From positions 1-33,003 of IMG/VR virus record IMGVR_UViG_3300042307_000448: a stretch of DNA of 33,003 nucleotides; one strand, given 5' to 3'. The notes below the pieces were generated by a model. That model was not told the DNA's origin, searched no databases, and saw only the letters and a list, made by a program, of their open reading frames with translations. The first letter of the stretch is position 1; every line of letters begins with the position of its first letter. This document shows positions 1 to 33,003 of this stretch, piece after piece. The stretch is from a virus. Position numbers and translations under genes: made by a program.

Positions 1-225
1 TCATAATAGTTTATATTTTATATATGGAGCCCCCCCTTATCCCCCCCAAAGATGAGAAATCTTTTTTCAAATTCCAAAAAAAACTTTTCCCAAAAATTTA
101 TGCACCCCCCACACCGTCCATATTGGTGACCGTGTTGACCACTCCATATGACAACCCCATGGGCTGATTGGCAGGTTGGCCCTATCCCCCAACTGTGAGC
201 CGATAACAATCTAAATAATATTAAG
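1..225. other. C-tract-rich non-coding leader
   Basis: No credible gene lies here. The + strand carries C runs at 30-36, 41-47, 105-110 and 186-190. The first two are separated only by TTAT, so the - strand (G7-N4-G7) satisfies a four-tract G-quadruplex pattern. This contrasts with the AT-rich remainder of the window. The first gene starts at 226 behind an A/T-rich stretch. It may be a promoter, origin or module-boundary region, but nothing here proves which. Confidence 0.5.
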
Positions 226-678
226 ATGTCACAATTACAAATTAATGCAACCAAGAACGTAATTATCGAAGGCGGTAATTTCTCAACAGCAGGTAACTTC
301 TCAGGTTATGATGCTGAAACTTCTGAACGCTATTTCATCCCAGGACGGATGATGAAGGCTAAAGGTTGGGCTACCGACGCTGAGGTACCAACAGTATTCT
401 TTGCTGTTCTTACCAACAAGCAGTACAATGTCTTAACTGATGAGCTTGACGCTGAAGGCAACAGAGTTCCTGAGATTGATAAGGAAACAGGAGAGATTAA
501 AACCTTCACTCGTCTTACTGTTACTAAAATCTACAAGAGCAAGGAAGAGCACGGTGATGCCATCGAGGCAGTTGCAAGCTACCACGGCTACTTGGAGCAT
601 CGTGCTACTCAGGCCAAAGCCTCTATTAGTGTTGTTAGCACTAAAAAAGCTGATTCTGTGGCTAACGCACCAGTCTAA
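226..678 (+). CDS. Hypothetical protein, relatively GC-rich, 150 aa
   Basis: I do not recognise this protein. It is soluble-looking, with an Asn/Gly-rich N-terminus (residues 1-30), a charged central part, a likely beta-rich stretch around residues 90-110 (FTRLTVTKIYKS) and an Ala/Ser/Lys-rich tail. It has no signal peptide, membrane segment or metal-binding Cys set. Codon choice is richer in C and G than in neighbouring small genes. It forms its own transcription unit between the C-rich leader and a strong UUCG-loop terminator 11 bases after the stop codon, which suggests high expression (inference). A nucleic-acid-binding role is possible from its size and charge but is not shown. Confidence 0.8.
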   Translation: MSQLQINATKNVIIEGGNFSTAGNFSGYDAETSERYFIPGRMMKAKGWATDAEVPTVFFAVLTNKQYNVLTDELDAEGNRVPEIDKETGEIKTFTRLTVTKIYKSKEEHGDAIEAVASYHGYLEHRATQAKASISVVSTKKADSVANAPV

Positions 679-689
679 CAATAAGGATA

Positions 690-722
690 GTAGGGCCCTT
701 CGGGGCTCTACATTCTTTATAT
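690..722 (+). terminator. Rho-independent terminator with UUCG loop
   Basis: A 9-bp stem (690-698 with 703-711, one G-U pair) is closed by a C(UUCG)G tetraloop at 699-702 and followed by ATTCTTTATATA. It lies 11 bases after the stop of the 150-aa gene. The downstream U-run is imperfect, but the stem is GC-rich and the tetraloop is the classical stable one. Confidence 0.85.
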
Positions 723-770
723 ATAGGGTGGGTGACGAAGGTGAGTACAGCTCGTGGGTGGGATATTAGT

Positions 771-838
771 AAACTAATGCAATATTATCATTGGTCCTTA
801 GGGACAAAGTAACTTTTATGGTAAAATAGCATTAGTTT
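771..838 (+). ncRNA. Candidate compact structured RNA, 68 nt
   Basis: The ends form a perfect 10-bp helix (AAACTAATGC at 771-780 with GCATTAGTTT at 829-838). Inside, 783-791 can pair with 818-828 with a small bulge. Two short hairpins follow: GTCC-TTAG-GGAC (794-805) and AAAG-TAA-CTTT (806-816). The result is a three-way-junction shape. It is not a tRNA, since the arm lengths and conserved bases do not fit. Strand is assumed from neighbouring transcription. Pairing is seen directly; function is unknown. Confidence 0.5.
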
Positions 839-929
839 GTTTGATTAAGTGGGTGTAAAAGAGTCGTCGTGTGACCATGTGGGTGATAATAGTGCTAAAT
901 TAAGAATGATAAATAACGTGCTACATAAG

Positions 930-956
930 AAATATATAGCATTAAAACCTTTTAAA
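930..956 (+). promoter_or_regulatory. Candidate upstream element before 71-aa gene
   Basis: AAATATATAGCATTA (930-944) has an exact second copy at 2187-2201. ACCTTTTAAA (947-956) recurs at 1773-1782 and 4316-4325, each time 10-11 bases before a start codon. Repetition at matching positions suggests a promoter or leader signal. It does not match the Bacteroidota TAnnTTTG -7 box. Confidence 0.4.
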
Positions 957-966
957 CAATAAAGAC

Positions 967-1182
967 ATGTACCTAATACAGAAAGCAACACGTATAGTAA
1001 ACAATTGGACATTAAATGAAGATGATGCTCTTGTAGTACTTAATGATTTTATTAAAGCTAATAGTGAGTTAATAGATCATTATTATGTTCTTCCACATTT
1101 AGCTTTAGAGAAAGAGATACTATCCAAGCTTGAGTCTTTTGCTTGTGATTATCTATTCGCTAATCAATTGAGCTATTTATAG
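967..1182 (+). CDS. Hypothetical small protein, 71 aa
   Basis: Unrecognised. It is a predominantly helical acidic protein with no signal peptide, membrane segment or Cys motif. The start follows ACCTTTTAAA plus 10 bases. The stop codon lies only 5 bases before the first long helix of the structured non-coding region, so that region would be its 3' untranslated part if co-transcribed. Its isolation between two structured non-coding stretches makes it a possible functional partner of those RNAs, but that is speculation. Confidence 0.65.
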   Translation: MYLIQKATRIVNNWTLNEDDALVVLNDFIKANSELIDHYYVLPHLALEKEILSKLESFACDYLFANQLSYL

Positions 1183-1187
1183 TAAGA

Positions 1188-1742
1188 ATAGATAGTTATA
1201 ATATAAAGAGGTTATGGCCATACCTGATGATGACAGTTAATAGAGTTGTCTATTATTGTAAAAGCGTGGTTCATCATATTATAACTATCTATTTTTATTT
1301 AATGCAAGATATATATATTATATGACGAGAAGATATCTTTATGATAACAATAGCTCACAACATAGGTAAAATAATAAAGCCTACATTACTGTTGCAATGC
1401 AGCGAGCAGTCATATAATATATTATTTAATGCATCATTCTATCTTCCCAAGGGATAGCAATTGTAATACAGATAGAGTAAAACAAACAGGACTGTGTATA
1501 TACACCGACTTAGAAGCCAATTAGTAATGATTGGTGGAGTATCCTGCTCTATTGAAATGAGATAACATCAAACAAGTATTACAATTGAATGCAGAGGGGT
1601 ATAGGTTTCGGGAGATTATAGTATAAAATACCAATAGCTATTAATGCATGTGCACAATGTATTAGTATTTAGGGACGCTGAATGTCTTTGGTTGATCAAT
1701 GTTATATTCTAGGAATGTAATACATCTGGATATACTATAATC
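1188..1742 (+). ncRNA. Candidate large multi-domain structured RNA (about 555 nt)
   Basis: The gap 1183-1792 has no gene but contains four consecutive, non-nested, perfect closing helices: 17 bp (1188-1204 with 1276-1292), 14 bp (1313-1326 with 1409-1422), 12 bp (1458-1469 with 1576-1587) and 12 bp (1614-1625 with 1731-1742). Inner helices are also visible. Domain 1 has GATGA 1226-1230 with TCATC 1271-1275, and AATAG 1239-1243 with CTATT 1250-1254. Domain 3 has ATAGAG 1472-1477 with CTCTAT 1547-1552, CAGGA 1487-1491 with TCCTG 1542-1546, and hairpins at 1494-1505 and 1517-1534. Linkers between domains share AATGCA. Size and layout recall large ornate phage RNAs such as ROOL and GOLLD, but I see no basis to assign it to either class. 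Strand is inferred from neighbours. Confidence 0.6.
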
Positions 1743-1772
1743 GAACGTGACCAATTTATTAATGTATTTTTA

Positions 1773-1782
1773 ACCTTTTAAA
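1773..1782 (+). promoter_or_regulatory. ACCTTTTAAA element 10 bases before start
   Basis: Second exact copy of the ACCTTTTAAA decamer. It ends 10 bases before the ATG at 1793, the same spacing as the copy at 947-956. It may act in translation initiation or as part of a promoter. Confidence 0.4.
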
Positions 1783-1792
1783 TAATATTCAA

Positions 1793-2170
1793 ATGAAAGA
1801 TTCAAATTATTACACTGTGTACAACCAAGATGGTTTACATATGGGCTCATATCAAGATAAAGATTGGGCATATTACACTAAAGATAAATACAATGGTCAC
1901 ATCAAGGTAACACGCGAAGCTATACCTAATAGAGACAATCATTTATACTATAGTGGTTTAGCTAAAAGAGCTATTAATCATCAACGACGTGTATTAATGC
2001 GTAGTTGTATTTATGCTCTTTGTTGTGTCATCATTGTATTATATGCATTAGTGTATAAGATAATGACAGAACCATTTGATATGGATGTGCATTTAGCATT
2101 TATGTTCTTTGGTATTATTGGTTGTGTATTTATTTATTTATTATCACACGCAGAAAGGGGAGACGTTTAG
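1793..2170 (+). CDS. Membrane protein with two C-terminal TM segments, 125 aa
   Basis: Unrecognised. Residues 1-65 are hydrophilic and Tyr-rich. Two hydrophobic helices follow, at about 71-89 and 100-117, with only a short polar loop between them and a charged tail. This predicts a hairpin inner-membrane protein with a cytoplasmic N-domain. The stop codon sits within the loop and closing base of the following terminator, which makes it the last gene of its unit. A role in superinfection exclusion or envelope modification would be typical of small phage membrane proteins but is not shown. Confidence 0.75.
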   Translation: MKDSNYYTVYNQDGLHMGSYQDKDWAYYTKDKYNGHIKVTREAIPNRDNHLYYSGLAKRAINHQRRVLMRSCIYALCCVIIVLYALVYKIMTEPFDMDVHLAFMFFGIIGCVFIYLLSHAERGDV

Positions 2171-2182
2171 TCTCTCTTTTTT
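2154..2182 (+). terminator. Rho-independent terminator overlapping stop codon
   Basis: An 11-bp stem (2154-2164 with 2170-2180, two G-U pairs) has a GTTTA loop and is followed by Ts. The TAG stop of the 125-aa gene lies in the loop and closing pair, so the hairpin encodes the last residues of that gene. Confidence 0.8.
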
Positions 2183-2186
2183 GTAT

Positions 2187-2201
2187 AAATATATAGCATT
2201 A
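2187..2201 (+). promoter_or_regulatory. Second copy of AAATATATAGCATTA
   Basis: An exact 15-base match to 930-944, placed just after a terminator. Its last base is the A of the ATG at 2201. A promoter is a reasonable reading; in that case the 2201 start would be nearly leaderless. Confidence 0.4.
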
Positions 2202-2353
2202 TGCAACATTTATTAGAGTTTGTAGGATGGCAAAATACTATTGATAATCTTATAACTGTACAATTGATAAGAAGAGATTATTTGATATTCTTAAACGGTT
2301 ATCAAAAGGCTATTATTGTCATCATGTATTTTATTTGTTGTTCATTCACTTAA
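2201..2353 (+). CDS. Hypothetical small protein, 50 aa
   Basis: Short ORF beginning MQHLLEFVGW and ending YFICCSFT. It is amphipathic with a hydrophobic C-terminal stretch at about residues 37-49 that may insert in a membrane. It is the first ORF after the terminator at 2154 and is followed 9 bases later by another small membrane gene. There is no family match that I know. Its reality depends on whether the start, which overlaps the repeated 15-mer, is used. Confidence 0.4.
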   Translation: MQHLLEFVGWQNTIDNLITVQLIRRDYLIFLNGYQKAIIVIMYFICCSFT

Positions 2354-2362
2354 AAAAACAAT

Positions 2363-2536
2363 ATGAATAAACTAAATTTTATATTTCCAATGCTAGTGGG
2401 AGTGCTAGCATTTGTTAATTTCTTATGGATGATGAGCTTTCCATATTATGACATTGGTCTTGTATCATTGCTTATGTCTATGTTATGTATTGCAATAGCA
2501 ATTATTGAAAGAAATAAATATTATAACCACCACTAA
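2363..2536 (+). CDS. Small membrane protein, two TM segments, 57 aa
   Basis: Short ORF starting behind AAAAAAACAAT, a good Bacteroidota-type leader. Almost the whole protein is hydrophobic: TM1 at about residues 6-25 and TM2 at about 30-49, with a polar His/Tyr-rich tail (NKYYNHH). It is probably an integral inner-membrane protein. Function unknown. Confidence 0.6.
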   Translation: MNKLNFIFPMLVGVLAFVNFLWMMSFPYYDIGLVSLLMSMLCIAIAIIERNKYYNHH

Positions 2537-2573
2537 TATATAAATTATCCACACATTCTAAATCATCAAGAAG

Positions 2574-2735
2574 ATGGCAACCTTAAATTTTGATTTACAC
2601 AAATATTATAATTGGTGTAAAGATTATCCACAAGTGATGCATGACTATGCTTATGCCAATAACTTTGTGGTAGTAAAGATTAAAATTAGCCTATTAAAAC
2701 AACTATTAACAACAGGCTATAAAATTATGAATTAG
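2574..2735 (+). CDS. Hypothetical small protein, 53 aa
   Basis: Short ORF encoding MATLNFDLHKYY through TTGYKIMN. It is aromatic-rich at the N-terminus and basic at the C-terminus, with no membrane segment. It is the last gene before the terminator at 2756. The A-rich AATCATCAAGAAG before the ATG supports translation. No function can be assigned. Confidence 0.55.
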   Translation: MATLNFDLHKYYNWCKDYPQVMHDYAYANNFVVVKIKISLLKQLLTTGYKIMN

Positions 2736-2755
2736 GGTTAAAAGGTTGAATGCAT

Positions 2756-2793
2756 AGAGCTCTTGGACATTGTCCTTGAGCTCTTTTATTATT
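2756..2793 (+). terminator. Rho-independent terminator
   Basis: AGAGCTC (2756-2762) pairs with GAGCTCT (2778-2784), and the inner GGAC/GTCC stem (2765-2768 with 2772-2775) follows across a 2x2 internal loop. A T-rich tail comes after. It separates the small-gene block from the six-module zinc protein. A TTG at 2770 in frame with that gene falls inside this hairpin and is not its start. Confidence 0.75.
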
Positions 2794-2814
2794 TATTTAT
2801 TAAATAACAATATT

Positions 2815-4035
2815 ATGAAGCCAGCTTATCCAGTTATTGACAATCACAAAGAATGTAACAGATGTCATGTTACAAAACAAGTTTCTGAATTTAGTAGATG
2901 GAAGAATGTTAGTGGTTTATATGTTCCTACTCCAGACTGTAAGAAATGCAGAGCTGAATATGCAATGAATAGAAATAGAGCTGCAGGAACGAAACCTCGT
3001 AATGAATATCCAGTTACTGATGGACATAAAGAGTGTGCTGACTGTCATACTATAAAACCAACATCTGAATATTGGAAGGGAATGAATGCAACTGGAACAA
3101 TTACATATGATAGATTATGTAAGATGTGTATGAAAAAAAGCTTGATAACAAAAGCTAGATTGAAAGGAGTACAACCTATGAAAAGGCGTCTAGTTATTGA
3201 TGGTCACAGTGAATGTAGTACATGTCATGTAATAAAACCTTTATCTGATTATAAGTTAAGAAAGAAAAAGGATGGATCACCTTCACCAGAGGCTCACTGT
3301 AAAAAATGTACTAATAAAAAGCAATTAGAAAAACTAAGAGCAAAAGGAGTACAGCCTAAAAAATACTATCCTGTAATTGATGGAATGAAACTATGCGGTA
3401 AATGTAATGTTACAAAGGCAATTAGTGAATATTCACTAAAAAAGAATACAAAAGGTGAGTCTACTTATAGATGCCACTGTAAAGAGTGTATGATTGTTTA
3501 TTATATAAAAAATAGGAGAGAAAAAGGTGTAAAGCCTAACAAATGGTATCCTGTTATTGATGGATGTAAACAATGCACTCGATGTAATGAAGTAAAACCA
3601 ATTACTAACTTTTATAAACGTGCCATAAATAAATCAGGCATACTAGGCCATTGCATAGAATGTGATTTAGAGGAAGCTGTTAAATGGAGAAGAGCTAAAG
3701 GTATGATTCCAAACGTAGAAATTCGTTATCCTATTATTGATGGATTCAAGAAATGTTATCTGTGTAATGAAAATCTTGCTGTTGAAAAGTTCTCAATTAA
3801 AGACGGCAATTTAAGACATTCATGTAAAACATGTAATCTTAAGAAAGATAAACCATATCGTATTAAATACTACAAAAGAGATTCTGAAGGATTAACTGAT
3901 AATTATCTTGCAATGGTTATACGTAAACATGTTCCTATTCATAAAAAGGATATTCCTGAAGACATCTTTCATATATTCAGAGAAAAGATTAAGATTCAAC
4001 GTAAAATTAAAGAAGTAAAGAATTTAAACCAATAA
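2815..4035 (+). CDS. Six-module zinc-binding repeat protein, 406 aa
   Basis: The protein is six tandem modules of about 60 residues, each starting near YPVIDG and holding two CxxC pairs. First pairs fall at C14/17, 74/77, 134/137, 194/197, 254/257 and 314/317, exactly 60 residues apart. Second pairs are at C42/45, 102/105, 162/165, 222/225, 280/283 and 337/340. Modules end in a basic stretch such as RAKGVQP. Each resembles the small zinc module at the N-terminus of many phage HNH proteins, including the one at 10308 here, but no HNH core is present. The basic tail (about 363-400) resembles a segment I associate with phage HNH-type proteins. It likely binds DNA or RNA through a zinc-finger array (inference). 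The ATG at 2815 is chosen because the upstream in-frame TTG lies in a terminator. Confidence 0.85.
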   Translation: MKPAYPVIDNHKECNRCHVTKQVSEFSRWKNVSGLYVPTPDCKKCRAEYAMNRNRAAGTKPRNEYPVTDGHKECADCHTIKPTSEYWKGMNATGTITYDRLCKMCMKKSLITKARLKGVQPMKRRLVIDGHSECSTCHVIKPLSDYKLRKKKDGSPSPEAHCKKCTNKKQLEKLRAKGVQPKKYYPVIDGMKLCGKCNVTKAISEYSLKKNTKGESTYRCHCKECMIVYYIKNRREKGVKPNKWYPVIDGCKQCTRCNEVKPITNFYKRAINKSGILGHCIECDLEEAVKWRRAKGMIPNVEIRYPIIDGFKKCYLCNENLAVEKFSIKDGNLRHSCKTCNLKKDKPYRIKYYKRDSEGLTDNYLAMVIRKHVPIHKKDIPEDIFHIFREKIKIQRKIKEVKNLNQ

Positions 4036-4045
4036 ATACATAGAA

Positions 4046-4309
4046 ATGACAAAGAAAGTAAAAAAAGAAGAAATAGCTACAATAGCACAAGGGTTAGTTG
4101 TAGTTACTAAAACAGATCGTTCTAAGTCTGTTCGTTTGGTCCTTCAAGATATGGGAGATTCATTAAAAACCAATTTTGACAAAACAGCAGATTTAAAAAC
4201 TGCACAAGCTGCAATTAGTGCATACGCTACAGCAATTAACATTGTTAAAACACAAGTGATGTACAAGAGATTAACTGGTACTCCTGGTAAAATAGATTTT
4301 TTTGAGTAA
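4046..4309 (+). CDS. Hypothetical protein, 87 aa
   Basis: Unrecognised, small, basic N-terminus (MTKKVKKEEI) and an Ala/Thr-rich helical C-terminal half. It begins 10 bases after the zinc-module gene and is probably co-transcribed with it. There is no membrane segment or Cys motif. The alternating Lys and Ala content is compatible with a small nucleic-acid-binding or structural protein, but nothing diagnostic is visible. Confidence 0.7.
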   Translation: MTKKVKKEEIATIAQGLVVVTKTDRSKSVRLVLQDMGDSLKTNFDKTADLKTAQAAISAYATAINIVKTQVMYKRLTGTPGKIDFFE

Positions 4310-4315
4310 TTGCCC

Positions 4316-4325
4316 ACCTTTTAAA
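4316..4325 (+). promoter_or_regulatory. Third ACCTTTTAAA element, 11 bases before start
   Basis: An exact decamer match to 947-956 and 1773-1782, ending 11 bases before the ATG at 4337. The position relative to the start codon is conserved across all three copies. Confidence 0.4.
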
Positions 4326-4336
4326 CATGCATAGAC

Positions 4337-4708
4337 ATGAGACAACAATCAAATGAGCTATTACAAATAGCTAAAGAATTACGAGATTATATAAAATCAT
4401 TAAACCTTCCACAAGATGTAAATGAAGAAGGTAAATCTATTGGTATTAATTTACGCATATCAAATACAGTGCGTATGCATTATCATCCATTACATGACTA
4501 TTGTAACATGGAGTTTTCATCATGGCCTAAAACAGTCAATGTAGGATTATTTGAGAATAGTGGTTATACTAATAATACTATAACTATTAATACAGAATTA
4601 GTAGATGATGTAGAATTAGAGGCTATAATTTTGTTAGTTCAAGCAGATATTGCTATATTTAAGGCCGAAAAACTAATCGAAGAATGTACTACACAGCAGT
4701 TAAACTAG
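4337..4708 (+). CDS. Hypothetical protein, 123 aa
   Basis: Unrecognised soluble protein. It has a helical N-terminus (residues 1-25), a central segment with His and aromatic residues (VRMHYHPLHDY) and an acidic C-terminal helix. It overlaps the next gene by about 25 bases if that gene uses its first ATG. It is part of the long run of small early-type genes and has no motif that I can assign. Confidence 0.7.
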   Translation: MRQQSNELLQIAKELRDYIKSLNLPQDVNEEGKSIGINLRISNTVRMHYHPLHDYCNMEFSSWPKTVNVGLFENSGYTNNTITINTELVDDVELEAIILLVQADIAIFKAEKLIEECTTQQLN

Positions 4709-5145
4709 TATACAGACACTATCAACCTCAAATATTAGAGATGGGTATGTTGTTCGCTATTCAAGTGAGTGTAAATGATTATGAGTATTTACATTTGCAT
4801 GAACTTAAAGCCATTCCACGTGATATTGAGAAATATATTAACGAGAATGGCTTTCCTGTTAAACCTTATTTAGTACAATCAGTTGATTCCAATCCAGATA
4901 CACCTGAAGTTGTTGTTGCATATCCTGATCAAATTGATTGGATAGAATACAATAACGATGAGTATCAAATGGATGTTGATATGATGAACTATATATCACT
5001 AACTGATCACGGATATGTAGGAATTTATATTGGAAATGACAAGGCCATACTAGATGATGATGGTAAAGCAATATTATGTGATGTAGATTATCTATTATCA
5101 TATGATGAGGATTATTATGATTATGATGATCAAGAAGAGAGTTAA
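4684..5145 (+). CDS. Hypothetical acidic protein, 153 aa
   Basis: Unrecognised and strongly acidic: the C-terminus is a run of Asp, Tyr and Glu (ending DYDDQEES). The first ATG (4684) overlaps the previous gene. An internal ATG at 4741 (MGMLFAIQV) would give 134 residues with a 32-base gap; both have A-rich leaders and I cannot decide between them. A very acidic tail is common in DNA-mimic inhibitors and in chaperone-like small phage proteins, but that is only a compositional hint. Confidence 0.65.
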   Translation: MYYTAVKLVYRHYQPQILEMGMLFAIQVSVNDYEYLHLHELKAIPRDIEKYINENGFPVKPYLVQSVDSNPDTPEVVVAYPDQIDWIEYNNDEYQMDVDMMNYISLTDHGYVGIYIGNDKAILDDDGKAILCDVDYLLSYDEDYYDYDDQEES

Positions 5146-5168
5146 ACCAATAAATAAATAAATAAACA

Positions 5169-5384
5169 ATGATTAAAACTAGAGTGGGTAAACTTGTCAA
5201 GGTTAAGAACCAGGACAAGAAGAAAGCAGCTAATAATACTTATCAAGCTGTAATTTTAAATAGTAATGGACAGTATAACGCTTATCTGTTTACAGATGTA
5301 GAGATTACTGTAGCAGCTGAGAGAGCTCGTAAGAATATCGAAGATCAAGTTGAACGTAGTTTAGTATCTAAACTTCTAGATTAA
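5169..5384 (+). CDS. Hypothetical basic protein, 71 aa
   Basis: A small basic protein beginning MIKTRVGKLVKVKN. The N-terminal half has alternating hydrophobic and basic residues suggesting beta strands; the C-terminal half (about residues 45-71) is a charged helix. It is preceded by an A-rich AATAAATAAATAAACA leader, a strong Bacteroidota-type initiation context. No family recognised. Confidence 0.7.
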   Translation: MIKTRVGKLVKVKNQDKKKAANNTYQAVILNSNGQYNAYLFTDVEITVAAERARKNIEDQVERSLVSKLLD

Positions 5385-5385
5385 T

Positions 5386-5649
5386 ATGAAAGCAGAAGAT
5401 AGAGCAGAAATGAAACTATTATCATTTATATTAACATTTATTATTATCTTAGTGTCATTATTTGCATTTATATGGATGGTTTTTGTTACATATAACTCAC
5501 AGAATGAGGGAGTTCCAAATAAAAGTAGGTTTATGCAAAATAAAACAGAAAGATTTGGAATAGCTACACAAGAACACATCTATATAGATAATATGGAGCC
5601 AGGTAGTAGATACACTAGCCATGGTAGGTTAATAACAAAATCTGAATAA
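5386..5649 (+). CDS. Single-pass membrane protein, 87 aa
   Basis: An N-terminal charged segment (residues 1-10), one hydrophobic helix at about 11-34, and a polar C-terminal domain. The positive-inside rule is ambiguous. It starts 1 base after the previous stop and is followed 1 base later by another membrane gene, so the three form a compact operon. Function unknown. Confidence 0.7.
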   Translation: MKAEDRAEMKLLSFILTFIIILVSLFAFIWMVFVTYNSQNEGVPNKSRFMQNKTERFGIATQEHIYIDNMEPGSRYTSHGRLITKSE

Positions 5650-5650
5650 T

Positions 5651-5872
5651 ATGATAAGAGATAGGGTAACAGCAGGAATACTTACAATTATAATATTGTA
5701 TTTTACTATAAGAGTATTTGCAGTGATATATGGTGTATTCAAAGTATTGAATGCATCTGAATTTATTCCTGCTGATACCACCTATCATAACTATCCAGAA
5801 TTAGATAGAACTCACCTTAGATTTAAATATTATGAAGACGATAAAGTTAAAGCTGACAGTCTCAGAAGATAG
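5651..5872 (+). CDS. Single-pass membrane protein, 73 aa
   Basis: Basic residues at positions 3 and 5 precede one hydrophobic helix at about 7-29, followed by a polar domain of about 40 residues. This resembles an N-in, C-out single-pass protein. Its 3' end overlaps the next gene by 41 bases. It sits next to another single-pass membrane gene of similar layout but shows no clear sequence relation to it. Confidence 0.65.
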   Translation: MIRDRVTAGILTIIILYFTIRVFAVIYGVFKVLNASEFIPADTTYHNYPELDRTHLRFKYYEDDKVKADSLRR

Positions 5873-6071
5873 GAATCCCTATTTAGTTGATGAGAACAAT
5901 GATGTTGTAGTAAAATCATCTAATATAGGATGGGTTATAAATAATGATGGTAGACTTGCTAACGCATCGCCACAATTTATAACTTCTAATCTTAATAAGA
6001 TGGTTAATGTACAAGTGCATAGTTATGGTAAACCTGTAATGTTAAATGATAAAGTAATAATAAAACTATGA
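5832..6071 (+). CDS. Hypothetical protein, 79 aa
   Basis: A small, probably all-beta protein (MKTIKLKLTVSEDRNP start; strands around residues 23-35 and 56-78). The start overlaps the preceding gene by 41 bases. The last codons overlap the next ATG, which supports translational coupling. No family recognised. Confidence 0.6.
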   Translation: MKTIKLKLTVSEDRNPYLVDENNDVVVKSSNIGWVINNDGRLANASPQFITSNLNKMVNVQVHSYGKPVMLNDKVIIKL

Positions 6072-6298
6072 AAACAGCAATTGAAAGTGTGTTACATGAA
6101 TTTACTAAACTTGGAGAAAAAGTTGATACATCTATAGCTATAACAATAGCTAGAAGATATCTTCAAGATAATAAAGATCAAATAATTAGTGCTCACGCAG
6201 CAGGACAACTAATAGGTATGCAAAATGGCATCACTAGTAAGAAAGCTGATGAGGATTATTTCAAAACTCATTATAACGAAAGACCAATTACTATATAA
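6068..6298 (+). CDS. Hypothetical helical protein, 76 aa
   Basis: Unrecognised, mainly alpha-helical and soluble. It overlaps the preceding stop by 4 bases (ATGA) and the next gene follows after 2 bases. No conserved motif was seen. Confidence 0.65.
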   Translation: MKTAIESVLHEFTKLGEKVDTSIAITIARRYLQDNKDQIISAHAAGQLIGMQNGITSKKADEDYFKTHYNERPITI

Positions 6299-6300
6299 CT

Positions 6301-6570
6301 ATGAGCACAGTAAGAGGAAGAACTCACGCAGACTTCTATCATCCAACACAGGATGATATATATTGTAGTGTAGAAATCAAATGGGCTCATCATACATCAC
6401 AAGCTACATTAGAACAGCCAGGTGATGATGATTTGGTCATTGAGGATACTAAACTAATCACGTATTGTGGTGAATATGTCAACAAGATGGAAGTGCCTGA
6501 TTGGGTGAGTCTTGATGATATATATGAAGCAATAGATCCAATGGATTATTATGGAGACGATGAAGATTAA
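6301..6570 (+). CDS. Hypothetical acidic protein, 89 aa
   Basis: Unrecognised; acidic, particularly the C-terminus (DPMDYYGDDED), with several His and Trp residues in the first half. It overlaps the following membrane gene at its 3' end. There is no membrane segment and only two scattered Cys residues, which do not form a motif. Confidence 0.65.
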   Translation: MSTVRGRTHADFYHPTQDDIYCSVEIKWAHHTSQATLEQPGDDDLVIEDTKLITYCGEYVNKMEVPDWVSLDDIYEAIDPMDYYGDDED

Positions 6571-6820
6571 CATACATCCAGTATTTTATGTTTTAACATT
6601 TGCAGGCATCGTGGTGGTGTCTGCTATAATTAATCGAACTATGAATAATAAAGCACCAGAAATAGAATCACCAGAGGTGATTAAAGCAATTGTCAATGTA
6701 TTTAGATCTGTTGATAATGAATTACAAATTGAGCATATGCGTAGCAAGAGTCAATATCTTGAGAAATATGGCTTACGTGAAATTAAGACTAACAAGACTA
6801 GAACAGCTCTTGAACAATGA
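6551..6820 (+). CDS. Single-pass membrane protein, 89 aa
   Basis: One hydrophobic helix at about residues 9-27 near the N-terminus, followed by a charged, probably helical or coiled-coil domain (about 38-80). Two starts are possible: 6551 or the ATG at 6560 (MKINIHPV), which overlaps the previous stop. The stop codon overlaps the ATG of the next tiny gene. Function unknown. Confidence 0.65.
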   Translation: METMKINIHPVFYVLTFAGIVVVSAIINRTMNNKAPEIESPEVIKAIVNVFRSVDNELQIEHMRSKSQYLEKYGLREIKTNKTRTALEQ

Positions 6821-6933
6821 AACCATATCAAAGAAGTAGAATAACCATTTGGTTAGAAGACTTTGTGTATAACATTGTTATTAGAATAATGAGAGTAGCG
6901 ATATGGGTAATTGGTAAAACAACAAAGAAATGA
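6817..6933 (+). CDS. Tiny membrane-associated protein, 38 aa
   Basis: The ORF MKPYQRSRIT through VIGKTTKK overlaps the preceding stop as ATGA and its own stop overlaps the next ATG in the same way, strong evidence that it is translated. It is basic at both ends with a hydrophobic middle (about residues 11-33), so it probably associates with the membrane as an amphipathic or transmembrane helix. Confidence 0.5.
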   Translation: MKPYQRSRITIWLEDFVYNIVIRIMRVAIWVIGKTTKK

Positions 6934-7091
6934 CAGAAATATATAACTATGTATTCCACTACAATCATCATGAAGAATTGTGGTGGGCTATTCCAAGAGA
7001 AAGTTATCTTGATTATTGGAATGGAGATAAGTATGAATGCTTGTTTGCATTATCTATGAAAGATTTAATAGAGATAATAGAAGACAAATGA
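6930..7091 (+). CDS. Hypothetical small protein, 53 aa
   Basis: The ORF MTEIYNYVFHYNHHEE through LIEIIEDK is bounded by ATGA overlaps on both sides, the second leading into the DNA polymerase gene. It is rich in aromatic and His residues with an acidic C-terminal helix. Tight coupling to the polymerase suggests co-expression. No family known to me. Confidence 0.6.
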   Translation: MTEIYNYVFHYNHHEELWWAIPRESYLDYWNGDKYECLFALSMKDLIEIIEDK

Positions 7092-9037
7092 ACGTTCTAA
7101 TTTATGATATTGAGACAATGCAAGAGTTGTTTCTAATTAACGTACTTGATCCAGAATTACATGAACAACATGAGTTTATGGTCAGTAGGTGGCACAACAA
7201 TCTTGACGCATTTGTTAAATTCATAGAATCTCATCCTAATCATTATTGGGTGGGATATAATAATTTAAGATTTGACAGTCAAGTGGTAGAATGGGTTATT
7301 CGTAACTATGAACAATGGCACCAGTTAGATGGACTAGAGGTGTGTGCTAAAATTGCACAGAAGGCTCAAGATGTTATACATGATGCTAATTATGATGTAT
7401 TTGCTGAATATAGAGAGAGCGATCTATCTATGAAGCAGATCGATTTGTTCAAGATTAATCATTACGACAATAAGAATCGTATGGTGAGTTTGAAAAGACT
7501 TGAGTTTGAGATGGATTTAGAGAACATCGAAGAGATGCCTATTCATCATACTAAAACTAACATGTCTAAAGAAGAAATAGATATCACTAGAGAATATTGT
7601 CGTAATGATGTATACGCAACCCATGAGTTTTATAAAGTTACAATAGGTAATACCAGTCATCCATTATATAAAAGTAACAATCAAATACAATTAAGACTAG
7701 ACATACAAGAAGAGTTTAAGATTCCGTGTCTTAATTATTCTGATAGTAAGATTGGTGATGAGATGATTAAGAAGTATTATTGTGAAGAGGAACGCATATC
7801 ATATGATAATCTACCTAAGAAAGGATTCTTTCGTAAAGAGATTAAAGTGAAAAATTGTATAGCTGATTATGTAAAGTTTACACAACCACAATTACAAGAG
7901 TTTCTCAAACGAATGAATAAATTGGTATTACAACTTAATGATGATTTTAAAGAAAGCATAGATTTTTATGGCAACACTTATACGTTTGCTAAAGGCGGCT
8001 TACACACAGAGAACAAGCCAGAGGTATTTGAAGCTGATGATCAGTTTGAAATCATTGATTGGGATGTGTCTAGTTATTATCCTGCTATCATTATCAATAA
8101 TGGCAGGTATCCTCAACATCTTGGGAAAAAGTTTCTTACTGGCTATAAGCGTATGTTTGAGAGGCGTCTTGAACTTAAGCCACAGGCTAAAAAGGATAAA
8201 CGCATTGCAGGGATTGTTGGGGCTCTTAAGCTTGCTGTCAATTCTGTATATGGTAAGTCTTCTGATATACAGTCGTGGATCTATGATAGACAACTCACTA
8301 TGTTTACTACTATTACTGGAGAGCTTAGCTTGCTTATGCTTATTGAAGCGTATGAACTAGCAGGTATACATGTCATCTCAGCTAATACAGATGGTGTCAC
8401 AATTAGAATAGAAAAGACACATCTTGATAAAATGCATGAGATTAATGCATGGTGGTGTGAATTAACTCAGTATGAACTAGAACGTACAGATTACAGTAAG
8501 ATTATATTCTCAACAGTTAATGATTATCTAGCAGTTAAGACCAATGGAGAAGTTAAGAAGAAAGGTGATTTCCTTACAGATTTTGAATTACATAAAAACA
8601 AATCTGCTAGAGTGGTGCCTATTGCTCTTGAGCGTTATTATTGCAATGGTATTCCTGTTGCTGATAGCATCAGTAATCATAGTAACATCTTTGATTTTTG
8701 TCTCAGACAGAAGGCTAGCAGAGACTTTCATTATGAAGGTAAGTTCAATGGTCAGACTACTGTATATAATAAACTAATTAGATATTATGTATCTAACACT
8801 GGTGAGAAGCTGTTAAAAGTGAAGAACCCAGAATGTCTATCCAACGCTGCACCAATATCACAAGTGGAAGCAGGTGAGTGGTTAATGACAGTATGTAATA
8901 AGTTATCTAAGGATCATCCTCTAGATAATATTAATCATTCTTATTACATAGAGAAAGCAGAAAGAATTATTAACAAGATTAATTACAATGGTAAAAGAAG
9001 ACCAGTAATAATCGCAAACCAACTAAATTTATTTTAA
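7088..9037 (+). CDS. Family B DNA polymerase with 3'-5' exonuclease, 649 aa
   Basis: Replicative DNA polymerase. The exonuclease domain shows motif I DIE (D7, E9), motif II NNLRFD (N58/59, D63) and motif III YCRND (Y170, D174). A GGLHTE segment (303-308) precedes the polymerase core. The core has motif A DVSSYYP (D326), motif B KLAVNSVYG (K381, N385, Y388, G389) and motif C NTDG, with the metal-binding Asp at D435 and Asn at 433 in place of the first Asp of DTD. About 650 residues is short for a cellular family B enzyme but normal for phage ones. I chose ATG 7088 because it forms an ATGA overlap with the upstream gene and leaves the usual short lead before exo I; the in-frame ATG 51 bases upstream adds an unlikely extension. 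Confidence 0.93.
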   Translation: MNVLIYDIETMQELFLINVLDPELHEQHEFMVSRWHNNLDAFVKFIESHPNHYWVGYNNLRFDSQVVEWVIRNYEQWHQLDGLEVCAKIAQKAQDVIHDANYDVFAEYRESDLSMKQIDLFKINHYDNKNRMVSLKRLEFEMDLENIEEMPIHHTKTNMSKEEIDITREYCRNDVYATHEFYKVTIGNTSHPLYKSNNQIQLRLDIQEEFKIPCLNYSDSKIGDEMIKKYYCEEERISYDNLPKKGFFRKEIKVKNCIADYVKFTQPQLQEFLKRMNKLVLQLNDDFKESIDFYGNTYTFAKGGLHTENKPEVFEADDQFEIIDWDVSSYYPAIIINNGRYPQHLGKKFLTGYKRMFERRLELKPQAKKDKRIAGIVGALKLAVNSVYGKSSDIQSWIYDRQLTMFTTITGELSLLMLIEAYELAGIHVISANTDGVTIRIEKTHLDKMHEINAWWCELTQYELERTDYSKIIFSTVNDYLAVKTNGEVKKKGDFLTDFELHKNKSARVVPIALERYYCNGIPVADSISNHSNIFDFCLRQKASRDFHYEGKFNGQTTVYNKLIRYYVSNTGEKLLKVKNPECLSNAAPISQVEAGEWLMTVCNKLSKDHPLDNINHSYYIEKAERIINKINYNGKRRPVIIANQLNLF

Positions 9038-9417
9038 TGGCAGGATCAGATAAACAACGAGAAGAGATTAACAGAAAGTTAGTCACTATGCAAATGGAAA
9101 TGATAGGACTAACCTATCAGGACGCAGTGGACACACCAGAATTCTGGAGAGTGTATACATTGACAACAGAACAAACATTAGAATGGCGTAAGGCTGCTCT
9201 TCCACTTATTAAGAAAACTTTTAAGTGTAATAAGACAAGAGCACAGTCAACAATGAGTTGGTTTGAGCTTAATTTAGGATTGCGTGAGTATAATCCAGAA
9301 GAGGTTGATACAACGCACATCCACACAACAATACCTCCTGAAGCACATATGCTTAAAGATCAACAGCCTACATTCTTACAAAAGATGAAGAAGTTCTTTA
9401 GAGGATATTATGATTAA
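9037..9417 (+). CDS. Hypothetical protein next to DNA polymerase, 126 aa
   Basis: Starts on the last base of the polymerase stop codon, so it is translationally coupled. It is predicted mainly helical, with a conserved-looking central part (TLEWRKAALPLIKK, about residues 49-62) and a basic C-terminus (KMKKFFRG). It could be a polymerase accessory or replication-organising protein by position, but I do not recognise the family. Confidence 0.7.
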   Translation: MAGSDKQREEINRKLVTMQMEMIGLTYQDAVDTPEFWRVYTLTTEQTLEWRKAALPLIKKTFKCNKTRAQSTMSWFELNLGLREYNPEEVDTTHIHTTIPPEAHMLKDQQPTFLQKMKKFFRGYYD

Positions 9418-9533
9418 CACTAAGTGTTAGTTAAATTATATGCGAAAGGGTATAATATTGCACTATATGTTTTTACGATTATTATTGTATTTTTGAAATG
9501 AATATGTTATATTTATATCAAAATACATATAAT
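9418..9533. promoter_or_regulatory. Intergenic regulatory region upstream of GIY-YIG/XRE gene
   Basis: Non-coding. It holds TTATATGCGAAAGGG (9436-9450), repeated with few changes at 10096-10110, and ATTGCACTAT (9457-9466), repeated exactly at 10077-10086 on the other side of the regulator gene. TATTTTTG at 9488-9495 matches the Bacteroidota TAnnTTTG -7 consensus, but I see no good -33 box. The flanking copies suggest operators for the XRE domain. Confidence 0.4.
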
Positions 9534-10073
9534 ATGAAAGAGCAAAGATTAATATACTCATTACGTTGTCCATTTACTGATGCTATACATTACATAGGAA
9601 AGTCTACACAAGGTATGACAAGACCAATGCAACACTTAACTAAAAGTCATTCTGATAAAGTAATAGAATGGGTAGAAGAACTAAGAATAATAGGGCATGC
9701 TCCTGTTGTTAAAGTGTTGGAATACGTTAGTATAAATGATGATTTAGATAATAGAGAGAGATACTGGATACAGAAAGAGATTAACAATAATTCTTTATTG
9801 TTAAACAGTTGTCTAGTAACTCCTTTATTAATTACTCATAACATTGAGGAACTATTAAGTGATGGTAAAGGTATGGACTCTTTAAGAATTGCAAAATTTC
9901 TAAAAGAAAGTAGAAAACGAGTTGGATTAACACAAACAGAACTTGCTTCAAAAACAGGTGTAGCACTTACTGTTATACGTAAAATAGAACAAGGAAAAAG
10001 TAATCTTACCTTAGATAGTATTTTACAAGTGCTAAAAATGTTTGGATGTACACTTGGAGTAGTTAAAGTGTAA
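9534..10073 (+). CDS. GIY-YIG nuclease domain fused to XRE-type HTH, 179 aa
   Basis: The N-terminal half (residues about 3-95) looks like a GIY-YIG endonuclease fold: IYSLRC for the GIY strand, HYIGKS for YIG, then an Arg-containing helix and RERYWI near the position of the catalytic Glu helix. The C-terminal 65 residues form a helix-turn-helix of the XRE/Cro type (RVGLTQTELASKTGVALTVIRKIEQG). The fusion could be a nuclease targeted by the HTH, or a regulator that retains a vestigial nuclease. ATG 9534 (MKEQRLIYSL) is preferred over 9498, which adds 12 residues and sits directly on a possible -7 box. ATTGCACTAT repeats flank the gene. Confidence 0.8.
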   Translation: MKEQRLIYSLRCPFTDAIHYIGKSTQGMTRPMQHLTKSHSDKVIEWVEELRIIGHAPVVKVLEYVSINDDLDNRERYWIQKEINNNSLLLNSCLVTPLLITHNIEELLSDGKGMDSLRIAKFLKESRKRVGLTQTELASKTGVALTVIRKIEQGKSNLTLDSILQVLKMFGCTLGVVKV

Positions 10074-10307
10074 AACATTGCACTATTTACAATATTTATA
10101 CGTGAAAGGGTATAAAATTTGACAAAAAGTGTAATATAATGCACATTAATTCGACTATTTGTCGAATTGTGTAACATAATTTGACAAATAATTTATATGT
10201 GAAATTGTAAAGTTTGTAACATATATAGTAAATAAATGTTACATTTTGTTACATTTTGTTACAAACTTTACAATTATTATATTATCTTTATTTATTAAAA
10301 TAATAAT
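10074..10307. repeat. Repeat-rich non-coding region with inverted repeats
   Basis: No gene. It contains ATTGCACTAT (10077-10086), a GAAAGGGTATAA copy (10104-10115), a perfect 8-bp palindromic hairpin AATTCGAC/GTCGAATT (10148-10168), and a 19-bp perfect inverted repeat AATTGTAAAGTTTGTAACA (10203-10221) with its complement at 10257-10275. The 35-base interval holds two further TGTTACA units, so TGTTACA/TGTAACA occurs at least five times across 10171-10263. It could be operators, iterons or an origin; the sequence alone does not decide. Confidence 0.55.
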
Positions 10308-10712
10308 ATGATGATAAAGGTTTGTAGTAATTGCAAGGAAAATAAAAAACTTGAGCAATTTCATAAAAGTAAACGTGGTAAATATGGTGTACATCATTAT
10401 TGTAAAATATGCCATAGTATTTATCGAAAAAATTCATATGATTATACAAAAACTAGGGCTAAAGAAGTGTTTCGTAAATATAACTTAAGTATCCATCAAC
10501 TTGAAGAATTATATATTTCTCAAAATAAAAAATGTAAAATATGTAATGACGAATATTCTACAGTATCAAAAACTGGAGGATTACTTATAGACCATTGTCA
10601 TAAAACAGGGAAAACAAGAGCTCTTTTATGTAGAAAATGCAATGCGTTATTAGGTATGTGTAATGATGATGTTGAGATTTTAAAATTAGCTATTTTGTAT
10701 TTGACAGATTAA
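10308..10712 (+). CDS. Endonuclease VII-like HNH protein with zinc module, 134 aa
   Basis: The N-terminus carries a zinc module (CSNC at 6-9, CKIC at about 32-35) of the same type as the six modules at 2815-4035. The C-terminal half is a recombination endonuclease VII-type His-Me finger: CKIC, then LLIDHCHKTGKTRALLCRKCNALLG with the DHCH catalytic pair and CxxC zinc ligands. Such enzymes resolve branched DNA or act as homing endonucleases. The second Met (10311) is an equally good start. It is flanked by related 26-base repeats at 10162-10187 and 10717-10742, so it may be a mobile unit (inference). Confidence 0.88.
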   Translation: MMIKVCSNCKENKKLEQFHKSKRGKYGVHHYCKICHSIYRKNSYDYTKTRAKEVFRKYNLSIHQLEELYISQNKKCKICNDEYSTVSKTGGLLIDHCHKTGKTRALLCRKCNALLGMCNDDVEILKLAILYLTD

Positions 10713-10784
10713 ATCATCGAATTACACGATATAATTTAACAAGTTTTGTTACAAAAATAGGCGCAATTCGAAAATAATAGGCGC

Positions 10785-10808
10785 ATTGGTAGTATTACTA
10801 CCAATTTT
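10785..10808 (+). terminator. Hairpin, probable terminator
   Basis: A perfect 9-bp stem ATTGGTAGT/ACTACCAAT (10785-10793 with 10797-10805), a 3-base loop and TTT after it. The U-run is short, so it may work with the stronger terminator 20 bases downstream, or in the opposite direction. Confidence 0.5.
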
Positions 10809-10824
10809 AGGAATTATGTAAACT

Positions 10825-10851
10825 AACCTCAGAGAAATCTGGGGTTTTTTT
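10825..10851 (+). terminator. Rho-independent terminator with GAAA loop
   Basis: A 9-bp stem (AACCTCAGA with TCTGGGGTT, one U-G pair), a GAAA tetraloop (10834-10837) and seven Ts (10845-10851). A canonical terminator for the HNH gene unit. Confidence 0.88.
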
Positions 10852-10947
10852 ATTACTGAATTTGTCACAGTTTTACTACTGACTTTGGCATATTGTAAAC
10901 AATTTTGTTTACATATTATAATTTTCACACATTTTAAATAAATAACT

Positions 10948-11124
10948 ATGGATTATATGCTTCAAGCCATTGAACATGGCATTAAGAGATATGGTAAGGA
11001 TCAACCTGTTACATTAGAAATGTTAACATGGATTATCAATGGTGCTAAACAAATAAAAAATGAAGAGATTCGTCGTCATCAGAAAGCAATAGATGATGCA
11101 ATGAATGATATTAATCAATTATAA
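10948..11124 (+). CDS. Hypothetical small protein, 58 aa
   Basis: The ORF MDYMLQAIEHGIKRYG through MNDINQL follows an AT-rich leader (ATTTTAAATAAATAACT). It is wholly helical in appearance with heptad-like spacing in the second half, and it opens a new transcription unit after the terminators. No family recognised. Confidence 0.6.
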   Translation: MDYMLQAIEHGIKRYGKDQPVTLEMLTWIINGAKQIKNEEIRRHQKAIDDAMNDINQL

Positions 11125-11144
11125 CAATTTAAATCACAAAAAAC

Positions 11145-11696
11145 ATGGGAGCAGAAGCTTTTATCACAAGACAAAGAGGAATGAATGCTAGCGAAGCGTA
11201 TACACACGCTGTAGAAGCAGCAGAATCAGAATTTGGCAGAGATGCCTACAATGGTACAATCAGTACAACAACTAGTTTTAAAGATGTAACTTCTGACTTT
11301 CGTAAAAGTAGGAAAGACAGACATCAGTTTATTGATGACATGTTAGAGAATGCAGGTAAGCGTGATTGTTATGTTATCGAAGAAGAATCACCTGTAAAGA
11401 ACAACAACAAGATTAAATCTGTTGTTGATCACACTGTTATTAAAGGCACCAGTAAATGGGAGCTTAAATACAATGTGTATACAGGTTGGGATGATAGACA
11501 GTTGAAGTCTTTCAAGACCAAGACTGATGCTGTGAAGTATGCTCGTGAGTATACAGAAAAATCACAGAATACAACCTTTGTACGTATGGAGAAGATTCTT
11601 ACTAATCAAGATGCTAATGTAGCTTGTATTAAATACAAGAAATCTACACAAGAGAAAGAAGGATTGTATATATTCTTTGGCTACGCAGCATGTTAA
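11145..11696 (+). CDS. Hypothetical protein, 183 aa
   Basis: Unrecognised soluble protein. The N-terminal part (MGAEAFITRQRG, then helices to about residue 75) is followed by a beta-rich C-terminal part (about 100-183). A segment around residues 105-150 (strand, YNVYTGWDD, strand, helix with TKTDAVKYAREYT) resembles the small alpha-beta repeat of DUF2188-like proteins, where a helix moves Ala and Arg residues over a sheet. That resemblance is weak. It overlaps the lipoprotein gene by 7 bases. Confidence 0.75.
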   Translation: MGAEAFITRQRGMNASEAYTHAVEAAESEFGRDAYNGTISTTTSFKDVTSDFRKSRKDRHQFIDDMLENAGKRDCYVIEEESPVKNNNKIKSVVDHTVIKGTSKWELKYNVYTGWDDRQLKSFKTKTDAVKYAREYTEKSQNTTFVRMEKILTNQDANVACIKYKKSTQEKEGLYIFFGYAAC

Positions 11697-11917
11697 GAAT
11701 AGTTTGTTTATTGTTATTGATGGGATGTACATCTAAAGAGATGGCTCCTATTATTGTACACAAATACAAGAAGAATGATATTGTGTATACAAAGCCTGAC
11801 TCTCTTAAAATGAGAGTATTTTATGTGTGGCCAGATAAACTGGCTTACACATTATTACATTATGATTATGTAAATAATGTAACACCTGTAACTAAGAACG
11901 AATCAGAACTGTATTAA
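11690..11917 (+). CDS. Small lipoprotein, 75 aa
   Basis: The N-terminus MLRIVCLLLLMGC is a short lipoprotein signal with lipobox LMGC (Cys13). The mature part holds a strand-rich segment, YKKNDIVYTKPDSLKMRV, that closely parallels YKVGDVVYLKPDSLKVVV in the membrane protein at 12762, so the two share a small SH3-like or KOW-like beta domain on different anchors. Known for the family: lipobox Cys is lipidated and the protein anchored to inner or outer membrane. A role in phage exclusion or envelope remodelling is inferred only. Confidence 0.75.
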   Translation: MLRIVCLLLLMGCTSKEMAPIIVHKYKKNDIVYTKPDSLKMRVFYVWPDKLAYTLLHYDYVNNVTPVTKNESELY

Positions 11918-11918
11918 T

Positions 11919-12164
11919 ATGCCAAAGAAACCTAAATTATTGGAAGATAAGATGCACTGTCTTTATTGTGGTGATGTACAAAATGTATCAATAATAGAAG
12001 AGTTGTTTGATAGAACAGGCAACTCTTCTGCTGTAACATATTATTGTAAAGCATGTAATAAGAAACTAATAGCACGTTTCTCTCCTAGTGGATTTTATTC
12101 ATTTAATCAGTTCAAACCAGAGTGGAAAATAAATTATAATCTAAAACATAAAAATGGAAGATAA
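11919..12164 (+). CDS. Zinc-ribbon protein, 81 aa
   Basis: Two CxxC pairs (CLYC at about residues 14-17 and CKAC at about 44-47) about 27 residues apart form a typical zinc ribbon. The rest is basic, with an aromatic tail. It probably binds nucleic acid or a protein partner. Its end overlaps the next start by 11 bases. Confidence 0.75.
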   Translation: MPKKPKLLEDKMHCLYCGDVQNVSIIEELFDRTGNSSAVTYYCKACNKKLIARFSPSGFYSFNQFKPEWKINYNLKHKNGR

Positions 12165-12390
12165 AGAAAGAGCAGTAGAATATATATTCAAAACTGCAAG
12201 ATTGAATATGAGTATATTTGATTGGTTACTACGTATTGAGTATGCTGAAAAAATAGAAAAAGAGCAGATGATAAAATTTGCTCAAATAGTTTTAGATAAT
12301 GCTTGTGGTGATTATGATGGAAATGTAGTTCTACTAAAACCAATTGAAGATATTTATAACGAAACTTATAAACAACAAGAAAATGAATAA
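12154..12390 (+). CDS. Hypothetical protein, 78 aa
   Basis: A small acidic helical protein of unknown function (MEDKERAVEYIF start, Gln/Glu-rich end). It overlaps both neighbours, upstream by 11 and downstream by 8 bases, so it is translationally coupled in this operon. Confidence 0.65.
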   Translation: MEDKERAVEYIFKTARLNMSIFDWLLRIEYAEKIEKEQMIKFAQIVLDNACGDYDGNVVLLKPIEDIYNETYKQQENE

Positions 12391-12769
12391 AGAATTTGTA
12401 ACATACGAGCAAGCATTAGCCTTAAAGGAATTGGGGTTTGATGTTACACCATGGTTTGGTAATCAAGCATCATTATATGATGTAAAGGGTGAACATACTA
12501 TGTACACTAATTATGGTGTTATGTATTCAGGACTATCAGATGGGTATATTTCTGCTCCACTTAAACAACAAGTATTTAGATGGTTTAGGGAGAAGTATGA
12601 TTCTCAATGTGATATTTGGCAATATGAAGATGATTTATCTTTTGCATTTTCAATAAAAATAAAGTTTAATCGCATTGATGGTTATATAGATTTTAAAACC
12701 TACGAAGAAGCAGAGAATGCTTGTATTGATAAATTAATAGAAATAGCTAAACAACAAGACAATGACTGA
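12383..12769 (+). CDS. TYEQALALKELGF-family Bacteroidota phage protein, 128 aa
   Basis: Starts MNKEFVTYEQALALKELGF and contains QVFRWFREKY and YEEAENACIDKLIEIAK. This matches a protein family that I know as widespread in Bacteroidota genomes and their phages, of unknown function. Conserved parts are the N-terminal helix, a central RWFREKY helix and the C-terminal helix. ATG 12383 is chosen; the longer reading from a TTG at 12344 is not supported by the family start. It is a useful host-range indicator. Confidence 0.85.
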   Translation: MNKEFVTYEQALALKELGFDVTPWFGNQASLYDVKGEHTMYTNYGVMYSGLSDGYISAPLKQQVFRWFREKYDSQCDIWQYEDDLSFAFSIKIKFNRIDGYIDFKTYEEAENACIDKLIEIAKQQDND

Positions 12770-13037
12770 ATATAGAAAGGAATTACTACGAGCAATATTA
12801 TTGATTGTGTTATTGGGGTTATTTATTTGGGGAGCTATTCACTTCATAAATGAAGATGCAAAGAAACCAAAACCTACATTGAAGTATAAAGTAGGTGATG
12901 TTGTATATCTAAAGCCAGACTCATTGAAGGTAGTTGTTATAGCATCATTAGCAAACCTTCAACAATATCATGTTGAGTATACTGATAACTTTGGTAAGAG
13001 ACAAGTAGAAATTGTAGAACCTTTAAGTGTTTACTAA
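12762..13037 (+). CDS. Single-pass membrane protein with SH3-like domain, 91 aa
   Basis: A basic N-terminus, one hydrophobic helix at about residues 9-28, then a linker and a beta-rich domain (about 41-91) beginning YKVGDVVYLKPDSLKVVV. That domain is paralogous to the lipoprotein at 11690. The layout (N-terminal anchor, short linker, small domain) predicts display on one face of the inner membrane. It overlaps the previous gene by 8 bases. Confidence 0.75.
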   Translation: MTEYRKELLRAILLIVLLGLFIWGAIHFINEDAKKPKPTLKYKVGDVVYLKPDSLKVVVIASLANLQQYHVEYTDNFGKRQVEIVEPLSVY

Positions 13038-13038
13038 T

Positions 13039-13164
13039 ATGGAAGATGAATTATATAGTGCTATAGAAACAGCTATTATACGTTGGAATCTTGATGGTAC
13101 TAAAACAGCAGGTTCTTTAACTAGAGAGATTATGTTATTAATTAAACAACAAAGCAATGGCTGA
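13039..13164 (+). CDS. Tiny hypothetical protein, 41 aa
   Basis: The ORF MEDELYSAIETAII through KQQSNG starts 1 base after the preceding stop and overlaps the next ATG by 8 bases. It is a helical acidic-to-basic peptide. The tight overlaps support translation; function unknown. Confidence 0.5.
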   Translation: MEDELYSAIETAIIRWNLDGTKTAGSLTREIMLLIKQQSNG

Positions 13165-13369
13165 TATAACAATGTGTAGGGACATGAAATGTCCTATGAA
13201 GTTTACGTGCTACAGGCACACAGCACCACAGAATCAGTTTAGACAATCGTTCTTTACTGAATCACCTCGTGAAGAGGGAACCTATTATTGTCAATCATTT
13301 TGGGACAATGAAGGAAGAACATTAGATCCAAAGTTTAGAGAGTACGAACGTTATAATGATACAGAATAA
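13157..13369 (+). CDS. Cys-rich small protein (CPMKFTCYRHTA type), 70 aa
   Basis: The N-terminus MADITMCRDMKCPMKFTCYRHTA has three Cys in a C-x4-C-x4-C pattern, and a fourth lies in YYCQSFW near residue 45. This resembles a small family that I recall in many phages, with Cys residues that probably bind zinc or form disulfides. Function unknown. The stop overlaps the next start by 1 base. Confidence 0.75.
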   Translation: MADITMCRDMKCPMKFTCYRHTAPQNQFRQSFFTESPREEGTYYCQSFWDNEGRTLDPKFREYERYNDTE

Positions 13370-13635
13370 TGATACATATTGAGGATTATGAGATGGAAAA
13401 TCTCAAGGATTTAGTATATTTGCAAGAGGAGAAGGAGCTATTTTATCGCTCACTAAATGACCCAGGTATCGCTCAAATTGAAGCTTTTATGAGCGATAAA
13501 GTTCATTTAAAAGATCTAGAATCTCTACAAGAGAGGGCTAAGATTAATGTGTGCATTCCTCAAAGTTTAATTGCTAAAATAGATCACAGAATAATTAGAA
13601 ATTATGAACGTAAAATTGACGCTCTATCATTTTAA
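13369..13635 (+). CDS. Hypothetical helical protein, 88 aa
   Basis: An acidic, helix-rich, probable coiled-coil protein (Leu/Glu-rich, residues about 10-60). It overlaps the preceding stop by one base and the following gene by 32 bases. No motif identified. Its position directly before the replication genes suggests co-expression with them. Confidence 0.65.
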   Translation: MIHIEDYEMENLKDLVYLQEEKELFYRSLNDPGIAQIEAFMSDKVHLKDLESLQERAKINVCIPQSLIAKIDHRIIRNYERKIDALSF

Positions 13636-14233
13636 AGAGCTACTCAAGAATGGTTTTACATTAGACATGGTCTTTCTCCTCAAACTAGTGGAGGAAGGCC
13701 ATGATTTAAAAGATGCATGTAATGGAAACGTTAAACTAGAAATGTTGTATCAAGGACTCTACCGTAAAGGTTTACTATCTGAATCAGGCAAACTAACATT
13801 AACAGGCAAAAACGTTCTTAAGTTTCTTAAAGAAGAAGCTCCAACAGAGAAAACAGTTCTTAAGAAAAAACCTGCTAGTGAAGACTTTGAAAGATGGTGG
13901 AAAGCTTTTCCAGGCACTGATACATTCAAACACAAAGATAAAACATTTGCAGGTACTAGAGCATTACGTAGAGACATAGAAAACTGTAAGCTTAAATTCA
14001 ATGCTATTCTATCAGAAGGAGAATATACAGCCGATGATCTAATAGCTGCATTAGAGTTTGATATCTTACAGAAGAAAGAAAACTCTGTAAAGAATAATGA
14101 GAACAAACTAAAATACATGCAGAACAGTTTGACATATCTTACACAACGTAGCTTTGAACCATTCATTGAACTGGTTAGAGAAGGTATAACAGTTAAAGAA
14201 TCAACTAAACCAGCAGGAGGGACAGATATATGA
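13604..14233 (+). CDS. Putative replisome organiser or helicase loader, 209 aa
   Basis: The first 75 residues look like a winged-helix domain, with short helices and a LLSESGKLTLTGKNVLKFL wing. A Lys/Pro linker follows, then a second helical domain (about 98-190) with FERWWKAFPGTDTF and a long helix ending SLTYLTQRSFEPFIE. This WWKAFP-to-LxQRxFE pattern recalls phage helicase-loader or replisome-organiser C-domains. It lies immediately upstream of, and overlaps, the DnaB-like gene, which is the usual position for a loader. Function is inferred from context and weak pattern. Confidence 0.55.
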   Translation: MNVKLTLYHFKELLKNGFTLDMVFLLKLVEEGHDLKDACNGNVKLEMLYQGLYRKGLLSESGKLTLTGKNVLKFLKEEAPTEKTVLKKKPASEDFERWWKAFPGTDTFKHKDKTFAGTRALRRDIENCKLKFNAILSEGEYTADDLIAALEFDILQKKENSVKNNENKLKYMQNSLTYLTQRSFEPFIELVREGITVKESTKPAGGTDI

Positions 14234-15291
14234 GTTTTCAAGATTTGGCAAAAGAAGTTCAGAATGGACTTGATGGTAGGAATAATGGTATTCCTATGGG
14301 ATTTGATAGATTGAATAGATACATTGGTATTCGTAAGTCTATGTACACATTGGTGGGTGGCTTAACTGGTTCAGGTAAGACTAGTTTCATTGATGATGCA
14401 TATGTTCTCAATCCATTTGATTGGTATATTTCTAAGGCTAATAATACAGATATTAAGCTAAAGATTATATATAGATCTATGGAGCGTAGTAGAACATACA
14501 AGTTTGCAAAGTGGGTTAGTAGAAAGATATTTCTAGATCATGGTATGATTATACCTGTGCCTAAACTATTGGGCTGGACATCTAAGATGACTAAAGATGA
14601 GCACGATCTATTTCTAACATATGAAGATTACATTGGTAATATGAAAGAAGTGATTACAATCATTGATGGTCCAGAGAACCCAGTGGGCATAGCAAAACAA
14701 TTGAAAGAACATGCTGAAGAGAATGGTGTAATACATGAGGTGGATAAATACAATAGAGTGTATGAGCCTAATCATGATAACACCATCACTATGGTGATTA
14801 TCGATCACATTGGTTTGTTAAAGACTACCAAAGATTATAATACAAAGAAAGCGTCTATTGACAAGATGTCAGATGAGCTGAGATATGCTCGTGACTTCTT
14901 TGGATATACACCTGTTGTTGTCAGTCAGTTTAATCGTGACATCTCTAGTCCTATGAGGATTAAGAATGGTGATGTAGAACCGCAGCTAGAAGACTTTGCT
15001 GATAGTTCATCTACACAGAACGATGCTGATGTTGTAGTGGCATTATTTGATCCTATGAGATATAAAGTGGAAGACCCTAGTGGTTATCAACTAGATAAGC
15101 TTAAAGATGAATATGGTGCTAAGTATTTTAGAAGTTTAAGATTAATCAAAAATAGCTATGGTGAGGATGATGTTAGAATCGGTTTAGGTTTCTTAGGTCA
15201 AATAGGTATGTTCAAAGAACTACCAAGACTTAAAGAGATGACTGAGTCTGATTATCAATCTATAGTTAATAAATCATTCTTTTTATCATGA
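14230..15291 (+). CDS. DnaB-like replicative helicase ATPase, 353 aa
   Basis: A RecA-fold ATPase of the DnaB family. Walker A is GGLTGSGKT (43-51), Walker B is VIIDHI (about 189-194) and the motif-3 glutamine lies in VVVSQFNRD (Q233), followed by a QNDADVVV segment. The protein lacks the N-terminal domain of bacterial DnaB, so it is the motor domain alone with a short lead, as in several phages. It would unwind DNA ahead of the polymerase as a ring. It overlaps the probable loader upstream and the SF2 helicase downstream (ATGA). Confidence 0.88.
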   Translation: MSFQDLAKEVQNGLDGRNNGIPMGFDRLNRYIGIRKSMYTLVGGLTGSGKTSFIDDAYVLNPFDWYISKANNTDIKLKIIYRSMERSRTYKFAKWVSRKIFLDHGMIIPVPKLLGWTSKMTKDEHDLFLTYEDYIGNMKEVITIIDGPENPVGIAKQLKEHAEENGVIHEVDKYNRVYEPNHDNTITMVIIDHIGLLKTTKDYNTKKASIDKMSDELRYARDFFGYTPVVVSQFNRDISSPMRIKNGDVEPQLEDFADSSSTQNDADVVVALFDPMRYKVEDPSGYQLDKLKDEYGAKYFRSLRLIKNSYGEDDVRIGLGFLGQIGMFKELPRLKEMTESDYQSIVNKSFFLS

Positions 15292-16379
15292 GTTTAAGAG
15301 ATCAAAGACAACAAGAGTTTGCTAACATATGGTTAGATAAGAAATGGGGTATCCTAAATCTATGTCCAAGATTTGGTAAGATATATACAACAATTAACAT
15401 TTTGGAAAAAATGAATTCAAATATATCTATCATAATCGCCTATCCTGATGTTAAAATCAAGGATTCTTGGGAACAGGATTTCAAAGCAAGAGAATACAAC
15501 AATTCAAACATCACGTATACAACACACCTATCTTTACATAAACATGTAAACAATGAGTATGATGTGGTGATCATTGATGAGATACACTTGTTGAGTGATG
15601 CACAGATTGATGCTTTGTATGATTTGACATTAATCAATCATCAAGTGTTAGGACTAACAGGCACTCTATCAAGTTTAACAGAGTCTGAGCTTGATATGAG
15701 ATTACAGCTTCCTGTATTAGCACACTATCCTATTGAGCAAGCTATTGCAGAAGGAGTTATTGTTGACTATCAAATAACAATAATCAAGGTTCCCTTGGAC
15801 AATAAGATAGTTCAAACCGTTAAAGGTAAAGCCAGGACAGAGAAGAAACATTTTGACGCGTGTAGTTGGGTGATTGATCAACTTAGCTCTATGGGTAAAG
15901 ACACAATGATGTTACGCCTGAAGAGAATGAGAATCGTCCAAGGAAGTATTGCTAAGTTAAACATGACTAAGGCAATATTAAACAAGTATAAAGAAGAACG
16001 TATACTTGTGTTTTGTGGTACTACTGATGCTGCAGATAGTTTAGGTATACCTTCACACCATAGTAAATCGCCTGACAAAGAGGGCTTTAAAAAGTTTACA
16101 GAAGGAGAAGGAAACCATATGGCTGTTGTAAAGATTGGTAATACAGGTGTAACATACAAACCTTTAAACAAAGTGATTTTGAATTACTTTGACAGTAACG
16201 CTGAGAATCTAGCTCAAAAGGTGAATAGGTGCATGGCTATGGAATACAATAATCCAGACAAGAAAGCACAGATTTATATCATTTCCACCAATGAGGCAGT
16301 AGAGGAAAAGTGGTTAAATAAGTCACTAGAATTCTTTGATAAAGACAAAATTAAGGTTGTTAATGTCCCTGGAATTTAG
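15288..16379 (+). CDS. SF2 helicase with atypical Walker A, 363 aa
   Basis: An SF2/DEAD-like helicase. Motif I is CPRFGKIYT (26-34), with Lys31 present but Ile in the place of the usual Thr/Ser after it. Motif II is DEIH (97-100), motif III LTGT (123-126) and motif VI QKVNRCM near residue 320, carrying the arginine finger. The length is compact. Snf2/UvsW-like helicases occur in crAss-like and T4-like phages and act in recombination or fork restart. The Ile32 substitution may weaken Mg-ATP binding. Confidence 0.8.
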   Translation: MSLRDQRQQEFANIWLDKKWGILNLCPRFGKIYTTINILEKMNSNISIIIAYPDVKIKDSWEQDFKAREYNNSNITYTTHLSLHKHVNNEYDVVIIDEIHLLSDAQIDALYDLTLINHQVLGLTGTLSSLTESELDMRLQLPVLAHYPIEQAIAEGVIVDYQITIIKVPLDNKIVQTVKGKARTEKKHFDACSWVIDQLSSMGKDTMMLRLKRMRIVQGSIAKLNMTKAILNKYKEERILVFCGTTDAADSLGIPSHHSKSPDKEGFKKFTEGEGNHMAVVKIGNTGVTYKPLNKVILNYFDSNAENLAQKVNRCMAMEYNNPDKKAQIYIISTNEAVEEKWLNKSLEFFDKDKIKVVNVPGI

Positions 16380-16416
16380 TAACTTAGAGTATAAATAAAC
16401 AACTAAATATTATAAC

Positions 16417-17088
16417 ATGGCAAGCAAATTAATTGGGATCGTCGGATCCACTGGTACAGGTAAATCAACATCAATCAAACACCTGAACCCAGAAGAAACC
16501 TACATTATTAACGTAGCAAAGAAAGAGTTACCGTTCAAAGGATCTGAAGCTCTGTACAACACAGAGAAGAAGAACTACAAAGAGGTGGATGACGCAGTCG
16601 AGATCACTCGATTGTTACATGTAATCTCTGAGAAAGCGCCACACATTAAGAACATTGTGATTGAGGATTCAAACTACATCATGGGTTTTAATATTGTGTC
16701 ACGAGCAACAGAAGTTGGTTTCACTAAATTTAGTATTATGGCTAGAGATATGGTGGAATTATTCAGAGAAGCTCGTAAATTACGTGACGATTTGAAAGTG
16801 TTCTATTTCTCTCATCCAGAAACTATTGAAGAAGGTGGAGAAATTACAGGATACAAGATTAAGACAGCAGGTAAGTTAATCGATAATCAAATCGTATTAG
16901 AGGGACTATTAACTATTTGTCTTTACACTTATGTAGAGGAGAATAAAGATGGATCTTCTACGTATAACTTTGTAACCAATAGGTTTAAGAAGTTTCCTGC
17001 AAAGAGTCCTGATGGAATGTTCACTAACATCAAGATGCCTAATAATTTACAAACAGTAGTGGATACAATTGACGAGTATTATAAATAA
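16417..17088 (+). CDS. P-loop ATPase, Sak4-like, 223 aa
   Basis: Walker A GSTGTGKS (10-17), a Walker B-like IVIEDSNYI (about 80-88, E83 D84), then SHPETI and a basic C-terminal domain. The size and layout fit phage AAA/RecA-core proteins often annotated as Sak4-type single-strand annealing proteins. It sits next to the SSB-like gene, a common pairing for Sak4. Alternatively it is an unspecified phage AAA ATPase. Confidence 0.75.
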   Translation: MASKLIGIVGSTGTGKSTSIKHLNPEETYIINVAKKELPFKGSEALYNTEKKNYKEVDDAVEITRLLHVISEKAPHIKNIVIEDSNYIMGFNIVSRATEVGFTKFSIMARDMVELFREARKLRDDLKVFYFSHPETIEEGGEITGYKIKTAGKLIDNQIVLEGLLTICLYTYVEENKDGSSTYNFVTNRFKKFPAKSPDGMFTNIKMPNNLQTVVDTIDEYYK

Positions 17089-17113
17089 TTTTAACAAATA
17101 AACACTAGAAATC

Positions 17114-17977
17114 ATGGCCATTGGAGGACAAAAAAGAGAAGTAACAACAGCAAAAGAATTTACAAAGAAAGTTGGAATCTTTGAAGGGGAAGTAATTGCT
17201 ATCAATCCTAACGCAGCAGAGTATAAAGAGATACTTGGGCGTGAACTTAAGGAAGATAGCAAAGCTACAGAATATCTTTATGAGAAAGATGGTGTAGCAA
17301 AAATAAGAGTTGACATCTGGTTAAAAGATGTTAAAACTGATTTTATTGATAAAGTGACATTCTTCTTAGAAGATACAAAACGTTCTAACAAGGATGGTTC
17401 AAAGAAACAATATGTTAATAGAATAGGTATGTGTAGTTGGGCTAGTAGTGAAGAAAATCTTCCTACATGGTTCGTTAAGCGTGACTATCGTGTAGCATAT
17501 ACAGGTGAAGAGGAGTTAATAACATTCTTACGCACCTGGTTAGGAGGTATTGATTATTCAAAAGATGATGCTGAAGTAGCATTAGATTGGAAGAAAGTTA
17601 TTGTTGGTAATCTAAAAGAATGGAAAGATGAAATTGGTGGAGAGCTAACAACTAGTGTTGGCGTCTTAGCTACAGTTAAAACTGTAGAGAAAGAAGAGGG
17701 ACCAGTGTCTTATCAAAACATTTACAACAAAGGATTCTTTCCAGGATATTTTATCAAGAAGATGAGGTTGATTAATTATAATGATGCTAATGTAGTTAGA
17801 GGAATCTCTTTTAAGAGTTCTAAAGAATTACAACAACATGAGCGATTTGTTCTTAATGTAACAGGAGAATATGGATGTAAGGATTATTATACATTCAAAG
17901 ATCTTCAGGATTATGATGCAAACTCTAATCTAGTAGAATCAGATAAAGTTATTTCTACAGATGGAGCTGATTATTAA
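17114..17977 (+). CDS. Putative ssDNA-binding protein, 287 aa
   Basis: A soluble protein with many strand-like segments and aromatic residues, as in OB-fold proteins; residues about 18-130 contain VGIFEGEVIAINPN and VRVDIWLKD-like strands. The acidic C-terminus (SDKVISTDGADY) resembles SSB tails that recruit replication partners. It lies between a Sak4-like ATPase and a primase, followed by a strong terminator, consistent with an abundant SSB. I do not see a decisive motif, so the call rests on layout and context. Confidence 0.55.
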   Translation: MAIGGQKREVTTAKEFTKKVGIFEGEVIAINPNAAEYKEILGRELKEDSKATEYLYEKDGVAKIRVDIWLKDVKTDFIDKVTFFLEDTKRSNKDGSKKQYVNRIGMCSWASSEENLPTWFVKRDYRVAYTGEEELITFLRTWLGGIDYSKDDAEVALDWKKVIVGNLKEWKDEIGGELTTSVGVLATVKTVEKEEGPVSYQNIYNKGFFPGYFIKKMRLINYNDANVVRGISFKSSKELQQHERFVLNVTGEYGCKDYYTFKDLQDYDANSNLVESDKVISTDGADY

Positions 17978-18004
17978 AAGTAAGTACTGATTAGGAATTA
18001 TAGC

Positions 18005-18037
18005 AAAGCCCAGTCTTATAGATTGGGCTTTCTTTTT
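18005..18037 (+). terminator. Rho-independent terminator
   Basis: An 11-bp stem AAAGCCCAGTC/GATTGGGCTTT (one G-U pair), a TTATA loop (18016-18020) and CTTTTT after it. It ends the unit of the SSB-like gene. Confidence 0.9.
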
Positions 18038-18055
18038 CACTAAAAAAGAAAGAAC

Positions 18056-19069
18056 ATGCCAATAAATGGAATGAAACGTCCTTCTATCATCACTACAGAT
18101 AGAATTCTTGAAAAAGTAAGCGAGTATGATATATTTAGATATTATATGCCTAATTCTGATTGGAAACCAAATGTTATAACTTTCTCTCCATTTAGGAATG
18201 AAAATAATCCATCATTCATGATTGGTAATAAGCATGGAAGATTAACATTTATTGATTTTGCAGACACTAGTAAACGAGGTTCTTGTTTTAATTTTGTTAA
18301 GATGTTGTTTAATCTCAGAGATTTAAAACAAACATTAGAACTAATTGATAGAGACCTTGGACTTGGGTTCTCCAGAACTACTAGAACAGAAGAGTATAAA
18401 CGTATCGTCACTGAATACAAACAACCAGTGGTAATGCCTAAAGCTTATTCTAAGATTCAAGTTGTTACAAAGAATTTTACGAAGGAAGAATTGGCGTATT
18501 GGGCTCAATATCACATAGACATAGCAGACTTAAAAGCTAACAATGTCTACAGTGTGTCTAAAGTATATCTAAACAAGCAATTATTTCCTGCAGTGTTAGA
18601 CGAACTTAGATTTGGTTATCTGTATGAAGATAGGTGGAAGATATATCGTCCTTACGCAAAGGACAAAAAAAGTAAGTGGGTACCAAACAATGTACCCATA
18701 ACTGCGATGGATGGTAAAGATGACATCATACAATGTGATGTAGCATTTATCAACAAATCAAAGAAGGATTATATGGTGATGAAGAAACTCTTTCCATGCA
18801 GCTGTGCTGTACAGAATGAGGGATTGGGTTGTTTCTCTGTCGAGAACGTTGAATATATCAAGAGTAATTCTGCTAGTCAGATTCTTAGTTTTGATTCAGA
18901 CGTAACAGGCGTAGAGAATTCACAACAAATCACCAAGATATTTGACTTTGATTACTGTAATGTACCTAGAAAATATTTATCTCAGGGCATTAAGGATTGG
19001 GCTGATTTAGCAAGAGTCCATGGTATGCAAGCAATAGAAGACTATCTAAAAGAAAAACAACTACTATGA
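18056..19069 (+). CDS. DnaG-like primase, 337 aa
   Basis: The N-terminal part resembles the CHC2 domain but without its zinc ligands: FSPFRNENNPSF (about 43-54) matches the CPFHxExxPSF pattern with Ser for Cys, and GSCFNFV matches GDxFxFV. The C-terminal half is TOPRIM-like: NEGLG (E255), SFDSDVTG (D280, D282) and KDWADL (313-318). The short length and lack of a helicase-interacting domain are normal in phage primases. It would prime lagging-strand synthesis. The end overlaps the next gene as ATGA. Confidence 0.85.
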   Translation: MPINGMKRPSIITTDRILEKVSEYDIFRYYMPNSDWKPNVITFSPFRNENNPSFMIGNKHGRLTFIDFADTSKRGSCFNFVKMLFNLRDLKQTLELIDRDLGLGFSRTTRTEEYKRIVTEYKQPVVMPKAYSKIQVVTKNFTKEELAYWAQYHIDIADLKANNVYSVSKVYLNKQLFPAVLDELRFGYLYEDRWKIYRPYAKDKKSKWVPNNVPITAMDGKDDIIQCDVAFINKSKKDYMVMKKLFPCSCAVQNEGLGCFSVENVEYIKSNSASQILSFDSDVTGVENSQQITKIFDFDYCNVPRKYLSQGIKDWADLARVHGMQAIEDYLKEKQLL

Positions 19070-19239
19070 ACGTAGAAGAATTAGCAGCAGCTGTAGAAGA
19101 TCTTGTGTATGAGATACAACAAGAGACAGAATGGTTAGAGACTACAGAAGGAGACTCTATAGAATGTATAGGTATAGAAAACCTAGAAGGAATATTATCA
19201 AGATTTTTTGGATTTAAACTTAGAATATCACAATCATGA
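19066..19239 (+). CDS. Hypothetical small acidic protein, 57 aa
   Basis: The ORF MNVEELAAAVEDLVYE through FFGFKLRISQS is bounded by ATGA overlaps with primase upstream and the DUF932-like gene downstream, so it is very likely translated. It is strongly acidic in residues 1-45 with a basic, aromatic end. Function unknown. Confidence 0.6.
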   Translation: MNVEELAAAVEDLVYEIQQETEWLETTEGDSIECIGIENLEGILSRFFGFKLRISQS

Positions 19240-20015
19240 AAAGACCAGTTTATAACACAACATTACAAGATTTGGTAGCAGTGAAGCTACCAGCACAGAC
19301 TAATCGCTACAAGCCAGTTAGTCATGGGCAGTTAATTGACACCACTTTGAATAGTATAGAGCAGTCAGGCTTCAAGCTTGACAAACAAGTGTATACTTGG
19401 GCAGGTGATGGACAAGTTGCTAATGGTAGATATACTATTAGTAACATTGCAGATTCAGAAATGCAAATCCAGATTGGATGGCAGAATAGCTACAACAAGC
19501 AAGTGAGCTTGAAGTTTGCTATTGGTATACATGTATTCATCTGTGCTAACGGTATGGTGAATGGTGACATGGGTACATTCAAGCGTAAGCATGTGGGTGA
19601 TATTCAAGAATTTACACCACAGTCTATCACTGAGTACATTAAGAGCGCTAGTGATTCATTCCGTGAGATGCAAATCCAACGTGAGATGATGAAGCAAGTG
19701 GAGCTTACCAAAAGACAACAAGGTGAATTGATTGGACGTATGATTGTAGAAGAAGGATTTATTAGCTCTAGTGAGTTAAATATCATTCGTAAAGAACTAC
19801 AGCATCCTACGCACAATTATGGCGCTGAGAACAGCTTATGGGAGTTATACCAGCATACTACGTTCTCATTGAAAGAGACACATCCAGTTAATTGGATGAC
19901 GGATCACATGAGTGCACATAGCTTCTTTGTTAATGCTCAAGGTGAGCTTGTTGCAAAACAGAAACCAGCTAATATTATTGTACAAGAATATAGACAATTA
20001 GAATTATCATTATGA
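19236..20015 (+). CDS. DUF932-like phage protein, 259 aa
   Basis: Contains VFICANGMVNGDMGTFKRKH (about residues 105-124), characteristic of the DUF932 phage/plasmid protein family, preceded by strands and followed by a long helical region. Family function is unknown; it is often near DNA-metabolism genes. A Gln-rich helix and YRQLELSL end are visible. It overlaps the UDG-like gene by 4 bases. Confidence 0.8.
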   Translation: MKRPVYNTTLQDLVAVKLPAQTNRYKPVSHGQLIDTTLNSIEQSGFKLDKQVYTWAGDGQVANGRYTISNIADSEMQIQIGWQNSYNKQVSLKFAIGIHVFICANGMVNGDMGTFKRKHVGDIQEFTPQSITEYIKSASDSFREMQIQREMMKQVELTKRQQGELIGRMIVEEGFISSSELNIIRKELQHPTHNYGAENSLWELYQHTTFSLKETHPVNWMTDHMSAHSFFVNAQGELVAKQKPANIIVQEYRQLELSL

Positions 20016-20728
20016 TTTGGGAAAAATTCAAGGATTTCTTTCATGAGAGTTGGCATGATAAAATGAAACCTTTTATTGAAAGTGAGGAATGCGATAAGAT
20101 TTATGCACATTTAAAATCAGAGAGTAAGAGGGGGAAGATGATTCTCCCTCTCTCTGAGAATGTGTACAGATGTTTTAAAGAAACTCCTTTTAATGAGATT
20201 AAGGTGATCATTGTAGGCATGTGTCCTTATCATGTAATGAGAAGTGGAAATCCAGTAGCCGATGGTCTATTGATGGGCTGTAGCACAACAGGTGTATTAC
20301 AGCCAAGCTTGGAACAGTTCTATGGTGGAATAGAAAGAGAATTATATCGTGGATTTGCCCTTGATAGGAAAAAAAATCCAGATGTTAGCTATCTAGCTCA
20401 TCAAGGCGTGTTCATGTATAATGCAGCATTGACAACAGAACTCAATAAAGCAGGATCTCATTTAGAATTATGGGAACCTCTTAATGATTATCTGTTCACC
20501 AATGTATTTGCATTCTCTGGAATACCAACAATATTTCTAGGTAAAGAAGCAGCAAAGGTTAGTAAGTATCTAACAGGATTTGATTGGCAGTTTCCAATTA
20601 GTCATCCAGCTTCAGCTTCTTATAGAAATGGTGATTGGGATACAGAAGGAGCGTTTACAAAAGTTAATAAAATAATAAAAGAAAACAACGGTTTTGAAAT
20701 AGACTGGTTAGAAAAAGTAGATATATGA
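20012..20728 (+). CDS. Uracil-DNA glycosylase-like protein lacking catalytic Asp, 238 aa
   Basis: A family 1 UDG fold: GMCPYH (69-74) aligns with GQDPYH, ADGLLM with the Ala-Gly-rich turn, FMYNAALTT (N137) with the uracil-binding NxxLTV strand, and HPASAS (H198) with HPSPLS. The general-base Asp of GQDPYH is Cys71 here, so normal glycosylase chemistry is doubtful even though the Asn and His are kept. Related UDG-like proteins are known in crAss-like phages. It may act as a uracil-binding or processivity factor as in poxviruses (inference). Confidence 0.85.
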   Translation: MIWEKFKDFFHESWHDKMKPFIESEECDKIYAHLKSESKRGKMILPLSENVYRCFKETPFNEIKVIIVGMCPYHVMRSGNPVADGLLMGCSTTGVLQPSLEQFYGGIERELYRGFALDRKKNPDVSYLAHQGVFMYNAALTTELNKAGSHLELWEPLNDYLFTNVFAFSGIPTIFLGKEAAKVSKYLTGFDWQFPISHPASASYRNGDWDTEGAFTKVNKIIKENNGFEIDWLEKVDI

Positions 20729-21012
20729 ACAGAGATGAGGAATTAATTAAACTCTTAAGACATCGTGGATATCGTACAGAGGCTTTGTATAGTTTACATG
20801 ACGTTAACGTTTCACTAGAAATGATTAATGAAAACGAGCAAGAACTTGAGGGTAAGCCTCATATTGTTTTATCTGATAATGATAGATTACAAGTTCTCAA
20901 TACTTGTTTTAATTCAATGATGATAGGTGAAGTACATAGTATTATAAATACTGAAATAAGTAATTATATTTTGGAACATTTTGATAATCCAAGATACTAT
21001 AAAAAAAGTTAA
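20725..21012 (+). CDS. Hypothetical protein, 95 aa
   Basis: A small, helical, acidic protein, overlapping the UDG-like gene by 4 bases and followed by the rIIA-like gene. No motif recognised. Confidence 0.65.
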   Translation: MNRDEELIKLLRHRGYRTEALYSLHDVNVSLEMINENEQELEGKPHIVLSDNDRLQVLNTCFNSMMIGEVHSIINTEISNYILEHFDNPRYYKKS

Positions 21013-21024
21013 ATATTAGAAATC

Positions 21025-23367
21025 ATGATATTAGAAAAACAAACACAATCGTTAATACAAGAAGTTGGTAGTACGCAAGGTACTATTGGTATGTCATTAG
21101 ATCTTGACAGTGCACAGGTTTTGATGCAGATGTTGAGTAAGAACCTATATGCAGATGCAATTGGTTCAACTGTTAGAGAGTGCGCTAGTAATGCACTAGA
21201 CTCTCATCGTAGAGCAGGTAAGGATAATCATCCTATTATTGTTAGCTTTAAAAATAACAATAGCAACTATGAATTCTCTGTTGAGGATTTTGGTATTGGT
21301 TTAGATGCTGATGATGTAGAGAACATCATTAGCAAGTATGGTAAGAGTACAAAACGTAATTCTACCACAGAGCTTGGTATGATGGGCCTTGGTTTCAAAG
21401 CCCCTCTTGCATATGCTTCTAGCTTCTATTTCATTGCACGTAAAGATGGAAGAGAGCGTAAGTATATGATGTATGAAGGAGAAGAAGTCAACTCGATTGA
21501 CTTGTTGTCTGATAGTGCAACTTCTGAAGGTAATGGTGTTAAGATTATTATTCCTGTTAAGTGGAGTGATGCCTACGAATTCAAGAAGAAGATTAAAGAG
21601 CAGCTTGCTTATTTTGAGAATGTATATTTTGATGTTCCTGATATGAACAATACATTCAACATCTATAGAAGTGAGCATTATCAACTATCAGACGTATGTC
21701 CTGATAATGAAATGCACGTATGTTTAGACAACGTATATTATCCATTAGACTTTGATAAGCTTGGTATTAGTAGAATTTATCATTGTAGAATAGGATTAAG
21801 GTTTAGTCTTACAGATGGATTGTTTCCTACGCCAAATAGAGAATCGTTAAGATACACTCAAGAAGCTAAGCAACTTATCAAGAATAAGATTACAACCCTG
21901 GCTAATGAGTTCATGACTAAATACAATGAAACTATTGCTGATACAGATGACGTACGTGCAGTGGTAGATCATTTCTCTACTGGATTTAGACACATTACAG
22001 ACCATAATGGTGATAAGTGGGAGATATCTGAAATACTAAAGCATGCTACAATACCAGCACGTACGCCTACATTAATAGGATGTAAGTATTTTACAGCAGA
22101 AAGTCTTTATAAAATAAGAGACTATATGCTTAATGAATATGAATGTAAATATGAGCTAAGTAATTACAGAGCTAGAATATCTGAGTCTCGTAGCAGATGG
22201 GATTCAGATGTAACTTTCACATCTTTACATAGAGCTGATAAGATTGTTATATTCACAGGAATGTTTGGTGATCGTAAACGTCGTTACATCAAAGAGCTAT
22301 GGGCTAAGAAGTCTGCAAAGTTTCTTAAGAAGTCTCATCCTTTTACATTGTTTTCTAAAGATAAAGGTTGGGCAACTACCACTCATTATTCTAATCCAGA
22401 CATGTGTTGTTATCATGACTTATTAAAGTTATATAACTATCCTAAGTCACAATGGAGAGAGGTGATAACTGAATTCCAAACCTGTATTAAGAAGGTTACA
22501 GATAACTTTATAGATCTTGATACTATTGATGTTCCTGAAGCATGGATTGTTGCTGACAAAGCTAAGAACCACAAGCCTAAACCTAAAGCTGCCAAGAATG
22601 GTAGAATAAAGGAGAAAGGTGATGTCAACGTTAAGCAAGCAACATCTCCAGAAAGAGAGACAGGATCTAACGCTAAGTTTGTTCCTACAGTGTATGATGG
22701 TAAAGGTCTTCACAAAAGAGTTAATCTAACTGTATATGGTAAGGAAGAAGATCGTTTATCTCTTGATCATCTATTTGGAATGTTTAAGAAAGTAGAGAAT
22801 GAGGTAAAGTTTGTCATCATGTCTGATAGAGAGATTAAAGTGTTAGAGATGTATAATCTTCACAACTTTATGCCTCTAGCTACATTCTTAAAAGGTCATA
22901 ACAAACCATTCAAGAGAATGATGACAGCTAAGTTAATCTTCATGTTTAAAGGATTATACACTAGAGTGTTTGATGTTCGTAACGTATTAGATGAAGTTAA
23001 CTCAGGTTTAAAGAAAGATCTTGATGAGCTATATGATTATCAAGAGAAGATGATTTATACATGGGCTAAAGAAACTAATGCTGATCTTAAACTTGATGAA
23101 TACGCCTCTAAGCATAATCTTTATGACTTAGAAATGTTTACTAAACTCAATCGTACAGATAAACTTTTTTCTAAACATCCTTTCATGAAGAAGTTATGTA
23201 ACAAAATGCATGGTAGTTATGGAAATGCTTTCGATTACAAAGGTTTATTAGATGTAATGAAAGACATGTGTCGTTATAAGAACATGCGCATGAATACTAG
23301 TAACTATAATATTACTGAAGGATGTGTTCCTGTAGAAGAAGGTCAATTATCATTATTTGTAGCTTAA
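21025..23367 (+). CDS. rIIA-like GHKL ATPase, 780 aa
   Basis: The N-terminus is a GHKL (Hsp90/histidine kinase-type) ATPase: N-box ECASNALDS (E52, N56, D59), G1 DFGIGL (D88, G90, G92), G2 ELGMMGLGFKAP (about 116-127) and a GNGVKI segment. The remaining large region is helical and basic, with a Lys/Pro linker near 520. T4 rIIA has the same ATPase type. Together with the rIIB-like gene directly downstream it forms the typical pair, thought to act against host exclusion systems in T4. Role here inferred from homology. Confidence 0.88.
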   Translation: MILEKQTQSLIQEVGSTQGTIGMSLDLDSAQVLMQMLSKNLYADAIGSTVRECASNALDSHRRAGKDNHPIIVSFKNNNSNYEFSVEDFGIGLDADDVENIISKYGKSTKRNSTTELGMMGLGFKAPLAYASSFYFIARKDGRERKYMMYEGEEVNSIDLLSDSATSEGNGVKIIIPVKWSDAYEFKKKIKEQLAYFENVYFDVPDMNNTFNIYRSEHYQLSDVCPDNEMHVCLDNVYYPLDFDKLGISRIYHCRIGLRFSLTDGLFPTPNRESLRYTQEAKQLIKNKITTLANEFMTKYNETIADTDDVRAVVDHFSTGFRHITDHNGDKWEISEILKHATIPARTPTLIGCKYFTAESLYKIRDYMLNEYECKYELSNYRARISESRSRWDSDVTFTSLHRADKIVIFTGMFGDRKRRYIKELWAKKSAKFLKKSHPFTLFSKDKGWATTTHYSNPDMCCYHDLLKLYNYPKSQWREVITEFQTCIKKVTDNFIDLDTIDVPEAWIVADKAKNHKPKPKAAKNGRIKEKGDVNVKQATSPERETGSNAKFVPTVYDGKGLHKRVNLTVYGKEEDRLSLDHLFGMFKKVENEVKFVIMSDREIKVLEMYNLHNFMPLATFLKGHNKPFKRMMTAKLIFMFKGLYTRVFDVRNVLDEVNSGLKKDLDELYDYQEKMIYTWAKETNADLKLDEYASKHNLYDLEMFTKLNRTDKLFSKHPFMKKLCNKMHGSYGNAFDYKGLLDVMKDMCRYKNMRMNTSNYNITEGCVPVEEGQLSLFVA

Positions 23368-23393
23368 ATTTTAACATTATAAACAATCACAAA

Positions 23394-24833
23394 ATGAACA
23401 ATGCAAGTTTAGAGTTTTTCAAGTCTCTTGTTGAAAGAGATACAAAGGTAGCAGAGATGTTCTTAAAAGAAGAAACAACTTCTGCTCCAACTAGTGGTAA
23501 GGCATATTCAAACATCAAGTTTGTAAATGACGTATTAACTATTATTCTTAATGATGGTAACATTATTAGCAAACATCCTGCTACAATGGATGATTTCAAT
23601 CGTGCTCGTGACTCAAGAAATGAGGTGGAGTTATTCACTGTATGTAGTTCTAAAGAAGGACTAGATGAGAAGCGTAAGTTTGAAGAAGAAGTTAAGCGCA
23701 ATGAAGCTATATTAGAAGGTTCTAAGAGGCTAGCTAAGCTAACTGACTTTGATCTTAGAGATGGTTCTTTATACATGTCAGGAGTCAATCGTAGTCTTCC
23801 TCCTATGATGGTGGAAGAGTTTGCTTCAATTGTAGGTAGAAGAAATCCTCTTCAACCTTTGAGTGACAATGAAGAGTATGAAGCTCTTAAGAGATTCTGG
23901 ATGTGGTGTTGCTTAAACCCACGTGCTGAAGTGGCTGAGAAGTTATTTGAATTCTTAAAGAAAAATAGCTTCAAGATTACTAAGCAAGGATTCTTCGCAG
24001 CTTTACGTAACGTTGTTACTATTCATGGTGGTACAGAGCTTGTGCAGTTTATCAGTGAGTCTTACAACAAGGTGAAAGCTGTATGGAAGAAGAGTCCAGA
24101 AAATTATGTAGTATTCTTAGAGAATGGTGAATACAAACTTGTCCATGTAGATGATCTTTATGATGATGAGTGGACAGAATGTGGATATTGCTATGGTGAG
24201 GATGTACCTGAAGAAGATCAAGAAGATTGTGTATGTCCAGTGTGTGATGGAGAAGGTGGATACGATGATGTAGTTCGTAAAGAAAATGGCGAACTAATTG
24301 GTGGATTGACAGATTTATATCTTGATCTCCCTAATCGTGCAGAGAATCGTTTTACAGACGCTCACACTGGTACATTTGACATTCGTGTAGGTAAAGTGGT
24401 AGAGATGCCAATGGAACAATGTAAATGGAACACAGATGACTGTGGTGCAGCAGGTTTACATTTTACTAGTGATGAGATTCATTATGTAGGATGTGGTGAC
24501 CAGTCTGTCCTAGTTCTAATTAATCCAATGAAGGTTGTTGGTATTGGTGAAAGTAAAGGTAGATGTTATGAGTATCTACCAATTATGACTGTACCACGTG
24601 AAGAGGCTACCAGCTTGTTACATGATCTTGACTTTGATACTCTTGAGCTTGATGACGCATATGCTATCAATGAATTAGATGGTTTAGCTGATAAAGTTAA
24701 AGAAGGATTCGCAGCTGAAGCTAAGAAGCATGCAGTTAATTTTCCTACCATATCTATGAATGATGTGAGAGATATAATTAACTCTCTTAATGAGATGAAG
24801 GCCATCATTGGTGACAGAGTGAAGTCCATATAG
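23394..24833 (+). CDS. rIIB-like protein with zinc-finger insertion, 479 aa
   Basis: Contains the rIIB-type signatures ALKRFWMWCCLNPRAEVAEK followed by LFEFLKKNSFKITKQGFFAA, and later TGTFDIRVGK and AAGLHFTSDE with CGDQSVLVLINP. Compared with the usual rIIB layout, a Cys-rich segment is inserted (CGYC, then CVCPVCDGEGG, about residues 263-290), resembling a DnaJ-like CxxCxGxG zinc finger. I chose ATG 23394 because the longer reading from 23322 overlaps the rIIA gene and starts with unrelated sequence. Probable partner of the rIIA-like ATPase. Confidence 0.85.
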   Translation: MNNASLEFFKSLVERDTKVAEMFLKEETTSAPTSGKAYSNIKFVNDVLTIILNDGNIISKHPATMDDFNRARDSRNEVELFTVCSSKEGLDEKRKFEEEVKRNEAILEGSKRLAKLTDFDLRDGSLYMSGVNRSLPPMMVEEFASIVGRRNPLQPLSDNEEYEALKRFWMWCCLNPRAEVAEKLFEFLKKNSFKITKQGFFAALRNVVTIHGGTELVQFISESYNKVKAVWKKSPENYVVFLENGEYKLVHVDDLYDDEWTECGYCYGEDVPEEDQEDCVCPVCDGEGGYDDVVRKENGELIGGLTDLYLDLPNRAENRFTDAHTGTFDIRVGKVVEMPMEQCKWNTDDCGAAGLHFTSDEIHYVGCGDQSVLVLINPMKVVGIGESKGRCYEYLPIMTVPREEATSLLHDLDFDTLELDDAYAINELDGLADKVKEGFAAEAKKHAVNFPTISMNDVRDIINSLNEMKAIIGDRVKSI

Positions 24834-24841
24834 TTGTTATG

Positions 24842-24871
24842 TTGGGAGTAAGTAGTTATATTTGCTCCCAA
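24842..24871 (+). terminator. Hairpin between rIIB-like and HNH genes
   Basis: A 7-bp GC-rich stem TTGGGAG/CTCCCAA (24842-24848 with 24865-24871) with a 16-base loop, 9 bases after the rIIB-like stop codon. There is no T-run, so it may be an attenuator or an RNA-stability element rather than a full terminator. Confidence 0.45.
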
Positions 24872-24882
24872 CTAATACAATT

Positions 24883-25272
24883 ATGGCTAAAAGAAAAGTA
24901 ACTCCCAAGACTAGAAATAGTGGAACAATGACAGAATCAGCATTCTGGAGTTTCATTAGAAGTGGTCTAAGACAGAAGTCTAGATGGTGGAAACCTATAT
25001 CAGAATGTAAAGCAAAAGCTAAACGTCCTTACAAAGGACCTTTGAAGAGGCAGAAGTTTGAATATCAATGTAATCAATGCAAGAATTGGTTTCCTGATAA
25101 ACAGATTAATGTGGATCATATTTGCCCAGCAGGAAGTCTTAATTCTGCACAAGACCTAGCAGGATTCATTGAGAGGCTGTTCTGTGAAGTGGATAATTTA
25201 CAAGTATTATGTTCAATTTGTCACAATAAAAAAACACAAGATGAAAAAAATAAAAGTAACAAAAACTTATAA
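24883..25272 (+). CDS. HNH endonuclease, 129 aa
   Basis: CNQCKNWF then VDHICPAGSLNSAQDL and LQVLCSICHNKKTQ form an HNH fold with CxxC/CxxC zinc ligands and the DH catalytic pair. The N-terminus is strongly basic and likely binds DNA. Start 24883 (MAKRKVTPKT) is preferred over 24862. Standalone HNH proteins like this are common in phages as DNA-processing or homing enzymes. Confidence 0.85.
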   Translation: MAKRKVTPKTRNSGTMTESAFWSFIRSGLRQKSRWWKPISECKAKAKRPYKGPLKRQKFEYQCNQCKNWFPDKQINVDHICPAGSLNSAQDLAGFIERLFCEVDNLQVLCSICHNKKTQDEKNKSNKNL

Positions 25273-25480
25273 GGGATTAGTTGAAGTTAGAGACTACGAT
25301 GTTAAGAAATGCATAGACGATAATGTAAATATGCAAATTGAATATGCTGATGATGTAATGACTTTATCTCCTATTCAACTTAAAAATGATATTTCATCTA
25401 CTAGTAAACAATTTACTAGTAAGGTTGGAGGTAAAGCTTATAAATTATATGGATATATTTGGGAACCCGATAAAGACTAA
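25241..25480 (+). CDS. Hypothetical protein, 79 aa
   Basis: MKKIKVTKTYKGLVEV is a probable beta-rich small protein that starts inside the end of the HNH gene (overlap 32 bases). The longer reading from 25169 is a shadow of that gene. Function unknown. Confidence 0.6.
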   Translation: MKKIKVTKTYKGLVEVRDYDVKKCIDDNVNMQIEYADDVMTLSPIQLKNDISSTSKQFTSKVGGKAYKLYGYIWEPDKD

Positions 25481-25737
25481 TGGAAGAAAAACAAGCAATA
25501 GTATCGATCAATAAGAATTCTTCATTCACAGAAATATGGTATGAGGGATCAGTAGAGTTTAATGGTAAGACACATAACTTCTGGCTAGTTAATCCTAGAG
25601 GATTAGATGAGCAAGGTAGAGAATACGAAATAGAAGTTAGATGGTGGTTCAAGCGTGTCCCTATGGAAGTAAGGAGAATGCATGAACAAATAGTAGAATC
25701 ATATTACGAATCACAAAACAAAAAACAAAATGATTAA
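25480..25737 (+). CDS. Hypothetical protein, 85 aa
   Basis: A small beta-rich protein (EIWYEGSVEFNGKTH, NFWLVNPRG) with a charged C-terminal helix. It starts on the last base of the previous stop codon and overlaps the nuclease gene by 8 bases. No family recognised. Confidence 0.65.
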   Translation: MEEKQAIVSINKNSSFTEIWYEGSVEFNGKTHNFWLVNPRGLDEQGREYEIEVRWWFKRVPMEVRRMHEQIVESYYESQNKKQND

Positions 25738-26776
25738 GGGAGAATTAAAAACAGAAGCACAGTATAGGGCTATCCAAATGGATAGCTCTTCTAGTCTAAA
25801 AGAGTTTTCACAAGACAGAAGAAAGTATTACAGAAAGTATGTACTTGGTGAAAAGGTAACTGATGATGAAACTAAAGCTGCCACTATAGGTAGACTAGTA
25901 GAAACTAAGCTCATGGAGCCTGAGTTATTTGATGAGAAGTTCTTTCCATCTATATGTGAAAGTGCACCAACAGGATTGATGTTAGATTTTGTAGAAGCTT
26001 TGTATAAACATATGAAGGCTGCTACTAATGCATTAGGAGAGATAACTCGTGAGTTTGCTGATGTTTCTCAAGATGCGTATAAAGATTCTGGATTCAAGAT
26101 TAAATATGAAGCTGTGATGGCTAAATTCATGGGGTCTGAAGCAGAAGTATATTTTGATGAAATTATGATAGTTAGAACAAAAGGAATGACAGTTGTATCT
26201 ATACAAGATGTCACAAATTCTGAAAATATTGTGACAGAATTACGTAACAATCCTATCACTGCACCTGTTGTTAATCAAACAAATACATACAAAATGGATG
26301 TATATAATCAGCTTCAGGTAGAAGACTATCAAGTGCATGGTCATAAGTTCAAGAGTATGATGGATAAGGTGATTGTAGATCATGAAAATAAAATTATCCA
26401 AGTGTATGATTTAAAATGTACATGGAGTGTTGAAGGTTTCTACAAAGAATATTATCTTTACAGAAGAGCATATATTCAAGCATTTTTATACTGGCATGCT
26501 GCGCATTATCGTTTCAAAGGACTAGTAGATGATGGATATACAGTTGCATATCCTAGTTTCATTGTCTGTGATAGCACTAACTATTTTAGTCCTCTCATCT
26601 ATACACTAGATACAGAAGATATGGAAAACGCTAGAGATGGTTTTGAACATAAAGGATATAAGTATCCTGGAGTATTATCAATAATTGATGATTTGAAATG
26701 GGCAATTGAGAATGATGTATGGAATATATCTAGTAAGAATTATTTAAAGAATGGAATTGTAAACATTAAAGAATAA
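25730..26776 (+). CDS. PD-(D/E)XK exonuclease, RecB/Cas4-like, 348 aa
   Basis: RecB-like nuclease motifs: SSLKEFSQDRRKYYRKYV (about 20-37), ATIGRLVETKLMEPE with the conserved Glu, MMDKVIVDHENKIIQVYDLKCTW with the D-x(n)-DxK active site, and YRRAYIQAFLY with the following Gln/Tyr motif. Phage exonucleases of this type process DNA ends for recombination, matching the presence of RecA and a Sak4-like ATPase here. Confidence 0.85.
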   Translation: MIKGELKTEAQYRAIQMDSSSSLKEFSQDRRKYYRKYVLGEKVTDDETKAATIGRLVETKLMEPELFDEKFFPSICESAPTGLMLDFVEALYKHMKAATNALGEITREFADVSQDAYKDSGFKIKYEAVMAKFMGSEAEVYFDEIMIVRTKGMTVVSIQDVTNSENIVTELRNNPITAPVVNQTNTYKMDVYNQLQVEDYQVHGHKFKSMMDKVIVDHENKIIQVYDLKCTWSVEGFYKEYYLYRRAYIQAFLYWHAAHYRFKGLVDDGYTVAYPSFIVCDSTNYFSPLIYTLDTEDMENARDGFEHKGYKYPGVLSIIDDLKWAIENDVWNISSKNYLKNGIVNIKE

Positions 26777-26777
26777 T

Positions 26778-27335
26778 ATGGAATTAAAGAAAACAATCAC
26801 TAGTATATTTATAGTGCCCACTCTTAAGATAAATCGAGATAACCTTAAAGAAAATGGTTATCTGAATGGCTATTTAAGTGATGTTAGAAAAGATGTACAG
26901 TATAAAGATGCTGTATATCTTTTATTCCAACCAACCAATCTTGATAGATTTAGAGAGTTTTTAGATAATGAATCAGAACGTACAAGACAATTAATCGACG
27001 ATTATGATTATGAAGATGGTTTTGTAGTTGTTGTATATATATTAGATAAGAAGTGGAAGAAGGACTTTGCACTTGTTAGAGAAGGTTTATATTCTAAAAC
27101 ATCTAAAGACTTTCAAGATATATTTCCTAAAGTTCTTAAGGTTATGAAAAACAATCTTCATAAAGATGAAAGATCCTTACAGCACAGAATATTTACAAAG
27201 TGCGAAGAACTGCGTCAATATTGGGAAGATAAACTTGATATAACTTTTACAGATGATATGGAAGTTTGGAATGGATTTACTATAGAAAATGAAACATTAG
27301 ATTTAGACACAATTAAACAACAAGAATTAGTATGA
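26778..27335 (+). CDS. Hypothetical protein, 185 aa
   Basis: Unrecognised; the first half has strand-helix alternation with IFIVPTLKIN and VYLLFQPTNLDRFREFL, and the second half is helical and charged. It starts 1 base after the nuclease stop and overlaps the next gene by 4 bases. The genes together probably act in one pathway. Confidence 0.7.
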   Translation: MELKKTITSIFIVPTLKINRDNLKENGYLNGYLSDVRKDVQYKDAVYLLFQPTNLDRFREFLDNESERTRQLIDDYDYEDGFVVVVYILDKKWKKDFALVREGLYSKTSKDFQDIFPKVLKVMKNNLHKDERSLQHRIFTKCEELRQYWEDKLDITFTDDMEVWNGFTIENETLDLDTIKQQELV

Positions 27336-27733
27336 AAGCAATAGAATTATTACAGAAGAACCCAGAGTCTTCTAAACTTATTTGTAGCTATTATTTAGAA
27401 ATAATGCTAGAGTCATTAAAAGATGACAATCTTCCTGAAGATTTTAAAGCTCATGTAAGAGAACAAGGAATAGATGAAGATAAGATTGCAGCTATCCTTG
27501 ATGGTAATCCTAGAAATCTATTTGATTTCTTTGATAGTCAATCACTGTTTATAAATATCATGACAGAAAAAGGTGAAACCTTTAGTTATAAAATTATAAT
27601 TAATGAGATTGACGTGAGTAGTACCTTGATGGCTAAAACAAGAAAAGAAGCTGAAAAAGAAGCAATTATTGCAGCGATAGGTATGCTAGAAACTAGACTA
27701 ACTAATTTAGTTAGTGATAAGGAAAATGGTTAA
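27332..27733 (+). CDS. Hypothetical protein, possible dsRBD-like C-terminus, 133 aa
   Basis: The N-terminal half is acidic and helical. The C-terminal half (about 75-125) has a strand-strand-helix layout, FSYKIIINEIDVSSTLMAKT then RKEAEKEAIIAAIGMLE, which resembles the KKxAExxAA helix of double-stranded-RNA-binding domains. The resemblance is moderate and unverified. It is the last gene before a terminator. Confidence 0.6.
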   Translation: MKAIELLQKNPESSKLICSYYLEIMLESLKDDNLPEDFKAHVREQGIDEDKIAAILDGNPRNLFDFFDSQSLFINIMTEKGETFSYKIIINEIDVSSTLMAKTRKEAEKEAIIAAIGMLETRLTNLVSDKENG

Positions 27734-27761
27734 ACTTAATTTTTAAAAGTGATTGTTTAGG

Positions 27762-27797
27762 AAAGGCTACAATGTTACATTTGTAGCCTTTCTTTTT
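27762..27797 (+). terminator. Rho-independent terminator
   Basis: AAAGGCTACAA (27762-27772) pairs with TTGTAGCCTTT (27781-27791) to give an 11-bp stem, followed by CTTTTT. It separates the nuclease unit from the ribonucleotide reductase gene. Confidence 0.9.
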
Positions 27798-27821
27798 AAA
27801 ACAATTTAAACAATAACATAT

Positions 27822-29720
27822 ATGGATTTAGGATTAGAAGCCTTGAGTAAAATTACAGTATTCAGCAAGTATGCAAAGTTTATTCCTGAGCTGAACAGGA
27901 GAGAGACATGGGATGAAATCATTAGTCGTTATGAGGCAATGATGATCAAGAAGTATCCTTATTTAGAGGAGTCAATCAAGGAGTCTATTCCAATGATTAG
28001 AGACAAGAAGATCTTGCCTTCTATGAGAGCACTACAATTTGCTGGTGCTGCTGCTGAAGTTAACAACGCTCGTATCTACAACTGTTGTTATCTTCCTATC
28101 GATAGCTTACATAGTTTCTCTGAAAGTATGTTCTTATTATTAGGTGGTACAGGTGTAGGATATAGTGTACAACGTCATCACGTAGCTGAGCTACCAGCTA
28201 TCAAGAAACCAGGTAAAGGTCGTACATATTTAGTTGAAGATTCTATCATGGGATGGGCTGATGCTGTAAAGGTATTAATGAAAGCTTATCTTGAAGGATC
28301 ATTCTTACCAAAGTTTGACTATCGTGCTGTTCGTGAGAAAGGTGCACGTCTAGTTACAGCAGGTGGTAAAGCACCAGGACCAGAACCATTGAAGCTGTGT
28401 CTTACACATGTTCAGGCTATGTTAGATAGAAAGGCTGAAGGTGAGAAGTTATCTCCACTAGACTGTCATGATATCTTATGTCACATTGCTAACTCTGTTC
28501 TTGCAGGTGGTATTCGTCGCTCTGCCATGATCTCTTTATTTGATCATGATGAAGAAGAAATGATTACATGTAAGTATGGAAATTGGTGGGAGATTAACGA
28601 GCAACGTGGACGTGCTAACAACTCAGCTGTATTAAAGCGTGGAGAAGTTACAGAAGAAGAGTTCTTTGCTTTATGGAAACGTATAGAAGCATCAGGAAGT
28701 GGGGAACCAGGATTGTATTGGAGTAACAACAAAGATTGGGGAACCAACCCATGTTGTGAGATTGCTCTACGTCCTTATCAGTTTTGTAACTTGTGTGAGG
28801 TTAATGTAAGTGATATAGAAGACCAGTATGATCTTAACAATCGTGTAGGTGCTGCAGCATTCTTTGGTACATTACAAGCAGGCTTTACAGACTTTCATTA
28901 CCTACGTCCTATCTGGGCTAAAACAACTCAACACGATGCCTTATTAGGTATTGGTATGACTGGTATAGGAAGTGGAGAGATTATGAAGTATGACTTAAAG
29001 ATGGCAGCGAATATTGCTAAGAAGGTTAACCAAATGATTTCTGAAAGAACAGGTATCAATGAGGCAGCTCGTATTAGTTGTGTTAAACCTTCAGGTACAA
29101 CGTCATTGGTATTGGGAACAGCATCAGGTATCCATGCTTGGCATAATGATTATTATTTACGTACAATGCGTTTCAACAAGAACGAAGACATTGCACAGTA
29201 TCTAATGACTAATCATCCAGAGTTAGTTGAGGATGATGTGTTACGCCCACAAGATACCATCTGTGTACGTATTCCTGTTAAGGCACCAGAGGATTCTATC
29301 CTTCGTACAGAAACAGCTCTTGATACATTAGAAAGAGTTAAACATTTCTCTACTGATTGGATCAATGCAGGACATGTACATGGTGATAACACACATAACG
29401 TATCTGCTACTATTTCTATAGATAAAGACAGAACATATGATACTATTCTTACTAATAAAGGAGCTGGTACATATAATGAATGGGAAGTTGTAGGTGAGTG
29501 GATGTGGCTAAATCGTGAATTCTATAATGGTTTGTCTGTACTACCTTATTGGGGTGGTTCATACCAACAAGCTCCTTTCGAGGATATCACTGAAGAGAAA
29601 TATAATTCACTTATTGGTGAACTTAAAGAAATCGATATCACTAAAATCAAAGAGATAGATGATACAGTTAACTTCAATGAATCAGTTGCCTGTGGTGGAG
29701 GTGCCTGCGAGCTTGTCTAA
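27822..29720 (+). CDS. nrdJ: Adenosylcobalamin-dependent ribonucleotide reductase (class II), 632 aa
   Basis: Matches the monomeric class II RTPR family: NCCYLPID (C88/C89), LGGTGVGYSVQ, NPCCEI with the catalytic N309, C311 and E313, then FCNLCE with partner Cys322, KPSGTTSLVLGT with IHAW, and a C-terminal redox pair CGGGAC (C624, C629). It reduces ribonucleotides to deoxyribonucleotides using adenosylcobalamin without a small subunit. It is about 100 residues shorter than the Lactobacillus enzyme, so the N-terminal part is reduced. A phage relying on B12 suggests a host that makes or imports it. Confidence 0.9.
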   Translation: MDLGLEALSKITVFSKYAKFIPELNRRETWDEIISRYEAMMIKKYPYLEESIKESIPMIRDKKILPSMRALQFAGAAAEVNNARIYNCCYLPIDSLHSFSESMFLLLGGTGVGYSVQRHHVAELPAIKKPGKGRTYLVEDSIMGWADAVKVLMKAYLEGSFLPKFDYRAVREKGARLVTAGGKAPGPEPLKLCLTHVQAMLDRKAEGEKLSPLDCHDILCHIANSVLAGGIRRSAMISLFDHDEEEMITCKYGNWWEINEQRGRANNSAVLKRGEVTEEEFFALWKRIEASGSGEPGLYWSNNKDWGTNPCCEIALRPYQFCNLCEVNVSDIEDQYDLNNRVGAAAFFGTLQAGFTDFHYLRPIWAKTTQHDALLGIGMTGIGSGEIMKYDLKMAANIAKKVNQMISERTGINEAARISCVKPSGTTSLVLGTASGIHAWHNDYYLRTMRFNKNEDIAQYLMTNHPELVEDDVLRPQDTICVRIPVKAPEDSILRTETALDTLERVKHFSTDWINAGHVHGDNTHNVSATISIDKDRTYDTILTNKGAGTYNEWEVVGEWMWLNREFYNGLSVLPYWGGSYQQAPFEDITEEKYNSLIGELKEIDITKIKEIDDTVNFNESVACGGGACELV

Positions 29721-29811
29721 GGAGTTCTTAGCAAGTAGAGGATCCTGCTGTGGCAGTAAGTGCTTAAATTGTCCTTACACTCCTAAGTGGGTGAAGGGAT
29801 CTAAAGATTAG
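29659..29811 (+). CDS. Overlapping Cys-rich small protein, 50 aa
   Basis: An ORF in another frame overlaps the last 62 bases of the reductase. It encodes MIQLTSMNQLPVVEV, then RGSCCGSKCLNCPYTPKW and a basic end. The RGxCCGxxCxxCPY signature matches a small family (DUF5522-like) that I recall from Bacteroidota, probably a metal- or cluster-binding module. The only upstream start after a TAG is ATG 29659; an ATG at 29677 is also possible. The coding evidence is the motif rather than its length. Confidence 0.75.
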   Translation: MIQLTSMNQLPVVEVPASLSKEFLASRGSCCGSKCLNCPYTPKWVKGSKD

Positions 29812-29833
29812 TATTTTAGATTGTGTAGAGTAC

Positions 29834-29873
29834 AAATAGCTCAGGTGTTTTACACTTGGGCTATTTCTTTTTT
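29834..29873 (+). terminator. Rho-independent terminator
   Basis: A 15-bp stem with two wobble pairs (29834-29848 with 29852-29866), a TTT loop and CTTTTTT after it. It is the strongest terminator in the window, isolating the reductase unit from recA. Confidence 0.93.
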
Positions 29874-29915
29874 AATGGATAGTTTGTATCTTTATATAAC
29901 AAAAAAATAAACGAA

Positions 29916-30983
29916 ATGGCAAAAAAGCAAACAGAAGCAGCTTCAGGTAAATCTAAGCTGGATGACGCATTAGATGCGCTCAACAAAAAGTATGGCGTGG
30001 GTACCATACTATCACTAGGTGATAAGAACCACAATGAATATGATCTTATTTCTACAGGATCTATTGCATTTGATCACATCGCTCTAGGTGTGGGAGGTTT
30101 CGTTAAAGGGAAACTTTATGAACTTGTAGGCTGGGAGGGTTCAGGTAAATCTACTATCTGTGGACATGCTGTAGCTAACTGTCAATCTAATGGTGGTAAG
30201 GTGTTGTACATCGATGGCGAGCATGCTGTTGATCCTAACTACTTCACTGCTCTAGGTGTAGATATTGCAAGTATGTTAATCTCTCAGCCAACTTGTGGCG
30301 AGGAAGGTTTTCAAATTGCTATGGATATGATTAACACTGGAGAGATTGATCTTGTTATCATTGACTCAGATTCATCTTTAATCCCTAAGAAAGTCTTAGA
30401 TGGTGAGGTGGGTGATAGTTCTATTGGTAGAAAGGCTAAGCTTAACAGTGATGTCTATCCTAAGTTAAAGGGTATCCTATCTAAGCACCAGACATGTGTT
30501 ATTGTAGTAAGTCAATATCGTGAGAAGATTGGTGTAATGTTTGGTGATCCTAGAACAACTCAAGGTGGTCATGCATTAAAGTTCTATAGTGATGTACGCG
30601 TAGAAGTTAGTAAGACTCTTGCTAAGGAAGGTACAGAAGCTTATGGTAATCTAACCAAGATTAAGACTATCAAGAACAAGATGGCTCCTCCATTCAAAGG
30701 TGTAGAGTTTGAGATATTGTTTGGCGTAGGTATTGATCGTATGCTAGAGATCATGGACATGGCTAGTGACCTAGGTATTCTACGTAAGTATGGTAAGACT
30801 ATTACATACAATGAGATCAAGTATGAGCTTGACGAGTTTAGAACTCTACTAACAGACAATGATGAATTCTTTGATAAGTTGAAGAAAGACATCACTGATA
30901 AAATTAATGACGTAAACGAAATAAACGAAACAGAAGATGAAGATACACTTCAAGAAGTTGAATCCACAGGCACAGAAGCCTAA
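29916..30983 (+). CDS. recA: RecA recombinase, 355 aa
   Basis: A full-length RecA: Walker A GWEGSGKST (72-80), DGEHAVDPNY with the catalytic Glu (E102), Walker B LVIIDSDSSL, QYREKIGVMFGDP, then GGHALKFYSDVRVE and a C-terminal domain ending in an acidic tail. It promotes strand exchange and repair of phage DNA. Coexistence with the Sak4-like ATPase is notable. It follows a terminator and begins its own unit; the dUTPase gene overlaps its end by 47 bases. Confidence 0.95.
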   Translation: MAKKQTEAASGKSKLDDALDALNKKYGVGTILSLGDKNHNEYDLISTGSIAFDHIALGVGGFVKGKLYELVGWEGSGKSTICGHAVANCQSNGGKVLYIDGEHAVDPNYFTALGVDIASMLISQPTCGEEGFQIAMDMINTGEIDLVIIDSDSSLIPKKVLDGEVGDSSIGRKAKLNSDVYPKLKGILSKHQTCVIVVSQYREKIGVMFGDPRTTQGGHALKFYSDVRVEVSKTLAKEGTEAYGNLTKIKTIKNKMAPPFKGVEFEILFGVGIDRMLEIMDMASDLGILRKYGKTITYNEIKYELDEFRTLLTDNDEFFDKLKKDITDKINDVNEINETEDEDTLQEVESTGTEA

Positions 30984-31365
30984 GTTTGGCAAGCCAGGAG
31001 ACGCAGGTGCAGATCTTGTAATGACATCAGTTGATTTTTCTAGAAACAATCAAGTAGTATATGGTACAGGTATAGCAGTAGAGATACCAGAAGGAATGGT
31101 GGGACTTGTGTTCCCACGTTCCTCTGTACGTAACACAGATTTATTAATGAGTAACTCTGTTGGTGTGATTGATAGTGGTTATAGAGGTGAGATCATGGTT
31201 ACATTTAATCTAAAAAAGTCATTAGAGGAGGCAGAGATTTATGTACTAGGTGATCGTATTGCTCAGTTAGTAATCATACCTGTACCAGTGATACAGTATA
31301 AGGAAGTAGATGAGTTATCAGAAACACAAAGAGGAATAGATGGACATGGCAGCACAGGAAAATGA
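30937..31365 (+). CDS. dut: dUTPase, 142 aa
   Basis: Trimeric-type dUTPase: motif I DAGADL, motif II FPRSSV, motif III GVIDSGYRGEIMV, motif IV GDRIAQLVI and motif V RGIDGHGSTGK. It hydrolyses dUTP to dUMP, preventing uracil incorporation. His replaces the usual Phe in motif V, as in some bacterial enzymes. The start overlaps the recA 3' end by 47 bases, and MKIHFKKLNPQAQKP is a normal dUTPase N-terminus. Confidence 0.95.
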   Translation: MKIHFKKLNPQAQKPKFGKPGDAGADLVMTSVDFSRNNQVVYGTGIAVEIPEGMVGLVFPRSSVRNTDLLMSNSVGVIDSGYRGEIMVTFNLKKSLEEAEIYVLGDRIAQLVIIPVPVIQYKEVDELSETQRGIDGHGSTGK

Positions 31366-31606
31366 TCCTTATGGGGCACACAAGGTTATGAAACAGATAC
31401 TAGATAGGGAGATGGTCAATCATCCTGATCACTACCAAGGTAATAAGTTCGAGGTTATAGATGTTATCGAAGATTACAACTTAGGCTTCTCTCTAGGTAA
31501 TGCTATCAAGTACATACTTAGAGCTGACAAGAAGGGTGCAAGGAAACAAGACCTGAAGAAAGCTATCTGGTACATTCAACGAGAAATCAATCGTGAAGAC
31601 TTGTAG
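31340..31606 (+). CDS. DUF3310-family protein, 88 aa
   Basis: Contains VNHPDHYQGNKFEVIDVIED then LGNAIKYILRADKKG and DLKKAIWYIQREI, the hallmark of the DUF3310 family widely found in phages and often called nucleotide kinase-like without proof. It overlaps the dUTPase and the next gene. An alternative start lies 6 bases downstream. Confidence 0.88.
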   Translation: MDMAAQENDPYGAHKVMKQILDREMVNHPDHYQGNKFEVIDVIEDYNLGFSLGNAIKYILRADKKGARKQDLKKAIWYIQREINREDL

Positions 31607-31976
31607 TGTAGAGGGATGTAATAATTATGTTTGGTCTAAGGGGGTGTGTAAGAATCACATCCCCAAAGAACCTATACGTACAAATAAGATAAAAACTGTA
31701 CGTACAGAAGCAAACCCCATGCATGTTTTCTTCAAAGAGATCTGGAAAGAGCGTAGACACTACTCTGAAGTGAGTGGAGATTATCTAGGAAGTGAAGCAT
31801 TATCAACTTTCTTTCATCATATCCTTCCTAAGAGTAAATATCCTGAACTACAATATGATAAATCTAATATTATTTTATTAACTTTACCAGAACATGAATC
31901 TGTAGAAAATGATATATACAGATTTGAAGAAGTTAACAGAAGACGTATTGAACTTTTAAACAAAATAAACCAATGA
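31593..31976 (+). CDS. NinG-like HNH protein with lost Cys ligands, 127 aa
   Basis: CSVEGCNNYVWSKGVCKNH forms an N-terminal zinc knuckle. The second part, FFKEIWKERRHYSEVSG then LSTFFHHILPKSKYPELQYDKSNIILL, matches a Bacteroidota-phage NinG/HNH family in which HHILPKS carries the catalytic His. The usual CxxC of CEVCG and the second zinc pair after LL are missing here (SEVSG, LTLPEHES), so the zinc site of the nuclease fold is gone while the HH remains. It could be inactive or zinc-independent. Confidence 0.75.
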   Translation: MKTCSVEGCNNYVWSKGVCKNHIPKEPIRTNKIKTVRTEANPMHVFFKEIWKERRHYSEVSGDYLGSEALSTFFHHILPKSKYPELQYDKSNIILLTLPEHESVENDIYRFEEVNRRRIELLNKINQ

Positions 31977-32248
31977 CAAATCAATTTTTCTACACTCGTA
32001 AAGAGGGTGACAAAGAGCTTACAGACTCTTTTAATGTAAACAAGGTAGTTCGCAGCATTGCATTTGATGATGAGCTAGTAGTATTACTAGATGACATTCA
32101 TGAGCGTGTTGAAGAGGTTCCTACACTTAGTCCTAAGACTGGTAAGGTAATAGGTGTACAACGCAAGCGTGACATCTTCCAATCAGATATTCATCTAAAG
32201 GGTGATGACATTGTACGATTTAAAAAACTAACTAACATTGAATTCTAA
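31973..32248 (+). CDS. Hypothetical phage protein, 91 aa
   Basis: MTNQFFYTRKEG with ELVVLLDDIHERVEEVP and RDIFQSDIHLKGDDIVRF. It looks like a conserved alpha-beta phage protein that I cannot name. The ATGA overlap upstream and the single-base overlap downstream indicate coupled translation. Confidence 0.7.
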   Translation: MTNQFFYTRKEGDKELTDSFNVNKVVRSIAFDDELVVLLDDIHERVEEVPTLSPKTGKVIGVQRKRDIFQSDIHLKGDDIVRFKKLTNIEF

Positions 32249-32535
32249 TGGCAGATTTTAAACAACTACGTGGCAATAGATTATTGCTAGACCTTCCTAA
32301 GAAAGATGAAGGTAAACTTATTGTGGATGAGAACACAAAAGAAGCTCTTGAAAGAGAGATGATGCAGAAACTTAATAAGCTTACAGTGTATGCTGTAGGT
32401 GATCTTATTACAGACATCAAGGTGGGAGATGAGATATTGGTAGATCCAGCATCTTTAGGTAAAGCTCCAGTGATTCCTATTGGTGGAGAGAACAAGTTAT
32501 TAGTATCACCCTTTGATGTAATCCTTGTTTGGTAA
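32248..32535 (+). CDS. GroES-like co-chaperonin-type protein, 95 aa
   Basis: The layout fits the GroES fold: an N-terminal RGNRLLLDLPKKDEGK strand pair, a mobile-loop-like central region (about 20-42), then VYAVGDLITDIKVGDEILVDP and a closing LVSPFDVILVW. Phage co-chaperonins such as T4 gp31 replace host GroES for capsid folding. There is no decisive motif, so this is a structural-pattern inference. Confidence 0.5.
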   Translation: MADFKQLRGNRLLLDLPKKDEGKLIVDENTKEALEREMMQKLNKLTVYAVGDLITDIKVGDEILVDPASLGKAPVIPIGGENKLLVSPFDVILVW

Positions 32536-33003
32536 ATGGAAAATCTTCCTTTCATATCATGTAAATGTATCACCTATGGTAGATTACATTTTTTAGAAGA
32601 GGCTGTAGAGTCTTTCTTAAAGCAAGATTATGCTGGACAGAAAGAATTAATTATTGTTAATGATTATCCTCTACAAAAACTATCTTACGAACATCCAGAG
32701 ATCAAGATAATCAATTTAGAAGAAACGTTTCTCACCATAGGTGAAAAGGAAAACTTTGCATTAGAACAATGTTCAGGAGAACTAATTGCTGTATGGGACG
32801 ATGATGATATAGCTTTACCAAATCATCTTTCTAACATTGCTAAATATTTTACAGAAGATGGAGAACTTTTATTATGGGGAAATGGTGCATTAGTTCATGG
32901 TAATAATATACATGAATTAACAGGACTAGGTAATTCAGGTATAGTTTACACTAAAAAGATTTGGAAAGAGTTAGGAGGACATCCTCTTGAGAATGCTGGA
33001 TAC
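32536..33003 (+). CDS. Glycosyltransferase family 2, partial (156 aa seen)
   Basis: Starts MENLPFISCKCITYGR, with FLKQDYAGQKELIIVNDYP and ELIAVWDDDDIALPNH, typical of GT-A glycosyltransferases with the metal-binding DxD (here within WDDDD). Phage GT2 enzymes commonly modify DNA bases or host surface sugars. The gene runs past the window end, so its C-terminus and any second domain are not seen. It begins directly after the GroES-like stop. Confidence 0.8.
   Translation, partial: MENLPFISCKCITYGRLHFLEEAVESFLKQDYAGQKELIIVNDYPLQKLSYEHPEIKIINLEETFLTIGEKENFALEQCSGELIAVWDDDDIALPNHLSNIAKYFTEDGELLLWGNGALVHGNNIHELTGLGNSGIVYTKKIWKELGGHPLENAGY

Follow-up and report, generated by a model that had tools for sequence, protein, structure and literature searches.

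The window analyzed here, one linear virus sequence of 33,003 bases from IMG/VR, contains near one end a gap with four long inverted repeats in a row, which raises the question of what kind of RNA this region might encode. A preliminary description of the DNA had proposed either a single large RNA or an array of related ones over positions 1188 to 1742. We found no open reading frame (ORF) of at least 50 amino acids between positions 1182 and 1793, in agreement with the gene-free gap described before; the gap is flanked by ORFs of 71 amino acids (967 to 1182) and 125 amino acids (1793 to 2170). The perfect inverted repeats in 1183 to 1755 measured 18 bp with a spacing of 71 nt (given as 17 bp in the preliminary description), 14 bp with 82 nt, 12 bp with 106 nt, and 12 bp with 105 nt. 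In 300 dinucleotide-preserving shuffles of 1183 to 1792, repeats of at least 12 bp with a spacing of 50 to 120 nt occurred on average 0.007 times and never more than once, compared to the four observed, so that the series of four long helices is, as had been claimed, very unlikely to arise by chance. Folding of the whole 610-nt region yielded a z score of -7.1, which bears out that it is structured, with individual scores of -5.4 for unit 1, -3.5 for unit 2 (1307 to 1424), -1.8 for the interior of helix 3 (1469 to 1576), and -2.4 for unit 4 (1601 to 1750).

Relatives of the gap were reached through the neighboring proteins, which pointed to L010, a contig showing no difference in the first 3 kb, and to three diverged loci (L005, L007, and L008). 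Comparison of the gap in the diverged loci revealed a common stretch (...UCCCAAGGGAURGC...) and, further on, UGAAUGCAGAGGGGAU, the two halves being separated by helix 3. The conserved core thus lies at 1427 to 1457 and 1588 to 1598, outside the helices singled out before. Pattern scans of viral contigs for both halves returned 15, then 30, and then at least 120 stretches, and at least 117 distinct units could be extracted from approximately 110 loci on uncultured phage contigs, among the matches listed. Extraction demanded GAGGG and at least three of four P2 pairs, and TTAA, parts of L2, and the L4 string had been set by the scan patterns, which is why the invariance of these letters is no independent evidence. 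Where the pattern left GAGGG free, it was present in 65 of 80 scan matches. A scan in which G or C was allowed at both L2/L4 places gave 65 complete units, all of them CC/GG, while the 3' half was missing from the eight GC/GG, GC/GC, or CC/GC matches, which provide an inner negative control. A blastn search against named phages detected no related DNA. The units are mostly intergenic, lying in an ORF in only 3 of the 117 cases from the matches listed, and no common flanking gene emerged, as no protein cluster spanned more than 20 of the approximately 110 loci of these matches.

The unit in the window, which we call a twister-like ribozyme for reasons given below, spans positions 1427 to 1598 on the plus strand, the strand of the phage genes, and comprises P2, L2, P4, L4, P5, and L1; it reads AUUUAAUGCAUC...CUUCCCAAGGGAUAG...GAAUGCAGAGGGG. 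It starts with UAA, the 5' strand of L1 (1427 to 1429), located as in canonical twisters and containing the predicted cut between U1427 and A1428. The 5' strand of P2 (UGCAU, 1430 to 1434) pairs with AUGCA at 1589 to 1593. In L2, the cytosine at 1435, proposed to form a lone T2 pair with G1451, is invariant, in part because the pattern fixed it, and shows no covariation. P4 is formed by CUAUC (1439 to 1443) and GAUAG (1453 to 1457) and carries the L4 loop U-UCCCAAGG (1444 to 1452), of which UCCCAAGG recurred in 116 of 117 units from the matches listed. The arms of P5 (1458 to 1469 and 1576 to 1587), which correspond to helix 3 of the preliminary description, are perfectly complementary over 12 bp and enclose a variable domain (1470 to 1575) for which no relative was found. 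The unit ends with the 3' strand of L1, GAGGG (1594 to 1598), the same as in canonical twisters, whose GGG (1596 to 1598) is complementary to CCC in L4 (1446 to 1448) and would form pseudoknot T1. P1 comprises only 1 bp in the window copy. Across the units, the order is UAA, P2 of 5 bp, C-A-Y, P4 of 5 bp, U-UCCCAAGG, P5, A, P2', and GAGGG, where P5 starts with C-A and mostly finishes with U-G. The conserved element therefore amounts to approximately 60 nt plus the P5 domain.

Stem conservation was high among the 117 units from the matches listed: 116 had an intact P2 and 113 a perfect P4, with P4 occurring as more than 15 different complementary pairs and P2 as UGCA/UGCA, UGCG/CGCA, UGUA/UACA, or AGUA/UACU. 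On alignment A6, P2 was 100% paired and four of its five pairs varied on both sides. Its fifth pair was C-G in 93 units, U-A in 24, and mismatched in none of the 117. All five P4 pairs covaried, as did eight of the ten counted P5 pairs. On alignment A4, 19 of 29 pairs varied on both sides, values as high as those observed were reached by 0 of 500 shuffles, and every covariation measure was above that of each of the 500 shuffles and of each slid register. The covariation score, the paired cells, and the both-side-changed cells behaved likewise on alignment A6, but there the pair counts and pair-type counts were not clearly higher than in the shuffles. The homologous phages thus share a conserved architecture with clear covariation. 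P1 reached at least 4 bp in 46 of the 117 units from the matches listed, compared to 11 by chance (maximum, 20 in 500 shuffles of the downstream sides). We rejected P1 as an obligatory stem. P1 has been reported to be dispensable for twister cleavage (PMC5408937). The strands of the putative T1, CCC of L4 and GGG of L1, were complementary in every unit; being invariant, T1 has no covariation support. The first P1 pair was U-G in 20 of 44 cases, and the G-U pairs fit the gene-sense strand only.

The core of the unit was recognized as that of a twister (PDB 4OJI), and this assignment was then tested. Bacterial genomes scanned for a twister-like string yielded eight loci, two of which were twister-P1 above the Rfam cut-off, while two more scored as twisters at E values of 1.4e-11 and 6e-7. 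An Rfam-certified twister (L034), which reads UUUUAAUGCAGCC...GGUCCCAAGCCCGGAUAAAUGCAGAGGG, has UAA, P2, L4, and GAGGG as in the phage units. When 60 kb were searched with model R1, whose training set comprised only phage cores from which P5 had been removed, the four bacterial twister sites came out at the top (E values of 3.7e-5, 3.2e-3, 0.02, and 0.04), and three decoy loci that had the twister loop string but no twister were passed over; as these loci had been preselected for loop and GAGGG, the result tests the remaining architecture and does not amount to a blind search of genomes. At the scale of whole bacterial genomes, model R2 lacked the power to identify canonical twisters reliably. 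With twisters of type P1 (RF03160; PDB 4OJI and 4RGE), the phage units share the UAA next to P2, placed as in the canonical L034 and L036, the P4 loop UCCCAAG, GAGGG after P2', the T1 complementarity, an L2 C opposite an L4 G, and the A preceding P2'. These results establish that the phage units are related to canonical twisters.

There are, however, clear differences. The canonical L4 is UCCCAAGC, whereas the phage L4 is U-UCCCAAGG, with an extra U at the P4 apex. In place of the L2 G of canonical twisters, the phage units have a Y engaged in P2 pairing, and in place of the L4 C they have G. Published twisters form T2 between the L2 GC and two L4 nucleotides (PMC5408937); this canonical GC x GC T2 is absent in the phage units, where L2 is YC and L4 is GG. 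In our model, a fifth P2 pair and a single T2 pair took the place of a T2 of two pairs (UC x GG), given the covariation of the L2 Y with an R across P2. Thus, T2 is reduced from two pairs to one at most (C1435-G1451), and P2 is one pair longer. Furthermore, all phage units have P5 (12 to 195 nt) and none has P3, whereas P5 is present in 1% and P3 in 78% of annotated twisters (PMC6154101). Neither RF03160 nor RF02684 matched at an E value of up to 10 in 12 records or in the compact units, and at gathering and permissive thresholds Rfam returned nothing informative but a misaligned twister-P1 match on L031, with 11.8 bits compared to a cut-off of 67.2 bits. Because of the differing T2, P2, and P5 and of this Rfam miss, we refer to a twister-like variant rather than to a canonical twister. 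Twister-sister (RF02681), reported to resemble twister in the P4 loop (PMC6154101), gave no match at an E value of up to 10 in the 12 records either, and by its description it does not have the T1 pseudoknot, unlike the phage units with their T1 complementarity. We thus consider it highly probable that the element at 1427 to 1598 is a divergent twister-type self-cleaving ribozyme that would cut phage transcripts, helix 3 looking like its optional P5 arm.

We then compared the domains carried by the units. Among the 105 P5 interiors of at least 30 nt in the units from the matches listed, 84 were unique and the remainder fell into clusters of two or three, located in otherwise different units. 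One structured domain (GAGAUAC...GUAUCUC, with inner hairpins) occurred in P5 of the otherwise different units L057, L088, and L151, and P5 interiors were similar in the pairs L024/L152, L021/L113, L041/L160, and L083/L149. In addition, a conserved module (GURGAUAURAAGACUUCUUA...UAAGAUGURAAACYAC plus a second helix), which looks like an aptamer-type internal loop, was found at the P4 apex at six loci: L008 (3563 to 3702), L011 (6935 to 7060), L041 (at 6833), L106 (ending near 8455), and, on the minus strand, L046 and L168. It starts right after the 5' strand of P4. In L008, L011, L046, and L106 the whole unit was readable, and P4 varied on both sides across the insertion (CUAUC/GAUAG and CUCAC/GUGAG). 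Synthetic aptamers on twister P1 and P5 have been used to control gene expression (PMC5052635). The exchangeable P5 domains and the P4-apex module could be sensors that make the units natural allosteric twister-type ribozymes tuning transcript cutting, although we regard this as a tentative and rather unlikely proposal.

Concerning the surroundings, a hairpin lies just 5' of the predicted cut in 51% of the units from the matches listed, compared to 24% at 100 nt further up. Where the window has units 1 and 2, several relatives have a GGGAGA/UCUCCC hairpin with a U run directly next to the predicted site. Hatchet ribozymes (RF02678), likewise a self-cleaving class but unrelated to the unit by the Rfam model, were searched for in 16 loci and then in 49 contigs. 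They scored above the Rfam cut-off on four of the 49 contigs, 0.9 to 1.6 kb upstream of the units and on the same strand (L088, 191 to 325; L051, 8518 to 8654 on the minus strand; L083, 6387 to 6553; and the contig of L097, 2447 to 2609); none was found in the window. The four hatchets may descend from one ancestral locus and count as one or few events. Their proximity agrees with the published tendency of self-cleaving ribozymes to cluster with one another and in the vicinity of phage genes (PMC10085705).

Further elements were noted on these contigs. A tRNA gene starts some tens of bases after the twister-like unit of L025 (5482 to 5581, minus strand), but tRNAs were near very few units, so that this is not a general rule. 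A tmRNA gene above the Rfam cut-off is present on the phage contig of L088 (8424 to 8820). Upstream of the 71-amino-acid ORF, the window contains a second conserved noncoding element (765 to 905), approximately 65 nt of which are framed by AAACUAAUGCUAUUUUA and UAAAAUAGCAUUAGUUU. It is well conserved, with little covariation, in 15 related loci, which include L005, L007, L008, L012, L018, L021, L024, L025, L027, L029, and L031, and it may be an RNA or DNA control site. The string AACCTTTTAAAYAATA... precedes start codons at 946 to 967 and 1772 to 1795 of the window and in relatives. No Shine-Dalgarno sequence is apparent there, and the string is likely a leader or promoter common to this group of phages. 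The primase of the window is approximately 30% identical to the primases of crAss-like and Flavobacterium phages, which makes a host among the Bacteroidota likely.

The remaining helices belong to other units. Unit 1 (1183 to 1297) consists of a long AU-rich hairpin, helix 1, followed by UUUUUAUUUAAUGCA. Unit 2 (1313 to 1422), the 14-bp hairpin of helix 2, lies directly 5' of the ribozyme, and unit 4, or module M (1601 to 1755), contains helix 4; all are on the plus strand. No homologues were found for unit 1, unit 2, or the P5 interior of the window. Unit 4 is kept beside a unit in L031 (86% identity over 154 nt), and its core is found within a P5 of L021 (68% identity); judged by these matches, helix 4 is a separate accessory module. 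The repeat TTATTTAATGCA is present in two identical copies of 12 nt on the plus strand, at 1295 to 1306 and at 1422 to 1433, the second of which spans the predicted cut. It flanks unit 2, which looks as though a duplication or recombination event at the ribozyme start had introduced this unit. A hammerhead ribozyme, considered because of CUGAUGA in unit 1, was dropped since no GAAA partner was seen by eye. Unit 2, which follows UAAUGCA, was rejected as a second twister, as it lacks a UCCCAAG loop and would need a P2 that crosses the 14-bp helix.

These data bear directly on the preliminary interpretation. In favor of a single large RNA or an array, four long helices stand in series far above chance, and the fold of the region (z = -7.1) is strong. 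Yet wide conservation is limited to helix 3 and its flanks, whereas no relatives of helices 1 and 2 were detected and both are absent from L005, L007, and L008, a short GGGAGA/UCUCCC-type hairpin replacing them in L005 and L008. The units have no sequence in common except the 12-nt repeat and one short near-repeat, which speaks against an array. The four helices are thus neither a single large RNA nor copies of one another, and we see hardly any chance for the earlier reading, although its expectation of conserved helices held true for helix 3, but not for helices 1 and 2. ROOL and GOLLD RNAs are phage-borne, noncoding, structured RNAs, and the preliminary description saw no sign that the region belongs to them. 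Indeed, no Rfam family, these two as well as OLE and HEARO included, matched the window at the gathering threshold, and ROOL, GOLLD, OLE, and HEARO were not among the weak matches in 680 to 1800; the conserved element, with its approximately 60 nt plus P5 domain, also differs from ROOL and GOLLD.

Two other explanations accept the unit itself. It might be a twister-derived fold that does not cut, a leader or scaffold in which P2, P4, and T1 present P5 to a protein, a ribosome, or an RNase. The reduced T2 would suit such a role, as would the preference of the P5 stem for CAGUUGUAAU/AUUACAACUG in many units, which goes beyond pairing, as a protein site might require. Nevertheless, the active-site residues (the UA step, GAGGG, and CCCA) are kept in essentially all units, and hatchet ribozymes are found close by, so that we judge a noncutting scaffold to be improbable. 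Alternatively, the unit could be a mobile or recombining DNA or RNA element with conserved ends as recombination sites and the interior as cargo, the hairpins acting as DNA. Mobility is compatible with the tandem copies of L021 and L031, the occurrence of several units in 7 of the 110 loci from the matches listed, changing neighbors, exchanged interiors, and the 12-nt direct repeat flanking unit 2 of the window. Against this, the G-U pairs, including the first P1 pair, are sensible on the gene-sense strand only, and the short inner stems covary and the core is identical with that of twister, all of which leaves this explanation with a very low probability, although mobility could form an extra layer over a ribozyme.

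For the self-cleaving ribozyme, which we favor, the preserved active site suggests both cleavage and its exact site, and we propose the following course. P2 and P4 would form during transcription, and CCCA of L4 would dock on GAGGG, creating T1. Attack by the 2'-OH would then cut between U1427 and A1428. The upstream message would end in a 2',3'-cyclic phosphate that closely follows a hairpin, and the downstream message would begin with a 5'-OH on AAUGCA, followed by the folded core, the P5 domain, and module 4. In this way, a polycistronic phage transcript would be cut into pieces with structured, hairpin-guarded ends, while the P5 arm would bear an exchangeable domain. A role in the processing of polycistronic transcripts is thus likely.

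If this is true, a large phage-borne branch would be added to one of the few classes of self-cutting RNA, and the variant exposes a blind spot of the current Rfam twister models. The reduced T2 and the longer P2 probe what the twister fold truly requires. Because the P5 and P4-apex domains are swappable, regulated natural ribozymes become a concrete hypothesis, and the intergenic units, often located behind a hairpin, would offer a tractable route to the natural function of twister ribozymes.
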